64,000 bases of DNA from Candidatus Obscuribacterales bacterium (lineage in GTDB: Bacteria > Cyanobacteriota > Vampirovibrionia > Obscuribacterales > Obscuribacteraceae): contig JAGVKG010000067.1 in assembly GCA_020050685.1 (NCBI GenBank), positions 1 to 64,000 of the forward strand, read 5' to 3'. Within the stretch, counting starts at the first letter, position 1. Each line of letters starts with the position of its first letter. Below the pieces are notes generated by a model that made no database searches, was not told the origin of the DNA, and saw only the letters and a program-made list of their open reading frames with translations. The position numbers and the translations under genes are program-made. Below are positions 1 through 64,000 of the stretch, one piece after another.

Positions 1-97
1 TTGTAGCGAAACCATGACCTGAGGAGCCGGATGCCTTAATTGGGCACGTCCGGATCTGCGGGGGAGCCGGGGGAGCAATCCCTCGGTTTATCCCAAT
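1..97 (+). mobile_element. 3' end of a group II intron (domains V and VI), truncated by the window edge
   Basis: Positions 24-56 fold as a domain V hairpin: lower helix GAGCCGGA/TCCGGATC with the AGC catalytic triad at 25-27 and the two-base bulge near 45-47. Positions 57-94 fold as domain VI: CCGGGGGA (67-74) pairs TCCCTCGG (79-86) around a GCAA loop, and GGGA (62-65) pairs TCCC (91-94). This leaves A90 as the likely bulged branch-point adenosine and puts the 3' splice boundary near 97. The reverse-transcriptase ORF and the 5' domains lie outside the window. The element runs plus-strand into the convergent methyltransferase-like gene. Confidence 0.8.
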
Positions 98-105
98 AAG
101 AAATG

Positions 106-144
106 CAAAAAACTTTTAGTAAATGCCTGGAATTAATTTCCAGG
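106..144 (-). terminator. Rho-independent terminator of the ruvA/methyltransferase pair
   Basis: On the minus strand CCTGGAA and TTCCAGG (126-132 and 138-144) form a 7-bp stem. It overlaps the last codons of the methyltransferase-like gene and is followed, just past the TAA stop, by a T run at 107-112. The group II intron end lies immediately beyond; some group IIC introns favour terminator-like sites. Confidence 0.55.
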
Positions 145-808
145 TTTCTCTTTGATACTCTTCATATTGACTACCAAATTCATTGACCAGGAATTCTTCT
201 TCGTCTTCGATGCGCCATTTAATCACGACAAACATACCGGGCACTGCCAAAAGCGGCAGCCAAGCAGAGAAGACCATCGGGGTGCCAATCATGGCAATTA
301 GACCACCAAGATAACTGGGGTGGCGTATGTATTTGTATAGTCCTGTCTTAATCAGGCTGTGATCTGCTTGCAAGGCAACATAACCTGAATGCAAGTGTCC
401 GAGCCTGCCTATTGCCATGACTCTGACTATGGTGCCGCAGACGACCAAAAGCAGACCCAGATAGCGGAACCAAACAAATGGCAATGTGCCAATTGTTAGT
501 CTTTCGCACAAGGCAGCACAAGCAATGTAAAAATATCCAGCCAGAATTAAAACCCAGACGACAAGACGTTGTCGCTTGAGATCCTTAATACCTTTACTTA
601 AGGCAAAGCCAAGGTATCCGGATATGAATGAGGCGACGATCGCGATAAGAATAAGAATATTTTCTTCAAAGCCTAAACGAAGTAAAGTCCAAGTACCACG
701 CACCAGGGCAATTGGACTTGTGATTAATAGGGCTGCCAAAAATGCGCTGACAAGACCAAGCAAGAGTCTTTTGCCAATAGTGACTGATTTACTTGCGTTG
801 GCTGTCAC
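116..808 (-). CDS. Isoprenylcysteine carboxyl methyltransferase-family membrane protein
   Basis: A 230-residue polytopic membrane protein with about five hydrophobic segments. The C-terminal half carries the ICMT/PEMT-family signature: G(L)Y..IRHPSYLGG near residues 155-168, then the terminal E.EE..L...FG..Y..Y hallmark that helps bind S-adenosylmethionine at the membrane face. Bacterial members are usually SAM-dependent methyltransferases of unknown small substrates, so prenylcysteine should not be assumed. The GTG start at 808 is supported by AGGAG seven bases upstream, which overlaps the ruvA stop. The gene therefore follows ruvA after only 9 bases and is probably co-transcribed. The substrate cannot be deduced here. 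Confidence 0.8.
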   Translation of the reverse strand: MTANASKSVTIGKRLLLGLVSAFLAALLITSPIALVRGTWTLLRLGFEENILILIAIVASFISGYLGFALSKGIKDLKRQRLVVWVLILAGYFYIACAALCERLTIGTLPFVWFRYLGLLLVVCGTIVRVMAIGRLGHLHSGYVALQADHSLIKTGLYKYIRHPSYLGGLIAMIGTPMVFSAWLPLLAVPGMFVVIKWRIEDEEEFLVNEFGSQYEEYQRETWKLIPGIY

Positions 809-817
809 AAAAGTCTC

Positions 818-1444
818 CTAGAGCTTTGCTGCTCCAAGAAGTTTTAAGCAGTTACGCACAATCAACTCTACATCCAGACTTTCCGGATTGTCGGTATGCA
901 CTTGTTTGAGAGCGGAATTGATTTCGGTTGGTGTATAGCCAAGCCCTTGCAAAATAGACTTTACTTCTGTGAGCGAGGCACCAGATGTGGTGGCATCAGC
1001 GGAAGTGCCGCGAACGGCTTGCCAATCTTCAATTTTTGATTTTAGCTCGAGAATCAGTCGTTGAGCGGACTTATTGCCAATGCCTGGTGCTTGGCTAAGC
1101 AATTTATGATCGCCTTTGGAAATGGCTTCGGCTAAAGTGATTGGACCTAAGGTGCCAACCAGCGCTAAGGCAGACTTCGGCCCAACGCCAGATACGGTCT
1201 GGAGTAAATTAAACATTTCTGCTTCATCTTGGTTGGCAAAACCAAAAATCGTCCAGTCATTTTCGCGAATCGCCAGGTGCGTGTGGACAACAGCCTCGTC
1301 ACCAATATCGCCTAACTCAAGTAAAGTTCGGCGCGAGCAAGTAATTTCAAAACCAATGCCGCCCATTTCAAGCACTAGTTTGTCGCTTGTCTGGTCTTTT
1401 AATTGTTTGTCTTGAATAATGCCGCGCAAGTATGAAATTAGCAT
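818..1444 (-). CDS. ruvA: Holliday junction branch migration protein RuvA
   Basis: RuvA is the tetrameric junction-binding subunit that loads RuvB helicase onto four-way DNA in recombinational repair. The 208-residue product matches the family in length and order: the N-terminal OB fold begins ISYLRG, two helix-hairpin-helix motifs follow ([11 protein letters not shown] and [17 protein letters not shown]), and a flexible linker leads to the C-terminal RuvB-binding three-helix domain ([18 protein letters not shown]). I chose the ATG at 1444 over an in-frame TTG two codons earlier because family members start M-I-x-[YF]-L-x-G. It heads the pair with the methyltransferase-like gene. No ruvB or ruvC is adjacent. 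Confidence 0.96.
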
Positions 1445-1474
1445 AGACAATTTCCGTTTGAATTAGGCGGAATA

Positions 1475-1548
1475 TCGGGGCGAGAGGATTCGAACCTCCG
1501 GCCTTCCGCACCCGAAACGGACGCGCTACCAAGCTGCGCTACGCCCCG
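1475..1548 (-). tRNA. tRNA-Pro (CGG)
   Basis: The reverse complement folds as a complete cloverleaf of 74 bases: acceptor CGGGGCG/CGCCCCG, D arm GCGC-AGCTTGGTA-GCGC, anticodon stem TCCGT/GCGGA around TTCGGGT, T arm GGAGG-TTCGAAT-CCTCT, and discriminator A. The anticodon is CGG. The D and T arms are nearly identical to Escherichia coli tRNA-Pro. No encoded CCA follows. Confidence 0.96.
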
Positions 1549-1650
1549 ATTGGCTGATTTTAGCATATTAAGATCGCTGGCAATTGAGAGCTTGCCAATG
1601 CCTTTGTCAAGAGAAGTCTTGGCATATTTGCAGCATATTTATGGGCAACT

Positions 1651-2862
1651 TTAATGCGCCAAGCCATCCGGATCGGTAAGGGCAGACTCTGCAGTTTCTT
1701 CGGCAGCCTGATGTTGATACTTTTTTTCGCTGCCGGCTGACCCATACTGCTTTGATTCCAAACGCCATCCATCGATGGCCTTTTGTTCGGCTTCTTGGGC
1801 GCGACTAAACGATTTGAGTTTGGAATTTAGGGCATCTTTGACCTGCTCATCTTCACTTTGTTTGCGCAAGAGTTCTTCAAAGCGCATGTAAGCAAAAAAT
1901 GCTAAGCAAGTAACTAGTACAAGACCAATTAAAATCGCTGCCTCAATTGGTCCTTTGCTTTTAGCTTTTGTCTTAGTTTCCGGACGCAAGGCCGCTTTCA
2001 ATTCCCTGGCTGATTGATAACGATCAAGGGGATTTTGCGCGGTTGCCTTCAGCACAACTTGATCCAATGCCAATGAAACTTGTGGGTTCATTAACTTGGC
2101 TGAGACACTGTGTAAAGCTTCCGGTTGCACACCAGTCAGTAAGTAATAACAAGTGGCACCGAGCGAATAGACATCCGAGCGAGTGTCAGCTTCGCCCCAA
2201 TATTGCTCTGGTGGCGAATAGCCGGCAGAAACTACATGTGTGCCTTCGGAGCCCGGATCAAAGGCTCTGGCAATCCCAAAATCAACCAGCTTTACGCGCC
2301 CTTTCACATCAAACATGATATTGCTTGGTTTAAGGTCACGATAAATGACCGGTGGGTCATGTTCATGCAAATATTCCAAGACATCACAAATTTGACAGGC
2401 CCAATCAACAACTTGTGATTCTTCAAAGGGGTTGCCCCGTTGTTGCAAGATGCTTGCCAGGTCGCGCCCTTCCACATATTCCATGACGAGGAAGAAACCA
2501 TTATCTTCTTCGAAATAATCAAGTACGTGAACAATGTTGGCATGGTCGAGCTGAGATAGCACATGAGCTTCACGCTCAAACATTTCTTCGGCCTTTTTTT
2601 GATCTTCCAGGCGAAAGAAATCATCACGCAATTTTTTCACCACGCAAGCACGGTTGGCTAGCCTCTGATCGCGGGCCATATAAACTGTACCCATGCCGCC
2701 TTGACCGAGGCGCCCGATAATTTCATAGCGCCCTTGTAAAATATGGCTCTTCGCTGTCCAGCTGTCTTGCTCCCGAGCAAGCGGGTTTAATTCCGCGTTT
2801 AGTGAGTTTGGGCACGGACCATTATGAGGTGTAGGATCGCCGCAACTAGGACAGGCAGTCAT
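1651..2862 (-). CDS. Membrane-anchored Ser/Thr protein kinase with N-terminal zinc-ribbon-like motif
   Basis: A 403-residue Hanks-type kinase. Residues 4-17 (CPSCG...CP) resemble a short zinc ribbon. The kinase domain spans about 46-295, with the glycine loop GQGGMG (53-58), lysine K76/K77, YRDLKPSN (174-181; tyrosine replaces the usual histidine of HRD, catalytic D176) and DFG (194-196). A single transmembrane helix (about 306-326) is followed by a charged C-terminal tail of about 75 residues instead of PASTA repeats. The catalytic domain precedes the helix, so it should face the cytoplasm. The gene lies between tRNA-Pro and rpiA and no phosphatase is adjacent. Substrates are unknown. Confidence 0.9.
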
Positions 2863-2954
2863 AACAAGCTCCAGGAAAAGTATTTCCAGTATAGCAAGCG
2901 CAAAAGTTTATGCCAGGTTATTTCCCAGCTTGTCGCTCAGACGAATTTCCAAGA

Positions 2955-3647
2955 CTATTTATTGATTACTTTCACTTGGCCATTTTGACCAATAATCAGT
3001 TTGCTTGTCATATCGACGAACAAACCATGTTCAACTACGCCACAAATTGAGTCTAATTGACTAGCCAGTGTTTTTGGATTGGTGATTTGTCCGAAATCAC
3101 AATCCAAAATGTAATTGCCTTGGTCTGTGAGAAACTCAGATTCGGACTTTGCCTTTCTCAGCCTGACAGAGCTTGCACCCAGATCTAATAGGCGTCTTTG
3201 CACAGCCGGCACGGCAAATGGTATCACTTCAATCGGCAAAGGGAAGGCACCTAAAGTTTGGACAAATTTGCTGGAATCAACAATCACGATAAAAGCCTTG
3301 GCTACGGATGCCACGACTTTTTCGCGTGTTAACGCTCCGCCGCCACCTTTGATTAATTGCAGGTTGTGGTCAGATTCATCAGCACCGTCAATCGCAATAT
3401 CTAGTTCCGGTACTTCGCTGAGATTGAATATGGCAATGCCTTCCTGCTTGGCCAAGGTCTCGGTACTAAGAGAGGTACATACACATTGGACTCTCAGCCC
3501 TTCCTTGACGCGCTTGCCCAAAAGTTTGACTGCATGTGCGGCAGTCGAGCCAGTTCCTAAGCCAACTCGCATGCCATCCTCGATTAATTCGATACTGGCA
3601 GATGCAGCAAGAAATTTTTCTTGGTCTTGCTCGGATTTGGTAATCAT
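2955..3647 (-). CDS. rpiA: Ribose-5-phosphate isomerase A
   Basis: RpiA interconverts ribose 5-phosphate and ribulose 5-phosphate in the pentose phosphate pathway. The product (230 residues from the chosen start) shows the phosphate-binding loop GLGTGSTAAHAV, the DGADE motif with its catalytic acid, and the GGGGALTREK active-site segment with the catalytic glutamate and lysine. The ATG at 3647 gives normal family length; an in-frame TTG 13 codons upstream has no better ribosome site. The gene follows mqnA after about 45 bases (5 if the TTG is used), which suggests coupling, although no pathway link is obvious. Confidence 0.95.
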   Translation of the reverse strand: MITKSEQDQEKFLAASASIELIEDGMRVGLGTGSTAAHAVKLLGKRVKEGLRVQCVCTSLSTETLAKQEGIAIFNLSEVPELDIAIDGADESDHNLQLIKGGGGALTREKVVASVAKAFIVIVDSSKFVQTLGAFPLPIEVIPFAVPAVQRRLLDLGASSVRLRKAKSESEFLTDQGNYILDCDFGQITNPKTLASQLDSICGVVEHGLFVDMTSKLIIGQNGQVKVINK

Positions 3648-3691
3648 GTTCTTGTATGTTTGCCTAAGTAAAAATGGGTGGGACAACTAAG

Positions 3692-4558
3692 TTAGCTAAT
3701 CAGATTATGCTTTTGGCAAAGCTCTTTGTATTTTGAAAGTCCGGCCAAATGCTCGTCTTTCATCTCGAAGTTGAGATCAGACAAATAATATTGTTCCAGT
3801 CTGGCTTTGCTTAGTCCTGATCTTTGAGCCGCAAGCGTTAGTACTTCCGGGAAAAGGCTGGATAAGCCAAGTTCAAGGGCTTTAAGTAATTGGCTCTTGA
3901 TTTGCAAGACAGCTTCTTGGTTGGCTGCAACCCAAGAGGTTTTGGCGGCCCAGAGTCCGAATACCATTGGTAATTGATATCGTTCATACCACCACTTGCT
4001 CAAATCAATTCTTTCGGCAGAGCCAGACCAAAGCTTATCGTGCTCGAGCGCGCGGTCACCAATGATTAAGGCGCCATCAAAACTGGGATCAAAAATATCC
4101 GGTTGATTGGAGGCAACAAATTCTGGATGCAAACCATATTCTTCCGCCAACAGCACTTTTAACAAGTTGACGGAGGTAGCAGACTGGGCCGTGACACAAA
4201 CACGTTTGAGTGATTGTTTATTTAAAGGTACTCGAGTGAAAAAGAGCACTGAGCCAACCGCGCCAACGGATGAAATTGATATGCCATCTAAGAGTTGAAA
4301 GTTATCTTTCAAATTAAAGGTCTGCAAGTAATAAAACGAACTCATCGCCCCTAAATCCAATTCATTTTGGGCAAAAGCTAAATTCAATGCCTGGGGATTA
4401 GCAAAGATTATGTCGGCGTTTAAACTGACGTGCTTTTTTTCAATTGGATAAGAAATTGGCAGACAGTTGAGAAAAGAAATTTGACCAAATCTTGGCAACC
4501 GTAAACTGGACGGCGAAACTTGCGTGGCTTGCGGCTCAACTAAGCCCTGTCTGATCAT
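3692..4558 (-). CDS. mqnA: Chorismate dehydratase MqnA (futalosine pathway of menaquinone synthesis)
   Basis: MqnA dehydrates chorismate to 3-enolpyruvylbenzoate, the first committed step of the futalosine route to menaquinone. The 288-residue protein has the periplasmic-binding-protein-like fold of the family: FGQISFLNCLPISYP near residues 26-40, SSVGAVGSVLFF mid-protein, SATSVNLLKVLL, and LIIGDRAL with W.....LPMVFGLWAAK toward the C terminus. About 20 extra residues precede the usual start. Its presence implies menaquinone as the quinone feeding the Rieske/cytochrome b genes at 34-38 kb. MqnB, MqnC, MqnD and MqnE are not in the window. Confidence 0.92.
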   Translation of the reverse strand: MIRQGLVEPQATQVSPSSLRLPRFGQISFLNCLPISYPIEKKHVSLNADIIFANPQALNLAFAQNELDLGAMSSFYYLQTFNLKDNFQLLDGISISSVGAVGSVLFFTRVPLNKQSLKRVCVTAQSATSVNLLKVLLAEEYGLHPEFVASNQPDIFDPSFDGALIIGDRALEHDKLWSGSAERIDLSKWWYERYQLPMVFGLWAAKTSWVAANQEAVLQIKSQLLKALELGLSSLFPEVLTLAAQRSGLSKARLEQYYLSDLNFEMKDEHLAGLSKYKELCQKHNLIS

Positions 4559-4623
4559 GGATTTTTCTGCACCCTGAATTGAGAAAGAAGATCAGGATAC
4601 AACACCTTGCCGCAGGACAAACC

Positions 4624-5742
4624 TTAATTTAGTAACTGGATTGCTCCAGCCACAATAGTGGAAATTGTCGAGTTTAAATCGTCGCCGGTCGTGCTTTGTC
4701 CGAGGCTGCCGGACTCACCAGTAAATGAGGCATTGACAATTGTCGCTTGTAATCCTAATACAGCGCCGGAAGTTTCGGAATTACCACCACCGCCTCCATT
4801 GCCGTTATTGTTGCCATTTCCATTGTCATTTCCACCTGTGCTGGCATTGTTGCCGCTATTACTTGAGGTAAAGACTTCGGTAAAGCGCACGGCAATAAAA
4901 CCAACGATGGTGCTGTTTTGATTCATTTGAGTCGAGCCGGTATCAACCAAAGGCAAAATATAAACTTTGGAGAGCAAGGCTGAATAATATGGCTCATGGG
5001 ATAGCTGCATTTGTCCGAGCACGCCATTTGATAAGTCGATAGCTAGGTTATCGCCAAGGGTGAGCCCAGGAATAAGGCCATCTGTAACACTAGTTAGACC
5101 GAGAGCTTGATCCATTTCGGCTTTGACGACATTGGCATTAGTGTTTTGATTGAATCCTGTAAAAGCCGCATTTTTGACTTGCTGGGAATTAATCCAAAAT
5201 GTCACGCTGCTGCCAATTTGGGCTTGTGAGACCGCGTTGTAATTAACAGCTACTGGAAATCCGCGATTAGGATTGAGGTGTTTGAGCGAGCTGGTGCTGC
5301 CGGCTTTTGAAGTAGCAGTGATGGTATCTATGTTATGACCAACAATGCTGCCGAAGAGATTTTGTACCGGCATGCTGGCAGTAACTGTCACCGAGCCACG
5401 CCCTGCTTGATCTGGTGGCACAACATCGACGGTCAGGGTTTGCCCCGTGGTGCCGTTGCTTTCCACTACCTTTCCGTTGGCATAATTATTGTTGGCGCAA
5501 AGTATTGCTGCTTGTGCGGCGTTAGCTGAATTGCTGGTTAGTTCTTGGGCGCCGGCAAGAGCTGCCGCATCTGTGGCGCTCTGCAATTGTGTTTTCACTG
5601 CCGTTAAATAAGGCAAATCATGAGCAAGAACGCCGACTAACAAGAAAGCGGCTGGCGCGATAACTACCATCAATGTGGTGCCGATTGCACCGTATTGAGT
5701 TCGTTTGTAGGTGCTTCTTGGGCTATGACCTTTAGTGTTCAT
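4624..5742 (-). CDS. TadG-like pilus-assembly / exported pseudopilin-type protein
   Basis: A 372-residue protein with the TadE/G-like N terminus: a basic stretch (about 1-17), the sequence YGAIGTT, a hydrophobic helix (about 20-42) and the TadG hallmark QLQSATDAAALAGAQEL. A long extracytoplasmic domain follows, interrupted at about 305-330 by a low-complexity Gly/Asn linker. TadG-type proteins are minor components of Flp/Tad pili or related secretion machines. The TadE-like gene lies 34 bases upstream on the same strand, so they form a pair. No TadA ATPase, TadB/C platform or Flp pilin is in the window, so the exact machine is unknown. Confidence 0.8.
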   Translation of the reverse strand: MNTKGHSPRSTYKRTQYGAIGTTLMVVIAPAAFLLVGVLAHDLPYLTAVKTQLQSATDAAALAGAQELTSNSANAAQAAILCANNNYANGKVVESNGTTGQTLTVDVVPPDQAGRGSVTVTASMPVQNLFGSIVGHNIDTITATSKAGSTSSLKHLNPNRGFPVAVNYNAVSQAQIGSSVTFWINSQQVKNAAFTGFNQNTNANVVKAEMDQALGLTSVTDGLIPGLTLGDNLAIDLSNGVLGQMQLSHEPYYSALLSKVYILPLVDTGSTQMNQNSTIVGFIAVRFTEVFTSSNSGNNASTGGNDNGNGNNNGNGGGGGNSETSGAVLGLQATIVNASFTGESGSLGQSTTGDDLNSTISTIVAGAIQLLN

Positions 5743-5776
5743 TGGATTATCTCGAGATTACTTTTGTATAGCGTGT

Positions 5777-6247
5777 TTACTCGCAGCGATAAGTTTCTGC
5801 TTGCGAAATCGTCTGCGGTATTGGCAAAACTCCGCCCAAGTTTGCACAACCATATTGATTGCTGGTCATATTTACAGTCACTGTGACTGTGGTCATTGTG
5901 ACTGCACCATTAACGTGCGTTGTAAAAACTGGATTAGCAAATTGATTGGTATTATTGATAAATCCGGTTTTGCGGATTGTGTCAAAAACTGCCGTATTTT
6001 GTAATGTACGATTATTGGCAATGCTATTATCTTGCCCATAAGCAATGGCAAGAGCCCTAGCTGCTTCGCGTGCGCCGGTGGCTAACTGATGGTTGGCTGT
6101 TGTATAAAGTCCTAGCTGCACACCCATCAAAAGGATACTGGTGAGAACTGGCAGTCCCCAGGCAAGAGTGGCACCAAACTCCACAATTGCAGATCCTTTT
6201 TCGTTTCGTGAATGCCCTCTACTCAATGCCAGCTTTCGGGTTTCCAT
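5777..6247 (-). CDS. TadE-like minor pseudopilin protein
   Basis: A 156-residue protein with the TadE family pattern. Its short basic leader is followed by EKGSAIVEFGATL, where the EKGSA[IV]VEF core is diagnostic and the glutamate corresponds to pilin Glu5. A hydrophobic helix (to about residue 46) and the conserved TANHQLATGAREAARALA segment follow. Processing at the Gly-Ser of the motif would fit a TadV-type prepilin peptidase; this is known for the family, not visible here. It is directly upstream of the TadG-like gene and presumably co-transcribed. Confidence 0.85.
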   Translation of the reverse strand: METRKLALSRGHSRNEKGSAIVEFGATLAWGLPVLTSILLMGVQLGLYTTANHQLATGAREAARALAIAYGQDNSIANNRTLQNTAVFDTIRKTGFINNTNQFANPVFTTHVNGAVTMTTVTVTVNMTSNQYGCANLGGVLPIPQTISQAETYRCE

Positions 6248-6305
6248 AATTGATGCCTTTTGATACCGCTTGATGCCAATCTAACTTGGTGCCTGTCTAT
6301 CTTAA

Positions 6306-6857
6306 TCAACCGCCAATTTGCAGCGGCTTAACTTCGTCTGGTGCACAGGCATTTCCTTGTGAATACTTCACATGGTATTTGACTTTTGAGCCCCAATCAT
6401 CAATGGCAGTGGCATATTTATAAGCCAACTTCTCAGTGTGCTGATCAACTGGTCCATATTGTTGGTGACGTTCTTTAGTCTGAGTTTCTAGATGCTCTTC
6501 ATAATTGGTCAAGATCAGATGTGTCGAGCAACGTTTCTTAGCCCAATGTGCCAATCCAAACTGCTCTAGTTTGCGTTGTCTTCTCAGGCGGACGTCATTT
6601 TTCAGCAAAGGCCAAACATGCGATCTGTCGAGGTTTGCATCTTGAGGGAAGATTTTCCGGGGACGAAAGGTCTTTAAACGGTGGATAAGCGATTCGTCGT
6701 CGCGAATGGTTTTGCCGAAAACGCTCTTAGTTACGCCCGACCGAACCAAAACTAGTGTCGACATATATTGTTGAGCCCCCGCTCGGGATTCCGTGATACC
6801 TAATAGATGCAGCAAAGTGCCAAAGCTTTGCCGAAATGATATTGGCAAAAGTTCCAC
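6306..6857 (-). CDS. Unrecognised protein, possibly the 3' part of a disrupted gene
   Basis: An open frame of 183 codons ends 58 bases upstream of the TadE-like gene, on the same strand. The C-terminal two thirds are hydrophilic and charged, with no signal peptide and no motif I recognise. The first ~30 codons overlap a second open frame (6727-7008, same strand), so the true N terminus may lie there and be separated by a frameshift. Codon use gives no clear verdict. It could be a genuine first gene of the TadE/G operon, a pseudogene, or noncoding. Confidence 0.35.
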   Translation of the reverse strand: MELLPISFRQSFGTLLHLLGITESRAGAQQYMSTLVLVRSGVTKSVFGKTIRDDESLIHRLKTFRPRKIFPQDANLDRSHVWPLLKNDVRLRRQRKLEQFGLAHWAKKRCSTHLILTNYEEHLETQTKERHQQYGPVDQHTEKLAYKYATAIDDWGSKVKYHVKYSQGNACAPDEVKPLQIGG

Positions 6858-7259
6858 CCGCTGCCAATGGTGTTTGTACGTACGCCTTTGGATGGAGTTG
6901 GCAACAGGCTATGAATGTAGCACCGGTACAGGTATTAAGCAATTTCCGATAATGCTGAGCTAGACTGGCTTTGAGGCTTGAAGCCCGGTCAGAACAGCTA
7001 TTTGGCAACTATTGCCGAAGGAGATGAAATGTTTTAAAGATGGCTCTGGCAGCACATTAAGACGAAAGTGATGCTGAGTTGAAAAAAATTGCCAAAGAAA
7101 AAGGGGGGAGACCACGAAAGTTTTGTAGTACGACTTATAAGGTCTCACGCCCCATGTAATGGATTTACCAATTTCTTGCCAGCTTGTCAAGAGGCTTTTT
7201 CTCATAAATCGATTTGAGGCTGTACAATTCTTAGTCTGTCATCGCTTTGGAGAAATTGC
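6858..7259. other. 400-base stretch without a convincing gene; possible decayed coding remnants
   Basis: No intact gene is supported here. On the plus strand 7061-7156 reads as 32 codons of plausible protein (DESDAELKKIAKEKGGRPRK followed by FCSTTYKV), but it is closed off upstream by TAA at 7058-7060 and has no start. On the minus strand two short frames overlap without a recognisable product. This looks like eroded sequence between the divergent TadE/G and nucleoside phosphorylase units. The promoter and ribosome site (GGAG at about 7249-7252) of the latter lie at its right end. Confidence 0.4.
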
Positions 7260-8618
7260 GTGCGTACTGTGGACATTATTGCGGCTAAGCGAGATGGGCG
7301 TGAATTGTCGCCAGAAGAAATTTCGTACATTATTTCTGGAGTAATGAACGAAGGACCAAAGGCTTCTGTTAAGGATTATCAACTTGCTGCTTGGTTGATG
7401 GCAGTTTGTTGGCGTGGCATGAGCATCGAAGAGACTGCTTGCCTAACCGATGCCATGGCCAAATCCGGAGATGTTTTGGATTTGTCGGAAATTGGTCCTT
7501 TTGTGGGCGACAAACATTCCACAGGTGGTGTAGGCGACAAGACAACTTTGGTCTTTGTGCCCTTGCTTGCGGCAGCTGGTTTGCCGATGGCCAAACTTTC
7601 CGGACGGGGTTTGGGTCACACTGGCGGCACAATTGATAAGCTCGAAGCTATTCCTGGTTTCAGTTGTGATTTGCCGGTAAAGCAATTTATCAAACAAGTC
7701 AAAGAAATTGGTTGTGCCATTGCTGCTCAGACGCAAGACTTGGCACCAGCTGACGGCAAGCTTTATGCCATGCGTGATGTGACGGCCACAGTTGCTTCTA
7801 TTCCTTTGATTGCCGCCTCGGTGATGTCCAAAAAAATAGCGGCCGGTGCGAATCTAATTGTTTTGGATGTGAAATGTGGCTTGGGAGCCTTCATGCAATC
7901 AGAAGCTGACGCCATAAAGTTAGCGGAAGTAATGGCTGAAGTTGGAGCACGTTTGAAAAGACCGGTCAGTGCGGTGGTGACCGACATGGAACAGCCGCTT
8001 GGTTATGCAGTTGGACATACATTGGAAGTGCAGGAAGCAGTCGAAGCTTTGCAAGGGCGTGGTCCGGCAGACTTGCAGCAATTGATCATGACGCTTGGTG
8101 CTCTGGCTTTAGTAAAAGCGCAAAAGGCAAAAACAGAAGCCGAGGCCAAAGAAATTTTGCACGAACTAATTGATTCCGGTAAGGCATTGGCAAAATTGAA
8201 AGAGTTGATTGTCGCCCAAGGCGGCGACGCCAATATCATTTCCAATTACGAGCTCATGCCCCAGGCTCGCTTGAAGAAAGAACTTAAGGTGCCGGGTAAT
8301 CACAATGGGCATAGAGGACATCAAGAATCATCAGAGAAGGTTTGGATTGAACATATTGATGGCAAGAAAATAGCCGATGCCTGCAAGCTTATGGGTGGTG
8401 GGCGGGCCCACAAAGGCGATGCAATTAATTTGGCCACCGGTGTTGTGCTTTCGGCAAAAATTGGCTCTGAGCTTTCTTTGGGCTCAACTATGGCAACCAT
8501 TTATGCTGACTCGCAAGAAGATTATCTCAAGGCTGAAAAGAAAGTCTTCGAGGCAATAAAGCTTAGTTCTAAGCCGGTTAAGTGCCCGGAGATTATTCGC
8601 GCGGAAGTATCAGTTTAG
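7260..8618 (+). CDS. Pyrimidine-nucleoside / thymidine phosphorylase
   Basis: It catalyses phosphorolysis of pyrimidine (deoxy)nucleosides to the free base and (deoxy)ribose 1-phosphate, in nucleoside salvage. The 452-residue product is of full family length, with KRDGRELSPEEI at the N terminus, GDKHSTGGVGDKTTLV in the phosphate site, and the family signature SGRGLGHTGGTIDKLEA. The C-terminal domain ends with the expected AHKGDAINLATGV region. The start is GTG at 7260, preceded by GGAG seven bases upstream. The next gene begins 4 bases after its stop, so the two are coupled. Sequence alone does not separate DeoA from Pdp specificity, so no symbol is given. Confidence 0.93.
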   Translation: MRTVDIIAAKRDGRELSPEEISYIISGVMNEGPKASVKDYQLAAWLMAVCWRGMSIEETACLTDAMAKSGDVLDLSEIGPFVGDKHSTGGVGDKTTLVFVPLLAAAGLPMAKLSGRGLGHTGGTIDKLEAIPGFSCDLPVKQFIKQVKEIGCAIAAQTQDLAPADGKLYAMRDVTATVASIPLIAASVMSKKIAAGANLIVLDVKCGLGAFMQSEADAIKLAEVMAEVGARLKRPVSAVVTDMEQPLGYAVGHTLEVQEAVEALQGRGPADLQQLIMTLGALALVKAQKAKTEAEAKEILHELIDSGKALAKLKELIVAQGGDANIISNYELMPQARLKKELKVPGNHNGHRGHQESSEKVWIEHIDGKKIADACKLMGGGRAHKGDAINLATGVVLSAKIGSELSLGSTMATIYADSQEDYLKAEKKVFEAIKLSSKPVKCPEIIRAEVSV

Positions 8619-8622
8619 TTTG

Positions 8623-9384
8623 ATGCGGTGGCGTTTAATTGCTTATGAAGAATATGATGGTGCCACCAATATGGCTTTGGACGAAGCGATATTGGCAGCT
8701 CATTTGAAAAATTTGGTGCCTCCGACTTTGCGCTTTTATGGATTTAAGCCTCCATGTATTTCCATTGGGCATTCGCAAATAATTGGCTCTGAGGTTTTGG
8801 CTAAGGCGCGCCTTTTCGGTTTTGATTTGGTGCGTAGACCAACTGGTGGCAGAGCGGTTTTGCATGCTAATGAATTGACCTATTCACTTATAGGCTCAAC
8901 TGGCATAGGTTCAAGTGGTCTTTCATCCAGCATTCTTGAGGCTTATAAACAAATTTGTTTAGGCTTGCAGCTTGGTATGGAAAGTTTGGGATTGCCGCTT
9001 GAACTAGGTGAAACAAAAGTGCCTTACAAAGATTTGCAAGATTGTTTTGCTGCCACAACAGGCAGTGATTTGCATTATCAAGGCAAGAAGATGATTGGCT
9101 CTGCCCAATTACGACGCAAACAAGCTGTCTTGCAGCATGGATCAATTCTTCTCAACCAAGACCAAAAGTTGTTGCCCAAGATTTTTGGGCACGCCGAATC
9201 AGAAGTGATCAGGCATGCTAATTTGTATGAAGTACTGGGCAAGGAAATTAGCCTTGAAGAACTAACCAGCTGCCTGAGCCAAGGATTTGCTCAAGCCTTT
9301 GATTGTCAATTTGTCTTAGGCAAGTTTACCGAGGAAGAAAAAACTACGGCCCGCCAACTAGGTGAGTATTATCAATGGAAGTAG
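8623..9384 (+). CDS. lipM: Octanoyltransferase LipM-type (biotin/lipoate A/B protein ligase family)
   Basis: LipM-type enzymes move the octanoyl group from acyl-carrier protein to lipoyl-accepting proteins such as GcvH, the first step of lipoate assembly. The 253-residue product aligns with Bacillus LipM: NMALDEAIL near residue 17, PPTLRFYGFKPPCISIGHSQ, RRPTGGRAVLHANELTYS, the segment DCFAATTGSDL containing the likely catalytic cysteine, and KMIGSAQLRRK with LQHGSILL. LplA-type ligases lack that cysteine context, which is why I prefer LipM. ATG at 8623 follows the phosphorylase stop by 4 bases. The 3' end overlaps the convergent TPR gene by 41 bases. Confidence 0.88.
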   Translation: MRWRLIAYEEYDGATNMALDEAILAAHLKNLVPPTLRFYGFKPPCISIGHSQIIGSEVLAKARLFGFDLVRRPTGGRAVLHANELTYSLIGSTGIGSSGLSSSILEAYKQICLGLQLGMESLGLPLELGETKVPYKDLQDCFAATTGSDLHYQGKKMIGSAQLRRKQAVLQHGSILLNQDQKLLPKIFGHAESEVIRHANLYEVLGKEISLEELTSCLSQGFAQAFDCQFVLGKFTEEEKTTARQLGEYYQWK

Positions 9385-9979
9385 TTTGATCTTTTTCAGG
9401 CATGTCAGATTTCTGCCTATCCTTTTCAATTTGCTTTTGCAGGTCTTTGTCGGCTTTGCCTTCAGCAACCAAAGTGTTTGCGCCCTTGGCCTTTTCCTTC
9501 TTTTCTTTGTCGAGAGCCTTGGCAATTTTTTGCAGTTTGCGTGCCTGCCATTTAGCTTCGGCTTGTTCTTGAGGATCGGCATCATGGTGCCAAATCAGTT
9601 GCCATTCTTGTAAACAACGGCCTAAAAGTTTTTCGTCAACCTTGCCTTGATTGGCATAAAATTTAGCCGTCAGGGCTTTAGCATAAAGTAAGTGTCCTTC
9701 CGGATCACCTGGGTCTAGTTGAACGGCTTTGCCAATTTTGGCAATTGCCGCTTCAATATTCTCGTTGTCCATATCGACTTGGCCTTGGAAGCGCAAATAA
9801 GAAGCTTCCGAAAGACGTCCGGCAGGACCGATACCGAAATATGACGAGTCCGGAGCTTCTTTGGAATACATCTTGCCTCGGTTGTTAATTTGCGGCGAAA
9901 TGTCATCGGCAAAAGCAATTGAAGTCAAACTAATAGTTGAAACCAGGGCAGCCAAAATAGCCCTTTTATTTTTTCTCAT
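9344..9979 (-). CDS. Exported TPR-like protein
   Basis: A 211-residue protein with a clear Sec signal peptide (about residues 1-24, cleavage after SIAFA). Residues 57-115 contain one to two TPR-like helical repeats (SEASYLRFQGQVDMDNENIE, then a GDPEGHLLYAKAL segment). The C terminus from about 150 is a Lys/Glu/Ala-rich, probably coiled or disordered tail. It overlaps the end of the coiled-coil gene upstream by 14 bases, so the two are translationally coupled. Its own 3' end runs 41 bases into lipM on the other strand. A protein-protein role in the periplasm is likely; nothing more specific is visible. Confidence 0.72.
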   Translation of the reverse strand: MRKNKRAILAALVSTISLTSIAFADDISPQINNRGKMYSKEAPDSSYFGIGPAGRLSEASYLRFQGQVDMDNENIEAAIAKIGKAVQLDPGDPEGHLLYAKALTAKFYANQGKVDEKLLGRCLQEWQLIWHHDADPQEQAEAKWQARKLQKIAKALDKEKKEKAKGANTLVAEGKADKDLQKQIEKDRQKSDMPEKDQTTSIDNTHLVGGP

Positions 9980-10349
9980 TGTCTTGAGTTTCTCCTTGGC
10001 CTTCTTCTGGCGAATTGGTTACATCAGTTATGTCGACATGTTGAATCAAAGCTTGCTGGTTTTTGATTTCATTTTCCAAATTGCTTACCTTTTCATCAAT
10101 GCGAGAAATGTGCACTAAATCGGGACGGATGCGATCAAGCAAGATGTTGCCATCCAGGGCATTGGTATCACAATACAAAGAGTATGTTTTGGAGCCAATG
10201 GTTTGCAGGTATCTGACCTTTTCGCCTGTAAGGGTCATGATATCCATTTTTAGTTTGGTAATTTTTGCTGCCCGTCCCATTTGGTCGGCTGCTTGTTTGG
10301 TTGTTTGTTTGAAGCGATTGACGAAATCGTTGAAAGAAGGTCCTGACAT
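9966..10349 (-). CDS. Small coiled-coil protein of unknown function
   Basis: A 127-residue soluble protein starting MSGPSFNDFVNRF. The ATG at 10349 is chosen because GGAGGAGA lies just upstream; a longer reading starting 6 codons earlier would put that ribosome site inside the gene. Helical heptad-like sequence covers about 10-50 and 85-110, and the C terminus is acidic. It resembles short phage-shock- or DUF-type coiled-coil proteins only in general character. It overlaps the TPR gene downstream by 14 bases. I do not recognise a family. Confidence 0.6.
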   Translation of the reverse strand: MSGPSFNDFVNRFKQTTKQAADQMGRAAKITKLKMDIMTLTGEKVRYLQTIGSKTYSLYCDTNALDGNILLDRIRPDLVHISRIDEKVSNLENEIKNQQALIQHVDITDVTNSPEEGQGETQDNEKK

Positions 10350-10432
10350 AATTCTCCTCCATGCCACAAATAATATTACGGCAGTTGAGCGATTATCGCT
10401 TTAATAGCTGATTGTCAAGCAAACTTCTTAAT

Positions 10433-11662
10433 TTATGACAAGAGGCGCTTGTGCAAAAGTTTGACCGTGGTGTTAGCCGAGGAAAGCGGAACAAGCATGT
10501 TGACGGTCAGATCGCTTGTCGTCATCATTGCCAGTGGGATTTCATTTTGCATTAGGCAGTCAAATACTTGAGCAACGTGGGACGAATTGCTGGCTAAGCC
10601 GCGACCGACTATGGAAACCTTGGCCAAATCTTTTTCCACCTTAATTTTGGAAATCGTGCCATCAAACTCGCCAATTACCTTCCGAATTCGGGCACTGACT
10701 GTTTTACTGGCACTAAAACATATCTCTTGTGTATGTTCCTCTTCTCTTGTCAAAACCTGAATGGCATCGGTTGAGATTCCCATTTCTTGCATTAACTTGA
10801 AAAGTTGGCTTTGACTTTGTTGAATTAATTTGTCGGCGTTTGGTGTCGTGGTTTGATTGAAGACCAGGCGGAACCAATCTTGCGTGGTATCACAGGCAAT
10901 ACCACATACGGTATAAGAACCGGACAAATAGTGATGCGTAATCAGTGTACCAGGATCGCTTGGTTCAAAAGTTGAACGGACGCGCAGGGGGATATGCCCG
11001 TCTCTGGCTGTTTCGACCGAACGGGCATTGAGTACTTTGGCACCACAGGATGCCAGCTCAAGCATTTCTTCGTAACTAATAGCAGTCAATTTGCGAGCAT
11101 CAGTTACTTGGGCTGGATCGGCAGTATAAACACCTGTAACATCGGAATAAATGTCACAACGCTTAGCATGCAAGGCAGAAGCTAAGGCTGTGGCTGTCGT
11201 GTCGGATCCACCGCGGCCCAGCGTGGTTAATTCGTTTGTTTCAGTGGCGCCCTGAAAACCAGCGACAACAGCAATTTCACCTTCGGCAAGACAAGCTTCC
11301 AGTGCTTGTGGGCGAATCGCTTTGATTCTGGCTTGACCAAAATTTGGCTCGGTAATGATACCGGCTTGAGGACCGGTAAATGACTTAGCTTTTCCACCAA
11401 GCGATTGAATGGCCATGGACATCAAGGCAATGGAGACTTGCTCGCCTGTAGCCATTAACATGTCCAGCTCACGCTCTGGTGGGCTTTCTTGCACGCTTTG
11501 AGCAAGCGAAATTAAGTTGTCCGTAGTATGACCCATGGCAGAGACTACCGTGGTTACTTGATGACCGTCCTTCTGTGCCTGGCAAGCAATTTCTGCCGCT
11601 TTAAAAATATGCGCGACGTCCGCAACGGAAGTGCCACCAAATTTTTGAACCAGTCTGGACAT
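10433..11662 (-). CDS. lysC: Aspartate kinase
   Basis: It phosphorylates aspartate to aspartyl phosphate, the entry to lysine, threonine, methionine and diaminopimelate synthesis. The 409-residue product starts MSRLVQKFGGTSVAD (KFGGTS is the amino-acid-kinase signature). It continues with the nucleotide-binding TLGRGGSDTTA segment and the SDVTGVYTADP motif at the end of the kinase domain. Two C-terminal ACT domains follow (from about residue 265), ending VGRGLASNSSHVAQVF, so feedback control by end-product amino acids is expected. The ATG at 11662 gives standard family length; an in-frame reading extends 23 codons further without support. It is a monofunctional enzyme with no fused homoserine dehydrogenase. 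Confidence 0.95.
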   Translation of the reverse strand: MSRLVQKFGGTSVADVAHIFKAAEIACQAQKDGHQVTTVVSAMGHTTDNLISLAQSVQESPPERELDMLMATGEQVSIALMSMAIQSLGGKAKSFTGPQAGIITEPNFGQARIKAIRPQALEACLAEGEIAVVAGFQGATETNELTTLGRGGSDTTATALASALHAKRCDIYSDVTGVYTADPAQVTDARKLTAISYEEMLELASCGAKVLNARSVETARDGHIPLRVRSTFEPSDPGTLITHHYLSGSYTVCGIACDTTQDWFRLVFNQTTTPNADKLIQQSQSQLFKLMQEMGISTDAIQVLTREEEHTQEICFSASKTVSARIRKVIGEFDGTISKIKVEKDLAKVSIVGRGLASNSSHVAQVFDCLMQNEIPLAMMTTSDLTVNMLVPLSSANTTVKLLHKRLLS

Positions 11663-11843
11663 TGCCCATACCAAAAGTAGGTTGAAATTTGAATCTATGA
11701 TCTTAACTTGGGTGTTGGGCAAGGACGCCAAGTTATTTTGAAATTAACTTCCATTTGCCAAGGCATGGGCAAAATTCAAGTTGTAATGATTTACAAATTA
11801 GCCCCGTTTTTCCTGTTGACAAGTCTGCCGTGTTTGCCAGTGA

Positions 11844-13556
11844 TTATTTCGACATGGGAATGCAAATATCGTGCTCTTGGGCAAACCTAATTGCTTCGTC
11901 ATAGCCTGCATCGGCATGGCGAATTACACCCATTTCCGGATCTGATGTCAAAACGCGTTTCAAGCGTAAGGCAGCATCATCGGTGCCATCGGCAACGATT
12001 ACTTGTCCGGCATGCAATGAATAGCCAATGCCCACGCCACCACCGTGGTGCAACGATACCCAACTGGCACCGTTTACGGCATTGATCAGTGCATTTAAAT
12101 ATACCCAATCGGCAATTGCATCTGAACCATCTTTCATGGCTTCAGTTTCGCGATTTGGTGAGGCGACCGAGCCGCAATCCAAATGATCACGTCCAATGAC
12201 AATTGGTGCCTTTAGCTTACCTTCTGCAACCAGCTTGTTGATAATCAAACCAACTTTGGCCCGGTCGCCAAAACCAAACCAGCAAATGCGTGAGGGCAAA
12301 CCTTGGAAGGCGACTTTCTTGGAAGCCATATCGAGCCAACGGACAAGCGCCTGGTCGTGAGCAAATTCTTTGATTAGCACTTGATCAATGATGGCAATGT
12401 CTTCGGGGCATCCTGATAGTGCTGCCCAGCGGAACGGTCCTTTACCTTCACAAAACAAAGGACGAATAAATGCCGGCACAAAACCAGGAAAGCTAAAAGC
12501 ATCTTTGACACCGTTCAGTTTTGCTACTTGGCGAATGTTGTTGCCGTAATCAAAAACAATTGAGCCTTGTTTTTGAAAGGCAAGCATGGCCTGCACATGT
12601 TTAACAATTGATGATTCAGCCAGGGCAATATATTTGTCTGGATCTGACTTGCGTAATTGAGCGGCTTGATCAATTGTGTAATTCTCTGGTACATAGCCAT
12701 TCAGTGTATCGTGAGCGGAAGTTTGATCGGTTACCATATCCGGTTTGAAGCCCATGGTGACAAGCTTGGGTAAAATTTCTGAGGCATTGCCAAGCAAGGC
12801 AATGGAAAGTGGCGAGCCATCTTGTTTGGCGCTTTCTGCTAATTTGAGAGCGTGTTCTAAGTCGTCTGCTTGCATGTCGACATAGCGTGTTTCCAGACGG
12901 CGCTTTACTCGGCTTTCGTCCACTTCGACACAAATGGCAATGCCTTCGTTCATGGTAATTGCCAGGGGCTGGGCTCCACCCATGCCACCAAGACCGGCAG
13001 TCAAAACAATTTTTCCTTTCAAAGAACCGGAAAAATGTTTGCGCGCTGCTTGGGCAAAAGTTTCATATGTGCCTTGTAAAATACCTTGGGTGCCAATATA
13101 AATCCAAGAGCCGGCTGTCATCTGTCCGTACATAATCAGGCCTTTGCGCTCTAATTCGCGGAAATAAGACCAGTTAGCCCAGGCGCCGACCAAGTTGGAA
13201 TTAGCAATCAATACCCTGGGTGCATCTTTATGGCTTTGCATCACACCAACTGGTTTGCCCGATTGGACAAGCAAGGTTTGATCTGATTCCAAGCCGACTA
13301 AGGCGCGAACAATAGCCTTGAGGCAATCCCAGTTGCGGGCTGCTTTGCCTGAGCCACCATAGACAATCAGTTCTTCTGGGCGCTCGGCAACAGTGGGGTC
13401 GAGATTATTGAGGAGCATGCGCAAGGCTGCTTCTTGTATCCAGCCCTTGCAAGTCAATTTTGTTCCATGTGGTGCAGAAACTGCAATCGGCTTTTGGCTA
13501 TCTAAAATACGCGCGACAACATCGGCACTTGATGATGTAGCAGATGCTAATGACAT
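11844..13556 (-). CDS. hutU: Urocanate hydratase
   Basis: HutU converts urocanate to imidazolonepropionate in histidine degradation, using tightly bound NAD+ as an electrophile. The 570-residue protein covers the whole family: GKAARNWDC with the preceding YGGSGK, the Rossmann segment [21 protein letters not shown] with the family-conserved residues, and [20 protein letters not shown] at the C terminus. ATG at 13556 has GAGGAG upstream. No hutH, hutI or hutG gene is in the window and the neighbours are lysC and the divergent mutase gene, so the rest of the pathway must be elsewhere or absent. Confidence 0.96.
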
Positions 13557-13710
13557 ATGGGCTCCTCGCCTGTTTTGGTATTTCGTTGATCTAGAATTGT
13601 TCCCCACTAAATAATAAGATATGGATGTAGGGATCGTGGCAAATTTCCAAATTTAGCTATAAAGAGATAAGCGATCTCAATAGGAACGACGGAGGCTTTC
13701 AAAGCTTTAT

Positions 13711-15315
13711 ATGGCTCAAAACAAGAATGAAGATATCAAATACAGCCTATCGGATATACCGATTAAGGCATGTTATGGGCCCTCCGACTTGAAAGACTGG
13801 GATTACAAGCGCAAGCTTGCCGATCCAGGCGAGTTTCCTTATACGCGTGGGATTCATCGTGACATGTATCGTGGCAAGATTTGGACCATGCGTCAGTTTG
13901 CTGGTTTTGGTGGTCCGGAAGAAACCAATGAGCGATTTAAATATTTGCTGTCGCAAGGACAAACCGGATTGTCCACGGCTTTTGATTTGCCAACTCTCAT
14001 GGGCTATGACTCAGATCATCCGCGTGCCAATGGCGAGGTAGGGGTCTGTGGAGTGGCTGTCGACTCACTTGAGGATGTGGAAATTCTCTATCGTGACTTG
14101 CCGCTCGACAAGGTTTCCACTTCAATGACCATTAACGGTCCAGCTTCAATAGTTTTGGCTATGTTTTTAGCTAATGCGGAAAAACGTGGTTTTGATTGGC
14201 GCAAGCTTGATGGCACATTGCAAAATGACATTTTCAAAGAGTACATTGCCCAAAAAACTTATTTGTTGCCTCCGCGTCCGGCCTTGAAACTAATTCAAGA
14301 CATGATGGTTTTTACCACGCGCCAGGTACCGCGTTGGAATTTCATTTCTGTTTCTGGCTACCATATTCGTGAAGCTGGAGCCACGGCAATTCAAGAGTTG
14401 GCATTTACACTTGCAGATGGTTTCGCTTATGTTGATGCAGGTATAGAAGCTGGTTTATCGCTGGATGAATTTGCCCCACGCTTGTCTTTCTTCTTCAATG
14501 CTCATATCGACTTTTTTGAAGAGATTGCTAAATATCGGGCTGCCCGCCGGATTTGGGCTAAGCGCATGCGCGAGCATTATGGCTCGACAAATGAGCGCAC
14601 ATTGAAATTGCGATTTCACACTCAAACAGCTGGCTGCAGTTTAACGGCACAACAGCCAGAAAATAATATTGTCCGTACGGCCATCGAAGCTTTGGCTGGT
14701 GTGCTTGGTGGCACTCAGTCATTACATACTAATTCAATGGATGAAGTTTTGGGACTGCCAACGCAAAAGGCAGCGCATATTGCTTTGCGCACGCAGCAAA
14801 TTATTGCTCATGAGACTGGTGTGGCTGATGTAGTTGATCCTCTAGCAGGCTCATATTATGTTGAGTGGCTGACTGATGAGATGGAACGTGGTGCCAATGA
14901 GTACTTCAAGAAAATCGCAGAAGTTGGTGGGGTGATGGTTGGTATTGAAAAAGGTTATTTCATGAAAGAAATAGCCGATGCGGCCTACCATTTTCAACAA
15001 AAGCTTGATTCCAAGGATAGAATTTTTGTTGGCTTGAATGCTTTTACGGAAGAAGCTCCGGGGCAGCAAATCGATATTCTAAAAATTGGACGGCAGTATC
15101 AGGAAAGGCAAACCGAACGTTTGGCTAAATTGAAAGCCCGGCGCGATCAAGCAAAAGTTGATGCTTCCCTCAAGGCATTAAAAGAAGGTGTTGCTCAAGG
15201 GCAAAATTCTTTTGAGCTTTTATTGGACTCGGTAAAAACTTATGCCACTTTGGGTGAGATTTGTGATGCTTTACGCCAGGTCTGTGGTGCGTATCGTGAA
15301 CCAGCGATTTTTTAG
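13711..15315 (+). CDS. icmA: Coenzyme B12-dependent acyl-CoA mutase large subunit, isobutyryl-CoA mutase (IcmA) type
   Basis: The 534-residue protein is the substrate-binding TIM-barrel subunit of a methylmalonyl-CoA-mutase-family enzyme and lacks the C-terminal cobalamin domain, so it needs a separate B12-binding partner. Two residues set substrate choice in this family. Methylmalonyl-CoA mutase has Tyr89 in WTIRQYAGF and Arg207 in KEFMVRN. Here the same segments read WTMRQFAGF (F63) and KEYIAQK (Q181), the Phe/Gln pair of isobutyryl-CoA mutase. The predicted reaction is therefore interconversion of isobutyryl-CoA and n-butyryl-CoA. SGYHIREAGAT retains the active-site histidine. No small-subunit gene or MeaB-type chaperone lies next to it; a TPR gene follows. 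Confidence 0.85.
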   Translation: MAQNKNEDIKYSLSDIPIKACYGPSDLKDWDYKRKLADPGEFPYTRGIHRDMYRGKIWTMRQFAGFGGPEETNERFKYLLSQGQTGLSTAFDLPTLMGYDSDHPRANGEVGVCGVAVDSLEDVEILYRDLPLDKVSTSMTINGPASIVLAMFLANAEKRGFDWRKLDGTLQNDIFKEYIAQKTYLLPPRPALKLIQDMMVFTTRQVPRWNFISVSGYHIREAGATAIQELAFTLADGFAYVDAGIEAGLSLDEFAPRLSFFFNAHIDFFEEIAKYRAARRIWAKRMREHYGSTNERTLKLRFHTQTAGCSLTAQQPENNIVRTAIEALAGVLGGTQSLHTNSMDEVLGLPTQKAAHIALRTQQIIAHETGVADVVDPLAGSYYVEWLTDEMERGANEYFKKIAEVGGVMVGIEKGYFMKEIADAAYHFQQKLDSKDRIFVGLNAFTEEAPGQQIDILKIGRQYQERQTERLAKLKARRDQAKVDASLKALKEGVAQGQNSFELLLDSVKTYATLGEICDALRQVCGAYREPAIF

Positions 15316-15378
15316 ATAATAAATTTATTGATTATTACTGGTATGATAAAAAGTACTAGAACTCAGGAAAGGGCAATC

Positions 15379-16158
15379 GTGTATCCAAGGCATCTTCTGC
15401 AAGCGCTAACTTTCTCACTATTGCTAACAGTTGTCGGTTTTCTGACCATTGTCCCAGGTGCATTGGCGGTAACCAAAGAATCACGTGCGCATGCGGAAAA
15501 AGGAATTGTGCTTTTCAATCAAGGCAAGTTAGAAGGGGCTGCCAATGAATTTAGGGCAGCAATTAAAATAGATCCGAGCAATGCAGATTATCATAATGAT
15601 CTTTCTATCGTACTTAAGGCTCAAGGCAAAATAAAAGAGTCAATCGATGAAGCTAATTTAGCCCTGAAGAATCGCCCGGGTAGTGCTTCTGCTCATCTAA
15701 GTATAGCCAGCGCCTTGTCTCTCAAAAAGCAGCATGCAGAAGCAGAGAAGCACTATCGAGCCATTGTCAAACTTACGCCTAAGGATCCTCAGGCTCACAC
15801 TAATTTGGGTCTATGCCTGAAAGCCCAAAAGAAAACGGCAGAGGCAGAAAAGTCTTTTCGCCAGTCTCTCAAAATCAAGGCAAATCATACGGATGGTCTG
15901 ATTCATCTGGCTAATTTGCTTCGAGAAGCGAAAAAAAAGGATGAGGCGGAAAAACTGGCACGACGGGCAGTTGCCGCCTCTGCCAATAATGCCGATGCTC
16001 ATCTGACTCTGGCTGGCTGCCTCAGAGATAACCATAAAGATGCCGAGGCACTTTCCGAGTACGAAAAGGCCTTGAAGCTCAAGCCGGATAGCGCCAACGC
16101 CAAATTGATTCGCGAATACATTGATTATCTGAAAAACCGCCCAGATTCACGCATCTAG
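15379..16158 (+). CDS. Exported TPR-repeat protein
   Basis: About 259 residues. A GTG start at 15379, preceded by AGGAAAGG, gives a clean signal peptide (YPRHLLQALTFSLLLTV... ending GALA). ATG at 15343 and TTG at 15328 are in-frame alternatives. After the signal, about six consecutive 34-residue tetratricopeptide repeats fill the protein (e.g. AEKGIVLFNQGKLEGAANEF; HTNLGLCLKAQKKTAEAEKS), each ending in a K.[DN]P.. type turn. TPR arrays are protein-binding scaffolds; in the periplasm or at the envelope this could serve assembly or pilus functions. It follows the mutase gene by 63 bases without an obvious functional link. Confidence 0.85.
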   Translation: MYPRHLLQALTFSLLLTVVGFLTIVPGALAVTKESRAHAEKGIVLFNQGKLEGAANEFRAAIKIDPSNADYHNDLSIVLKAQGKIKESIDEANLALKNRPGSASAHLSIASALSLKKQHAEAEKHYRAIVKLTPKDPQAHTNLGLCLKAQKKTAEAEKSFRQSLKIKANHTDGLIHLANLLREAKKKDEAEKLARRAVAASANNADAHLTLAGCLRDNHKDAEALSEYEKALKLKPDSANAKLIREYIDYLKNRPDSRI

Positions 16159-16210
16159 CTTCTTGCTGATAATTTTGTCTTTATCAGTCGGTTAGCAAAT
16201 TAGAGGTAAG

Positions 16211-16247
16211 CCCCTGCCTCGTCTAACACTTTTGAGTGATGCAGGGG
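16211..16247 (+). other. CCCCTGC/GCAGGGG inverted repeat in the leader of the second kinase gene
   Basis: A perfect 7-bp inverted repeat (16211-16217 and 16241-16247) encloses 23 bases. It lies 52 bases after the TPR gene and about 105 bases before the kinase start. There is no T run, so it is not a typical terminator. It may be an mRNA leader hairpin or a chance repeat. Confidence 0.3.
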
Positions 16248-16353
16248 TGATGATCAAGGCTGAGTCTGCATTTCCGGAAATTAGCCTCAATTGGGGATGT
16301 CAAGAATCGCTAAATGCGGAAGACTGGTAATAGCGCGGTGAGGCTGGGGTGAA

Positions 16354-17406
16354 ATGATTAACTGCGATTGCCTAAATGAATGTAGGCAGCTAGTAAAGCC
16401 GAGAAAGCTAGCTGTAACAGTAGTAAATTCGCTTGCCAAAAAGCACAAGGCGAATGCAAATACTGTTAGTACTGCTCCGACAGAAAGAGTAGTCGGGCAG
16501 ACGATTTATACGTCTACTGGATTTGAATACACAATTGAACGTTGCTTAGGGACAGGTGGACAGGGAATTGTTTACCTGGCTAGTCGTGGTTCCGACCAAG
16601 CAACTGTAGCTTTGAAGATAGCCAAGCAGGCTGGAGCGAGTATTGAAAGTCGTTTAATTTCGGATGAATATGCCGCTCTTGCAAGGCTCAATCACCCGCA
16701 TGTGGTGAAAGTAATTGAGTATGGTAAGACGAGAGAAGATGAGTGTTATGTGGCGCTGGAAGTAGTAGATGGTATCACTTTGGAAAGTTTGCTTGGAGAG
16801 AGCAATCATCTGCATGAGTACGAAATAGTGAACATCGGCCTGCAAATTGCCGACGCCATGGAGCATGCTCATCTATGTGGCGTTGTGCATGGTGACCTTA
16901 AGCCGGGGAATATCATGATTTCACAGGCTGCGGAAACTAAAAAGATTTACGTTATAGACTTTGGCATTTCTCATATCTTGGAAGATCCGGAAGATCAATC
17001 AGATGAGTTCAACTGTGGCAGCATTTCCTATATGTCACCAGAACAAATGGCCGGTTTGCAAATTACAAACAAATCGGACATTTATCAACTTGGCTTGATT
17101 CTTTATGAATGCTTGTTTGGCGGACTACCGCCTGGTGATACCAAATCAGATATTGTCGCGGCCAAAGCGGCAGACAATCCACCTTTTGAGTGCCCTGATC
17201 AGGTTTACATGCAATGGCAGGACTTTTTTGGTAAGACGCTTTCCACTAAGCCTGAGACTCGATATCCATCTATGCGTCATGTGAAGAAAGAATTGCGAAA
17301 GCTTGCCGATAAATTCTTGCCACCAGTTAATACATCCAACGATGCGGCTGCTGTCCAGAATGAGACTGAATCAACTAACGGCATCGAAAGCTTAATTGGG
17401 CTCTAA
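16354..17406 (+). CDS. Soluble Ser/Thr protein kinase with HGD in place of HRD
   Basis: A 350-residue Hanks-type kinase without a transmembrane helix. The N-terminal ~45 residues hold three cysteines (C4, C6, C10) in a basic leader. The kinase domain (about 58-320) has the glycine loop GTGGQG (66-71), K88, HGDLKPGN (179-186) and DFG (202-204), then SYMSPEQ in the activation segment. The arginine of HRD is glycine, so activation should not depend on the usual activation-loop phosphate clamp. All strictly catalytic residues remain, so it should be active. It is flanked by a TPR gene and the UbiA-family gene; substrates are unknown. Confidence 0.9.
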   Translation: MINCDCLNECRQLVKPRKLAVTVVNSLAKKHKANANTVSTAPTERVVGQTIYTSTGFEYTIERCLGTGGQGIVYLASRGSDQATVALKIAKQAGASIESRLISDEYAALARLNHPHVVKVIEYGKTREDECYVALEVVDGITLESLLGESNHLHEYEIVNIGLQIADAMEHAHLCGVVHGDLKPGNIMISQAAETKKIYVIDFGISHILEDPEDQSDEFNCGSISYMSPEQMAGLQITNKSDIYQLGLILYECLFGGLPPGDTKSDIVAAKAADNPPFECPDQVYMQWQDFFGKTLSTKPETRYPSMRHVKKELRKLADKFLPPVNTSNDAAAVQNETESTNGIESLIGL

Positions 17407-17590
17407 AGTAGTACTCTAAACTAATTGTAATAATTGGCTTACTCAACCAAGCAAACGGTACTTAGGGATTGCTTGCCGACAGTCTCTCTGAAAGTCTGTG
17501 CCTGACAACATGGACAGCACCTTTCGGGTGTTATAAACTAAGCTGAGCAATTTTTCTGTCTCAGTATTTCGTCGTTTGCCCGGGGTGATA

Positions 17591-18589
17591 ATGTCCAAAA
17601 ATGCTACTCTTCTGGACAAGCCGCAAGCAAAGTTAGGTGATGAGAATTTATCGCCAAGAGAAAAACCAAATTGGTTTACCACTTTAGCCTTGTTGTTTTG
17701 GGCTATGCGGCCAAAACAATGGACAAAGAACTTAATTGCCTTTGCACCACTTTTATTTGCCGGTAAGCTCGGTCAACCAGAGCTTATTTTGGCCACAAGT
17801 TTTTGTGTCTTGGCGTTTTGCTTGGTTTCTGGTGGCTTGTACGTGTTCAATGACTTACTGGATAGAGAAAACGACAGAGTGCACCCAACAAAGTGCTTAC
17901 GTCCAATTGCCTCCGGACGACTTGATCATGGAGTAGCTTTTGCATTTGCAATTTTTGCTGTTGTGGCTGGACTGACCATTTGTTTTGCTGTTCGTCCTTC
18001 ACTTTCTTTGATTGCCCTTTTGTATATGAGCTGCACCTTGTCCTATAGTCTATACCTCAAGCATTCCGCCATTTTGGATGTGTTCATGATTGCCACTGGC
18101 TTTGTCTTAAGGGCGATTGCCGGTGCCATGGCTATATGCGTGCCAATTTCCGGCTGGTTCTTGCTCTGTACATCACTAGGTGCACTATATTTGGCCTTAG
18201 AAAAGCGCCGCAAAGAAATTCTCATGCTCGGTGCGGATTCGCATCAGCATCGCAAGGTGCTTTCCAACTATTCCATTGCCTCCCTGGATCGCATGGAATC
18301 GATTGTTGTGCCAAGTTTGGTCACCTCGTACATGTTCTATAGTTTCCTCTCGTCTCATGGCGAATGGATGCTTCTGACTGTGCCACCAGTGATTTATGGC
18401 ATCATGCGTTATCAAATGCTTTCCGACCACGCAAGCTTGACCGCGTCTCCTGAGGAAGTCTTGTGGAAAGACAGACCGATTCAAGTAGCAATTGTTGCCT
18501 GGCTTACCGTCAGTGCTCTAGTTGTTTATGGCATAGACAAGTCTGTGCCACTCCTGCTCAAATCTTTCGATGGTGCATTTCCGCTCTAA
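17591..18589 (+). CDS. UbiA-family prenyltransferase, decaprenyl-phosphate phosphoribosyltransferase-like
   Basis: A 332-residue polytopic membrane enzyme with about eight or nine helices. The RPKQWTKNLIAFAPL opening and the motif NDLLDRENDRVHPTK.RPIASG are those of polyprenyl-phosphate phosphoribosyltransferases (Rv3806c type). These join PRPP to a polyprenyl phosphate to give the ribose/arabinose donor lipid used in envelope glycans. The second acidic motif is weakened here. ATG at 17591 is preferred over the in-frame TTG five codons upstream. The DUF2332 gene follows after 21 bases. A classical quinone prenyltransferase role is less likely because the NDxxDxxxDR context matches the phosphoribosyl subgroup. 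Confidence 0.8.
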   Translation: MSKNATLLDKPQAKLGDENLSPREKPNWFTTLALLFWAMRPKQWTKNLIAFAPLLFAGKLGQPELILATSFCVLAFCLVSGGLYVFNDLLDRENDRVHPTKCLRPIASGRLDHGVAFAFAIFAVVAGLTICFAVRPSLSLIALLYMSCTLSYSLYLKHSAILDVFMIATGFVLRAIAGAMAICVPISGWFLLCTSLGALYLALEKRRKEILMLGADSHQHRKVLSNYSIASLDRMESIVVPSLVTSYMFYSFLSSHGEWMLLTVPPVIYGIMRYQMLSDHASLTASPEEVLWKDRPIQVAIVAWLTVSALVVYGIDKSVPLLLKSFDGAFPL

Positions 18590-18610
18590 TGACAAATCGG
18601 GAGTGTACTT

Positions 18611-19693
18611 ATGGCTTTCGATCCAATAAATGACTGCCCCACCAACGCTCCCACAAACGATGCTCCAACTCTAAACCAATTAGCTGATCGATTTCGCCGC
18701 TTTGCTCAGCAAGAATGTTGTGATTCGTCGCCGCTTTACGATCAATTGTCCAGAATGGTTGCCCAAGACAATGACTTGTTGGCAATTGCTGGCTGTGCGC
18801 AAGCCGGGCAACCGGCAGCCAATCTCTTTTTTGCCGCAGTTCAGTTTCTTTTATTTCAAAACCCAGATGATTCTTTGGCTAGACACTTTCCCAGCCTTAG
18901 TACTTTTGCTACATCTCGAGACGATCTTTCGACAGACTTTCGCAATTTTTGCTTCAGTCGGAAAGACGATTTAAAAGATTTGCTGCGGACAAAGCTCGTG
19001 CAAACCAATGAAGTACGACGCAGCGCTTGCTTGTTGCCGGTCTTGCAAATGATTTACGAAGAGACAAATGGACAACCTCTCTATTTGATAGATATCGGTG
19101 CTAGTGCAGGCTTGAATTTGTTGTTTGACCGTTATCACTTTGACTATGGTCAAGACCAAACATTCGGTGATTCGGAATCACCAGTACAAATTTATTGCCA
19201 ATCTCGAGGACGAGCACTTCCGTTGTCGGCAACATTTCCGCAGGTTGCTTCGCGTGTTGCCATCGATCTTAATCCGCTCGATGTGCATAAACAAGACGAT
19301 GTGCTTTGGCTAAAGGCACTGATTTGGCCGGAACATGATGAACGCAGAAAGCTTCTGGACGCTGCGGTGTTGGTGGCAAAGCATTATCCTATCAGGCACG
19401 TACAAGGAGATGGCGTGGCGCTTTTGCCCGCTCTTCTGAATGAAGCCTTACCAGACACAAGGCTTTGCATAATTCACAGTTTCACCATAAATCAAATGGC
19501 ACCACAGGCGGTGCAGAATTTCCAAAATGCAATGCGGCAGTTTAGCAAACGACGTAGCCTTTATTGTGTTGCCATTTCCTGTAAGGATGGAGCCAGTTCC
19601 AATCTGGGACTTTCCTGTTACCAGAATGGCGCCGAAAGCAAAAATATTCTTGCCAAGTGCAGCGATCACGGCACCTGGATTGAATGGTTGTAA
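18611..19693 (+). CDS. DUF2332-family protein
   Basis: A 360-residue soluble protein of the DUF2332 family: an N-terminal helical region (FRRFAQQECCDSSPLYDQLS), a central EVRRSACLLP segment, LYLIDIGASAGLNLLFDRY (a glycine-rich loop reminiscent of SAM-dependent methyltransferases), and a C-terminal HSFTINQM...F segment. The ...IGASAGLNL.. loop suggests a methyltransferase-like Rossmann fold, but no activity has been established to my knowledge. It lies 21 bases after the UbiA-family gene and is probably co-transcribed with it. Confidence 0.8.
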   Translation: MAFDPINDCPTNAPTNDAPTLNQLADRFRRFAQQECCDSSPLYDQLSRMVAQDNDLLAIAGCAQAGQPAANLFFAAVQFLLFQNPDDSLARHFPSLSTFATSRDDLSTDFRNFCFSRKDDLKDLLRTKLVQTNEVRRSACLLPVLQMIYEETNGQPLYLIDIGASAGLNLLFDRYHFDYGQDQTFGDSESPVQIYCQSRGRALPLSATFPQVASRVAIDLNPLDVHKQDDVLWLKALIWPEHDERRKLLDAAVLVAKHYPIRHVQGDGVALLPALLNEALPDTRLCIIHSFTINQMAPQAVQNFQNAMRQFSKRRSLYCVAISCKDGASSNLGLSCYQNGAESKNILAKCSDHGTWIEWL

Positions 19694-19787
19694 CGTCCTC
19701 CAGATTTAATCTCCGATTTTTGAACTTTTTAGCCACTGAACCGTCTTTAAAAATAGCGGGGACCCTGTTCTTTTCTTGTGAAATCAG

Positions 19788-19817
19788 CTGTTAGAAATTT
19801 CGCTAAAAATCTAACAG
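19788..19817. promoter_or_regulatory. Perfect 8-bp inverted repeat upstream of the AbiEi-like gene, candidate operator
   Basis: CTGTTAGA at 19788-19795 and TCTAACAG at 19810-19817 form a perfect inverted repeat with a 14-base spacer, so the arm centres are 22 bp (two helical turns) apart. It ends 20 bases before the start codon of the AbiEi-like winged-helix protein. AbiEi-family antitoxins are known to repress their own promoters by binding inverted repeats, which makes autoregulation a reasonable inference. Confidence 0.55.
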
Positions 19818-19837
19818 TCAGTTGGAGGAAAATTTTC

Positions 19838-20539
19838 ATGCAAACTTCGATTTTGGTTCGCAGGCATATTTTTGCTTTGCCTGCTGATGTTATTTTTACA
19901 ACGCGAGATCTCTTGTCATATGGTTCGCGTCCAGCCATAGATCAAGCTATCTATAGATTCGTTAAATCTCGAATGATTGTGCGGCTTGCGTGGGGAGTCT
20001 TTGTTCGGCCTGGCTCAGCTATTGCTTATGATTTTGTCGTCAAGGAAACTGCTCCTTGTGAATTTGCGGTGGCCAAAAAGACACATTCGGTACTAGATAT
20101 TACTCTTGCCAAAACCAAAGCATTTGGCAAAGAACTGGCAGCTTATGGGCAAGACATTGCAAGAGAACTTTGTTTACAAGGTAAGGAAGAGGATTCACAG
20201 AATCGTTCTACGAATTTGAGTCAGTACTCGTATTTTGTCAACGGAAGGACGAGCAAGTTTAAAATTGGCAATGAGCAAGTACGGACGATCGGGGTCTGTG
20301 CAAGGAAAATGCAATTGACTAAAAGTGATCTTGGCCGATTTGTTTTGGCACTATGGACGCTGGGAAAAGACGTTTGCAATGCCTCTTACCTGCCATCGGT
20401 GACCAAATCTTTTACAAGGAGAGATAGGCAAGCTATCAGGGCAATGTCTCATCTTTTGCCTGAGTGGTTGTCCCGTTTCTGGGTGTCGTGCGAGCAAAAT
20501 TATGTTAGCCTTCCTAGGCTGGCCATATCGTCCAGTTGA
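19838..20539 (+). CDS. AbiEi-like (DUF6088-type) winged-helix protein, orphan antitoxin-like regulator
   Basis: A 233-residue protein from the ATG at 19838, which has TTGGAGGA upstream. Residues ~5-65 match the antitoxin wHTH of type IV AbiE-like systems: F....VIFTTRDLLSYGSR, then AIDQAIYRFVKSRMIVRL, then AWGVFVRPG. The remaining ~165 residues are the less conserved C-terminal domain. Nothing resembling an AbiEii nucleotidyltransferase toxin lies upstream (DUF2332 gene) or downstream (convergent acyl-CoA ligase 8 bases away). It may therefore be a solo regulator or remnant. The palindrome just upstream suggests it controls its own gene. Confidence 0.7.
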   Translation: MQTSILVRRHIFALPADVIFTTRDLLSYGSRPAIDQAIYRFVKSRMIVRLAWGVFVRPGSAIAYDFVVKETAPCEFAVAKKTHSVLDITLAKTKAFGKELAAYGQDIARELCLQGKEEDSQNRSTNLSQYSYFVNGRTSKFKIGNEQVRTIGVCARKMQLTKSDLGRFVLALWTLGKDVCNASYLPSVTKSFTRRDRQAIRAMSHLLPEWLSRFWVSCEQNYVSLPRLAISSS

Positions 20540-20547
20540 TCCGGAGT

Positions 20548-22053
20548 CTAAATTAAGGACTTTTTGTCGATCTTGCCGCTCAGAGTTTTAGGCAGCGGCA
20601 TTGAGGCTGGGCGGAATTCCCAGTCCATCGGTCTCAGCTCGCGCTTGAGATGTTCGGCACACATTTGGCGAAATGAGGCAATCAGTGTTTCGCGCACTGT
20701 CTTTTGATCATGGCTTTCTGTTTCAAAAGCAGTGCTTTCATTGCCTTGAGGCAAGACGATAATTGCTTTGACGATTTGTCCCAATTTTTTGTGTGGCAGA
20801 CCGACAACAGCCACTTCAGTTGCCATTGGATGTCTTCTCAACACTGCTTCTACTTCTTGGGGGAATACTTTATTGCCAGCAACAATGATCATGTCTTTCG
20901 AGCGACCGGAAATAAACACGTAGCCATCTTTGATGAACCCAAGGTCGCCTGTGTGGTAGTGTCCATTATGTAAGACTAGTGATGTTACATCTGGCTGTTG
21001 CAGATACTCGGTCATTAATGACGGACCTGTGATGCGAATTTCGCCAATTTCTCCTTCCGGCAAGGGTGAGTCGTTTTCATCGACAATCTCAATTTCTGTA
21101 TCAGCAATCGGACTGCCAACAGAACCAACCGGACCACTACTATTAACGGTAATGATCTTGCATTCAGTGGCACCATAGCCTTGAATAATACGTTTGCCAA
21201 ATTTGTTATGAAAGTCTTCCGCAAGTTGAATGGGTAGTGGTGCACCACCACAGAAAAAACAATCGAATGATTCTAGAATCGAGGTTTGAAATGATGGGTG
21301 TAAGAGTGCGCCGAATATTGTTGGTACACCAACAAGCATGGTTGGTTTGTAAGCGTCCTGGTTCTTGAGAAATGTTGATGGAACAAAATCTTCAAAGACG
21401 ATTGCACCGCCGGCAAGGATAACTGCCAGAAGCACTTCCAGTCCAATGATGTGAGTAATTGGCAAAGGCACAATCATGCTGGTACTTGGTGTCAAGCCGG
21501 TAATTCTTACCAGCTCTTCGATGTTCTGAAAAAGTGAGCCTAGAGAATGGACGGCCGCCTTTGGCACACCTGTCGTTCCTGAGGTGAGAATAATTAGCCC
21601 GCAATGGTCTTGGTCAACCACACGAGCAGAAACTGCTTGAGTTGAAGATTTGTCTTTTGTGACTGGAAGCTTCTTGGGATCAATTTTGACAAAATTGTCT
21701 GAGATTTGTCTGTCCGTGACGATCAAACTAACATTCAGTCTTTCGGCAATATTTTCAATTTCTTGTTTGGTTAAGCGATAGTCAATAGGAACGGCAATCA
21801 GACCGGCTCGCCAGGTTGCCAGGATGGAGGCAACAAGCTCTGCTGAATTGGCTAAGCACAACAAGACCTTGTCTTGAAATTTGCATTCGCCAAAGGCTTG
21901 GCTTACTTGATCAATTAGGCTCTCCAATTGGACGTAGGTGAGGTTGCGCTCACGCCCTGTGGCTATCTCAATTATGGCCGGCTTGTCGGCAGTTTCTTTT
22001 CGGCTTGAGGCTGGGTAGAGGAAGCAGTCGAGTAGCTCTTGAAATTTTGTCAT
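20548..22053 (-). CDS. Class I adenylate-forming enzyme (acyl-CoA synthetase / AMP-dependent ligase)
   Basis: A 501-residue ANL-superfamily protein. Its motifs are the P-loop LIILTSGTTGVPKAAVHS (A3), YGATECK (A5), GHYHTGDLGF (A7, with the ribose-binding aspartate), GRSKDMIIVAGNKVFPQEVE (A8, hinge) and the C-terminal PLPKTLSGKIDK with the adenylation lysine (A10). It would activate a carboxylic acid as acyl-AMP and pass it to CoA or a carrier. The exact acid cannot be read from sequence; medium- or long-chain fatty or aryl acids are possible. It stands alone: convergent with the AbiEi-like gene, divergent from the RNase J-like gene. Confidence 0.9.
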   Translation of the reverse strand: MTKFQELLDCFLYPASSRKETADKPAIIEIATGRERNLTYVQLESLIDQVSQAFGECKFQDKVLLCLANSAELVASILATWRAGLIAVPIDYRLTKQEIENIAERLNVSLIVTDRQISDNFVKIDPKKLPVTKDKSSTQAVSARVVDQDHCGLIILTSGTTGVPKAAVHSLGSLFQNIEELVRITGLTPSTSMIVPLPITHIIGLEVLLAVILAGGAIVFEDFVPSTFLKNQDAYKPTMLVGVPTIFGALLHPSFQTSILESFDCFFCGGAPLPIQLAEDFHNKFGKRIIQGYGATECKIITVNSSGPVGSVGSPIADTEIEIVDENDSPLPEGEIGEIRITGPSLMTEYLQQPDVTSLVLHNGHYHTGDLGFIKDGYVFISGRSKDMIIVAGNKVFPQEVEAVLRRHPMATEVAVVGLPHKKLGQIVKAIIVLPQGNESTAFETESHDQKTVRETLIASFRQMCAEHLKRELRPMDWEFRPASMPLPKTLSGKIDKKSLI

Positions 22054-22188
22054 ATCTAAACCTTTGTGTTCTCTATCTGCACAGGCAACTAGATGCCGGG
22101 TAAAATAGCCCTGTCAGAGATTATAGCGAGACTAGATGCTCATGATAATTAGGTCACCGGATTTTGAGTGGGGTGAATACGTATAATA

Positions 22189-23895
22189 ATGGCTGAATCA
22201 TTTAACCAAGAGCTGAAATATGATCGCCTCTCAATAATTCCCTTGGGAGGTCAAAGCGAAATTGGCCAGGTGCTTTGGCTTGTCAGTTATGCAGGGCAGT
22301 CTTTGTTAATTGATGCTGGAGCAACTTATCCTGGTGAGGATTTGCCGGGCGTGGATTTGCTTTTGCCCAATACCAACTTTTTGGAAGCTAATCAAAAGCG
22401 TATTCAAGCTTTGCTGCTCACCAATGGACATGAAGAACATTCAGGAGCAGTAGCTTACTTGCTCAATCACATTCATGTACCGAGAATAATGGCGCCGCAA
22501 TTTGTCTCGACTCTGGTTGCGCAAACACTTTCGGCTAAAGGCAATACAGCAGAAGTTGATACTGTATCTGTGCGCACGCCTTATCAAATCGGCCCTTTTG
22601 AAGTAGAGTGGATTCAAGTAAACGATGCGATTGCCGATGCTTGTGCTTTACGGATTGGCACACCGGAAGGCAATATCATTTACACTTCATCATTCAAGTT
22701 GGATCAAACGCCAGTTGATGGCAGGAAGTTGGACCTGGCAAGATTGGCCGAGCTTGGCGATAGCGATGTTTTACTTTTGATTTCCGATTCGGCAGGAGTA
22801 GAGAGCCCAGGTTATTGTGCTTCCGAAAAATCGGTAATCAAATCTTTGACCAAACAAATTAGTCAGGCTGAGGGACGGGTTTTTGTTGTCTGCAATGGTA
22901 CCAATACCCATCGTTTACAGATTCTTTTTGATATGGCTAAAAGTTGCAATCGCAAAGTTGTGCTAATTGGTGAGACTTTGATTCAAACGGCTGTTGTGGC
23001 TGTGATTACAGGCAATCTGGTTTATGACAGAAAGTTTGAAGCTAGTATTGATGACTTGGCACAGTTATCCGATGATCAAGTTCTGGTAATTGCGACTGGG
23101 CCTGACGGTGATGCACTGAAGATCACAGCCGAGCTTGCTTATGGTCGAAACAAGGACGTTCACCTTAAGGAAGGCGATACTTTCATCTATAGTGCAGAGG
23201 TCTATCCTGGGCGTTCGCGCCAAATGGCCTTAATCCTTGATCAATTTCTTTCCACCGGAGTCCGGTCTGTGAATGGTGTACGGGATGGTGTACATGTCTC
23301 CAGTCATGCCAGTCGCGAAGAATTGAAATTGCTATTTTCTGTGGTCAAACCACGATTTTTCATACCGGCCTTGGGTGAGGGCAGGCATATTATGAATCAT
23401 GCACGCTTAGCTGAAGAATGCGCAGTGCCGGCTAATGCGATTTTCCCACTGGCAAACGGTGAGGTATTGGAGATTCAACGGGGAAATGCCACCATATCCG
23501 GTGCTATCGAATCGGAAGCGGTTTTATATAACCGCGACCAAGGTGAAAAGGTAACCAGCTTTTCGGTGAAAGAACGGCGTGCCCTGAGTGCTGAAGGTGT
23601 AATGACCGTTGGCATGGTTGTCGATAGTAATCTCAATTTGGTTTCCGGACCGGAAATTGAAGCTGGTGCCTCTGGCTTTCTCAAGTCTCAAGAATGGACT
23701 GACTGCAAGGAAGAAATCAACCAAGTGATTTTGCAAATTGCCAGCGAATTAAGGCAGACCAAAGGCAAGGATGCCAATGCCATGCGAGCCCAGGTACGCG
23801 AGCAGATAACTAAATTAGTTCGGCAAAAGCTACAAGCCAAACCGATGATCCAAGTGATTATTCACGAAGTAACCGCTACCAACCGCCCTCAATAA
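22189..23895 (+). CDS. RNase J-family protein with most catalytic metal ligands replaced (probable pseudoenzyme)
   Basis: The 568-residue protein has the complete RNase J layout: metallo-beta-lactamase core, beta-CASP insertion and C-terminal domain. Recognisable landmarks are IPLGGQSEIGQ, FKLDQTPVDGRKLDLARLAELG, HVSSHASREELK and F.IPALGEGRH. The two-zinc site is eroded. The HGHEDH motif reads NGHEEH (N79, E83), the histidine of VNHSIPD is D146, the aspartate of TGDFK is S168, and the C-terminal HGE histidine is L395. Only H81 and H84 of the seven ligands remain. RNase J normally performs 5'-3' exo- and endonucleolytic RNA decay. This copy probably binds RNA or a partner RNase without cleaving. 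An active paralogue elsewhere is expected. Confidence 0.88.
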   Translation: MAESFNQELKYDRLSIIPLGGQSEIGQVLWLVSYAGQSLLIDAGATYPGEDLPGVDLLLPNTNFLEANQKRIQALLLTNGHEEHSGAVAYLLNHIHVPRIMAPQFVSTLVAQTLSAKGNTAEVDTVSVRTPYQIGPFEVEWIQVNDAIADACALRIGTPEGNIIYTSSFKLDQTPVDGRKLDLARLAELGDSDVLLLISDSAGVESPGYCASEKSVIKSLTKQISQAEGRVFVVCNGTNTHRLQILFDMAKSCNRKVVLIGETLIQTAVVAVITGNLVYDRKFEASIDDLAQLSDDQVLVIATGPDGDALKITAELAYGRNKDVHLKEGDTFIYSAEVYPGRSRQMALILDQFLSTGVRSVNGVRDGVHVSSHASREELKLLFSVVKPRFFIPALGEGRHIMNHARLAEECAVPANAIFPLANGEVLEIQRGNATISGAIESEAVLYNRDQGEKVTSFSVKERRALSAEGVMTVGMVVDSNLNLVSGPEIEAGASGFLKSQEWTDCKEEINQVILQIASELRQTKGKDANAMRAQVREQITKLVRQKLQAKPMIQVIIHEVTATNRPQ

Positions 23896-24739
23896 AGATG
23901 GCATTGTCTTCCGTAAGCTTGAATGATTGCGAATCGTTAGCCGTTAAGCTAACTGGTATTTGCCAATAATAGGTAAGACCAGGAACTTTATGGGTACCGG
24001 CTATCCACCAAGTGCCTTCTGGCAGCTGAGCTGTGCCTGTGCGTTTGCGATTGATGCGAATTTCTTGCGGTGTCAAACCAAGACGGGTCGCTTCACTTTC
24101 TACTTCTGTGTGATCGCGTTGATATTCATAGGTGGCCTTGTTGTAACGACGTGTTCGGTCCTGCTCAATGGCATTGATGCGTTTGACTTCCGGAATGACA
24201 TAAGGAATCATTTCATCCACCCATTGATACAAACCAAATATGGTCATCGGCATTCGGCCACCATGACGTTTGAGAGCATTGTCGAGTGCGGTGTTCCAGC
24301 GTAAGCCAAAAGTTTGATATGGACGATCGCGGGGCAAACGCATGGAATAGCCGGAATTCAAAAGATATTGTCTTAGGGCTTTTGGTCTAGTCGGCAAGGA
24401 CATCTGTGGTGTTTGATTGACAGGCGGGCGGACAGGATAAGGATAAGCATAAAAGGTGTCGACATATTTTTGATTTTGCGAAACAGAAATAGAAAGTGTC
24501 ACTGTGCTATTGCGCACGTGCTCCGGACCAATGTTTAGGAGGTCTTGCACATTGGCTTGACCTTCTTGGGGCTTGGCTTCTTCTAGTAGCGTGGCTTCTT
24601 GCTTAGCAGAAGCCGCACTTGTAGCAGCAGCAATTGCCTTTTTGGCCTCACACGGGAAAAGGCTGATTGGCCCTAAGACCGCGGGCGAAAGCAAAATCAA
24701 AATCACAAGAATATTTCGGGCAGCTTTTCTCAATTTCAT
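23876..24739 (-). CDS. Exported protein of unknown function
   Basis: A 287-residue protein with a signal peptide or N-terminal anchor (basic start, hydrophobic 8-27). A Lys/Glu/Ala-rich linker follows, then a Tyr/Pro-rich middle (YAYPYPVRPPVNQTP) and a helical, Arg-rich C-terminal half (residues ~170-225). I recognise no family. It is the last gene of the minus-strand group lepB-HD-GYP-HEAT, separated by 78 bases. Its 3' end overlaps the convergent RNase J-like gene by 20 bases. Confidence 0.65.
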   Translation of the reverse strand: MKLRKAARNILVILILLSPAVLGPISLFPCEAKKAIAAATSAASAKQEATLLEEAKPQEGQANVQDLLNIGPEHVRNSTVTLSISVSQNQKYVDTFYAYPYPVRPPVNQTPQMSLPTRPKALRQYLLNSGYSMRLPRDRPYQTFGLRWNTALDNALKRHGGRMPMTIFGLYQWVDEMIPYVIPEVKRINAIEQDRTRRYNKATYEYQRDHTEVESEATRLGLTPQEIRINRKRTGTAQLPEGTWWIAGTHKVPGLTYYWQIPVSLTANDSQSFKLTEDNAIFIEGGW

Positions 24740-24817
24740 TTTCTTCTATGTCAGAGACAACCAATACCTTGAAAGTAAGGTAGTGACAATTGTAAAGCGT
24801 TTGAGTGCTGAAGACCT

Positions 24818-25180
24818 TTATTTTTGATAATGCCCATAGTGCTGAATCAGGAGAAAAACCGCTTCTTTTAGATCTTTTCCCTTGACTAGCTCATCAATTT
24901 CCGCCCGCGGCACCAATGAGTCCAGTCCCTTTTCAGCTTGCTGTCGCACCCAAGGGACAACGTGCCCCTTGGCAACCAAATAAAGTGGAGCAACTGCCAA
25001 TAAACGTTTTTCTTTGACAAGCTGGTTAATGGCAATTCTAATTGCCTCAGGATCTTCGCTCTTTAAGCAATCAACCAGGCTTATATAACTTGCCCTGTCT
25101 ACTTTGGCTAAAAAGGAGTCCGTGCAAGTTTGCACAAACGTCTTAATTTCCGAAAGTGTTTCTGCAAATTGAGATGGCAT
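24818..25180 (-). CDS. Small HEAT-repeat-like protein
   Basis: A 120-residue all-helical soluble protein. The pattern DPEAIRIAINQLVKEKRLLA, then V.WVRQQAEKGLDSL, resembles two HEAT-type repeats, which form curved helical scaffolds for protein contacts. It starts 11 bases after the GAF/HD-GYP stop, so the two are likely one transcript and possibly functional partners. No enzymatic motif is visible. Confidence 0.65.
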   Translation of the reverse strand: MPSQFAETLSEIKTFVQTCTDSFLAKVDRASYISLVDCLKSEDPEAIRIAINQLVKEKRLLAVAPLYLVAKGHVVPWVRQQAEKGLDSLVPRAEIDELVKGKDLKEAVFLLIQHYGHYQK

Positions 25181-25191
25181 TATTTTCTAGC

Positions 25192-26805
25192 TTAGTCGAG
25201 GGCTTGATAGTCGGCCGGCAGACCGGCATTGTAGATGTTTTCAAAAATTTCAATCAAGCCTGCTTCGTCTTTTTCAGGCTTGGCACCAGAGCACAATTCG
25301 CAAAGTCGTCCAAGAGTCATGGAAGCAAATAAGTCTAGTTCCTTAGGCAGATTCTGACCGCGCTCGGATTCCATGATTTTCAACACTTGATCAGCAGGCA
25401 ATTGATAAAAGACATCAATGAATTCCGGATCAAAATGATTGCCTCTACCGGTTTCCATAATTTCAGTCACTTTAGTAATTGCCATACGATTGCGGTAATG
25501 GCGAACGGAAGTTAAGGCATCAAAGACATCGGCAACTGTGATGATTCGAGCAAGAAAGGGAATCTCTTGTCCTCTCAAGCCGCGATAATATCCCGAGCCA
25601 TCTAGCTTCTCATGGTGGCATGAAGCAACAAACGGTACTGCTTGCAAGCGTTTGGTGAATGGCAATGTTGAAAGCAAATCGTAAGTTAAGCGCGCATGTG
25701 TTTGCACACAAGCATATTCTTCCGGAGTCAATCTGCCGTTTTTCCACAAAATTGCCTCGGGCACACCAATCTTGCCATAGTCATGCATCATCGCTGAATA
25801 ACGTAAGACGTCCAAATCTGCTTCCGGCAAATTGAGCGCCTCACCAATCAAAATGCTGTAGCAAGTGACACGCATGGAATGTCCAGCCGTTAGCGGATCG
25901 CGTTTATCAATGGTTGAGGCAAGCATCTCCAAAGTCTTGTCCATGAAACTTTCAATTTCAGCATAAGATTGGGCTTGTTCAATCAGTCCACCAGCTACTG
26001 CCGCTAGAGCCTTGAGCCATTCACCATCTTCGGCCGTAAATGGTCCGCCTGATTTGTTTATCGCCTCAAATACACCAATCACTTCGCCTAGACGATTGAA
26101 CATTGGCACACAAAGCAAATTACGGGTCAGACAGCCGGAGATGCGATCTGTTTCTGGATCAAAACGAGAGTCAGAATAAGCATCGTGAATATTGATAGCT
26201 TGACCGGTGCGCGCCGTTAAACTAACTACCGAGTGGGAAGCTAGAGGAATCTTTATAACCTTCTCGCTACCCTCTTCATCGATTTCCTTGGTCCAAAGCT
26301 CACCACGTTTGGCTTCTAGAACAAAAACCGATAAGCGATCACACTTGAGCATGTCCTTGGTTTCCTGGGCAATTACGCCAAGCAAGGAATCAAAATGACG
26401 CTCGGTGGACATGGCTTTGACTACGCGATAAAGCCCCGATAGCGGTTTGAGTTTTTCCAATTCTTGGGTCAGACCAAGGCACTTAATTTCTCGGTCAATA
26501 ACCTCGACTTCCCGTGCTGTCAGCTCTGCTTCCACGAGCTTGAGCTCTTTTTCGCGAGCCCGCAGGTTCTCTTCAAAATTTGTCGGCTTAGAGCTGCCAG
26601 TGGATTTGAGACTGGGCTTGTTTTTAGCAGCCTGAGCAATGTTGTGCACATTTGCCTTGAGACTCTTGCCGGCGTCCGCCTCATTTGGGTTCTTTCCCAC
26701 ATTCGAGCCGAGCTGAATCTCTGTATCGGTTGACACAGTTTGTCGCGACTCTGGCTCTCTGGGGTCCTTAGCCATTGGAAAGTCATCCTTTAGGGGGCGC
26801 TGCAT
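25192..26805 (-). CDS. GAF and HD-GYP domain protein, candidate cyclic-di-GMP phosphodiesterase
   Basis: A 537-residue cytoplasmic protein. Residues 1-85 are low-complexity, about 80-115 a coiled coil, 130-285 a GAF sensory domain (HFDSLLGVIAQETKDMLKCD ... GVFEAINK), and about 300-480 an HD-GYP domain. The metal and catalytic motifs are intact: GHSMRV, MHDYGKIGVPEAIL, HHEKLDGSGY with GLRGQEIP (the GYP loop), and ADVFDALTS. HD-GYP enzymes hydrolyse cyclic-di-GMP to GMP/pGpG. The GAF domain would gate the activity by an unknown ligand. A structured leader of 230 bases separates it from lepB; the HEAT-like gene follows at 11 bases. Confidence 0.9.
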   Translation of the reverse strand: MQRPLKDDFPMAKDPREPESRQTVSTDTEIQLGSNVGKNPNEADAGKSLKANVHNIAQAAKNKPSLKSTGSSKPTNFEENLRAREKELKLVEAELTAREVEVIDREIKCLGLTQELEKLKPLSGLYRVVKAMSTERHFDSLLGVIAQETKDMLKCDRLSVFVLEAKRGELWTKEIDEEGSEKVIKIPLASHSVVSLTARTGQAINIHDAYSDSRFDPETDRISGCLTRNLLCVPMFNRLGEVIGVFEAINKSGGPFTAEDGEWLKALAAVAGGLIEQAQSYAEIESFMDKTLEMLASTIDKRDPLTAGHSMRVTCYSILIGEALNLPEADLDVLRYSAMMHDYGKIGVPEAILWKNGRLTPEEYACVQTHARLTYDLLSTLPFTKRLQAVPFVASCHHEKLDGSGYYRGLRGQEIPFLARIITVADVFDALTSVRHYRNRMAITKVTEIMETGRGNHFDPEFIDVFYQLPADQVLKIMESERGQNLPKELDLFASMTLGRLCELCSGAKPEKDEAGLIEIFENIYNAGLPADYQALD

Positions 26806-26892
26806 GCCTTTGAAACTCCGAAAGCAATATACCCAGAAGCTGCCATGGTCACCTGCCAGAACTTAAAATTTGCCCTCTTTACATGCGGGCCC

Positions 26893-26969
26893 CGAGCTTT
26901 ACTCAGGGGTCAAAACGACCCAGGTAACATGGTTAGCTCGTATTAATATACGCCTTTTATCATAAAAGG
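26893..26969 (-). promoter_or_regulatory. Structured leader upstream of the GAF/HD-GYP gene
   Basis: The 230-base gap between lepB and the HD-GYP gene holds nested inverted repeats. CGAGCT (26893-26898) pairs AGCTCG (26935-26940), enclosing GGGTC (26907-26911) and GACCC (26917-26921) around an AAAAC loop. A separate 17-base palindrome, CCTTTTAT and ATAAAAGG (26953-26960, 26962-26969), precedes it in transcript order. The architecture could be an RNA regulator or terminator plus leader. I could not match it to a known riboswitch class. Confidence 0.4.
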
Positions 26970-27035
26970 AAAGCCCTCTTTTGGATTAAATCGAAGCCTG
27001 GCAAAAAAAATTATTTACCACTCAAATCGTCTCTA

Positions 27036-27827
27036 CTATTCATCAGTCAATCTTGGGTAATGCGGAGCATCAAGCCGGCGCCAAAATAAAAGACATGCCC
27101 GACCAATCACCCGGTCTTTTGGCAAGAAACCCCAGACATGACTGTCTTCGGAATTGTTACGATTGTCACCCATCATGAAATAGTGATCTTGCGGCACAAT
27201 AATTGGCTCCTTGCTGGTGCCAAAGGGGCGAATATATGCGCCAGTCGAAGAACGACCACCTATATCACCCAATACCTCTAGGTCATAATTGGGCTTTTCT
27301 TTGGTGTATAAAGATTCGTCCAAAAGCTCACCATTGATGTAAACACCAACGCCCTTCTGTACCTTGATGTGATCACCAGGCACTCCAATCACACGCTTAA
27401 TAAAGGCTGGCTCGTAAGGCAGAAATGGTAAACCCGTCAGCCTGCCGAGCACTTTTAAGGGGTCATTGCTTAAATCAACTCCACCCATTTCAATCGGCGG
27501 CGGATAAAAAACAATAATTTCGCCACGGCCAATTGGCTTTTGCAAATGTCCGGATACTTTTTCAACTAACAGGCGATCATTTATCTGCAAGGTTGGTTCC
27601 ATGGAACTGGAAGGAATATAACGAGCTTCGGCTAAACCCCAACGAATGACGATTAGCAAGACGAGCGTCACGACGACAAGCTCGACCATTTCTTTGACAA
27701 AGCCTTTGACGCCGCCTTGTTTGCGGGGAGCAATTATCTCTTTGGGCGCAGGCGCTTGCGCGGGTTTTGCCTCAGTATTCACTTCGACTTCTTGTGGTTT
27801 AATTTGTTCGCCGGGTTCCATTACCAT
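27036..27827 (-). CDS. lepB: Signal peptidase I
   Basis: The membrane-bound type I signal peptidase removes Sec and Tat signal peptides on the outer face of the inner membrane. The 263-residue product has a cytoplasmic Pro/Lys-rich N terminus, one transmembrane helix (about 47-65), box B with the nucleophilic serine (IPSSSMEPTLQINDRLLVEK), box C, box D with the general-base lysine (FIKRVIGVPGDH) and box E (MGDNRNNSEDSHVWG). The catalytic Ser/Lys pair is complete. It lies 24 bases downstream of gcvPA. Confidence 0.96.
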   Translation of the reverse strand: MVMEPGEQIKPQEVEVNTEAKPAQAPAPKEIIAPRKQGGVKGFVKEMVELVVVTLVLLIVIRWGLAEARYIPSSSMEPTLQINDRLLVEKVSGHLQKPIGRGEIIVFYPPPIEMGGVDLSNDPLKVLGRLTGLPFLPYEPAFIKRVIGVPGDHIKVQKGVGVYINGELLDESLYTKEKPNYDLEVLGDIGGRSSTGAYIRPFGTSKEPIIVPQDHYFMMGDNRNNSEDSHVWGFLPKDRVIGRACLLFWRRLDAPHYPRLTDE

Positions 27828-27851
27828 TTTGCAGATTATCCTTTTGGTACA

Positions 27852-29261
27852 TTATTTATGACAAGCACTAGGCTTATTGCCTGTGTTAGATAAAGCCATC
27901 ATTGAAGATTTATTTGTCTGAGCCACAATTTTTTCCAAAGCTTCTTGGAAAAGAGTTAGGTGAGACAGATCATTCATTTCTGTCACTGCCACTAAAATTC
28001 CATTTGGCACGTGGGAGGAAATATCAAGGCCCCCGAGAATGCCTACCTCTCTTAATTGAGTCAGGACAATCTCTGCAGCCATGTCAGTTTGAATCACGAA
28101 TTCATTAAAGAATGGTTGACTAAATGCCAATTTCACGCCCTTAATTCCAGTAAGCATTTCCGCTAATTGGTGAGCTCGACGCACGCTGATTTCTGCGACT
28201 TGTTTCAAACCAAGTGGCCCCATCATGCAAAGGTAAACCAGCATGGCAAGCGCGTTTAGGGCTTGATTAGTGCAAATGTTGGATGTCGCCTTAGCACGTC
28301 TAATATGTTGTTCACGAGTTTGCAAAGTCAACGTGTATGCACGACGCCCTTTATTGTCCTGAGTCATGCCACACAAGCGTCCAGGTAACTGACGGACAAA
28401 TTCTTTGCGGCTTGCCAGATAACCAGCAGACGGTCCACCAAAAGATAGATAGTTGCCACAAGATTGAGCATCGCCCACGACAATATCGGCACCAAACTCA
28501 CCTGGCGTTTTTAACAAGCCGAGCGATATTGGATCGGTGACAACAATGAGCAAGGCTCCCTGATCATGCGCCTTTTCAGCAATGGCTTCTAAATCTTCCA
28601 GACAACCAAAGTAATTTGGATTTTGCACAATGCAGGCAGCAAAAGTTGAATCCAAATTGAGTTTTCCTAGATCGGAGACTCCGGACTTTGCTTCCAGTTC
28701 GGCATACTCAAGACCAACTGCATTGAGATAAGTCTTTACCACCGATGAATATTCGGAATTGAGTGATTGCGAAAGACAAACTTTCTTTCTATCGGTGAGG
28801 CGAGCGGCCATAAGTGCTGCTTCTGCAGCTGCAGTCGGTCCATCGTACATGGAAGCATTGGCGCAATCCATGCCAGTCAAAATGCAAACCGTACTCTGAA
28901 ATTCGTAAATAGCTTGCAGTGTTCCTTGGCTGACTTCCGGTTGGTAAGGCGTGTAAGCCGTGGCAAATTCCGAACGGGAAACGACTGAGTTGACGACTTG
29001 AGGAACAAAGCGGCGATATGCGCCACCACCAAGAAAGCTGACTTGCTCAGAAGTCGGCTGATTCTTTTTGGCCAGCTCGGCAATAATTTGACTAAGCTCA
29101 AGCTCGCTTTTGGCCTCAGGCAAGCCAAGCTCCTTGGCTCGGATCTCCTGGGGAATATGTTTAATCAGCTCCTCAAAAGTCCTGATACCGATGGCGCGGA
29201 GCATTTCGTCGCGCTCGGCGTCTGTATGAGGCAAATAAGAAAATTTGTGACTGTCGTTCAT
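27852..29261 (-). CDS. gcvPA: Glycine dehydrogenase (decarboxylating) subunit 1
   Basis: This is the N-terminal half of the P-protein of the glycine cleavage system when that protein is split into two subunits. The 469-residue product begins YLPHTDAERDEMLRAIGI and contains FLGGGAYRRFVPQVVN, YTPYQPEVSQGTLQAIYEFQ and the MYDGPTAAAEA segment, all typical. The PLP-binding lysine lies on the second subunit, GcvPB, which is not in this window; GcvT and GcvH are also absent. lepB follows after 24 bases. Lipoylation of GcvH would use the LipM-type enzyme at 8.6 kb. Confidence 0.95.
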   Translation of the reverse strand: MNDSHKFSYLPHTDAERDEMLRAIGIRTFEELIKHIPQEIRAKELGLPEAKSELELSQIIAELAKKNQPTSEQVSFLGGGAYRRFVPQVVNSVVSRSEFATAYTPYQPEVSQGTLQAIYEFQSTVCILTGMDCANASMYDGPTAAAEAALMAARLTDRKKVCLSQSLNSEYSSVVKTYLNAVGLEYAELEAKSGVSDLGKLNLDSTFAACIVQNPNYFGCLEDLEAIAEKAHDQGALLIVVTDPISLGLLKTPGEFGADIVVGDAQSCGNYLSFGGPSAGYLASRKEFVRQLPGRLCGMTQDNKGRRAYTLTLQTREQHIRRAKATSNICTNQALNALAMLVYLCMMGPLGLKQVAEISVRRAHQLAEMLTGIKGVKLAFSQPFFNEFVIQTDMAAEIVLTQLREVGILGGLDISSHVPNGILVAVTEMNDLSHLTLFQEALEKIVAQTNKSSMMALSNTGNKPSACHK

Positions 29262-29508
29262 TACTTGATTACCAAAAGGAGATCTATGAGGAGATCCATA
29301 AAGAGAAATAGCAAACTATAAATGGCCCTCTTAAGTTTAGCTTCCGTCTTGAAATTTTGCTCTTACTCTTCAAAGGCTTTTAGGCTGGCTGAATAAAATT
29401 GCCTTCATGGTCAGGCGGAAAGAATCACCGGAAGCGTCGCCAGATATATGCATGACCACTACAATAGACTGATTGCCCTCTGAAATTGATTGGCGTAAAA
29501 ATAATCGT

Positions 29509-30210
29509 ATGAAAGTAATTGTCGGCTTAGGAAATCCCGGTCAGGAATATGCCAACACGCGCCACAATCTTGGCTTCATGGTGGTTGACAAGCTGGCGAG
29601 CCTTTTGCTTGAAAGTGAAAAGCCTGAAGGCGCAAGCCTCCTCAAAGGTCTTTTAAATTTCTTGGGACAGCATGATTCAGCATTTAGTCACAAAAAGGCT
29701 TTGTATGCCGACATTGCGAAAGTCAAGTTGCAAAGCGCAAAGCGGAAAAACTCTGCCAAGCCAGAGGAAAGTCAAGATTTACTTTTAGTCAAACCAACTA
29801 CATATATGAATTTGGTTGGCAAATCCGTACAAGCCATTCTTTCTTGGTACAAAATTGATTTGAGCGACATTCTGATTGTCCATGATGACGTTTCTTTGCC
29901 TCTCGGAAAGCTACGTTTGCAAAAAGATGGCGGTGCCGGTGGTCAGCATGGCATTGAATCGATTATTGAAGTTTGTGGTGGCAAGAATAATTTTTCTCGC
30001 TTGAAAGTTGGTTGCGGACCAGATCCTGGTGGTGACAAAAGAGCGAATTATGTTTTGGCACCACTACCTGTGTTAGAGCGCGAAATTTACGAGCTTTGTA
30101 TAACTACGGCAGCGAATGCGGCACTTGATTGCTTTCAATTTGGCATTGCCAAGGCGATGAATCAATACAATGGTTTGAATCTGTTGCCAACTGATCAAGG
30201 CGAAAATTAG
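29509..30210 (+). CDS. pth: Peptidyl-tRNA hydrolase
   Basis: Pth releases tRNA from peptidyl-tRNAs that drop off the ribosome. The 233-residue product (ATG at 29509, MKVIVGLGNPGQEY) has the catalytic Asn (GLGNPG), His (TRHNLGF) and Asp (HDDVSLPLGKLRL), and the KPTTYMNLVGKSV segment. It is about 35-40 residues longer than E. coli Pth because of a Lys-rich insertion at about 45-85. The substrate-binding loop reads AGGQHGIESI where most homologues have GGHNGL, so the conserved His-Asn pair is Gln-His. It should be functional but the substitution is unusual. Confidence 0.93.
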   Translation: MKVIVGLGNPGQEYANTRHNLGFMVVDKLASLLLESEKPEGASLLKGLLNFLGQHDSAFSHKKALYADIAKVKLQSAKRKNSAKPEESQDLLLVKPTTYMNLVGKSVQAILSWYKIDLSDILIVHDDVSLPLGKLRLQKDGGAGGQHGIESIIEVCGGKNNFSRLKVGCGPDPGGDKRANYVLAPLPVLEREIYELCITTAANAALDCFQFGIAKAMNQYNGLNLLPTDQGEN

Positions 30211-30579
30211 TTGGATAAGAAAATTCAAAACAAAATTAATCCAAACAAAATAATTGGCTTTTCCGGACAAAGCTGAGCTGGTGGAAAAATATCTATTTGT
30301 CTAGCAACGCATATGTAAATATTTTGCTGGCAATCTGCTAGAAACGCTTTGGCAAGGGGTTTTTGGCAAATTGAGTCTTGGACCTAGGTTTTTTCTCTCT
30401 TTAGATCCAAAAGTTGCCTGACAAATTACAGAAAGTTTCGCAAACGATTTGTGGATATGGCTTACAAGAAGTAATTGAGAGTTGTAAATATCATAAAATC
30501 TGCATCGTACGGCTCAACGTAGCCAAGCGGACGTTCGGTTACAAGACAATTTGTCATAACAAAAATTGGAAAATTCAAA
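30211..30579 (+). other. Leader and promoter region of the respiratory operon
   Basis: There is no gene in these 369 bases. A two-part inverted repeat is visible: GGCAA (30365-30369) with TTGCC (30414-30418) encloses TTGGACCTA (30378-30386) with TAGATCCAA (30402-30410; one mismatch). The T-rich loop (30389-30401) is not placed as a terminator tail. The start codon of ccoN at 30580 is preceded by a weak GGA ribosome site. The operon promoter should lie in the right half, but I could not fix its -10/-35 boxes with confidence. Confidence 0.4.
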
Positions 30580-31962
30580 ATGTACTTAGAAAGGATTCTC
30601 AGCGACAAGGAAGGCAGTGCCAGTCGGAACTTTTTCCTCTCAGCATTGTGGTGGTCGCTACTTGGAATGGGCGCTGGATTATTTGCCGGAATGGAATTTT
30701 CCAATCCTGACTTAGTCCATAACATTCCCCAACTCTCTATGCCGCACTTACGCATGTGGCACGTCAATGCCGTGGCAATTGGTTGGCTTTCCATGGGTTA
30801 TGTGGGCACGATGTTCCACTTTGTGCCTACTCTGGCCAAAACCAAATTATGGAGTGAGCGCTTGGGCAACTTCACCATGTGGGCATGGAACTTGGTCATG
30901 GTCGGTGCTTTCTGCACGCTGCTCAATGGTGCAACCGAAGGCCGTGAATATGCTGAGCTTTCCGCGGTCCTGGATGTGTTGGTGGCAGTAGCCTTGGTGG
31001 CAGTGGCGCTCAATATCTATATGACGGTCGTTAACCGCCGCGTCAAGAAGCTTTATGTTTCACTTTGGTATTTCCTTGGAGCACTCTTTTGGTTCCCTCT
31101 TGTATACATTATCGGACAGCGCACCTTTGTGGCATTGCCAGGTTTGAATGATGCAATTATCGGTTGGTTTTACGGACATAATATTTTAGGTATGTGGTTT
31201 ACCACAGTTGGCGTCGGCATGATGTATTACTTATTGCCGCGCTTGACTAATGCTCCCCTTTATTCTCATGGTTTGTCCATGTTGGGATTCTGGGGCATTG
31301 CGTTGTTCTATGCACCAACTGGCACGCACCACATTACGCAATCTCCGGTTCCAGAATGGTTGAAGGCAATTGCGATTATTTCCTCAGTCTTTTTGCTTGT
31401 GCCGGTGCTGACCGTATTGACCAACTTCTTTATGACCATGAAGGGTAAATGGCAAATGGTAGTTACTGATATGCCATTGCGCTTTACTGTAACTTCTTGC
31501 ATCTTCTATTTAATTACTTGTACGCAAGGACCATTCCAAGCCACACGCTGGATTAATTGGTACTTGCACTTTTCCCAGTGGGTAGTAGGACATGCTCACT
31601 TGGCACTGCTCGGTACCTTCTCTTTCATACTTACGGCTGCCTTCTATTATTCAATTCCCCGTCTAACCGGACGTGAATGGGCAAGTCAAGGTATGATTAG
31701 AGCGCATTGGTGGCTAAAGACACTCGGCTTTACATTGATGATGCTTTCCTTGACCACAGCTGGTTTGATTCAGGCAGCTGGTTGGCAGATGGGTATTCCT
31801 GTTGATCAATGGGGCTTATCAATTCGTCCTTATTGGTTTCTTCGAGCAATATCAGGAGTGATGATCGTGCTTGGTCAATTCATCTTTGCTTACAACACGT
31901 ATAAGACGCTTTATACAAAAGCACCGCAGCCTGTGGCTCTCAAAGCGGAGGTGAAAGCATAA
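30580..31962 (+). CDS. ccoN: C-family (cbb3-type) cytochrome c oxidase subunit I
   Basis: CcoN is the catalytic, proton-pumping subunit that reduces oxygen to water with electrons from cytochrome c. The 460-residue protein has about 12 transmembrane helices. Visible cofactor ligands are H61 (low-spin heme b, MWHVNA), H200 (CuB, YGHN), H250/H251 (CuB, GTHH), and H338/H340 (GHAH, high-spin and low-spin hemes). Y244, six residues before the paired histidines, sits where the C-family cross-linked tyrosine belongs, so oxygen chemistry is supported rather than NO reduction. It is the first gene of a twelve-gene operon, and its stop overlaps the next start (TAATG). C-family oxidases are usually high-affinity enzymes for low oxygen. 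Confidence 0.95.
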   Translation: MYLERILSDKEGSASRNFFLSALWWSLLGMGAGLFAGMEFSNPDLVHNIPQLSMPHLRMWHVNAVAIGWLSMGYVGTMFHFVPTLAKTKLWSERLGNFTMWAWNLVMVGAFCTLLNGATEGREYAELSAVLDVLVAVALVAVALNIYMTVVNRRVKKLYVSLWYFLGALFWFPLVYIIGQRTFVALPGLNDAIIGWFYGHNILGMWFTTVGVGMMYYLLPRLTNAPLYSHGLSMLGFWGIALFYAPTGTHHITQSPVPEWLKAIAIISSVFLLVPVLTVLTNFFMTMKGKWQMVVTDMPLRFTVTSCIFYLITCTQGPFQATRWINWYLHFSQWVVGHAHLALLGTFSFILTAAFYYSIPRLTGREWASQGMIRAHWWLKTLGFTLMMLSLTTAGLIQAAGWQMGIPVDQWGLSIRPYWFLRAISGVMIVLGQFIFAYNTYKTLYTKAPQPVALKAEVKA

Positions 31963-32879
31963 TGAACGGCTATCGCCTTGGTGCCATTGGTATCATCATC
32001 ACTTTCTTTACAATCATTACGGCCACAGTGCTTTTGCCTATGGTTTTGTTCAATCCTAAACCATCCGGACATGGCAATAACTACACGCTTACTCAAGTTG
32101 CCGACCCGGCTCGCGGCAGACGGATTTATGTAAGAGAAGGTTGTTTTTATTGCCACACGCAATTTACCCGTTTGCAAGACCGGGGTTATGGCCCGTTGGT
32201 AAAAGCAGGAGACTATGTTTATGAAACTCCGCACCAATTAGGTACCGCCCGTACCGGTCCGGATTTGACTAACGAAGGTGGTAAGTTCCCATCGCAATGG
32301 CAAAAGGCTCACTTGATTAATCCACGGGCACTGAAGCCCGGTTCAATCATGCCGTCCTTTAGTTTTTTGGACGATCGCGATATGAACGATTTGGTCGCTT
32401 ACATTCAAACACTGGGTAATGAGCGTAAGGTAACTGCCTACGTTGAAGCACCAGTGGAATACAAACCAATTTTGGCCCGCAAAACTGTGGATACCGGCTC
32501 CGATGCAGCAGCCAATGCTGGTCGTGGTATCTATACGCAAAACTGTGCTGCTTGTCACGGACTTGAGGGTCTGGGCAATGGACCAAACTCAATTTCCATT
32601 GAGAAGAAGCCAGCTAATTTCACCAGACCTTTTTATAAGCAATACCCTGATGATTTCTGGTTCTATCGCGTATCAGAAGGAATTATCGGTACACGTATGC
32701 CACGCTTTGGTGAGACGCTGACAGAGGAACAACGTTGGTACTTGGTTGCTTATCTGAAGACTCTGCAAAAGAATAGTGAAGATACTGTCGACAAGCTTGA
32801 CCAATTGAACAAGGTAGAGCAAATCAAACTACCGAATTTAAGTGGCCAGCGTTGGGAACCACCATCGGGTGGCGACTAA
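31962..32879 (+). CDS. CcoO-type monoheme subunit fused to a CcoP-like cytochrome c domain
   Basis: A 305-residue membrane-anchored diheme cytochrome c. An N-terminal helix (about 7-29) leads into a CcoO-like domain (ARGRRIYVREGCFYCHTQ, heme motif CFYCH at 61-65, with LGTARTGPDLTNEGG and SIMPSF typical of CcoO; M130 as sixth ligand). A linker follows, then a second cytochrome c domain with CAACH at 195-199 and M246 (GTRMPRFG). In most bacteria CcoO carries one heme and CcoP is a separate diheme protein; here one polypeptide supplies both a CcoO and a single CcoP-like heme. It delivers electrons from soluble or lipoprotein cytochrome c to CcoN. Its start overlaps the ccoN stop. Confidence 0.9.
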   Translation: MNGYRLGAIGIIITFFTIITATVLLPMVLFNPKPSGHGNNYTLTQVADPARGRRIYVREGCFYCHTQFTRLQDRGYGPLVKAGDYVYETPHQLGTARTGPDLTNEGGKFPSQWQKAHLINPRALKPGSIMPSFSFLDDRDMNDLVAYIQTLGNERKVTAYVEAPVEYKPILARKTVDTGSDAAANAGRGIYTQNCAACHGLEGLGNGPNSISIEKKPANFTRPFYKQYPDDFWFYRVSEGIIGTRMPRFGETLTEEQRWYLVAYLKTLQKNSEDTVDKLDQLNKVEQIKLPNLSGQRWEPPSGGD

Positions 32880-32896
32880 TTCAGAGGAGAAGAATT

Positions 32897-33148
32897 GTGT
32901 GTCCTAATTGCATCCTAAATCAAGTAGGAATTTCCCCAGGTCTCTATGTGGCCTTTGGCATCTGTGCCTTTTTTATGATTGCTGGAATTGCGGCAATGAT
33001 CTGGGCCTTTAAAAATGGTGAATTTGAAGATATGGAATCATCCAAGTTTGAAATGCTTGATGATGGTGACAGTACCGTACAGGCCGAACGTGCCAAGGCC
33101 AATCTGGCACGCTTGAGAACGCAGTCGGAAGCACAATCTGGATCGTAG
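32897..33148 (+). CDS. ccoS: CcoS-like cbb3 oxidase assembly protein
   Basis: An 83-residue single-helix protein. GTG at 32897 is chosen because AGAGGAGA lies five bases upstream. After a short MCPNC leader, a helix (about 15-37) is followed directly by WAFKNGEFEDMESSKFEMLD. This matches the CcoS pattern of a helix, then W[AS].[KR].GQF[DE]D, then an acidic tail. CcoS is needed to mature cbb3 oxidase, in concert with the copper ATPase CcoI. The extended tail of about 20 residues and the N-terminal CxxC are not usual. It lies 17 bases after the CcoO-P gene. Confidence 0.8.
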   Translation: MCPNCILNQVGISPGLYVAFGICAFFMIAGIAAMIWAFKNGEFEDMESSKFEMLDDGDSTVQAERAKANLARLRTQSEAQSGS

Positions 33149-33157
33149 GAGAAAAAA

Positions 33158-33322
33158 ATGGCAGGCGAAAAATCAGGAGAGGCTCTCGCTCAAGAGCCAC
33201 ACTACGAAGAAGTATCCGAGTATCGGATTGGTGAAGGTGCGCCTCCACTGCCTTTGATTGTCGCTTTTGCTCTCATCGTTCTTTGGGCAATGATTTCTTG
33301 GATTCCCTTTTTTGGCTACTAA
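33158..33322 (+). CDS. 54-residue single-helix membrane protein of the respiratory operon
   Basis: The reading frame starts ATG after GTAGGAGAAAAAA, a good ribosome site, 9 bases past ccoS. It encodes a polar, acidic N terminus (MAGEKSGEALAQEPHYEEVS) followed by one hydrophobic helix (about 31-53) ending FFGY. Size and topology recall CcoQ- or CcoH-like accessory subunits or short cytochrome oxidase subunit IV types, but no family can be assigned. The tight spacing and the helix make it a likely subunit or assembly factor of the oxidase. Confidence 0.75.
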   Translation: MAGEKSGEALAQEPHYEEVSEYRIGEGAPPLPLIVAFALIVLWAMISWIPFFGY

Positions 33323-33344
33323 AAACATGCAATTTCGCGAACAT

Positions 33345-34118
33345 ATGAAAAAAACTCTCTTACTAGGTCTTATCCCAATCATGCTTGCCGGTTGTACTGG
33401 CAGTAAGGTCAACATTGGTTCAAACGATGCCAAACTGGTATCAGAAAATGTGACTGAAGCACAAAATGTTGTGATCTATCCGGACGACAACCCATCAGTT
33501 GCTGATGGCAAAGGCGTTTGGCAGAAAATGAATTGTGCTCAGTGCCATTCCGATACTGGTAAGCCAGTTTCTGGTAAGGCGCAAGTGAATTTGGCCGATG
33601 CCGAATACATGGCCAAGCAAAAGCCACTCGATCAATATGTATTCCTTACTTACGGCAAGCCCGGTGTCAATCACCCGCAATTGAAAAATGCTTTGAGTCG
33701 TCGTGAACTTTGGGACCTAGTGTTTTATTCACGCTCGCTGGCCATTGCTCCACTGACTGATGAAGAAGTAGCGCAAGTCTTGCCAGTTTGGGGCTCAAAC
33801 TGTGCAGTCTGCCATGGTACGCGTGGACACGGTGACGGACCGCTTGCCAAAAATTTAGATCCGACACCAGCTAACTTCCACCAATTCGATCGTTTCTACG
33901 ATCGTGATGACAACATTTTGGAAGACCATATTGCTAATGGTATTCCATGGGAAGGAATGCCTAATTTCTTGAACAAGCAAGACAGAACCAAGAATGTCAA
34001 ATTTGATCGCGCCTATATCAAAAAGCTAGTGCAATTTGTGCGTCATTTCCATGAAGACATTCACCCCACCGTGGCGCAAACGCCAGACACAACTAAACCG
34101 GATACAAAGGCCGAGTAG
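33345..34118 (+). CDS. Diheme cytochrome c lipoprotein
   Basis: A 257-residue lipoprotein from the ATG at 33345: signal MKKTLLLGLIPIMLAGC with the lipobox LAGC and lipidated C17. ATG at 33327 is an in-frame alternative. Two heme c motifs are present, CAQCH (64-68) and CAVCH (153-157), the latter in a standard class I cytochrome fold with GHGDGPLAKNL and MPNF as a probable methionine ligand. It sits between the oxidase and Rieske genes and is tethered to a membrane surface. It is therefore the obvious electron carrier from the Rieske protein to the CcoO-P subunit, without a diffusible cytochrome. Confidence 0.9.
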   Translation: MKKTLLLGLIPIMLAGCTGSKVNIGSNDAKLVSENVTEAQNVVIYPDDNPSVADGKGVWQKMNCAQCHSDTGKPVSGKAQVNLADAEYMAKQKPLDQYVFLTYGKPGVNHPQLKNALSRRELWDLVFYSRSLAIAPLTDEEVAQVLPVWGSNCAVCHGTRGHGDGPLAKNLDPTPANFHQFDRFYDRDDNILEDHIANGIPWEGMPNFLNKQDRTKNVKFDRAYIKKLVQFVRHFHEDIHPTVAQTPDTTKPDTKAE

Positions 34119-34147
34119 ACAGACAGAATTATTACTGTCAAGGATGG

Positions 34148-34732
34148 ATGATTATGACTGCCAATTTGCCAGAGGGTACATCAAGAAGAACATTGCTAAA
34201 AGTTGTGGCGGCCATTCCCTTGGCGTTCACATTTGGCTTGGTAGCATCGCCCTTGTTGCGTTATTTGCGGCCAACAATTGGTCCGCTTGATTTGACCCAA
34301 CCATCAGACCAACCACAAGCTTTGAAAGACGTGATCTTTACCGATTCTGATTTCCCGGAACCGTGGACATGCATTCCTTTTACCTTCTCTCAAACGTATA
34401 AAGAATACAATCCGGAAGGACAGGAAGTGCGCAACATCCCTGGCTTCATTGTCAATTTGCCAACCGGGGAAAAAGTTGCTTACTCGCGCATTTGCCCACA
34501 CTTAGGTTGCATCTTCAATTTCGTCAAAGATCCACAAGAATGTTTGAAGGGTTACAACTTCTTACCGCAAGGACCAGTCTTTGCTTGCCCGTGCCACTTC
34601 TCCGTTTATGACATTGCTCAAGGCGGAAAAGTTGTCTCCGGTCCAGCACCAAGACCACCAAGAAGTTTTAGCTTGGTTACGCAAGGCGACAAGATTATTG
34701 TTAAGTCATTGGAGGCCGGGGGAATTGCCTAG
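34148..34732 (+). CDS. Rieske [2Fe-2S] protein of a cytochrome bc complex
   Basis: A 194-residue protein with a twin-arginine N terminus (TSRRTLLKVV) and a single hydrophobic anchor (about 18-36), then the Rieske fold. Cluster ligands are C116 and H118 (CPHLGC) and C147 and H150 (CPCHFSVYD); C121 and C149 form the conserved disulfide. It would take one electron from quinol at the Qo site of the adjacent cytochrome b and pass it to the lipoprotein cytochrome c encoded just upstream. ATG at 34148 or 34154 are both possible. Its last 8 bases overlap the start of the next gene. Confidence 0.95.
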   Translation: MIMTANLPEGTSRRTLLKVVAAIPLAFTFGLVASPLLRYLRPTIGPLDLTQPSDQPQALKDVIFTDSDFPEPWTCIPFTFSQTYKEYNPEGQEVRNIPGFIVNLPTGEKVAYSRICPHLGCIFNFVKDPQECLKGYNFLPQGPVFACPCHFSVYDIAQGGKVVSGPAPRPPRSFSLVTQGDKIIVKSLEAGGIA

Positions 34733-36647
34733 TACATCGAATGCTGGAATAAACGCAAGAATTGCGGGAGCGACCGACTGGCTGAAAACGAGAGTCGCCA
34801 ACATTGATATTTTTGATGAACATTATCAAGCCGAATCTAGGGCAAATCCTTTTTATGCCTTAGGCTCGATTTTTTACTTAGTATGGTTCTTGGTAATGGT
34901 GACCGGCTGTGTCTTGATCATGTGGTACATCCCCACAAAAGCCGGCGCTTATGCATCCATTATGGAAATTACCCACCACATTCCTTTCGGGGGACTAGTG
35001 CGCGGTATGCATAAGTATGGTGCAGACGCCATGATTATTGCTGCCACCATGCGCATGTTCCGTATGTTCCTTTGCGCAGACTACAAGCCAGGCAAAGAAT
35101 TCAATATTGCCATTGGTTTGGTGGCGCTTTTGCTTTCTATGTATTCCGGATTGACCGGATATCTTTTGATTTGGAACCAGCGCGCTTATTGGGCTACCAA
35201 AGTGTTTGCTACGTTCCCCACTTACATGGATCAATTTCCGGTCATGGGAGATTTTTACCAGCCTCTAGTTAAGTCCGTGCACATGGGTTGGAACACAGCC
35301 GAGTTTCTCCTCGGTGGTGGCGCTGCGATTACGCAAGAGACGATTACTCGCTTTTTCTCTTTGCACTTAGCTTTCTCATTAATCCCACTGATTTTTGTTG
35401 AACTCTATTTTTATAAGACTGGTCACACCAGAATTGCTTTGAACTGGACCAAGCGCACAATCCTCACCCTGATGCTGGTGATTGTGGCAATTGTTTTGCC
35501 GGCGGCAATTGGTGCTCGCTCCAATCCGGAAGTGACACCACTGCCAATTCTTTCCGACTGGTATTTCCTTGGCTTGTATCAAATGTATAAGTATCTCGAG
35601 CCAGTCGTGGCAACAGAAATTACCATGTTGATCCCACTGACGGTGGTCATACTACCTTTCTTGGACTCTTACATAACAGGTCCGGAAAAGGACATTTGGA
35701 AACGACCCGTGGTTTTGATGACCTGCATCATGGGTTTCTTGAATTGGATTGTATTTTCTTGGCTGATTATTATCGGTATAGCCAATATCCACTCCGACCC
35801 ACCGTACTGGCGCGATTTCTTGTTCCTCATGGTCAACATTGGTATGATTTGGCAGCTTAAGCTGATTTGGGATAATCCAGACGCTCAAGCCCGTGCCAAA
35901 GCCGCTGTCGGTTGCATGATCATGGGTGTAACTTGTGCCATACAAACGGTTTGCGCAGTCTTCTTCTACTTTATGGCCAAGACAGAAATGTTCTTCCCAC
36001 CAATCACGCAAGCTTTTGCTTATTGGTTAGCTAAGCCCTTTATGGGACAAGCCGGCGATAAAGTAGTCGATCTTTCTCGTGAGGCTTTCAAGGTCAATCC
36101 GGATTACTGGCATTATCAGTATTTGTTGCCTGCCGGTGGAGATATTAAGGGCAAGGAAATTTTGCAAAATCTCGATTCCGTTTGTCAGCAAGGCACACCA
36201 ATTGATTTCATTTTCAAAGCCATCCCTTCTTTTACTGCTCAACCACTGGCAACGATTGAGGCATTGAAAGCACATGGCGTGACAGAATTGCCTGATGTTT
36301 ACAGCATTGCCGGCTATCCTTTGGAAAATGCCAAATACGGCATTGGTAACTTGCCCTGGTATGAGTATCGTGGCGTAATTGACTACATGGTGACTAATCA
36401 ATGGTCTGCCGACTACGCCAGATTCTGCGATCGTATGAATGGCGTAATTACTGTCTTCAATCAGGCATCACTGACCAATGCCAGCTTGCCGACATATCCA
36501 ATGGAAGTGCCACCAGTCGATTGGGGTTGGATGGTTGGTGGCTTTGTCACCATGGTGCTTTGTTTCTATACATGGTGGCAATGTAAGAATGCCCAAGTTC
36601 CTAAGCCGGTACAACCACCAGCCAAAGAAGTGGCACCGGTAGCCTAG
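34725..36647 (+). CDS. Cytochrome b of an unusual bc complex, lacking the heme bH ligands
   Basis: A 640-residue protein. TTG at 34725 is taken as start because GGAGG lies nine bases upstream inside the Rieske gene and no ATG is suitable. Residues about 40-255 are the four-helix cytochrome b core and 255-360 the subunit-IV-like part with SDWY (277-280, the PEWY equivalent of the Qo site). Of the four heme histidines, H96 and H214 (heme bL) remain. The bH pair is R110 and Y228. After about 360 there are several more helices and an extra soluble segment of ~140 residues without CxxCH, ending in a final helix. Quinol oxidation with the Rieske protein looks possible; normal electron transfer across the membrane does not. 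Confidence 0.85.
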   Translation: MPSTSNAGINARIAGATDWLKTRVANIDIFDEHYQAESRANPFYALGSIFYLVWFLVMVTGCVLIMWYIPTKAGAYASIMEITHHIPFGGLVRGMHKYGADAMIIAATMRMFRMFLCADYKPGKEFNIAIGLVALLLSMYSGLTGYLLIWNQRAYWATKVFATFPTYMDQFPVMGDFYQPLVKSVHMGWNTAEFLLGGGAAITQETITRFFSLHLAFSLIPLIFVELYFYKTGHTRIALNWTKRTILTLMLVIVAIVLPAAIGARSNPEVTPLPILSDWYFLGLYQMYKYLEPVVATEITMLIPLTVVILPFLDSYITGPEKDIWKRPVVLMTCIMGFLNWIVFSWLIIIGIANIHSDPPYWRDFLFLMVNIGMIWQLKLIWDNPDAQARAKAAVGCMIMGVTCAIQTVCAVFFYFMAKTEMFFPPITQAFAYWLAKPFMGQAGDKVVDLSREAFKVNPDYWHYQYLLPAGGDIKGKEILQNLDSVCQQGTPIDFIFKAIPSFTAQPLATIEALKAHGVTELPDVYSIAGYPLENAKYGIGNLPWYEYRGVIDYMVTNQWSADYARFCDRMNGVITVFNQASLTNASLPTYPMEVPPVDWGWMVGGFVTMVLCFYTWWQCKNAQVPKPVQPPAKEVAPVA

Positions 36648-36670
36648 ATTAGGTCTCATAAGGTAAGACA

Positions 36671-37006
36671 GTGAGCGACAGACAAAGACAAACTGAGAAT
36701 CAAGAACTCAAGGCAAAAAAGATGCCTTGGGCTCTGAAGATGTCGGTTTTTGTTTTGTCAATAATGTCGCTTTCCTGGTTTTTTGCTGGTGGGAGACAAG
36801 TACATGAAACTAATACGCCTGGCGATTGGGCCTTGCTTGTTGGTGGCACTTTGCTCACTTGCGCATTGATATTTTTGCAAGCCTATTGGATTTACTTTGA
36901 AGAAAAGGCCAAGGGCACATTGAGAAAGCAAATTGCTTTGTTCGAGCAAATCAATCAGCGTTTGAATAAACGTCCAAATGGTAGTGACTTAGAGAGGGTA
37001 GGTTAG
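36671..37006 (+). CDS. Two-helix membrane protein of the respiratory operon
   Basis: A 111-residue protein starting GTG, 23 bases after the first cytochrome b. A charged N terminus (~1-20) is followed by two transmembrane helices (about 22-41 and 52-75) and a basic, amphipathic C-terminal tail (KAKGTLRKQIALFEQINQRL). No cofactor motif and no family I recognise. Position between the two cytochrome b genes suggests a structural subunit. Confidence 0.75.
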   Translation: MSDRQRQTENQELKAKKMPWALKMSVFVLSIMSLSWFFAGGRQVHETNTPGDWALLVGGTLLTCALIFLQAYWIYFEEKAKGTLRKQIALFEQINQRLNKRPNGSDLERVG

Positions 37007-37009
37007 GAA

Positions 37010-37345
37010 ATGAAACCAATAACCATAATCTTGGTTGGGATTGCAGTACTTACCTGTTTGGGATGCACGTTCTTCATGCCCTGGGCAGAATTAGGTTTGC
37101 CAACCACTGCACAAGACTTTCCTGGTCCATTGAAAGGCTTGGTTACCTCACTGGGTCTTGGCGGATTATTTGAATCGGTTCGCCAACAAGTGGTGAACGG
37201 TATTTTGAAAGTTGAGCATGATCCAAATTTCAACTTTTATGTTTATTCGTTCTTTATGGGCATTGCCATGATTGCAGCCGCAATCGGTATTTGCGTAGTT
37301 GGACGTGAGGATGCCGAAGAGAAAACGGTATTACCATCCAAATAA
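37010..37345 (+). CDS. Two-helix membrane protein of the respiratory operon
   Basis: A 111-residue protein that begins 3 bases after the preceding stop with AGGTTAGGAA as ribosome site. A helix at about 4-24 (with C16 and C19, LTCLGCTFF) is followed by an extracytoplasmic loop of ~50 residues and a second helix at about 80-98. The first helix could be read as a signal sequence, but the LGC context is a poor lipobox. No family recognised. Probably a subunit of the same complex. Confidence 0.72.
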   Translation: MKPITIILVGIAVLTCLGCTFFMPWAELGLPTTAQDFPGPLKGLVTSLGLGGLFESVRQQVVNGILKVEHDPNFNFYVYSFFMGIAMIAAAIGICVVGREDAEEKTVLPSK

Positions 37346-37387
37346 GTTTTGTGGTTTTAGAGGCGACATTTTAAAGGTAAGGAAGCA

Positions 37388-38533
37388 ATGCAAAAGCTTT
37401 ATACAGATCCCCTAACAAAAGGCATGTTGTTGCTGGAAGATTGGACAAATAAAATTGCCACCAGCAAATACAATCCTTTTTACTATCACGGAGCGTTGCC
37501 ACAGTTTTTCCTCTGGGTACTCTTTTTGACAGGGCTATTGCTCTTTGCTTATTACATTCCGACAATCGATAACGCTTATGCTTCGGAAAAATTGATTAAC
37601 GCCTGGACTTCCGTTGATTACATTACTAATACGATTCCATTTGGTGCGGTCTTCCGCGGTATGCACCGTTATGCCGGTGATGCCATGGTTTTGACCATTG
37701 TGCTGCACGTGCTCCGAGTTTGGTTTACCGATCGCTATCGCCAATATCGCATTGTCCAATGGCTATCTGGTGTTGTATTGCTTTTGATGGTGCTCTTTAT
37801 CGGGCAGACCGGTTATTACTTGGTTTGGGACGATCGTTCTTTGATACTTACTCGCATGACCGTTTCTGCATTTGATGCACTGCCACTAATTGGTGGACCT
37901 TTGAAGACTTGGTTCTTGAACGGCGAAGAAATTACCAACCTGACATTGTCAAACTTCCTTTTCATTCACATAGGACTTTCTTTTGGTCTATTGTTTGGCC
38001 TTTGGATTCACTATGTGCGTATGCAACGCCCAGTGATTACACCTCCTCCGGCAATCAACTACATTTTGGTAGCAATTCTTTTGATGGTGGTGGCATGGAT
38101 GCCAATTGCCTCTGGTAACATGGCGCAGCTGACGCAGCAGCCAACATCTTTTGAAATTGACTGGTTCTTCCTCTGGCCTTATTGGATGATGGCAAATATG
38201 CCTTTGGGTGCTTATTGGCTTGTACTCATCGTTGGCACTGTGCTTTTGTGTTTGATTCCTTACACAGCCAAGACTCCGCCAGTTGAAGCTGCAGAAGTGG
38301 TGTTGAATAAGTGCACTGGCTGCTCGCTTTGCTCGAAAGACTGCCCCTACAATGCAATTGAAATGGTGCCAGCTCCAGCTGGTTCGCGCTTCAAGCTTTT
38401 GGCAACAGTTAAGGAATTTCGTTGTTCTGGTTGTGGGGTTTGCGTCGGAGCTTGTGCTTTCGATGCAATCGACTTGCCGAACTTGCTTGATACTGATGTG
38501 ACTTCACAAATCAAAGCACTGGTGCAAAATTAA
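37388..38533 (+). CDS. Cytochrome b fused to a 2[4Fe-4S] ferredoxin domain
   Basis: A 381-residue fusion. Residues ~30-215 form a four-helix cytochrome b core with all four heme ligands present (H93/H107 in the GMHRYAGDAM helix and H194/H208). Two further helices follow (about 224-243 and 262-290), between which the Qo motif is degraded to IDWF (257-260). The C terminus is a bacterial-type ferredoxin domain with two complete cluster motifs, C309/312/315/319 and C346/349/352/356, each ending CxxxCPY or CxxxCAF. That domain should sit on the cytoplasmic side, near heme bH. It would connect the quinone pool or cytochrome b1 to the MvhD-like protein encoded next. Confidence 0.88.
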   Translation: MQKLYTDPLTKGMLLLEDWTNKIATSKYNPFYYHGALPQFFLWVLFLTGLLLFAYYIPTIDNAYASEKLINAWTSVDYITNTIPFGAVFRGMHRYAGDAMVLTIVLHVLRVWFTDRYRQYRIVQWLSGVVLLLMVLFIGQTGYYLVWDDRSLILTRMTVSAFDALPLIGGPLKTWFLNGEEITNLTLSNFLFIHIGLSFGLLFGLWIHYVRMQRPVITPPPAINYILVAILLMVVAWMPIASGNMAQLTQQPTSFEIDWFFLWPYWMMANMPLGAYWLVLIVGTVLLCLIPYTAKTPPVEAAEVVLNKCTGCSLCSKDCPYNAIEMVPAPAGSRFKLLATVKEFRCSGCGVCVGACAFDAIDLPNLLDTDVTSQIKALVQN

Positions 38534-38573
38534 GCTGACTGAGAAATTGGAAATTAGGAGATAACAACCGGCC

Positions 38574-39110
38574 ATGGCTGATTCCAAACAAAAAGTAGTG
38601 ACACTGATATGTGAGCGTTCTTGCGATCTTGATGCATCGCTTGATGCAACTGGTCACCTGAAAGAAGTTTCCGAAGTGTCTGTCGTCAAATTTCCTTGCT
38701 CAGGCATGATTCAACCTTTGATGATTGAAGCGGCGATGAAATCGGGAGCGACGGGTGTGATTGTCACCGGTTGCCAGATTGGTGACTGTTATTTCCGCGA
38801 AGGCAATCGCATGATTCGCGAGCGCTTGATTGGTGATCGTCCACCGGGTTTGAAGAAAACTGTCGATCGTAAAAGAGTAATTGCTCTTTGGCTTTCCCGC
38901 CCGCAAACCGGTCGCTTCATTTCTGAGGCAAAGAGCTTTGTTGCGCAGCTTGCTCAACTGCCGGCTCCGGCACCAGCTCTCGCTCCGGCAACTGCTCCTG
39001 CTGCTGCTAAACCGGCCGCTGCTAGTGCAAAAACAGCGGAAGCCAAAAAGCCAGAGAAAAAATCAGAGAGCACACCTGAATCTGGTGGCGCAAACGGTGA
39101 GGGGAAATAA
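38574..39110 (+). CDS. MvhD-like [2Fe-2S] electron-transfer protein
   Basis: A 178-residue protein whose first ~130 residues match the MvhD/hydrogenase delta-subunit family: CERSC (C13, C17), a CSG motif (C42), and GCQIGDCYFREGN (C67, C72). The C-terminal ~45 residues are an Ala/Pro/Lys low-complexity tail. MvhD carries a [2Fe-2S] cluster and, in methanogens and acetogens, passes electrons between hydrogenase and heterodisulfide reductase HdrA. No Hdr or hydrogenase gene is here. Following directly after the cytochrome b-ferredoxin gene, it is the likely cytoplasmic exit or entry of that branch. Confidence 0.82.
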   Translation: MADSKQKVVTLICERSCDLDASLDATGHLKEVSEVSVVKFPCSGMIQPLMIEAAMKSGATGVIVTGCQIGDCYFREGNRMIRERLIGDRPPGLKKTVDRKRVIALWLSRPQTGRFISEAKSFVAQLAQLPAPAPALAPATAPAAAKPAAASAKTAEAKKPEKKSESTPESGGANGEGK

Positions 39111-39112
39111 GC

Positions 39113-39235
39113 ATGGCAGCTAAACAAGAAAAACTTTCCGAAGTTCAAATCATCAGCCGCTGGGCGTGGTTTTTCGTGCTCTACTTTGCCTGCATTCTTT
39201 TAATTGCTTGCTTTGGTTTGGTAGCTGAGTTCTAA
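39113..39235 (+). CDS. 40-residue single-helix membrane protein closing the respiratory operon
   Basis: The ATG lies two bases after the MvhD-like stop, with GAGGGGAAA as ribosome site. The product has a polar N terminus (MAAKQEKLSEVQ) and one hydrophobic helix (about 16-38). Comparable in size to the small subunits (PetG/L/N-like or oxidase accessory helices) found in other bc/b6f and oxidase complexes, but with no sequence match I can claim. Only 7 bases separate its stop from the convergent MOSC gene. Confidence 0.7.
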   Translation: MAAKQEKLSEVQIISRWAWFFVLYFACILLIACFGLVAEF

Positions 39236-39242
39236 ACCTCAA

Positions 39243-40040
39243 TTAAGTGATTTGCACCAAATCACCAACAGATAAGTTCCCGCAATTGGCGTGAACCAAG
39301 TTTTGGCCGAAATGTATCTTGCCACCAAATTGACGAAAGGTGGCGAGAGTCTTGAGTGGTTCTTTGCTGACTTCGCTTGTGCTTTGATTGACACAAGTTA
39401 TTACACAACGCGTGCAAGGTTTGACCAAATCAAATTCCACATCGGCAATTTTGATTTTCTTCCACTCGTCTTCGGCAAAGGCTGATGAACCGGAAATGAC
39501 AATGTTTGGACGGAAGCGATTCATCGGTAAAGGTGTGGGCAGTCTTCGGTTCAAATCATCCAAGGAAGATTGGCCAATTAATAAAAAGGGAAAGCCATCG
39601 GCAAATCCCACTTGGTCGGATACGCGTTTAGCATAATTTTTTTCCACCGGACGAACAAAATCATCTTTGAGTCGCACGAGACGACAAGTGCGTGAAATGA
39701 AGTCCGAAAGCCAGTTGGCAACCTTGTCGCCTTGATCGATTGCCCGACAACTATCATGCCAAACTGTCACTTCAAGGTCGGCTTTACCGCTTGTGTTGAT
39801 TTCCATTTCTAAAGCTGGCATTCCCGGTGCAGATAGGTGTACTTGCCCGTCTTTGATTTCTGGTTTTACCAAGGACAATTTGGGAATTTCTCTTTGAGTC
39901 AAAAACAATCCTTCGCGATCGACAATCATGAATTCACGATCGTGAACAAAACCACGTGAGCCAATCACAGCCCGCTCAATAAAGGAACCGGAGCACGACT
40001 TAATTGGATAGATGTAAAGCCCAATTACAGAAATAGTCAT
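39243..40040 (-). CDS. MOSC-domain molybdenum/sulfur-carrier protein (YcbX-like)
   Basis: A 265-residue protein with the N-terminal MOSC beta-barrel (GLYIYPIKSCSG, RGFVHDREFMIVD) and the MOSC domain proper (NRFRPNIVISG, then VKPCTRCVITCVN with the conserved cysteine, and FGQNLV). Members bind the molybdenum cofactor or carry sulfur to it. YcbX-type proteins reduce N-hydroxylated compounds with a redox partner. E. coli YcbX has a C-terminal 2Fe-2S domain that is absent here, so a separate electron donor would be needed. The gene stands alone and converges on the respiratory operon. Confidence 0.88.
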   Translation of the reverse strand: MTISVIGLYIYPIKSCSGSFIERAVIGSRGFVHDREFMIVDREGLFLTQREIPKLSLVKPEIKDGQVHLSAPGMPALEMEINTSGKADLEVTVWHDSCRAIDQGDKVANWLSDFISRTCRLVRLKDDFVRPVEKNYAKRVSDQVGFADGFPFLLIGQSSLDDLNRRLPTPLPMNRFRPNIVISGSSAFAEDEWKKIKIADVEFDLVKPCTRCVITCVNQSTSEVSKEPLKTLATFRQFGGKIHFGQNLVHANCGNLSVGDLVQIT

Positions 40041-40057
40041 TGGTCAGATGGTAGCGC

Positions 40058-40078
40058 ATTTGTCCAGGCAGGACAAAT
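40058..40078. promoter_or_regulatory. Perfect 8-bp inverted repeat upstream of the MOSC gene
   Basis: ATTTGTCC (40058-40065) and GGACAAAT (40071-40078) are separated by 5 bases and lie 18 bases upstream of the MOSC start on the minus strand. The spacing (13 bp between arm centres) and position suit a repressor operator, or an RNA hairpin in the 5' untranslated region. No T run follows, so it is not a good terminator. Confidence 0.4.
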
Positions 40079-40174
40079 CTAATAACGTGATTCAGCAATT
40101 AGCTGAGCGGGCAGTTAACTCGATTGAGCAACTAATAATTTGATTGGTACTCGCTTAATTGGGCAACCAAAAAA

Positions 40175-42331
40175 TTAGTGCATCATAATTGGCGGTGTTA
40201 AATGCTCTTTTGCTTCCGGGAAAGGATTATCCTTTGATTCCGGGTGCACGCGTGGCAGTGGTGGCATAACTACCATTCTCACGTGTTGGTTATTTGCCGA
40301 GCTAACTTCGGTTTGTTTTGCTTGATTGGCACTTATTTGATTGGCACTGGTTTGACTGGCAATTGGATGCAGGGCATCAACTGGTTCGCCTTGGTTGCCG
40401 ACAAATTCATAATGGGCTTTGGATACTACTTTTGTGCTTGCGCTGGATTTTGCCGGGAAATCCAATTGAGCTAAACGTCTAGGAGTCGAAACTTGTACCG
40501 AATGGCGCAGCACATGGCTTGGCGCTGGATTTGCTTGAGCTTGGTGGATGAAAAACTTTTCTGCTTGTGGTTCGGCATGAGCAAGCAGTGGCTTTTCTTG
40601 AGCGTGTCGTAAATTCTTTGCTATTGGCTTAGCTTGCCAAATTGCCGTTACCTTTTGTTTTGTGTGCACCTGAGTTCGGTTGCCCGTGGTGATAATTGGT
40701 GATGAGGATGCGTGATATGCCACTAAGGTAGTCTGTTTGGCTGTACGTGATGCTGAACTTATAATGCTCGGTGTGGTGGCACGTGTTCTTGCTTGTGCTG
40801 GCAGCGGCAAATCATGGGCAAAGTTTGCTGCATCAGCAAGAATAATACGTTGACGCCCTTTTTCTAATTCGCCGGCAATGGTTTGGGCAGATGGTTCGGC
40901 GGCAATTAAGTCGCTACCTTTGGCTGTAGCTGCCATACGTGTGGTATCAAGGACGATACCATGCATGGACAATAAATTGCTTGGCTCTTCTTGCGTATCT
41001 TTGTGCAATTTAAAGGAATCAGTTAAGTAACCATGAATTGGTTGATGGGCGGAAGCCACATTTTGCGGATTCCAGGCTGACGGTTTTTCACCAGGTGCTT
41101 GCTCAGGCGGTGGTGGCACACCTTCTTGTTCTTCCAACTGCTCACGAATTTGATTCAATGCCGCAGTCAATGGTGGCTTACCCATTGCCATTCTCAAGCC
41201 CCAGAAAGCACGAAAGTCCATGCCGGCAAGACCAGGAGTGTCTTGTGACTTGAAGTTGTAAATTGGCTCTGCCCTAAAGAAGGCTTGCAGACCCGGCATT
41301 TGTTTAAAGAGACGCTTGGCAATTTCAAAATCCAAAATCCAAGAGTAGTTGTCTTGACGGATGGCAGCATTTCTGCCAAATAACTGTCGGTAGTTGGTCA
41401 CGAGAGTGGCGTTGGCCGAAAATGAATAAGCACCTTTTTGGTAAAGCGCACCAAACGTATAGAAAGGATCCATTTCGCGAGTTGGGCTTTGGTAGTAACC
41501 ATTACCGCGAAGCTGCAACAAGGTGTTGGCGAAAATAACCGTTCGTGGTGTCAAAATGTAAGAAAAGGTCAAAGCCGGCAAGAAGTCATAAACCGGTGAC
41601 TGCGATTGCTGGAACAAACTGCGGACCTGAAATTCCATCTGTAAATTGCCGCGTCTGGTGACCGGGATATCTTGCTGGATTCCATAAGCGACTGATTGAA
41701 TTGTTGTATTCAGGGCCACTGAATGCATCAAAGAGTCGCGGATCATGAAATAGTTGCCGAAAAAGCGTGTCTTGGGTGTGATGGTCCAGCCGCCCGTGAC
41801 GTTTGGCAAAACACGGAAGACCACGTTATTTATATTGGACTGAGAAAGCGTGTGTAACTGCGAGATTTGCTGCAAAAGTGGCAATTCGCGAAATACCGGT
41901 GGTGGAGACATGAACCTTTTAATGAACTGTCTTCTGGTCGGAAATTGGAAAGGATTTGTTTCATCACGAAACGAGGTTTCGCAGGAAAGGTTAAAGTAGG
42001 AACGAGCCGGCAAGCGTTGGAGAACTCGCAGTTGGAGGTTTTCTCCCACGGTCATGCGTTGTTCGGCTGCCGGTAGTGGTACCACATCGGTCGGCAGAAT
42101 GGTGGTTGGTGTTCCTCGCGGAATTGATGGGATTGCTGCGGGCTCCAGCGCCAGAAAGTTGTTTGAAACGCGAAAGGCACCAACTTGGGATCCGGAATCA
42201 AGACCTTGAGCCTGTGCTGGTTGACCGGAAAGCAGACCGAAGGCCACGCAAGCAGCCTGGCTCGCCCAAAGGACGCTCAGAAATGTTTGCGCTTTCTGGG
42301 GGGTCTTAGAACCACCCCGGAGCAATTGCAT
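40175..42331 (-). CDS. Exported protein, probable outer-membrane beta-barrel, with long C-terminal extension
   Basis: A 718-residue protein with a long N-terminal signal peptide (hydrophobic about 18-38, ending AQA). Residues ~70-400 match the neighbouring 447-residue protein closely (TTILPTDVVPLP, then FNLSCETSFRDETNPFQFPT, then TPKTRFFGNYFMIRDSL). Alternating hydrophobic/polar strands and frequent aromatic residues suggest a beta-barrel. The C-terminal ~320 residues are absent from the paralogue and are low-complexity, rich in Ala, Gln, Ser and His, with a short SANQ repeat near the end. I do not recognise a named family. A gene duplication is the simplest explanation of the pair. Confidence 0.75.
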   Translation of the reverse strand: MQLLRGGSKTPQKAQTFLSVLWASQAACVAFGLLSGQPAQAQGLDSGSQVGAFRVSNNFLALEPAAIPSIPRGTPTTILPTDVVPLPAAEQRMTVGENLQLRVLQRLPARSYFNLSCETSFRDETNPFQFPTRRQFIKRFMSPPPVFRELPLLQQISQLHTLSQSNINNVVFRVLPNVTGGWTITPKTRFFGNYFMIRDSLMHSVALNTTIQSVAYGIQQDIPVTRRGNLQMEFQVRSLFQQSQSPVYDFLPALTFSYILTPRTVIFANTLLQLRGNGYYQSPTREMDPFYTFGALYQKGAYSFSANATLVTNYRQLFGRNAAIRQDNYSWILDFEIAKRLFKQMPGLQAFFRAEPIYNFKSQDTPGLAGMDFRAFWGLRMAMGKPPLTAALNQIREQLEEQEGVPPPPEQAPGEKPSAWNPQNVASAHQPIHGYLTDSFKLHKDTQEEPSNLLSMHGIVLDTTRMAATAKGSDLIAAEPSAQTIAGELEKGRQRIILADAANFAHDLPLPAQARTRATTPSIISSASRTAKQTTLVAYHASSSPIITTGNRTQVHTKQKVTAIWQAKPIAKNLRHAQEKPLLAHAEPQAEKFFIHQAQANPAPSHVLRHSVQVSTPRRLAQLDFPAKSSASTKVVSKAHYEFVGNQGEPVDALHPIASQTSANQISANQAKQTEVSSANNQHVRMVVMPPLPRVHPESKDNPFPEAKEHLTPPIMMH

Positions 42332-42579
42332 TTCTTAGTCCCAATCTAGCTGGAAAGTTTCCAGGTCAGACGCCAACAATGTATTTGAATCTATATATTA
42401 AAGTACAGCATCGCTTATATATTGCGACATAATATCATGCGACTTCGGTAATGCAAGTGGTGCAAAACAGCAAACCCTTTCAAATGCGGGATTAGCGGCT
42501 TTGGCAGAACGAAATTTAACAAAGGCTGTCCGATAAAGTGTAATCGGTAAGTGAAAGCTTCATCTAATAGATTATGAAA

Positions 42580-43923
42580 TCAGTCCGTCAAATAATCAGG
42601 CGTGTCTGATAAATTATCTTGCTTGGTGGCATGAATTGAAATTAGACCAAAAGGCTCGTCACTTAAATTGGACAACTTGACCGTGTCAAAAATCGCTCCA
42701 TGAATCGGTTGAACGGAGCTGGCAATTACTTGCTCTGGCATCACATATGCTTGTGGTGAGGCAACGTCTGCAGTTTGTCCCGGTGGTGGCTCTGCCGGTT
42801 CATTCATTTCCTCAATCTGGTTGCGTATTTGCTCAAGCGCCTGATTTAGTGGTGGCTTGGAAAGCGCCACTCTGACACCGCAATACAAACGAAAGTCCAT
42901 GCCAGACAAACCGGGAGTATCGTGAGCCTTGAAATTATAAATTGGCTCGGCACGTACAAAAGCCTGTACGCCAGGCATTTGTTTGAATAGACGCTTGCCA
43001 ATTTCGAATGTACAAATCCAAGAATAGTTATCTTGTTGAATTGGTGCATTCCGACCAAACATTTCTCGAAAGTTCTGCACCAAAGTGGCATTGGAAGCAA
43101 ATGTCCACGCTCCACGCGAGTGCATGGCACCAAAAGAGTAGAAGGGCGAAATTTCGCGAGTCGGGCATTGGTAGTAGCCGTTACCGCGCAATTGTAAAAG
43201 CGTATTGGCATAAACCAATGTGCGCGGTGTAAGCAAGTAAGAAAATGTCATGGACGGCAAAAAGTCGTAGACAGTTTGGTAATTTTGCTGAAACATGGTG
43301 CGAACTTGAAATTCAGTTTGCAAACTGGCTCGTTTGCCTACTTGTGTGTCACGTTGTATGCCATAGGCAAGGGATTGAATTGTAGTATTCAATTGCGGCG
43401 AATGGTTTAGCTGATCACGAATGAGAAAGTAGTTGCCAAAAAATCTTGTCTTCGGTGTTAGTGCCCAACCTGCCGTAATATTTGGCATGAAGCGAAAAAC
43501 CATATTGTTTCGATTAACGGACTCAAGACGGCTTAGAAGACTTGCTTGTTGACCGGCCAGAAGCGTTCTGAACACTGGTGGTGCCGGCATGAAGCGTTTG
43601 ATGAATTGACGCTTAGTGGGAAATTGAAATGGATTGGTTTCATCACGAAACGATGTTTCACATGTGGCATTGAGATAGAAACGCGATGGCAGCTTATCAA
43701 GGGCACGGAACTGTAAGTTCTGCGCATAGGACATTCTTTGTTCGCCCTGGGGCAAAGGCACCACATCTGTCGGTAGGATTGTCGTTGGTGCCACGCTATG
43801 ACTCGCTTGAGTGCCAACCGATTGTGCTTGAGCAGGCAAAATTGATGGACCGGCAAATTGTCCAATCAATATGGCAAGCAAACTGCCTGTCGGAATGTAT
43901 GTCTTTAGTGGCAAAGAAAGCAA
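42580..43923 (-). CDS. Exported protein, probable outer-membrane beta-barrel (paralogue of the 718-residue protein)
   Basis: A 447-residue protein with a signal peptide (hydrophobic about 14-34, AQA cleavage context) and the same core as the adjacent gene: TTILPTDVVPLPQGEQRMS, LNATCETSFRDETNPFQFPT, WALTPKTRFFGNYF, LRGNGYYQCPTREISPFYSF. It lacks the low-complexity C-terminal extension. 248 bases separate the two copies, which are transcribed in the same direction. An OM porin- or transport-like role is plausible from strand periodicity, but is not demonstrated. Function unknown. Confidence 0.75.
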   Translation of the reverse strand: MLSLPLKTYIPTGSLLAILIGQFAGPSILPAQAQSVGTQASHSVAPTTILPTDVVPLPQGEQRMSYAQNLQFRALDKLPSRFYLNATCETSFRDETNPFQFPTKRQFIKRFMPAPPVFRTLLAGQQASLLSRLESVNRNNMVFRFMPNITAGWALTPKTRFFGNYFLIRDQLNHSPQLNTTIQSLAYGIQRDTQVGKRASLQTEFQVRTMFQQNYQTVYDFLPSMTFSYLLTPRTLVYANTLLQLRGNGYYQCPTREISPFYSFGAMHSRGAWTFASNATLVQNFREMFGRNAPIQQDNYSWICTFEIGKRLFKQMPGVQAFVRAEPIYNFKAHDTPGLSGMDFRLYCGVRVALSKPPLNQALEQIRNQIEEMNEPAEPPPGQTADVASPQAYVMPEQVIASSVQPIHGAIFDTVKLSNLSDEPFGLISIHATKQDNLSDTPDYLTD

Positions 43924-44086
43924 ATGGCAACTCGAATTTCAGCTGATATTCAATGACCTTGTGATTATAAAGTGCGCGAAGATTTTGCGCAGGAAAGTGA
44001 TCTCATTATTGGTCCATCGCATATATTGCCAGTGATTGCCCAAGCAATGGCGAAGTCACAAGTGCATAGTCGCAAAGAGACAAGTG

Positions 44087-44121
44087 TAAAAAAACGAGGC
44101 AGAACATTGTCCTGCCTCGTT
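44087..44121 (-). terminator. Rho-independent terminator of the ompH/skp gene
   Basis: A perfect 10-bp inverted repeat, AACGAGGCAG (44093-44102) with CTGCCTCGTT (44112-44121), is followed on the minus strand by a run of seven T (from 44088-44094). It lies 22 bases past the stop of the OmpH-like gene. A T tract at 44125-44130 on the other side could make it bidirectional. Confidence 0.85.
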
Positions 44122-44143
44122 AGATTTTTTAACTGAGAATCAG

Positions 44144-44701
44144 TTATTTGGTAGCGCCGGTTGAACCGGTTTGTGTGCCAGCTTCTCTTTTGATTTGCTG
44201 AGGAGCCAACTTCTTGATTACATCTTCGGTGACATCAACACCGTTGTTAACCAATTTGTCGCCACCGGCAAGAATTGTGGAGCTATCAACCACCAAGTCC
44301 AAACCTTTATCACGGGCAACCGTGTTAACTGCTTGAGCAATGTTTTGGTTGGCAATTGCCAATTGTGTTTGAACAAGCTGAGTCAATGCTTGATTTTTGG
44401 CATTGATATCAGTTTGCAAATCACGGGCAATCTTTTCCAGTTCTTCCTTTGACTTTTTATCTTCTTGAGCCTTTTGCAATGTCTTATTGGCAGCTTCGAG
44501 GTCTCTGCGCAATTGACCTTCAGCTGTTGTTCTCAGTGACTCAGAGCCAGCAGACTCTGGGTATGAGGCCTTAACCAAAATCAAATTAAAATAGCCCATC
44601 TTGATCGATGTTGGTGTTGCAACTTTTTGTGCAAAGGCTGCGGTGCCAACTGAGGCAAGAGCAACGACAATCGCTGCACTAATAGAAGTCATGATCTTCA
44701 T
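44144..44701 (-). CDS. OmpH/Skp-family periplasmic chaperone
   Basis: A 185-residue exported protein (signal peptide about 1-24, cleavage after AFA). It shows the OmpH organisation: a short beta segment (KMGYFNLILV), two long charged helices forming the coiled-coil tentacles (about 60-125), and the C-terminal segment VARDKGLDLVVDSSTIL characteristic of the family. Skp/OmpH trimers hold unfolded outer-membrane proteins in the periplasm. Its presence supports a two-membrane envelope, and the two probable beta-barrel genes nearby are plausible clients. It is transcribed alone with its own terminator. Confidence 0.9.
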   Translation of the reverse strand: MKIMTSISAAIVVALASVGTAAFAQKVATPTSIKMGYFNLILVKASYPESAGSESLRTTAEGQLRRDLEAANKTLQKAQEDKKSKEELEKIARDLQTDINAKNQALTQLVQTQLAIANQNIAQAVNTVARDKGLDLVVDSSTILAGGDKLVNNGVDVTEDVIKKLAPQQIKREAGTQTGSTGATK

Positions 44702-44811
44702 TGTTATTCACCCATTCCTACTGTGACAAAAGGAGTCCTAATCGACACATTATACAAAGTACCATATCATTTTGCCCGGTTGGCGGCACTTCCAGTCGGC
44801 AATGTAACTTT

Positions 44812-45000
44812 ATGCAACAGCTTTTGTTGTCATTGTGTGCAGATCAAGTGCCGATCCTCTTCTTGATAACGATTCTGCTTGGCAAGATTGCTGGGTCTCG
44901 ACCATCGGCAAAACAAAGTGGTGGCACATGGATTTTTGTCGGCATTTTGATTATGTTTCATTGCTGGTCTGTTTTAATACACATGTTGCCTATTACTTGA
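44812..45000 (+). CDS. Possible small two-helix membrane protein
   Basis: A 62-codon frame (MQQLLLSLCADQVPILFL...) with two hydrophobic segments (about 11-24 and 38-58) ends 7 bases before the cyclase-family gene, whose ribosome site (GAGGAG) overlaps the stop. No good ribosome site precedes the ATG, and the frame extends upstream to a TTG within the ompH promoter region. The close spacing to the next gene is the main argument that it is real. Confidence 0.4.
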   Translation: MQQLLLSLCADQVPILFLITILLGKIAGSRPSAKQSGGTWIFVGILIMFHCWSVLIHMLPIT

Positions 45001-45007
45001 GGAGCCT

Positions 45008-45796
45008 ATGAAACTAATAGATCTGACGCGCCCTTTGGTGCCAGTCAATCAGGAAGCGTTCCCCAAGATGCTCAAGCCGCTTTTGCGCATTATCTCTTGT
45101 GAGGTGAATTATGTGGATCACAAAGCTGGTGCCAAAATCATGCAGGAGCTTTTCCAGTGTAGCGAAAGTGACTTGCCAGAGCGCGAAGGCTGGGCAGAAG
45201 ATGACATTGTCATTTCCAGTCATTGTGGCACGCACGTTGATGCACCATGGCACTACGGATCGACGTGCGAAGGTAAACCGGCAAAAAAAATTGATGAGAT
45301 TCCGCTCGCGGAACTTTATTGTTCGGCCGTCGTTTTGGATCTAACTGCTAAGCGTGGCACAGGCTCGGCAATTACCATCGATGATTTGCAACAAGCTTTA
45401 CAAAAGGTCTCATACCAGATTCAACCTGGCGATGCGGTGCTAATTCATACCGGTCACGACAAATACGATGTTTGTGATCCCATGCGATACAACTATCCTG
45501 GTCTGGTGCGGGAATCTGCTTTGTGGCTTGCAGAACAAGGTGCCAAAGTTGGTGGCACTGACGCACTAGGTTGGGACCGCCCATTTTTTCACATGATTGC
45601 CGACTATCAAAAAACCAAAGACAAAAAATACATTTGGGATGCGCACTTTGCCCTGCGAGAAAAGGAACTATATGTGGTGCAACAATTGGTTAACCTAGAT
45701 AAATTGCCACCACATGGCTTCAAGGTAGGTTTCTTTCCCATCGCCATCGTCGGCGCCTCCGCCGCCCCCGCCCGCGTCGTCGCTTTTATAGAATAG
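45008..45796 (+). CDS. Cyclase-family (kynurenine formamidase-like) metal-dependent hydrolase
   Basis: A 262-residue protein of the cyclase/KynB family: IDLTRPL at the N terminus and the metal-binding motif SHCGTHVDAPWHYG (HxxTHxDxPxH). GDAVLIHTGHDKY and GTDALGWDRP follow. Family members hydrolyse formylkynurenine, cyclic amides or related substrates. The context (no kyn genes) does not fix the substrate, so I keep the family-level name. The last ~15 codons (45734-45778) use almost only C/G-ending codons, unlike the rest of the gene, which hints at a replaced or recently acquired 3' end. Confidence 0.85.
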   Translation: MKLIDLTRPLVPVNQEAFPKMLKPLLRIISCEVNYVDHKAGAKIMQELFQCSESDLPEREGWAEDDIVISSHCGTHVDAPWHYGSTCEGKPAKKIDEIPLAELYCSAVVLDLTAKRGTGSAITIDDLQQALQKVSYQIQPGDAVLIHTGHDKYDVCDPMRYNYPGLVRESALWLAEQGAKVGGTDALGWDRPFFHMIADYQKTKDKKYIWDAHFALREKELYVVQQLVNLDKLPPHGFKVGFFPIAIVGASAAPARVVAFIE

Positions 45797-45988
45797 ACGA
45801 AGACTCAGGGTAACGTAGAACTGCGAGGAGCAGTTCGGAGTGAAGCGGGACAACGTGCGGAGGAGCTGATGCATAGCATCTGCGACGGAGCACTTATAAA
45901 GGAAACAGACCGTCAGTTGGTTAATCTTTCGGACTATAAAAGAAGGCGGTCTGCATTTTGAGCATATAACGGTCGGCAGCTTTCGAAC
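45797..45988. other. Structured intergenic segment with compositional anomaly
   Basis: These 192 bases between the cyclase gene and the IctB-like gene contain no ORF I trust. There are near-repeats of GAGGAGC/GCGGAGGAGC type, a tight hairpin GATGC-ATA-GCATC (45868-45880), and a wider inverted repeat CAGACCG (45906-45912) with CGGTCTG (45947-45953). The latter is followed by CATTTTG and may terminate the cyclase transcript. The purine-rich, structured sequence differs from its surroundings. Confidence 0.4.
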
Positions 45989-47425
45989 CTAGGGTTTTCC
46001 CTGGATTTTGGCATTTCTAGTGGAAAGCACGACTAAGACTGCCACCAAAAGCCAGAAGATAAAGTGGACTTGTGGGCGATAAAAGACAGTGTCAAAAAGC
46101 CCTTGAGTCATTAAGCCAATGATGGCAGATATTACACCAGCAGTAATTGCCTTGGCTCTAAAATCAGTCGCTCCCCAGAACGTCACATGTGCTCTGGCAA
46201 ACAGTGCGCCGAGCAAAGCAAAGAAGGAAGCCAAACCAAAAATGCCAACCTCGCAAGCAATTTCTAAAGGCACACAATAAGTACCCAAAGCATCAAAGCC
46301 GGAGACCATGTAAAGACCATACGCCAAACGGAAAGTCTTATTGCCTGGGCCAATGCCAAACCACCAATTGTCCAAGAACATGCGCCAAGAAGCACCCCAA
46401 ACATTTAAACGAAACGAATTAGATGTGTGCTCGCGACCCACAAATATGGAAGTCAATCGATGCTCAAAGGCTGGCACAAAGTGAATCGCTAAGGCAATTG
46501 CGCCAATCAGAAAAGCCGGTAAAAGGAAAACAACCAGTCTAGCTTTTGGCATGGAGCGCAATTTTGCCTGCCAAAGCCAAAGACAAAAGATGCCTATGAA
46601 ACTTGCCACTTCGGCAAATAGTCCTAAGTAACCGCCACGCGATCCGGTGAGAACAGTGGCGACAAAAAAGACGGCAAATAAAACAAGCGATGCTAGCGAC
46701 AAAAGCCAACGCTTGCTGCTGGCAGACATAACTGTCAGTGAAAGCGAAAGTGGTACCATCGGCAGTAAGTAGCCGGCAAGTAAGTTGGGATTGTCGAGCG
46801 TGGAATAAATGCGTGTCGCTTGTTCTGTGACGCTAGGATCTTCCCAGGTGGCAAGTGGTGCCACACCAATTTTATATTGGTAAAGCCCATACAATGCCAC
46901 TGCCAATCCGGAGGCCAGCAAAAGACCAAGCACGGTCAAGATGCGCTTAAATCCGGAATTTCCCGATTGTCCTAAAGCCGCGACAAAGAGAAAGTACGAG
47001 CAAGTGTAAACTACAACTTTTGCCAGACCATGAATGCTCGGCGCTAAGTAATGAGAGGCAAAACAAGAAATAACATTGAAACAAAGAAAGAGAAAGACAA
47101 GGCCATCGATAGCGGACTTGGGGTATTTTTCTTTGCCGCCCAAAATCAGGCCAACAATTTGCAGTAAAAGACCTGCCACCACCACTAGTGCTAAGGTCTC
47201 TTTGTCGTTGACAAATTGATGTGCAGGCAAAATGGTGACTAAAAGGCAAATTAATAAGAAACTAGCAAATTGCAACCATGAGCCGATTTGGCTCAGCTTG
47301 GACAAATTGAACTTAGCTACGGCAAACTTAACTTGCTGCCAAAATTTACCGACTGTTGAACTTGTGAGAGTTTCGGACCAGACTTCGTCATAATCCTTAA
47401 GTGACAAGATTTCAATCATTTGCAT
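45989..47425 (-). CDS. O-antigen ligase-family membrane protein, IctB-like
   Basis: A 478-residue polytopic protein with about 11-12 helices. The Wzy_C/O-antigen-ligase region (TVLTGSRGGYLGLFAEVASF; FRLNVWGASWRMFLDNWWFG; GPGNKTFR) is clear. The stretch PLATWEDPSV, then RIYSTLDNPNLLAGYLLP, is typical of the cyanobacterial IctB subgroup. IctB was once proposed as a bicarbonate transporter; the fold is that of lipid-linked glycan ligases or polymerases, so polysaccharide assembly is the more likely role. It follows DUF4330 by 2 bases and the heptose kinase by one gene, which fits envelope glycan synthesis. Confidence 0.85.
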   Translation of the reverse strand: MQMIEILSLKDYDEVWSETLTSSTVGKFWQQVKFAVAKFNLSKLSQIGSWLQFASFLLICLLVTILPAHQFVNDKETLALVVVAGLLLQIVGLILGGKEKYPKSAIDGLVFLFLCFNVISCFASHYLAPSIHGLAKVVVYTCSYFLFVAALGQSGNSGFKRILTVLGLLLASGLAVALYGLYQYKIGVAPLATWEDPSVTEQATRIYSTLDNPNLLAGYLLPMVPLSLSLTVMSASSKRWLLSLASLVLFAVFFVATVLTGSRGGYLGLFAEVASFIGIFCLWLWQAKLRSMPKARLVVFLLPAFLIGAIALAIHFVPAFEHRLTSIFVGREHTSNSFRLNVWGASWRMFLDNWWFGIGPGNKTFRLAYGLYMVSGFDALGTYCVPLEIACEVGIFGLASFFALLGALFARAHVTFWGATDFRAKAITAGVISAIIGLMTQGLFDTVFYRPQVHFIFWLLVAVLVVLSTRNAKIQGKP

Positions 47426-47427
47426 GG

Positions 47428-47940
47428 TTAGTTTTGCTGGCGGATATCGACAACTACTCCCTGCACTCTATATTTAAATCCTTCCAGTTCGACTTGATTG
47501 CCGACTTTGATTTTGTTGCCACGTAAGACATAGCCGTCGTCGGTGACTTCTGCTTCATCACCGAGGGTAATAACAAAGTCATGAGCCAATGGTTGTGCCG
47601 GATCGTTAAAGGCAAGTGCCTTTTTGCCGTCCGCGGATAAAAAGGAAACTTGTTTAGACCATTCTTTCACGGCCAAAATTACCATTGGAGGGTAGACTGG
47701 CTGATTGCGAATCGTGAAGGCTGACCTTTCACCAACTTTGAACAATTGTGTGTCGTGAGTTTTCAGACCACTGATATAAACATCGATGGCAACTTTTGCT
47801 TGTCCTTTAATTTGATTGTTGACACCGGCGTATCCGGCTTTTGCTAGAGTAAGACCGGAAATGCAGGCAAAGATCACTATCAAAAGCCAGAAGTCCAAGA
47901 TATTCAATTTGCCAAACAATTTCTTCTTATTCGCTTGCAT
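47428..47940 (-). CDS. DUF4330-family membrane-anchored protein
   Basis: A 170-residue protein with one N-terminal helix (NILDFWLLIVIFACISGLTL) and an extracytoplasmic beta-rich domain containing KVAIDVYISGLK, then LFKVGERSAFTIRNQP. This is the DUF4330 pattern, a family found mainly in Cyanobacteria and close relatives. Function unknown. It is placed between a heptose-phosphate kinase gene (16 bases upstream) and the IctB-like gene (2 bases downstream), so it probably assists glycan export or assembly. Confidence 0.82.
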   Translation of the reverse strand: MQANKKKLFGKLNILDFWLLIVIFACISGLTLAKAGYAGVNNQIKGQAKVAIDVYISGLKTHDTQLFKVGERSAFTIRNQPVYPPMVILAVKEWSKQVSFLSADGKKALAFNDPAQPLAHDFVITLGDEAEVTDDGYVLRGNKIKVGNQVELEGFKYRVQGVVVDIRQQN

Positions 47941-47956
47941 ATTTTCTCCTTAAAAA

Positions 47957-49555
47957 CTATTCGGGCAAATTGATCTGATCAAGTGCCTCGCTCATTTCAG
48001 TTTGAGAAGTGGTGGCAGTGCCAGCTTTCTTAACGACAATCCCGGCAGCCAGATTGCCCAATGCCATTGCTTCAATATAAGAAGCACCGGTGACCATGGC
48101 TAGAGCCATGGTAGCAACCACGGTATCACCCGCACCAGTAACATCGAAAACTTCTTCGCGATTGAAGACAGGTAGCTCAAACGGTTCCTGACCTCGTTGG
48201 AATAGAGCCATGCCGTGCCCACCGCGTGTAATTAAGAGCGCTTCGGCCCCGGTCAAAAGCATGAGTTCATTGCCCGCCTCTTTTAGAGAGGCAGAATCAC
48301 TTATGGTAAATCCACAAGCCTTTTCGCAATCAGGTTGGTTCGGTGTGATTAAGGTGACATTTTGGAAGCGCTCAAAATGATCTTGGGCATCAACGATTAA
48401 GGCAATTTTTGTTTTTTGCGATAGCTGGCGACATGCCTTAATTAGACCGTCTGTCATAGTGCCACCACGATAATCCGACAAGATGATTGCATGATAGCCT
48501 GCCGATGACTTTTCAATTTTTTCGATTAGCTCTTTTTCGATGGATTGCGAAATGGCTTCGTGCGAAATTCTATCGAGTCGGAGAATCTGTTGTTTGAAAG
48601 AATGGGCTTTGGATAAGATGCGTGTCTTAACTGTGGTTGGTCTTTCCGCGTCAGTCACCAAGTCAAAAGTAATGCCAGATTGTTCAAAGATTTTGGCCAT
48701 CTTTTGGGCGTAACTGTCTTTTCCGCAAACACCAATCGCGTGGCAAGTGCCACCAAGATGGGCAACGTTGTTGGCAGTATTTGCCGCACCACCTAAAGCA
48801 TATTCGGTATCAACGTGCTCAAGAATTAAAACTGGTGCTTCCCGCGATATTCGCTCTGGTTTGCCTTCTAAAAGTTCGTCAAGCAAGAGATCGCCAACAA
48901 CAATCACACGGCCACCAGTGAGGTTCTTGATCCGTTTGCGCAAATTTGATTTGCTTAAAAGAGGCGTTCCCATTTGCTTGGCGGAAAGCGTTATGTCATG
49001 AGGATGCATGCGTTCGAGTTCCTTGAAAAGTTCAATACCTTTGATATTGTCTGGATCGATCCCAAGAGAAAGTTCAGTCGCCTGGCGCGCCTCCTCAATA
49101 TACCCTAGATGCGCAAAGAGACTGGCTAAATGAAGACTATGTAAGACGGCGTCATCCGGGCGGGCGGATGTCTGCAAATTTTTGCGACTTTCGGCCAGCT
49201 CCTGTCTCTGTGATTCCGTTAGTTTGTCTTCGTCACGGCGAGTGGTCTTTTTTATCAAGTCGTCCACAAAGGGCTTGATCTCAGTTAGGCTCAGTTCAGT
49301 TTTTTCGTGCAAAAATTCGCCTTTGCGGATTTGGAACTTTGGGATCTGACCGTCTTTGAATGTAAAAGTGGCTTGGTCTTTTTCTTGAGGTTGATTGAAT
49401 TTTGTCAGGGACAATTCCTCTGATAAGCGATCACTTGCCTGGGAACTATTTTTGCCGGCATCTGGCTTGCCAACATCTGCGCCCGTGCCGGACAAGCGAT
49501 CACTTGGCTTGTCCTGGCTTCCACCTGGTAAATTTGGGTTCGGGGAATTGCTCAT
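47957..49555 (-). CDS. Heptose-7-phosphate kinase-like protein (RfaE1/PfkB domain) with N-terminal extension
   Basis: A 532-residue protein. The C-terminal ~325 residues (from about 205) are a PfkB-family kinase most like RfaE domain I: VIVVGDLLLDELLEGKPERISREAPV, YALGGAANTANNVAHLGG, DYRGG, LITRGGHGMALF and DVTGAGDTV with catalytic D477. RfaE1 phosphorylates heptose 7-phosphate at O-1 in ADP-heptose synthesis. The cytidylyl/adenylyl domain II is absent. Instead, the N-terminal ~200 residues hold a low-complexity Ser/Pro/Asp stretch with a repeated SDRLS motif and a TPR-like helical piece. Other sugar kinases of the family are possible. Confidence 0.82.
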   Translation of the reverse strand: MSNSPNPNLPGGSQDKPSDRLSGTGADVGKPDAGKNSSQASDRLSEELSLTKFNQPQEKDQATFTFKDGQIPKFQIRKGEFLHEKTELSLTEIKPFVDDLIKKTTRRDEDKLTESQRQELAESRKNLQTSARPDDAVLHSLHLASLFAHLGYIEEARQATELSLGIDPDNIKGIELFKELERMHPHDITLSAKQMGTPLLSKSNLRKRIKNLTGGRVIVVGDLLLDELLEGKPERISREAPVLILEHVDTEYALGGAANTANNVAHLGGTCHAIGVCGKDSYAQKMAKIFEQSGITFDLVTDAERPTTVKTRILSKAHSFKQQILRLDRISHEAISQSIEKELIEKIEKSSAGYHAIILSDYRGGTMTDGLIKACRQLSQKTKIALIVDAQDHFERFQNVTLITPNQPDCEKACGFTISDSASLKEAGNELMLLTGAEALLITRGGHGMALFQRGQEPFELPVFNREEVFDVTGAGDTVVATMALAMVTGASYIEAMALGNLAAGIVVKKAGTATTSQTEMSEALDQINLPE

Positions 49556-49657
49556 ATCGAGATGACCATAGTTCTGACGAATCGATTGCTTCTCTATTCT
49601 ACTTTAGTTATTAATCTAGACTCATGTTAGAATCAGATTGAAATAGAAATTACCGAA

Positions 49658-50389
49658 GTGAAATTGCCTCGATATCGAAAAATTTTGACTTGTCAGGAGA
49701 TGAAACCATTGGTAAGTAATTTAAAACGGTGCGCTTTCCAAACGTTATTACTTTGCCTTCTGCCGGTTATGGCGCCTCAGGCTTATGCCCAAATTCAGGC
49801 GCAAGGTTGGGCACCGGTGAGTGAGCCGGTTTTGCGCCCGGAAAAAACCGTTACCCAAGGCACCACGACGAACACCACGACACATGCACCGGTTAACGCC
49901 GTTGATTTGGACAATGGCGAGAAGGCAAAAGCTCAACTGCAAGTGGAAACTGAGCGGACAATCAGTCCAAACGATATCTTAGTTGAGCGTGTACGCAAGG
50001 ATGCCTTTATTGCTTACAAAATCGTCAGGGATCCTTGGTTCTGGCAAACAGCCCAAGGAAATCCAGCTATTGTTGCTGCCATCTGTGCCCATGCCGGACC
50101 AGCAAAAATATTGGCTAAGTACGACCATCTTACCGAAGTTGCCGATGCCGATCATTATTTGTGCCGCCGTTTAACAAAGTGGCGGGCAGCGGCTCAGGCA
50201 TTAGCATCAAATCCGCACAATGGTCATGTTATTGCTCTTGATCCACAAGGTATGTACACAGCTATGCAGCGTGATCCAAAGGTGGCCAGACTTTTGGCTA
50301 AGAATATCTTGTTCAGTCAAATGGTCGTCGAAAATCCAGATTTGGGCAAGGAAGTGGCAAGCCACATCAAAGGCCTACCATTTGAATAA
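49658..50389 (+). CDS. Exported protein of unknown function
   Basis: A 243-residue protein (229 if it starts at ATG 49700, where the signal peptide KRCAFQTLLLCLLPVMAPQA is better placed). After an Ala signal cleavage site, a Thr/Asn-rich linker (about 65-80) leads into an Ala-rich helical domain with regularly spaced DP or NP steps (DPWFWQTAQGNPAIVAAIC, then LASNPHNG, DPQGMYTAMQRDP, ENPDLGKEVA). It looks like helical repeats beginning with a proline turn. No family recognised. It is divergent from the heptose kinase gene. Confidence 0.65.
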   Translation: MKLPRYRKILTCQEMKPLVSNLKRCAFQTLLLCLLPVMAPQAYAQIQAQGWAPVSEPVLRPEKTVTQGTTTNTTTHAPVNAVDLDNGEKAKAQLQVETERTISPNDILVERVRKDAFIAYKIVRDPWFWQTAQGNPAIVAAICAHAGPAKILAKYDHLTEVADADHYLCRRLTKWRAAAQALASNPHNGHVIALDPQGMYTAMQRDPKVARLLAKNILFSQMVVENPDLGKEVASHIKGLPFE

Positions 50390-50445
50390 AGCGGATTGTT
50401 TCTTGTCCCCTCGGTTTGTGCTTGCGCCGAGTACAATGGAAATGT

Positions 50446-50994
50446 ATGTTCCATTTAAAACTAATTGAATTGGAATCTGAGCTTTTAGCAAAAGAACAAA
50501 GCAAGCAAGGCTTTGAGAAATTTCCTTATGCTTGCGAGGCATTAATCGAGCATGTGGAAAAGGAAATTGGTGTGCGGCTGGCTGACAAAGTGCCGCAAGA
50601 CTGGCGCGGCTGGCTATCGTATCGGCGCGAAGCTGACTCACTGATTGTTTTGCGCGGACGAGCCTTTGCCGATGGTGGCATGTTTGGCAAATGGAAAGCC
50701 GGTTGTGATGTACCTTATGGGCTGGACACGGTGACTGAATATGCCAGGCACTTTGCTGTGACACCACCGGCAGAGCTTGATCATTTGCTTTTGAATTTTG
50801 GTCAAGCAGAATCAGCCCGTGTTTTTCTTTGGTACGGCGAGAACGTGGCGGAATACAAACTGATTTTTATGGCCGATGTGCAAGACGATCCGCATCATGA
50901 GCTTGGCGAGGCAATTGTCGAGGCTTGCACTTGGATCCTAAAACGTCCGAAAGACAAGACAATTCTGGAATTTCTCAAAGAGAAGGAAAGATGA
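50446..50994 (+). CDS. Unrecognised soluble protein
   Basis: A 182-residue protein from ATG 50446 (MFHLKLIELESELL); an in-frame GTG 10 codons upstream is possible. It is predicted to be alpha/beta, with KVPQDWRGWLSYRREADSLIVLRGRAFADGG and a C-terminal FLKEKE helix. No signal peptide, no membrane segment, no motif I recognise. It ends one base before the convergent slipin gene stop. Confidence 0.6.
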   Translation: MFHLKLIELESELLAKEQSKQGFEKFPYACEALIEHVEKEIGVRLADKVPQDWRGWLSYRREADSLIVLRGRAFADGGMFGKWKAGCDVPYGLDTVTEYARHFAVTPPAELDHLLLNFGQAESARVFLWYGENVAEYKLIFMADVQDDPHHELGEAIVEACTWILKRPKDKTILEFLKEKER

Positions 50995-50995
50995 A

Positions 50996-51826
50996 TTAAC
51001 CAGGATCTTTAGCTGGTTCTTTGACGTTTATTGTTTGTCCTTGATCATTACCCCTAACTTTGATACTAGGCTCGTTTGGTCTTTGGGTAAATGCTTTGGT
51101 AAATTCCAAAAGTTCAATTGGTACGGGAAATATCAATGTAGAATTTTTTTCCGCCGACACTTCTACCATGGTTTGTAATTGCCTTAACTGCATGGCGCCA
51201 GGCTGGCTGGTGATAAGCTCAGCTGCTTGGGCTAGCTTTGCCGCCGCCTGAAATTCACCTTCAGCTGCCACCACTTTTGCTCGGCGCTCGCGTTCAGCTT
51301 CGGCCTGACGGGCCATGGCTCTTTGCATTGAATCAGGAATTTCTACGTCTTTCACTTGCACAGAAATTACTTTGATTCCCCATTCTTCCGTTTCGCGATC
51401 AATTATGGCTTGCAGCTTGGCGTTGATCATGTCGCGTTCCGCCAATAGATGATCGAGATCAAATTGACCCAGCACGGATCTCAGTGTCGTCTGAGCAATT
51501 TGGCTTGTGGCATTGACCGGATCTTCAATTTTAGTGATCACCTTAAATGGATCGTCAATTTTGAAAAAGCAAACAGCTGCAGTTTTGGCTGAGACATTGT
51601 CCTTGGTAATAATTTCCTGCATGGGAATTGATAAGGTGATTATGCGTTTGTCTACCTTCTTGGCTCTTTCAATAAATGGCACAATGATCACAGGACCTGG
51701 TCCACGCACACCCACCACGCGACCGAGACGGAATATAACCAGCCTGTCGTATTCATTAACGAATTTCAGTGAGTTCCAGAGAAAGACAAAGCCGATGAAG
51801 GCGGCAACCATTACTTCAAATCCCAT
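50996..51826 (-). CDS. Slipin (stomatin/prohibitin SPFH-domain membrane protein)
   Basis: A 276-residue protein. The ATG at 51826 is preceded by GGAGG with seven A, better than in-frame upstream starts. A single N-terminal helix (about 3-20) anchors the SPFH domain (EYDRLVIFRLGRVVGVRGPGPVIIVPFIER, which exceeds normal identity in slipins), followed by the coiled-coil AEAERERRAKVVAAEGEFQAA and the QLRQLQTM oligomerisation segment. Slipins organise membrane microdomains. They are usually paired with a NfeD protease partner; no nfeD gene is adjacent here. Confidence 0.92.
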   Translation of the reverse strand: MGFEVMVAAFIGFVFLWNSLKFVNEYDRLVIFRLGRVVGVRGPGPVIIVPFIERAKKVDKRIITLSIPMQEIITKDNVSAKTAAVCFFKIDDPFKVITKIEDPVNATSQIAQTTLRSVLGQFDLDHLLAERDMINAKLQAIIDRETEEWGIKVISVQVKDVEIPDSMQRAMARQAEAERERRAKVVAAEGEFQAAAKLAQAAELITSQPGAMQLRQLQTMVEVSAEKNSTLIFPVPIELLEFTKAFTQRPNEPSIKVRGNDQGQTINVKEPAKDPG

Positions 51827-51934
51827 TTTTTTTCCTCCAGAAAAGGTCACTTCTTCCTTACCCGGAAATGCAAGGCGCAAGCGGCAACGGCTATCTTCTG
51901 TATCAAATTTTAATAGGCTGGATGATAAATAAAT

Positions 51935-53365
51935 CTAGGAGTGTCTTTTTGCTCTGAAGATAAAAAAGCCGGAAGTTCCGTGTAGGCTTGGCAAAAGCTG
52001 AATTGAGCCAGCTTCGGCTTTTGCTCTCATGCTGGGATCTAATTTGTCCCATTCGGAAATTAAGTCACTTTGGAGGAACGGCATTAGGCTTTCTGCTTCA
52101 AACTCTTTGTGTTGGTCTAAAAACCAGGCAAAGTTTTCTTGGTTTTCTTCCGGTTCGACTGAGCAAGTTGAATAAACTAGAATACCGCCAGGCTTAACTA
52201 ATTTTGCGGCTTGGTGCAAAAGCTTTCTTTGTATTGTTATCAGTCTCTCGAGATCGGGCATTTGGCGATTAAAGCGTAAATCGGCTCTTTTGTTAATTAC
52301 ACCGGTTCCGGTGCAAGGTGCATCAATCAAAATTCGATCGGCGAGAAATTCAGGTTCATAAGTTGTGCCATCACTTGTGACAATTTCAATATTAGTAAGC
52401 GAAAGTCTGGTTCGTTCTGTCTTCAACATGTTCAATCGCTTGCCACTTTGATCGCAGGCAATTACTCGACCGCGCCCTTCCATCATGTCAGCCATATGCA
52501 AGCTTTTACCACCCGGTGCTGCACATAAATCAATTACCACTTCACCAGGTTTAGGATCGACGACAATGGAAACAAAGCTGGCTGCTTGATCTTGGACGAC
52601 AAATAATCCTTGATCGTAACCGGTGATTTTTTCAATCGGGCCTTTTTTGCGTCCACGATCATGTACGACGAGGCAGGTATCGACGAGCTTACCTATTTCT
52701 GTTGTCACACCTGCATTTTCTAGGATTCTTTGCAGTCCTGGTGCCGTAATGGCTGTTTGCACGGCGCGCAAAGTCAAATTGGGAATGCGGTTGCTTGCCT
52801 CGAGCATGAGTTTAGTTTGCTCGTCACCAAATTGTTGGCGCCACTTTTTCACAAGCCAATCAGGCATAGAATATTTACGGCTCCAGATTTCAACTGAATC
52901 GCCATCTTGATCAGACGCTTCATTTGATTGATCATCACTTGTCTTTTCTTTTGCACGTAAGTAATTGCGCAAGACGCCATTGACAAAAGAGACATGTCCT
53001 TTGTGACCCAATTTGCCTGCTAATTCACAAGCTGTGGATACCACAGCTCTCGCTGGAATATCGGGCATCTGCTCAATTTGAAAAAGTGCCAGGCGCAATG
53101 TGTTGCGCAAAGACCTGGGCATTTTTGCCAAATCTTTTTTGCAGTATTTGGCCAAATGGAAATCCAAGTCGTCTCTTTGTCTTAGAACTCCTTGTACAAG
53201 AGCAGTTACGAAAGCTCGATCGGGTTCGGATAAAGACACGTGCTTGAAGGCACTATTAAGTGCGATATTGGCGTATGCACCTTCGCTCTCGACTTTAATC
53301 AAGATTTCGCAAGCTACCTTGCGTGAAGCAAGACCTCGCATAGTTTTTTGTTCGTTCTCAGGCAT
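51935..53365 (-). CDS. rsmB: 16S rRNA (cytosine-967-C5)-methyltransferase RsmB
   Basis: RsmB methylates C967 of 16S rRNA with SAM. The 476-residue protein has an N-terminal NusB-like RNA-binding domain (ASRKVACEILIKVESEGAYA) and the C-terminal methyltransferase with VIDLCAAPGGKSLHMA, DAPCTGTGV (catalytic PC motif) and LVYSTCSVEPEENQ (second conserved cysteine). The ATG at 53365 overlaps the fmt stop (ATGCCTGA), so translation is coupled to fmt, as in many bacteria. A TTG four codons upstream is in frame. Confidence 0.95.
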   Translation of the reverse strand: MPENEQKTMRGLASRKVACEILIKVESEGAYANIALNSAFKHVSLSEPDRAFVTALVQGVLRQRDDLDFHLAKYCKKDLAKMPRSLRNTLRLALFQIEQMPDIPARAVVSTACELAGKLGHKGHVSFVNGVLRNYLRAKEKTSDDQSNEASDQDGDSVEIWSRKYSMPDWLVKKWRQQFGDEQTKLMLEASNRIPNLTLRAVQTAITAPGLQRILENAGVTTEIGKLVDTCLVVHDRGRKKGPIEKITGYDQGLFVVQDQAASFVSIVVDPKPGEVVIDLCAAPGGKSLHMADMMEGRGRVIACDQSGKRLNMLKTERTRLSLTNIEIVTSDGTTYEPEFLADRILIDAPCTGTGVINKRADLRFNRQMPDLERLITIQRKLLHQAAKLVKPGGILVYSTCSVEPEENQENFAWFLDQHKEFEAESLMPFLQSDLISEWDKLDPSMRAKAEAGSIQLLPSLHGTSGFFIFRAKRHS

Positions 53366-54350
53366 TTGTGATACCAAATCCGGTGCCTGGTGTCAGGCGT
53401 ACGCCGTGCGCCCAATCTAAAGCAAAGAGCTTGGCGCGATTGGCTGGTTGTACTTCAACAAGTTCAATTGTCTCTTTGCCATCAGGACCGCAGGCAACTA
53501 ATACTTGCCCTTGGGTCTTTATTACTTCTCCCGGACCATAAGCATGGTGGTTTGCTACCGCCCCATCGTTTTCTGCAGCCGAAGTTATTTCGTTCGGCAG
53601 TTTTGTTTTTATTACCTTGAGATAATTGCCTTCGAAGTGTGTGTAGGTGCCTGGCCATGGCTGAAGTCCACGGACAAGATTGTGAATTGCTTCTGCCGGT
53701 CTTGTCCAATCAATATTACTAAGCTCTTTGGATAAAAGTGGTGCATACGTAGCTTTGCTATCATCTTGAGCCTCAGGTTTTAATTTCCCGGCAAGCAATT
53801 GATCAAGAGTTTCAATTATCAATTTTGCCCCGACGCTGGAAAGTTGCGAAGCAAGCTCACCGGCAGTCGTATCAGAGCCAAGTGGAACTTCTGCTTTCAA
53901 AAGCATCTTGCCTGTGTCTACACCGGCATCGGAAAACATGGTCGTGACACCAGCTCTCGTATCACCATTTATAATCGACCAATTAATTGGTGCCGGCCCT
54001 CTATATGCCGGCAATAGTGATCCGTGCAAATTGATCACACCATGTGGTGCCATTTCTAAAACTGGTTGTTTGAGAATTTGGCCAAATGCCACCATGACTA
54101 AAACATCTGGTTTGAGAGCGGCCATTTGCTCGACAATTTCCGGAGATTTAGAAAGCTTCTCCGGCTGCATGACTGGGATGTTATAAGCATTGGCGATAAC
54201 TTTTGTTGGTGGCGGCGTTAACTTATGTCCACGACCTGCGGGACGATCTTTTTGAGTCACCAAACCGACAACGTCGGCCTTTGGCCACGCAATTAAAGCT
54301 TTGAGACTAGGAACGGCAAATTCAGGTGTGCCGAGATAGATAATGCGCAA
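53358..54350 (-). CDS. fmt: Methionyl-tRNA formyltransferase
   Basis: Fmt formylates initiator Met-tRNA with 10-formyl-tetrahydrofolate. The 330-residue protein starts with TTG directly after the upstream stop (TAATTG) and reads RIIYLGTPEFAVPSLKAL. It contains the formyl-transfer motif HGSLLPAYRGPAPINWSI with catalytic Asn/His/Asp context, GVTTMFSDAGVDTGKML, and the C-terminal OB-like domain beginning near LQPWPGTYTHFEG. It is followed by overlapping rsmB. No def gene is adjacent. Confidence 0.95.
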   Translation of the reverse strand: MRIIYLGTPEFAVPSLKALIAWPKADVVGLVTQKDRPAGRGHKLTPPPTKVIANAYNIPVMQPEKLSKSPEIVEQMAALKPDVLVMVAFGQILKQPVLEMAPHGVINLHGSLLPAYRGPAPINWSIINGDTRAGVTTMFSDAGVDTGKMLLKAEVPLGSDTTAGELASQLSSVGAKLIIETLDQLLAGKLKPEAQDDSKATYAPLLSKELSNIDWTRPAEAIHNLVRGLQPWPGTYTHFEGNYLKVIKTKLPNEITSAAENDGAVANHHAYGPGEVIKTQGQVLVACGPDGKETIELVEVQPANRAKLFALDWAHGVRLTPGTGFGITNA

Positions 54351-54554
54351 TTACTTTTCTTGCCGGACTTCCACTACGTGGTCGTAATTGAGACAGATAC
54401 GATCATCGAGCATCAAGTACATTAAGCGTGTAGAGTCGAAGACAATATTTGTCAGTACACCGGTATATTGCTTATCTTGAGCAGTGACTACCGTTACGCG
54501 CATGCCAACCCATTGTCGAAGATATACAAGCTTATCGCGCGTGGTCTGGTTCAT
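54351..54554 (-). CDS. Small SH3/LSm-like protein preceding fmt
   Basis: A 67-residue protein ending exactly where the fmt TTG begins. The sequence LVYLRQWVGMRVTVVTAQDK, then QYTGVLTNIVFDSTRLMYL, then MLDDRICLNYDHVVEVR, alternates short strands and resembles the Sm/LSm-type five-strand barrel: G.RV.V....D...Y.G.L..., then a C-terminal strand. Hfq-like RNA-binding residues are not evident, so the fold assignment is tentative and function is unknown. The absolute coupling to fmt-rsmB hints at a role in translation initiation or RNA handling. Confidence 0.6.
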   Translation of the reverse strand: MNQTTRDKLVYLRQWVGMRVTVVTAQDKQYTGVLTNIVFDSTRLMYLMLDDRICLNYDHVVEVRQEK

Positions 54555-54714
54555 AGTCCTATCCTAATCCTGAACGAAAAAGGTACCCTAAGGCTATGGT
54601 CCACTATCTCCACCACATGACAGCCCAATAAAATCTTAGTCTAATCTATTGTCGCCGGTTTGGCTACTCTCGAGACCATTTTGTGCTTAAAGAAACTACT
54701 GGAAATCAGCTACT

Positions 54715-55968
54715 TTACATATTTTCAATAATGGCAGCAGCGAATTCCGAGGTTTTTAACTTGGTTGCACCTTTCATCAAACGCTCCAAATCGTAGGTCA
54801 CAAGTTTCTTTTGAATTGTTTGAGCGAAAGCTTTGTGTACCAAATCGCGAGCCTCTGTCCAGCCAAGGTATTCCAACATCATTGCGCCTGAAAGAATTAC
54901 AGAACCAGGATTGATTACATCCTTATCGGCATACTTAGGAGCTGTGCCATGGGTGGCTTCGAAGATAGCACAGTTGTCACCAATGTTGGCGCCCGGTGCT
55001 ATACCAAGTCCGCCAACCTGTGCGGCGCAAGCATCCGAGAGATAATCACCGTTCAGATTGGTGGTAGCCAATACGGAGTATTCATCTGGTCTGGTCAGTA
55101 CTTGTTGGAACATGGAATCAGCAATTCTGTCGTTAATGACAATTTGCTTTTCTGGCACTTTTCCGTCGTGCTCTTTCCAAAGATTTTCTTCGGAAATCAC
55201 TTGCGCTTTAAATTCTGCATCAGCAATCTGGTATCCCCAGTCTCTGAAAGCGCCTTCGGTGAATTTCATGATATTACCCTTGTGCACAAGGGTAACGGAC
55301 TTACGTCCATTAGCAATTGCATATTGAATTGCTCTTCTTACCAATCTTTGTGAGCCGAACTTGGAAATTGGTTTGATACCGATACCGGAATCCGGGCGGA
55401 CCTTTTTACCGAATGTTTCCAGAAGGTCGATGAGTTTTTTTGCTTCGCTGGAATCCATGGCGTATTCAATGCCAGCATAGACGTCTTCCGTATTTTCACG
55501 GAAGATAACTATGTCCAACTTTTCTGGTGCCACTACTGGTGATGGCACGCCGGTGAAGTAACGCACTGGTCGGACGCAGCAGTACAAATCAAAAATTTGA
55601 CGCAATGTGACGTTCAAACTGCGGATACCACCACCAACTGGAGTAGTGAGCGGTCCTTTAATTGATACGCCAAACTCTTTAATTGCTTCGAGAGTCTCTT
55701 GAGGCAGCCAATCACCAAATTCTTTGAAGGCCTTTTCGCCAGCAAATACTTCAAACCAAGCAATCGATTTTTCGCCTTTGTAAGCACGCTCCACAGCTGC
55801 ATCAATTACTCGCTTAGAGGCGCGCCAAATGTCTGCACCGATACCATCGCCTTCAATAAAAGGGATAATCGGGCGGGTAGGGCTGACAGGCTTACCATTT
55901 AGAAATGTAATTCTCTCGCCGGCGGGGACGCTAACCCCGTTGTACTTCTTCTCCACAACTTGCTCCAT
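54715..55968 (-). CDS. icd: NADP-dependent isocitrate dehydrogenase
   Basis: Icd oxidatively decarboxylates isocitrate to 2-oxoglutarate in the TCA cycle. The 417-residue product has the expected length from the ATG at 55968, where AGAGGTAA precedes; an upstream in-frame ATG 14 codons earlier lacks one. Motifs are [13 protein letters not shown], the substrate segment [33 protein letters not shown], the catalytic [15 protein letters not shown] and the NADP loop [17 protein letters not shown]. Its presence supports an at least partial oxidative TCA branch feeding the respiratory chain. Confidence 0.95.
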
Positions 55969-56117
55969 TTCTTGGTTACCTCTAATTAAAGCGTTAAACG
56001 AATATTCCATTTACTTTAACAGGGACTGGCAGGTGATAAGCCCAAGATCAGGAAATACTAAAGATCCAGGACTTGGCCATAGTCTCAAAAGATACGGAAG
56101 ATCCCGACAAGATATAG

Positions 56118-57017
56118 ATGCAACCAAAAGAAGAAGCTAAGCAAAATTCTCTCAGTGCCGTAAGGCAGTCTGCCGACAAGCCGGCAAGGTTGCCAATAGG
56201 GGCTTTGGTCTGTTTGCCGGCCGGTCTTTGGCTTGCCATATTCATGATTCTTCCCCTGACAATACTTTTGGTCTTTAGTTTTGGCAGCCGTGACCCATCA
56301 GGCAAATTAGTCCTTGGTTTTACCTTAGAAAATTACGTGCGCTTTTTTGCCGGACCTTATTTGTCTTCTCTTGGGCGATCGATTGGCTTAGCTTCATCGA
56401 CAACAGCAATTTGTCTGGTGATTGGTTTTGCCACTGCGTCTTGGTTAGCATTTTCTGTACCAAAGTCAAAGCAAAATGCTTATTTGACTTTGCTTGTGGC
56501 GCCGCTTTGGACTTCTTTTCTTTTGCGCATGTATGCCTGGATTACAATTTTGCGCCCAAACGGTATTTTAAGTTCGACATTGACCTCTTTTGGTTTTGAC
56601 CAGACGCTTTCAATTTTGTATACACCTCTTGCGGTACTTTTGGGCATGGTCTACAACTATTTGCCCTATATGATTTTGCCTTTGTATGCCGCTTTGGAAA
56701 AATTGGATACGCGCCTTCTGGAAGCATCCGCTGATTTAGGTGCAACACCATGGCGTTCTTTTGCGCAAGTGACAGTGCCATTAACAGCACGTGGTATCGT
56801 CGCTGGTGTAATCATGGTTTTTGTTCCGGCGCTCGGTGATTATGTCACGCCAGATTTGCTTGGTGGTGCCAAAACCATGTTCATTGGCAATCTGATTCAG
56901 AATCAATTTTTAGTGGTGCGCGATTGGGCCTTTGGTTCGGCTGTTTCCACTATTATGATCATCATTGTTGCCTTTGCGGTTTGGATTTATCTCAAGTATG
57001 GTGAGGGTGGGGTTTGA
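56118..57017 (+). CDS. ABC transporter permease, spermidine/putrescine (PotB) type
   Basis: A 299-residue inner-membrane permease with six helices. The EAA-type cytoplasmic loop LEASADLGATPWRSFAQVTVPLT and the C-terminal VFVPALGDYVTPDLLGG are characteristic of PotB/PotH. It would form the translocation path for polyamines or a similar substrate. No ATPase, second permease (PotC) or binding protein is next to it, so the rest of the transporter must be elsewhere. Its 3' end overlaps the convergent HAS-barrel gene by 26 bases. Confidence 0.85.
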   Translation: MQPKEEAKQNSLSAVRQSADKPARLPIGALVCLPAGLWLAIFMILPLTILLVFSFGSRDPSGKLVLGFTLENYVRFFAGPYLSSLGRSIGLASSTTAICLVIGFATASWLAFSVPKSKQNAYLTLLVAPLWTSFLLRMYAWITILRPNGILSSTLTSFGFDQTLSILYTPLAVLLGMVYNYLPYMILPLYAALEKLDTRLLEASADLGATPWRSFAQVTVPLTARGIVAGVIMVFVPALGDYVTPDLLGGAKTMFIGNLIQNQFLVVRDWAFGSAVSTIMIIIVAFAVWIYLKYGEGGV

Positions 57018-57627
57018 TCTTGGCGAGAATGGACATCAGCCTGTCGTAATCATCACCAAGCAACTGTGCTAGCGCTTTGCCGGCATCAACTAAATAATCG
57101 TAATCGTTGTTACGCGCTTTGTAAGCAATGCGAATCGCCGCTGCGACAAGTTCATCTTGTGGTACGCCGGTCACACCTGAGCCTTGTAAGAGAATACGCA
57201 AGAAGGCGAAATCATCGGTAATTCGACATATCTCTTCATCGGTGGCCGCAAAAACAAAATCATGCACTTTTGCTGGATGCGGTGGTAAGAAATGTCGTAC
57301 AGAGCCGTCTTCAAAATAACCGATGCAAGCGGCTTGCACTTCCGTGCGCAAAAGGGCAAAAATTTGTGGTTGTTCAAGCTTGAGTTCTTCCCGTGTCAAA
57401 CCCATGGCTTGCGGTTTGTGAAAGTTATCTTGCGGACCAACGGCAACATTGTAAACAACACCAATTACATCAGACTGGGCGCAAACAAAGCTGCCAAAAG
57501 CTGGCAAAGTATTTTCAGCACCCGTTTGGTCGAAATCTTTTGCCCATATTTCCACGGCAAAATTGGTAATGGCAGAAGCGGTTACTTCTCCGATTGCCTT
57601 TTTATCTTCTACCTTGGACTTATTCAT
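56992..57627 (-). CDS. HAS-barrel-like protein of cyanobacterial type
   Basis: A 211-residue soluble protein from ATG 57627. Its N-terminal half resembles the HAS barrel, the small beta-barrel that precedes HerA-type ATPases: IGEVTASAITNFAVEIWAK, FGSFVCAQSDVIGVVYNVA, then AMGLTREELKLEQPQIFALL and RTEVQAACIGYFEDG. The C-terminal half is helical. Stand-alone proteins of this type are common in Cyanobacteria and relatives, without assigned function. No HerA or NurA gene is nearby. Assignment is by pattern, not by a computed match. Confidence 0.65.
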   Translation of the reverse strand: MNKSKVEDKKAIGEVTASAITNFAVEIWAKDFDQTGAENTLPAFGSFVCAQSDVIGVVYNVAVGPQDNFHKPQAMGLTREELKLEQPQIFALLRTEVQAACIGYFEDGSVRHFLPPHPAKVHDFVFAATDEEICRITDDFAFLRILLQGSGVTGVPQDELVAAAIRIAYKARNNDYDYLVDAGKALAQLLGDDYDRLMSILAKIKPHPHHT

Positions 57628-57727
57628 TATAAATATTGTATACCGCTTGCCGCAAAGCCAAACAAATTCAACTAAACTGGAAATAGGACCAAGTGTCAAG
57701 AAATCAGGCAAATCGAGATTTAGGCTT

Positions 57728-58414
57728 ATGTTTAAAAATCGCCAACAAGCAGGCAGGCTTCTAGCCGAGAAGCTTTACACTCTCCTCAGAGATGAGGGCT
57801 TAAGCGCCCTCACCATCGCTAAAGAGTGTGTGGTGATTGGTTTGCCGCGTGGCGGCGTGCCAGTGGCGTTAGAAGTCGCCTTGAGCCTGCATGCGCCGCT
57901 CGATGTTTTGGTCTCAAAAAAGATTCACGCACCGGACAACCCAGAGCTGGCAATTGGTGCAGTGTCGTCATCAGGAATTGTTGTCTTGGATTCGCGCATT
58001 GCCTCACGCTATCGCGCGTCCGAATACCAAAGCGCACAAGTTGAACAAGCCAAAGAGTTAATTGAGCAAACTAAGGCGAAGGAAGCTTATTGGGTGAAGG
58101 AAGGGCAAATTAAGCCGAGATCTGAGCTTGCCGGCAAGTGGATTGTCTTAGTTGATGATGGTATTGCCACAGGCATGACCGTAGTGGCAGCCTTGCGTAC
58201 CCTTTCCACCAAGAACGTGGCGAAAGTAATCTTAGCCACGCCAGTCATACCTTACGATACATATTTGTCTCTTAGCCAAGATTGCGATCATCTGGTGGCA
58301 TTGAGCATTCCGTATGAATTTTCATCAGTCGGCCGCTTTTATCAAGACTTCCATCAGGTGGAAGACCAAGAAGTAATTGAAGCCTTGCGCCGGTCTGCAC
58401 AAGTTGCACGCTAA
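57728..58414 (+). CDS. Phosphoribosyltransferase-domain protein
   Basis: A 228-residue protein (ATG at 57728; upstream in-frame codons overlap the divergent gene's promoter). The N-terminal QAGRLLAEKL, then VVIGLPRGGVPVALEVA, and the PRPP motif WIVLVDDGIATGMTVVAALR place it in the ComF/HPRT-like phosphoribosyltransferase superfamily, subgroup often annotated as putative phosphoribosyl transferase. The base substrate is not predictable. It is not operonic with any nucleotide-pathway gene. Confidence 0.85.
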   Translation: MFKNRQQAGRLLAEKLYTLLRDEGLSALTIAKECVVIGLPRGGVPVALEVALSLHAPLDVLVSKKIHAPDNPELAIGAVSSSGIVVLDSRIASRYRASEYQSAQVEQAKELIEQTKAKEAYWVKEGQIKPRSELAGKWIVLVDDGIATGMTVVAALRTLSTKNVAKVILATPVIPYDTYLSLSQDCDHLVALSIPYEFSSVGRFYQDFHQVEDQEVIEALRRSAQVAR

Positions 58415-58419
58415 ATTTA

Positions 58420-58935
58420 CTAGTCTGTAGCCGGGGTATTACTGCTTGATTGGTTAGCCTCGGGCACAGGAGTGCCGGGTCCGATGGTAGCTATACGGGA
58501 AACTTGCAAGTTAATGAAAGTCTTTTTGCCATCGCTGGAAATGCTAATTCCTGCTTCTTGGTCTTTATTGGTCGCAGAAATATTTACTTCCTCGGTGCCC
58601 AAGGAATCAATTTGAGCGATTTTCCAGCCGCGTTCGTTGAGTTGCTGGCGGTAGAAATCGCTGACCTTACCGACGCTGTCCTGTGAGGAAAGCATGAGGA
58701 AGCGACTATTTTCTGTTCCTGGTTGCCCTTCGGCAGAAACGGAGCCTGTGGCTTTAGCCTGAGGATAAATTGGCAGTGGGAAATCTGGCGGAACAGCCGA
58801 TGAGCCTTCTGAAAACGTATGCGTCATGCCACCGGAATCGTATGAGACCTGGTTTGAAGAACAGCCGGTGAGCAAAGCGGTCTGCACAACGAGGAGCAAG
58901 GAAAAAAATATGGAGGACAATGTTTTTGAAGGCAT
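58420..58935 (-). CDS. Lipoprotein of unknown function
   Basis: A 171-residue protein with a lipoprotein signal (lipobox LLTGC, C25). The mature part contains FPLPIYPQAKATGSVS and SVGKVSDFYRQQLNERGWKI, resembling the DUF-type lipoproteins with a PLYPGA..... and V..FYR..L...GW pattern, followed by a beta-rich end and a Ser/Pro tail. No enzymatic motif. Convergent with the phosphoribosyltransferase gene, 5 bases apart. Confidence 0.7.
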   Translation of the reverse strand: MPSKTLSSIFFSLLLVVQTALLTGCSSNQVSYDSGGMTHTFSEGSSAVPPDFPLPIYPQAKATGSVSAEGQPGTENSRFLMLSSQDSVGKVSDFYRQQLNERGWKIAQIDSLGTEEVNISATNKDQEAGISISSDGKKTFINLQVSRIATIGPGTPVPEANQSSSNTPATD

Positions 58936-59108
58936 AATAATTTCAAGTAATTTAAAAGAGTTTACGCGATTACCTGCCTATTTTACCTTTCATTGCCGAA
59001 GTATTGTATTGTGATTGTGGAGATCTGCCATTTAAATTTGACCACGGTTCATTAATTGGCAACTTGACTATTTCTCGGGATCCGTTTTCTTTGGTTTGAC
59101 TTGAACAT

Positions 59109-60263
59109 ATGACATCAAAAAATATCTTTCTGGCAATTCTGATTGGCGCTCAACTCTTTTTGGCTTGTCCGGCCAAGGCAGAACCTGAATCGGTGACAAA
59201 GTCCCCGGCACGCAGCTTTGGTGTTTTGCAGTTTCTTGGCCCGAATACGTTGGCAGATATTGCTACTTCGGTTGCTCCGTCTGTAGTGAACATTGATGTT
59301 TCTGTGACGGCAGCAAAAATGGAACCGCAAGCTAAGGAAGGTCAAGGACCGGCAACCGGTAAGGCAAGAGCCAAGGCTTACGACCGCTTCTATAAATATT
59401 TTGGTGTGGTGCCACCACAAGGTGAGCCTAATTCGCCGCCGCGCGGCACTGGCTCCGGTGTTATTCTCAAGCCGGATGGCATCATTCTTACTTCAAACCA
59501 TTTAGTGCAAAGCGGCGATCGTATTCGTGTCACCTTGCATGATGGACGTATCTTTTATGCGACGGTGCTTGGTCATGACAGTTTTTCCGATTTGGCTGTG
59601 GTAAAAATCCAAGCTACAGATTTGCCGGTAGCCAAGTTTGGCTCTTCGCAAAACCTACGCCCAGGCGATTGGGTCCTGGCAGTTGGTTCGCCCTTGGGAC
59701 TGGATCATACGGTTACTTTGGGTATTGTTTCTGCCTTGGGCAGACAAGCTAAAGGTTTGGATAGCTTTGGAGCGCGTTCAGGGGCTGTACGTTTCATTCA
59801 AACCGATGCAGCGATTAACCCCGGCAATTCTGGTGGACCTTTGGTCAATCTCAATGGTGAAGTTATCGGTATCAATACATTCATTAGGGGTGATGCGCAA
59901 AACATTGGCTTTGCAATCCCTGCCGATGTGGCATCGGAAGTTGCTACCAAACTTATGCGCTTCCAGGAAATCGCTCATCCATTTATTGGCGTGGTAATGG
60001 ATCCGGACGCTAAAGGATCAGATTCCGGTGTTGTGATTCGTTCTGTCTCGCCGAAAGGACCTGCTGCAGTTGGTGGACTGGTTGCCGGCGATATTATTTT
60101 GGAATTGAATGGCAAGCCTGTTACGTCATCCGAGCAGGTATCGGATATTGTACGGACATGCGCGGTCGGTCAAAGCATTCCGGTGAAACTAAAACGCTCT
60201 GGTGAAGAAAAGCTGCTCAAAGTCCAGGTTGACCAACTACCTGATGATGGCGGCTTCGAGTAA
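59109..60263 (+). CDS. HtrA/DegP-family periplasmic serine protease with one PDZ domain
   Basis: A 384-residue protein with a signal peptide (about 1-24), an S1C trypsin-like domain and a single PDZ domain (about 290-375). The catalytic triad is H131 (TSNHLV), D161 (DSFSDLAVV) and S241 (NPGNSGGPL). HtrA proteases degrade damaged or misfolded envelope proteins. One PDZ domain matches the HhoA/HhoB/HtrA class of Cyanobacteria rather than DegP. Its 3' end overlaps the convergent permease gene by 47 bases, which may limit how strongly both are expressed together. Confidence 0.93.
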
Positions 60264-61200
60264 GACCAAGATAGCCACGACCAATTAAATTTACAGCCAG
60301 GACGCAAGCGGTGATTAAAAGTCCTGGGATCATTGCTGCCCACCAATTGCCTTGTATAAGAGAAGGTTCCGATGCTGCCAGCATGCCACCCCAAGAAGGA
60401 ATTGCCGGACCCAATCCCAAACCAAGAAAAGAGAGCCCGGCTTCTGCTAACACTGCATCTGATACCAAAAGGCAAGCCTCAATGACTAAAATGAAAGCAC
60501 AGTTGGGTAAAACATGGGCAAGCAGTAATTGGGCGCGGCTCAGACCGAGGGCATAAGCAGCTTCTACATACTCTTGCTGTTTGATTGATAAGACTTGAGC
60601 GTGTGCCAGCCTTGCTGCTTCCAACCAGGAAGTGGCGGAGATAACGATAATGACTGTGACAAAAGGTAAGAGCCCTTGACTGTATGAATGCACTTGCATG
60701 AGATTGAGCAAGGGCTCAGGCAAGCGACTGGCTAATGCCTGAGGGACAAGCAACGATTGAAAGACAAGCAACAAAATAATCGCTGGAATAGAAAGCAAGC
60801 CATCGACGATGCGCATCATAGTGGCATCGATAATGCCACCGCATAGTGCTCCGATTGATCCCCACAAGCTGCCAATCGTTACGGCAAGAGTGGCTGCGAC
60901 AATGCCGACGAAAAGTGAAGCACGCGCTCCCCAAAGTGCACGCGACAAAATATCGCGACCCAAATAATCTGTACCGAGCAGATGGTCGAGAGAACCAATT
61001 GGTAAATTGGCAGAATCAAGATTGATTGCCACCGGAGAATGAGCGGAGGCAAATGGTGCCCAACTTGGTGCCATGGTGGCCATGCCGAGCAGAATAAGTA
61101 AAATAATCAGACCAAGTAAGGTATCTAGGCCCAGGCGTATTCGTGGTTCTTTAGCTTGAACCTTTTGACGAATATTGAAACTAGTGTTTTGCCAAGGCAT
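60217..61200 (-). CDS. Peptide/nickel-type ABC transporter permease (DppC family)
   Basis: A 327-residue permease with the DppC/OppC architecture: a cytoplasmic N terminus, first helix (about 28-46), the segment LGTDYLGRDILSRALWGARASL, and the EAA loop EAAYALGLSRAQLLLAHVLPN. It forms the translocation channel for peptides, nickel or a similar solute with its DppB partner, encoded 49 bases upstream. No DppD/F ATPases or DppA-type binding protein is in the window. The last 47 bases overlap htrA on the other strand. Confidence 0.9.
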   Translation of the reverse strand: MPWQNTSFNIRQKVQAKEPRIRLGLDTLLGLIILLILLGMATMAPSWAPFASAHSPVAINLDSANLPIGSLDHLLGTDYLGRDILSRALWGARASLFVGIVAATLAVTIGSLWGSIGALCGGIIDATMMRIVDGLLSIPAIILLLVFQSLLVPQALASRLPEPLLNLMQVHSYSQGLLPFVTVIIVISATSWLEAARLAHAQVLSIKQQEYVEAAYALGLSRAQLLLAHVLPNCAFILVIEACLLVSDAVLAEAGLSFLGLGLGPAIPSWGGMLAASEPSLIQGNWWAAMIPGLLITACVLAVNLIGRGYLGLTRSRHHQVVGQPGL

Positions 61201-61249
61201 TGTTCTGTATTATTTGGTGTACTGGGGAAGTTAATTTGGGGAATCTATT

Positions 61250-62245
61250 TTAGATGGCATGAGAACTTGTCGATGTATTAGTTTCTTTGATGCGGGGATC
61301 GCAAATGGTAATTAGCAGATCAGATAACAAATTGGCTGCTGCTACGCATACGCCGTAAATCATCACCAGCGCCATCAAGAGGGGATAATTGCGCCCGAAC
61401 GCCGCTTCAACGCTCAGCCTGCCCATTCCGGGCCAGGCAAAAATGGTTTCAATCAATACCGATCCACCAAATAGCCAAGGCAAGGAAAGACCAATTAAAC
61501 TGACGACAGGTAAGAGACTATTTTTTAGTACATGACGGAAAAGTACTTCTTGCCGACTCAAGCCCTTGCTGAAAGCTTGAGTGACATAAGGCTTGGACCA
61601 TTCTTCATCCAAGCTGGCTTTGAGAAATAAGCCAACTTTTGCCGCTCGCCTGAGCGCAAGTATCAGCGCTGGCAACAAGACATAGACAAATGTATTCTTT
61701 TGCGGTTCTGCTGGTGCGTGCAAACTCAAAACTGGAAATCCGGGAAACCATTCAGCTACACAAAATAGTGCCAGCAATGCCAACCAAAAGGATGGCGTGG
61801 AATAGAAAAAAATTGCCAAGCAAGAAAGGAAGGATGCGATTGCTTGCATGCTTTTCTTTGCCGCAAACAAACTCATTGCAATACCCCAGAGGATACCAAT
61901 GACGAATGTCAGTACAAGTGCCACACCAACCAGAAAAATTGTGTTGGGAATCTTTTCGGCAATCACCTGAGCCACAGGTTGACCATCTTTATATGATCGC
62001 CCCAAATTATTTCCACCAAAGGCTCCCAAAACCCAACTTAAATATTGTTTGGGAAGTGGTTGATCAAGACCAAATTCTCCTTTGATTTCACGCAATTCTT
62101 GTGGGGCAAGATCTCTTTGGGCGCTGCCGACCAAGACGTCGACAGGATCGCCTGGTACTGCCCGCATGAGAAAAAAGGCAAATAAGGAAAGAATGAGGAG
62201 CATTGGCAATGTAGCCAGCGTTCGCTTTAGTATTAGTTCAGCCAT
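61250..62245 (-). CDS. Peptide/nickel-type ABC transporter permease (DppB family)
   Basis: A 331-residue permease of the DppB/OppB family: RTLATLPMLLILSLFAFFLMRAVPGDPV at the N terminus, GLDQPLPKQYLSWVLGAFGGNNLGRSY, the EAA-type loop PYVTQAFSKGLSRQEVLFRHVLKN and IETIFAWPGMGRLSVEAAFGRNYPLLMA at the C terminus. It pairs with the DppC-type gene downstream. Only these two permease subunits of the usual five-gene transporter are present here. Confidence 0.9.
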   Translation of the reverse strand: MAELILKRTLATLPMLLILSLFAFFLMRAVPGDPVDVLVGSAQRDLAPQELREIKGEFGLDQPLPKQYLSWVLGAFGGNNLGRSYKDGQPVAQVIAEKIPNTIFLVGVALVLTFVIGILWGIAMSLFAAKKSMQAIASFLSCLAIFFYSTPSFWLALLALFCVAEWFPGFPVLSLHAPAEPQKNTFVYVLLPALILALRRAAKVGLFLKASLDEEWSKPYVTQAFSKGLSRQEVLFRHVLKNSLLPVVSLIGLSLPWLFGGSVLIETIFAWPGMGRLSVEAAFGRNYPLLMALVMIYGVCVAAANLLSDLLITICDPRIKETNTSTSSHAI

Positions 62246-62355
62246 TGGCGATTACCCGTGCCGGTTTGCCACACCTTATGCATTACATAGGATTGACAAA
62301 CAACAAGCTTAGCTTCTACGATCAGGAATTCAACCTTTACGGTGAAACATTTTGA

Positions 62356-62427
<72 letters not shown>

Positions 62428-62490
62428 TTTTTTCTAACTCTTAATAAAACTGGCAGAAGATTGTAAGTCGCGATAAAATTGACTGGTTGA

Positions 62491-62562
62491 GGGCCGTTGG
62501 CTCAGAAGTAGAGCACCACTTTGACATAGTGGGGGTGGAAGGAGCGTTACCTTCACGGCCCA
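62491..62562 (+). tRNA. tRNA-Val (GAC)-like gene with abnormal D and T loops
   Basis: A 72-base cloverleaf: acceptor GGGCCGT/ACGGCCC, D stem GCTC/GAGC, anticodon stem CCACT/AGTGG around TTGACAT (anticodon GAC, as in bacterial tRNA-Val), variable GGGTG, T stem GAAGG/CCTTC, discriminator A. The anticodon half is almost identical to E. coli tRNA-Val. However, the T loop is AGCGTTA instead of TTCRANN, and the D loop AGAAGTA lacks the G18-G19 pair. Both parts of the D-T elbow are altered together while all stems pair. It may be a divergent functional tRNA, a decaying tRNA gene, or a tRNA-like element. Confidence 0.7.
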
Positions 62563-62629
62563 AATTTTTAGAGATAAGCAAGAACTAATTGTATCTCTTT
62601 GCAACCTAATTCAATCGGCGAAACAATCT

Positions 62630-64000
62630 ATGAACTCGTCCACATCTGCACCGGCAAAACCGGGTGATTTTATTAGAGATATCATCGACGCAGATCTGCA
62701 AGCTGGCCGTCATGACGAAGTGATAACGCGGTTTCCGCCAGAGCCGAATGGTTTTCTCCATATTGGCCATGCCAAATCGATTTGCTTGAATTTTGGTTTG
62801 GCAAATGATTATCGCCAAAGATTGCCGCAGAGTAAGACGCGTTGCAATTTGCGTTTTGATGATACGGATCCAGCTAAAGAAGACACTCTATTTGAAGAAG
62901 CGATTCAGGCAGATGTTCAGTGGCTTGGTTTTGAATGGGGCGGGCTTTATCATGCAAGTGATTATTTCGAGAAGATGTATGAATATGCTGAGCATTTGAT
63001 CTCGGCGGGCAAGGCTTATGTATGTAGTCTGAGTGATGCAGAAATTAAAGAATATCGCGGCAGCGTGACCACGCCAGGCAAGCCGAGCCCTTATCGTGAG
63101 CGCACGACAGAAGAGAATTTGGACATGTTCCGCCGGATGCGCAAAGGCGAATTTAAAGAAGGCGAGCATGTGTTGCGCGCCAAAATTGACATGGCTAATG
63201 CCAATATGAAGATGCGCGATCCTTTGCTTTATCGCATCCGTCACACCTCGCATCATATGACTGGCGATAAGTGGTGCATTTATCCCATGTACGATTATGC
63301 CCATCCGATTTCTGATGCGATTGAAGGTATTACTCACAGTATTTGCACTCTGGAATTTGAAAACAATCGCGAATTGTATGATTGGATGATCGACAATCTC
63401 AAAGATTACGCTAAATTCCCGAGCCGCCCGCATCAGTATGAGTTTGCTCGTCTTAATTTGAATTACACGGTGATGAGCAAGCGTCGCTTGCAAGAATTGG
63501 TGGAAGGCAAACACGTTAGTGGTTGGGATGATCCAAGATTACCAACAATTGCTGGACTGAGAAGACGCGGTTACACGCCAGAAAGCATTCGCGCATTTTG
63601 TGCCTCAGTCGGTATTGCTAAAGCTAACAGCACAGTTGATATGGCGCAGTTAGAATTTTGCATTCGCGATGATCTGAATACAAAGGCAGCACGCGTGATG
63701 GCAGTGCTCAAGCCGCTAAAAGTTGTGATTGAAAATTATCCGGAAGATTCGGTAGAAGAGCTTAATGCTCCTTACTGGCCGCAGGACATGCAAAAGGAAG
63801 ACGAAACAAAACGCACAACGCGCAAAGTACCTTTTGCCCGCGAAGTCTACATTGAAGAAGATGACTTCATGCTGGACCCGCCAAAAGATTACTATCGGCT
63901 TGGACCAGGTAGGGAAGTGCGCTTGCGCTATGCCTATCTTGTTACTTGCACAGACGTGGTCAAAGACGCGAGTGGAAAAGTCATTGAAGTGCGCTGCAAG
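62630..64000 (+). CDS. glnS: Glutaminyl-tRNA synthetase, truncated by the window edge
   Basis: Class Ib synthetase that charges tRNA-Gln directly. 457 codons are visible and the frame is still open at 64000; E. coli GlnRS has about 554. Motifs are [16 protein letters not shown] (HIGH), the tRNA/glutamine pocket [33 protein letters not shown] and VMSKRRL (KMSKS variant). [20 protein letters not shown] segments match GlnRS, not GluRS. The catalytic half and part of the beta-barrel anticodon domain are included. Cyanobacteria lack GlnRS and use the GatCAB amidotransferase route, so its presence is notable if the lineage call is right. Confidence 0.95.

Follow-up and report, generated by a model that had tools for sequence, protein, structure and literature searches.

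Non-photosynthetic relatives of cyanobacteria carry a conserved gene set that appears to join a quinol-oxidizing Rieske/cytochrome b complex to an oxygen-reducing oxidase and to add an iron-sulfur wire reaching into the cell interior, which would let electrons from a cellular carrier such as ferredoxin enter respiration directly. The window analyzed comprises 64,000 nucleotides of an Obscuribacterales bacterium (Melainabacteria; GenBank assembly GCA_020050685.1, contig JAGVKG010000067.1, positions 1 to 64,000). Positions 30580-39235 contain twelve plus-strand open reading frames separated by gaps of -8 to +42 nt:

30580..31962 (+), ccoN-like C-family heme-copper oxidase subunit I, 460 aa
31962..32879 (+), ccoO-ccoP fusion with two c-type heme motifs, 305 aa
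32897..33148 (+), ccoS-like maturation protein, 83 aa, GTG start
33158..33322 (+), 54-aa single-helix protein, found in the same position in relatives across the class
33345..34118 (+), diheme cytochrome c lipoprotein, 257 aa
34148..34732 (+), Rieske [2Fe-2S] protein, 194 aa
34725..36647 (+), cytochrome b1, 640 aa, TTG start, with a C-terminal extension
36671..37006 (+), 111-aa protein (a) with two hydrophobic stretches, conserved in Obscuribacterales and most Caenarcaniphilales
37010..37345 (+), 111-aa protein (b) with two hydrophobic stretches, conserved in most Obscuribacterales, with shorter two-helix counterparts in some Caenarcaniphilales
37388..38533 (+), cytochrome b2 fused to a 2x[4Fe-4S] ferredoxin domain, 381 aa
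38574..39110 (+), FlpD/MvhD-like [2Fe-2S] protein with an Ala/Pro/Lys-rich tail, 178 aa
39113..39235 (+), 40-aa single-helix protein, conserved in the same place in most relatives

The operon and the domain content described in a first-pass annotation of the sequence were confirmed in full. Pfam searches assigned COX1 (3e-80) to the ccoN-like protein, FixO (2.8e-31) and Cytochrom_C (1.1e-22) to the ccoO-ccoP fusion, FixS (1.2e-8) to the ccoS-like protein, two Cytochrom_C domains to the lipoprotein, Rieske (1.2e-8), Cytochrome_B to b1 (7e-24) and b2 (2.7e-25, plus Fer4), and FlpD (2.3e-20; 73 bits against a cut-off of 22.3). Neither 111-aa protein matched Pfam. None of the ten proteins scanned has a flavin or NAD(P) domain, and the 54-aa and 40-aa proteins are too short for one. 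The same gene order recurs in Obscuribacterales, Caenarcaniphilales and Vampirovibrionales, at roughly 30-90% identity depending on gene and distance. Its presence in dozens of independent genomes rules out chance reading frames or misassembly. Linkage of the b2-ferredoxin and MvhD genes to the Rieske/ccoN block had been set beforehand as a test, and all 10 genomes of the class found by an independent ccoN search carry Rieske, b1, b2-ferredoxin and FlpD in the same order.

The oxidase is a divergent C-family member, scoring 270 bits against an NCBIfam ccoN equivalog cut-off of 583 bits. Nine His residues of the ccoN-like protein (61, 200, 230, 250, 251, 330, 338, 340, 376) are invariant in 55 sequences, and both CxxCH motifs of the ccoO-ccoP fusion are invariant in 56, consistent with the heme and CuB ligands of CcoN and the c-type hemes of CcoO and CcoP. 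In the diheme cytochrome the lipobox Cys17 is present in 50 of 57 sequences and the two CxxCH motifs in 56-57 of 57. The Rieske protein, encoded adjacent to b1, has the motifs CPHLGC and CPCHxSVY (CxHxGC and CPCH in 61/61), with Ser152 in 61/61 and Tyr154 in 51/61 (Phe in the other 10).

The two cytochrome b proteins differ in their heme ligands. In 63 of 63 usable b1 sequences the p-side ligands (H96/H214) are kept, whereas both His ligands of the n-side heme are replaced by Arg/Lys and Tyr (R110 and Y228 here) with an invariant Glu; three rows of the alignment that seemed to retain n-side His proved to be b2 sequences. Cytochrome b2 keeps all four His (H93, H107, H194, H208) in 66 of 66 sequences, so that the four-His arrangement of bc1/b6f complexes is present in b2 but not in b1. 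The three ordinary cytochrome b proteins of the same genome show both His pairs on inspection of their sequences. Unusual heme ligation in b1, for example by Tyr228, is not strictly excluded. Both proteins carry variants of the PEWY Qo-site motif (b1, SDWYFL, nearly invariant; b2, xDWF, with D258 in 66/66 and W259 in 52/66). The b6f-type Cys for an n-side heme c aligns by eye with Ala in b1 and Tyr/His in b2, and such a heme is therefore not supported. AlphaFold models of b1 (pLDDT 78.9) and b2 (pLDDT 85.9) match cytochrome b. In a tree, b1 and b2 are separate lineages on a 99/99 branch, which rejects a recent duplication.

The ferredoxin-FlpD arm is homologous to the C-terminal ferredoxin-MvhD wire of HdrA2 (NF040770). 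The match is collinear: b2 residues 301-380 align with HdrA2 571-642, FlpD with 646-771, and, in an outgroup fusion, residues 307-516 with 571-768 at 1e-21. The ferredoxin part also matches the HdrA C-terminus (PDB 5odc_A, 565-649), and FlpD matches the MvhD chains 9sw2_D (5e-14) and 5odc_D (1.6e-12). Eight ferredoxin Cys are conserved in 65-66 of 66 sequences and the four FlpD Cys in 65/65. The six-helix topology of b2 is inferred to place the ferredoxin domain on the cytoplasmic side. No HdrA body and no second FlpD were found in the host genome (PF12831 was not specific for HdrA), so the arm needs another partner, and no cytosolic partner of FlpD was identified. NuoF is absent from the host and from 15 of 16 other operon-bearing Melainabacteria, but present in 5 of 5 outgroup genomes. 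The host has two POR enzymes, one beside nuoM/nuoL-like genes, suggesting a ferredoxin-centered chain, and menaquinone genes of the futalosine route.

Outside the class, b2 has relatives in a family of cytochrome b-ferredoxin-FlpD fusions that sit beside electron-consuming reductases, with no Rieske match (putative eNOR in 22 of 32 loci, nirS-like genes in others). The ba3-like enzymes at these loci were first read as O2 reductases, but Gln at the position of the catalytic Tyr led to their reassignment as putative eNOR. Tandem paralogs in some genomes show that the fusion can pair with itself or a paralog, and one Chloroflexi homolog has lost the FlpD cysteines.

The best reading is that the operon encodes one asymmetric Rieske/cytochrome b-cbb3 assembly. 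In this view, menaquinol is oxidized at the Qo-type site of b1 and the high-potential electron passes through Rieske, diheme cytochrome c, CcoO/P and CcoN to O2. With no n-side heme in b1, the low-potential electron could leave only across the dimer to the p-side heme and then the n-side heme of b2, the single n-side exit, where it would meet the two [4Fe-4S] clusters and FlpD. A low-potential cytosolic carrier, probably ferredoxin reduced by 2-oxoacid oxidoreductases, would deliver electrons through FlpD and the [4Fe-4S] clusters to this heme, and one such electron and one from the Qo site would together reduce menaquinone: a hard-wired ferredoxin-assisted Q-cycle ending on O2. Gene order, domains, ligand conservation and loss, homology of the arm to HdrA2-MvhD, the absence of HdrA and NuoF, and the menaquinone genes are established by the sequence data; the b1/b2 heterodimer, its physical assembly with the oxidase, quinone reduction at an n-side site of b2, the electron donor and the direction of flow are inferred, and gene linkage does not prove one complex. 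We put the wiring at a probability of about 0.65, and the wiring with this direction at about 0.42. Input is favored because in the Hdr-Mvh system the physiological direction is from MvhD to HdrA, and because the module does not need a Rieske protein, as input would not. The first-pass annotation had proposed a supercomplex that either splits menaquinol electrons between oxygen and a low-potential carrier or admits low-potential electrons into the membrane chain; this is partly supported, in that the linkage holds, n-side ligand loss in b1 only argues strongly for a heterodimer, menaquinone and a cytosolic ferredoxin economy are supported, and the second direction is favored, although nothing shows the direction.

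The main alternative, which we consider unlikely but not excluded, is outward bifurcation through the same wiring, whereby the second electron of menaquinol would pass through the b1 p-side heme, the b2 p- and n-side hemes and the arm to ferredoxin or NAD(P), as proposed for the Kuenenia Rieske/cytochrome b complexes. Loss of the b1 n-side heme would force the low-potential electron toward the arm, and the Ser/Tyr pair predicts a high-potential Rieske; in Kuenenia such proteins measure +303 and +335 mV with menaquinone, which by symmetry would allow a p-side heme as low as -475 mV (PMC12954380). However, this would by our estimate from these potentials be energetically marginal for ferredoxin against a membrane potential, homologous modules occur without any Rieske, electrons in the MvhD-HdrA wire run from MvhD rather than toward it, and Tyr154 is not invariant. 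Slightly less likely still are two separate complexes sharing one operon, a b1/Rieske/cbb3 chain and a b2-FlpD homodimer acting as a ferredoxin:menaquinone (or quinol) oxidoreductase. The fusions outside Melainabacteria, their separate lineage and the tandem paralogs favor this, but a b1 homodimer would have no n-side heme and so no exit for the low-potential electron, and co-occurrence and order with b1 are strict in 10 of 10 genomes. That the iron-sulfur arm is a redox sensor or a protective electron valve rather than a catalytic route is very unlikely; the lack of an identified FlpD partner and the Chloroflexi homolog would allow it, but all twelve cluster cysteines are conserved in Melainabacteria, as expected for an electron wire.

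Possible, though rather less likely than not, is a previously undescribed respiratory complex in the closest non-photosynthetic relatives of cyanobacteria: an obligate cytochrome b heterodimer with three b hemes, in which a HdrA-type ferredoxin-FlpD wire is coupled to the single n-side heme, so that ferredoxin electrons and the low-potential Q-cycle branch meet at one site and drive O2 reduction, or the reverse. Whether ferredoxin can feed electrons straight into a Rieske/cytochrome b complex is a long-standing question for cyclic electron flow around cytochrome b6f. Here a sister lineage of the photosynthetic cyanobacteria seems to have the link built into the complex, with one half of the dimer stripped of its n-side heme, so that the idea becomes directly testable. 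It would also make the debated heme-to-heme transfer between the cytochrome b halves obligatory for turnover, and gives a candidate electron entry point for aerobic Melainabacteria whose complex I lacks the NADH module.

A complex III/IV gene combination, with petB/petC-like genes next to a type C oxidase, has already been reported in Melainabacteria (PMC6349859) and is very probably this operon; no mention of the ferredoxin fusion, FlpD or heme loss was found there, and literature searches for cytochrome b with FlpD or MvhD and heme-copper enzymes returned nothing on this complex. The Kuenenia stuttgartiensis complexes (Kuste4569-4574, Kustd1480-1485; PMC12954380) are likewise menaquinone-linked, with an n-side redox arm thought to be coupled to a low-potential carrier and a Rieske protein with Ser and Tyr/Phe at the tuning positions. 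However, there the arm is a putative NAD(P) oxidoreductase, with n-side heme c and multiheme cytochromes, whereas here it is a ferredoxin domain fused to a second cytochrome b plus FlpD, one cytochrome b lacks the n-side heme, and a cbb3-type oxidase is in the operon. The bc1-cbb3 supercomplexes (PDB 8smr, Pseudomonas aeruginosa; PMC7876108, engineered Rhodobacter capsulatus) also join Rieske/cytochrome b to a C-family oxidase through cytochrome c, and provide the best PDB fold match of b2, but have a homodimeric cytochrome b with two n-side hemes and no ferredoxin/FlpD arm. The fusions beside eNOR-type NO reductases contain the same module and group with b2 on the tree, but FlpD is fused in one protein, the partner is a CuA-type heme-copper enzyme, and there is no Rieske or b1. 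Finally, the HdrA2/HdrA-MvhD wire shares the C-terminal 2x[4Fe-4S] domain followed by the MvhD [2Fe-2S] domain, but in the operon described here the flavoprotein body is absent and the wire is joined to cytochrome b.

The DNA stretch contains the operon described in the first-pass annotation, and that observation held: twelve plus-strand genes are separated by gaps of -8 to +42 nt and encode the expected Pfam domains. Features located in the window are as follows.

3692-4558, minus strand: menaquinone (futalosine pathway) gene of the MqnA/MqnD family
13711-15312: methylmalonyl-CoA mutase gene (Pfam 7e-217), unrelated to the operon
29473-30210: ORF that reads as peptidyl-tRNA hydrolase, upstream of the operon after a gap of about 370 nt
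30580-39235, plus strand: the twelve-gene operon, followed downstream by a convergent ORF that ends 7 nt after the last stop
35900-36647: C-terminal extension of cyt b1

The best relatives of cyt b2 belong to Candidatus Obscuribacterales and other Melainabacteria MAGs, including Ca. Obscuribacter phosphatis (locus L027) and Vampirovibrio chlorellavorus NCIMB 11383 (locus L076). The gene order recurs wherever the contig reaches far enough. As these loci were found through b2, the search was repeated with ccoN; all ten class genomes with this oxidase, among 386 genomes of the phylum, have Rieske, b1, b2-ferredoxin and FlpD in the same order, while the ccoN loci examined outside the class do not. 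In the first sample, every genome with b2 also has this ccoN, and many other genomes of the class lack both.

Cyt b1 retains the two p-side haem His residues (H96, H214), but has R110 (Arg or Lys) and Y228 where the n-side His residues should be, with an invariant E226, in all 63 usable sequences. Alignment with cytochrome b6 places R110 on the second His of helix B. In contrast, cyt b2 has H93, H107, H194, and H208 in 66 of 66 sequences, and eight ferredoxin cysteines in 65-66 of 66. FlpD has four cysteines in 65 of 65 sequences, and the Rieske protein has the Ser of the tuning pair in 61 of 61 and the Tyr in 51 of 61. AlphaFold models of b1 (pLDDT 78.9) and b2 (pLDDT 85.9) match cytochrome b, and the closest PDB match of b2 is the bc1-cbb3 supercomplex 8smr. 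Six membrane helices precede the ferredoxin domain, from which a cytoplasmic position of the arm is inferred. In Obscuribacterales, cyt b1 carries a C-terminal extension of roughly 200 aa with no Pfam match, which the shorter Caenarcaniphilales proteins lack.

The NCBIfam HdrA2 model matches the b2 ferredoxin domain at positions 571-642 and FlpD at 646-771, and matches a fused outgroup protein (residues 307-516) collinearly at 1e-21; PDB matches agree. The arm is therefore homologous to the HdrA C-terminal ferredoxin-MvhD wire, here joined to a cytochrome b. No HdrA body and no other FlpD was found in the host genome.

Fusions of cyt b, 2x[4Fe-4S] ferredoxin and FlpD also occur outside the class, in MAGs labelled Proteobacteria, Spirochaetes, and Chloroflexi, and in 34 of 398 genomes sampled from the phylum of one such locus, L083. 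In 22 of 32 loci examined, a CuA subunit II and a subunit I of the eNOR type, with Gln in place of the catalytic Tyr, lie next to the fusion (loci L083, L085-L094, L172, L174, L179-L181, L184, L185, and L187-L190); eNOR is recognised by this Gln (PMC8756737), and these enzymes are putative NO reductases. A 165-190-aa one-helix protein often follows, and appears fused C-terminally in the Spirochaetes and Chloroflexi loci. A second set of loci (L171, L173, L175-L178, L182, L183, and L186) has the same fusion with no eNOR nearby; neighbours identified by eye include nirS-like cytochromes and nirD/L-like regulators, or a molybdoenzyme operon with ferredoxin, NrfD-like and multihaem proteins. None of the loci has a Rieske match. 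A Chloroflexi cyt b-ferredoxin fusion (L092, 8992-11076) keeps a FlpD-like region, but has lost all its FlpD cysteines. Some genomes have two tandem paralogues of the fusion (L083, 7271-10518; L188, 6082-9498; L187, 7554-11619), hinting at heterodimers there too; in L187, one copy (9637-11619) lacks the ferredoxin cysteine motif. On a tree, these fusions and b2 are separated from b1 and the ordinary cyt b proteins by a 99/99 branch.

Menaquinone genes of the futalosine type are present in the host, with a second copy of the MqnA/MqnD-family gene on contig C53, and MenD is absent. NuoF is absent in the host and in 15 of 16 other operon-bearing Melainabacteria, and present in 5 of 5 outgroup genomes. 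Two POR-family enzymes exist; the gene of one, a POR-type 2-oxoacid:ferredoxin oxidoreductase, sits beside NuoM- and NuoL-like ORFs (locus L137, 1242-7541, on host contig C48). The host genome contains three further Rieske/cyt b loci with ordinary cyt b (L014, L015, and L016), of which L015 lies beside nitrate reductase genes (narH/narJ-like), so this operon is not the only complex III of the cell.

With no n-side haem in b1, as its ligands suggest, a b1 homodimer would trap the low-potential electron. Pairing with b2 would give this electron an exit by a p-side haem to p-side haem step, and then to the only n-side haem of the pair, the one expected to lie nearest the ferredoxin domain. The first-pass interpretation, a supercomplex in which electrons either leave through the ferredoxin/MvhD branch or enter the membrane chain through it, is partly supported. 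The gene set and its deep conservation are established by the analysis, whereas assembly of the proteins, their haem content and the direction of electron flow are inferred. Inward flow is favored by the known direction of the MvhD-HdrA wire, by simple energetics, by the Rieske-free homologs beside electron-consuming reductases, and by the ferredoxin-centred metabolism. However, outward flow is permitted by the predicted high-potential Rieske, by analogy with Kuenenia (PMC12954380).

Neither the arm nor the haem loss was found described in the literature searched, which left out most subscription papers. The joining of complex III and IV genes in Melainabacteria, on the other hand, was known (PMC6349859). 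Set against Rieske/cyt b-oxidase systems, this is a real, deeply conserved and unusual respiratory gene set, in which the proposed wiring is specific and testable.
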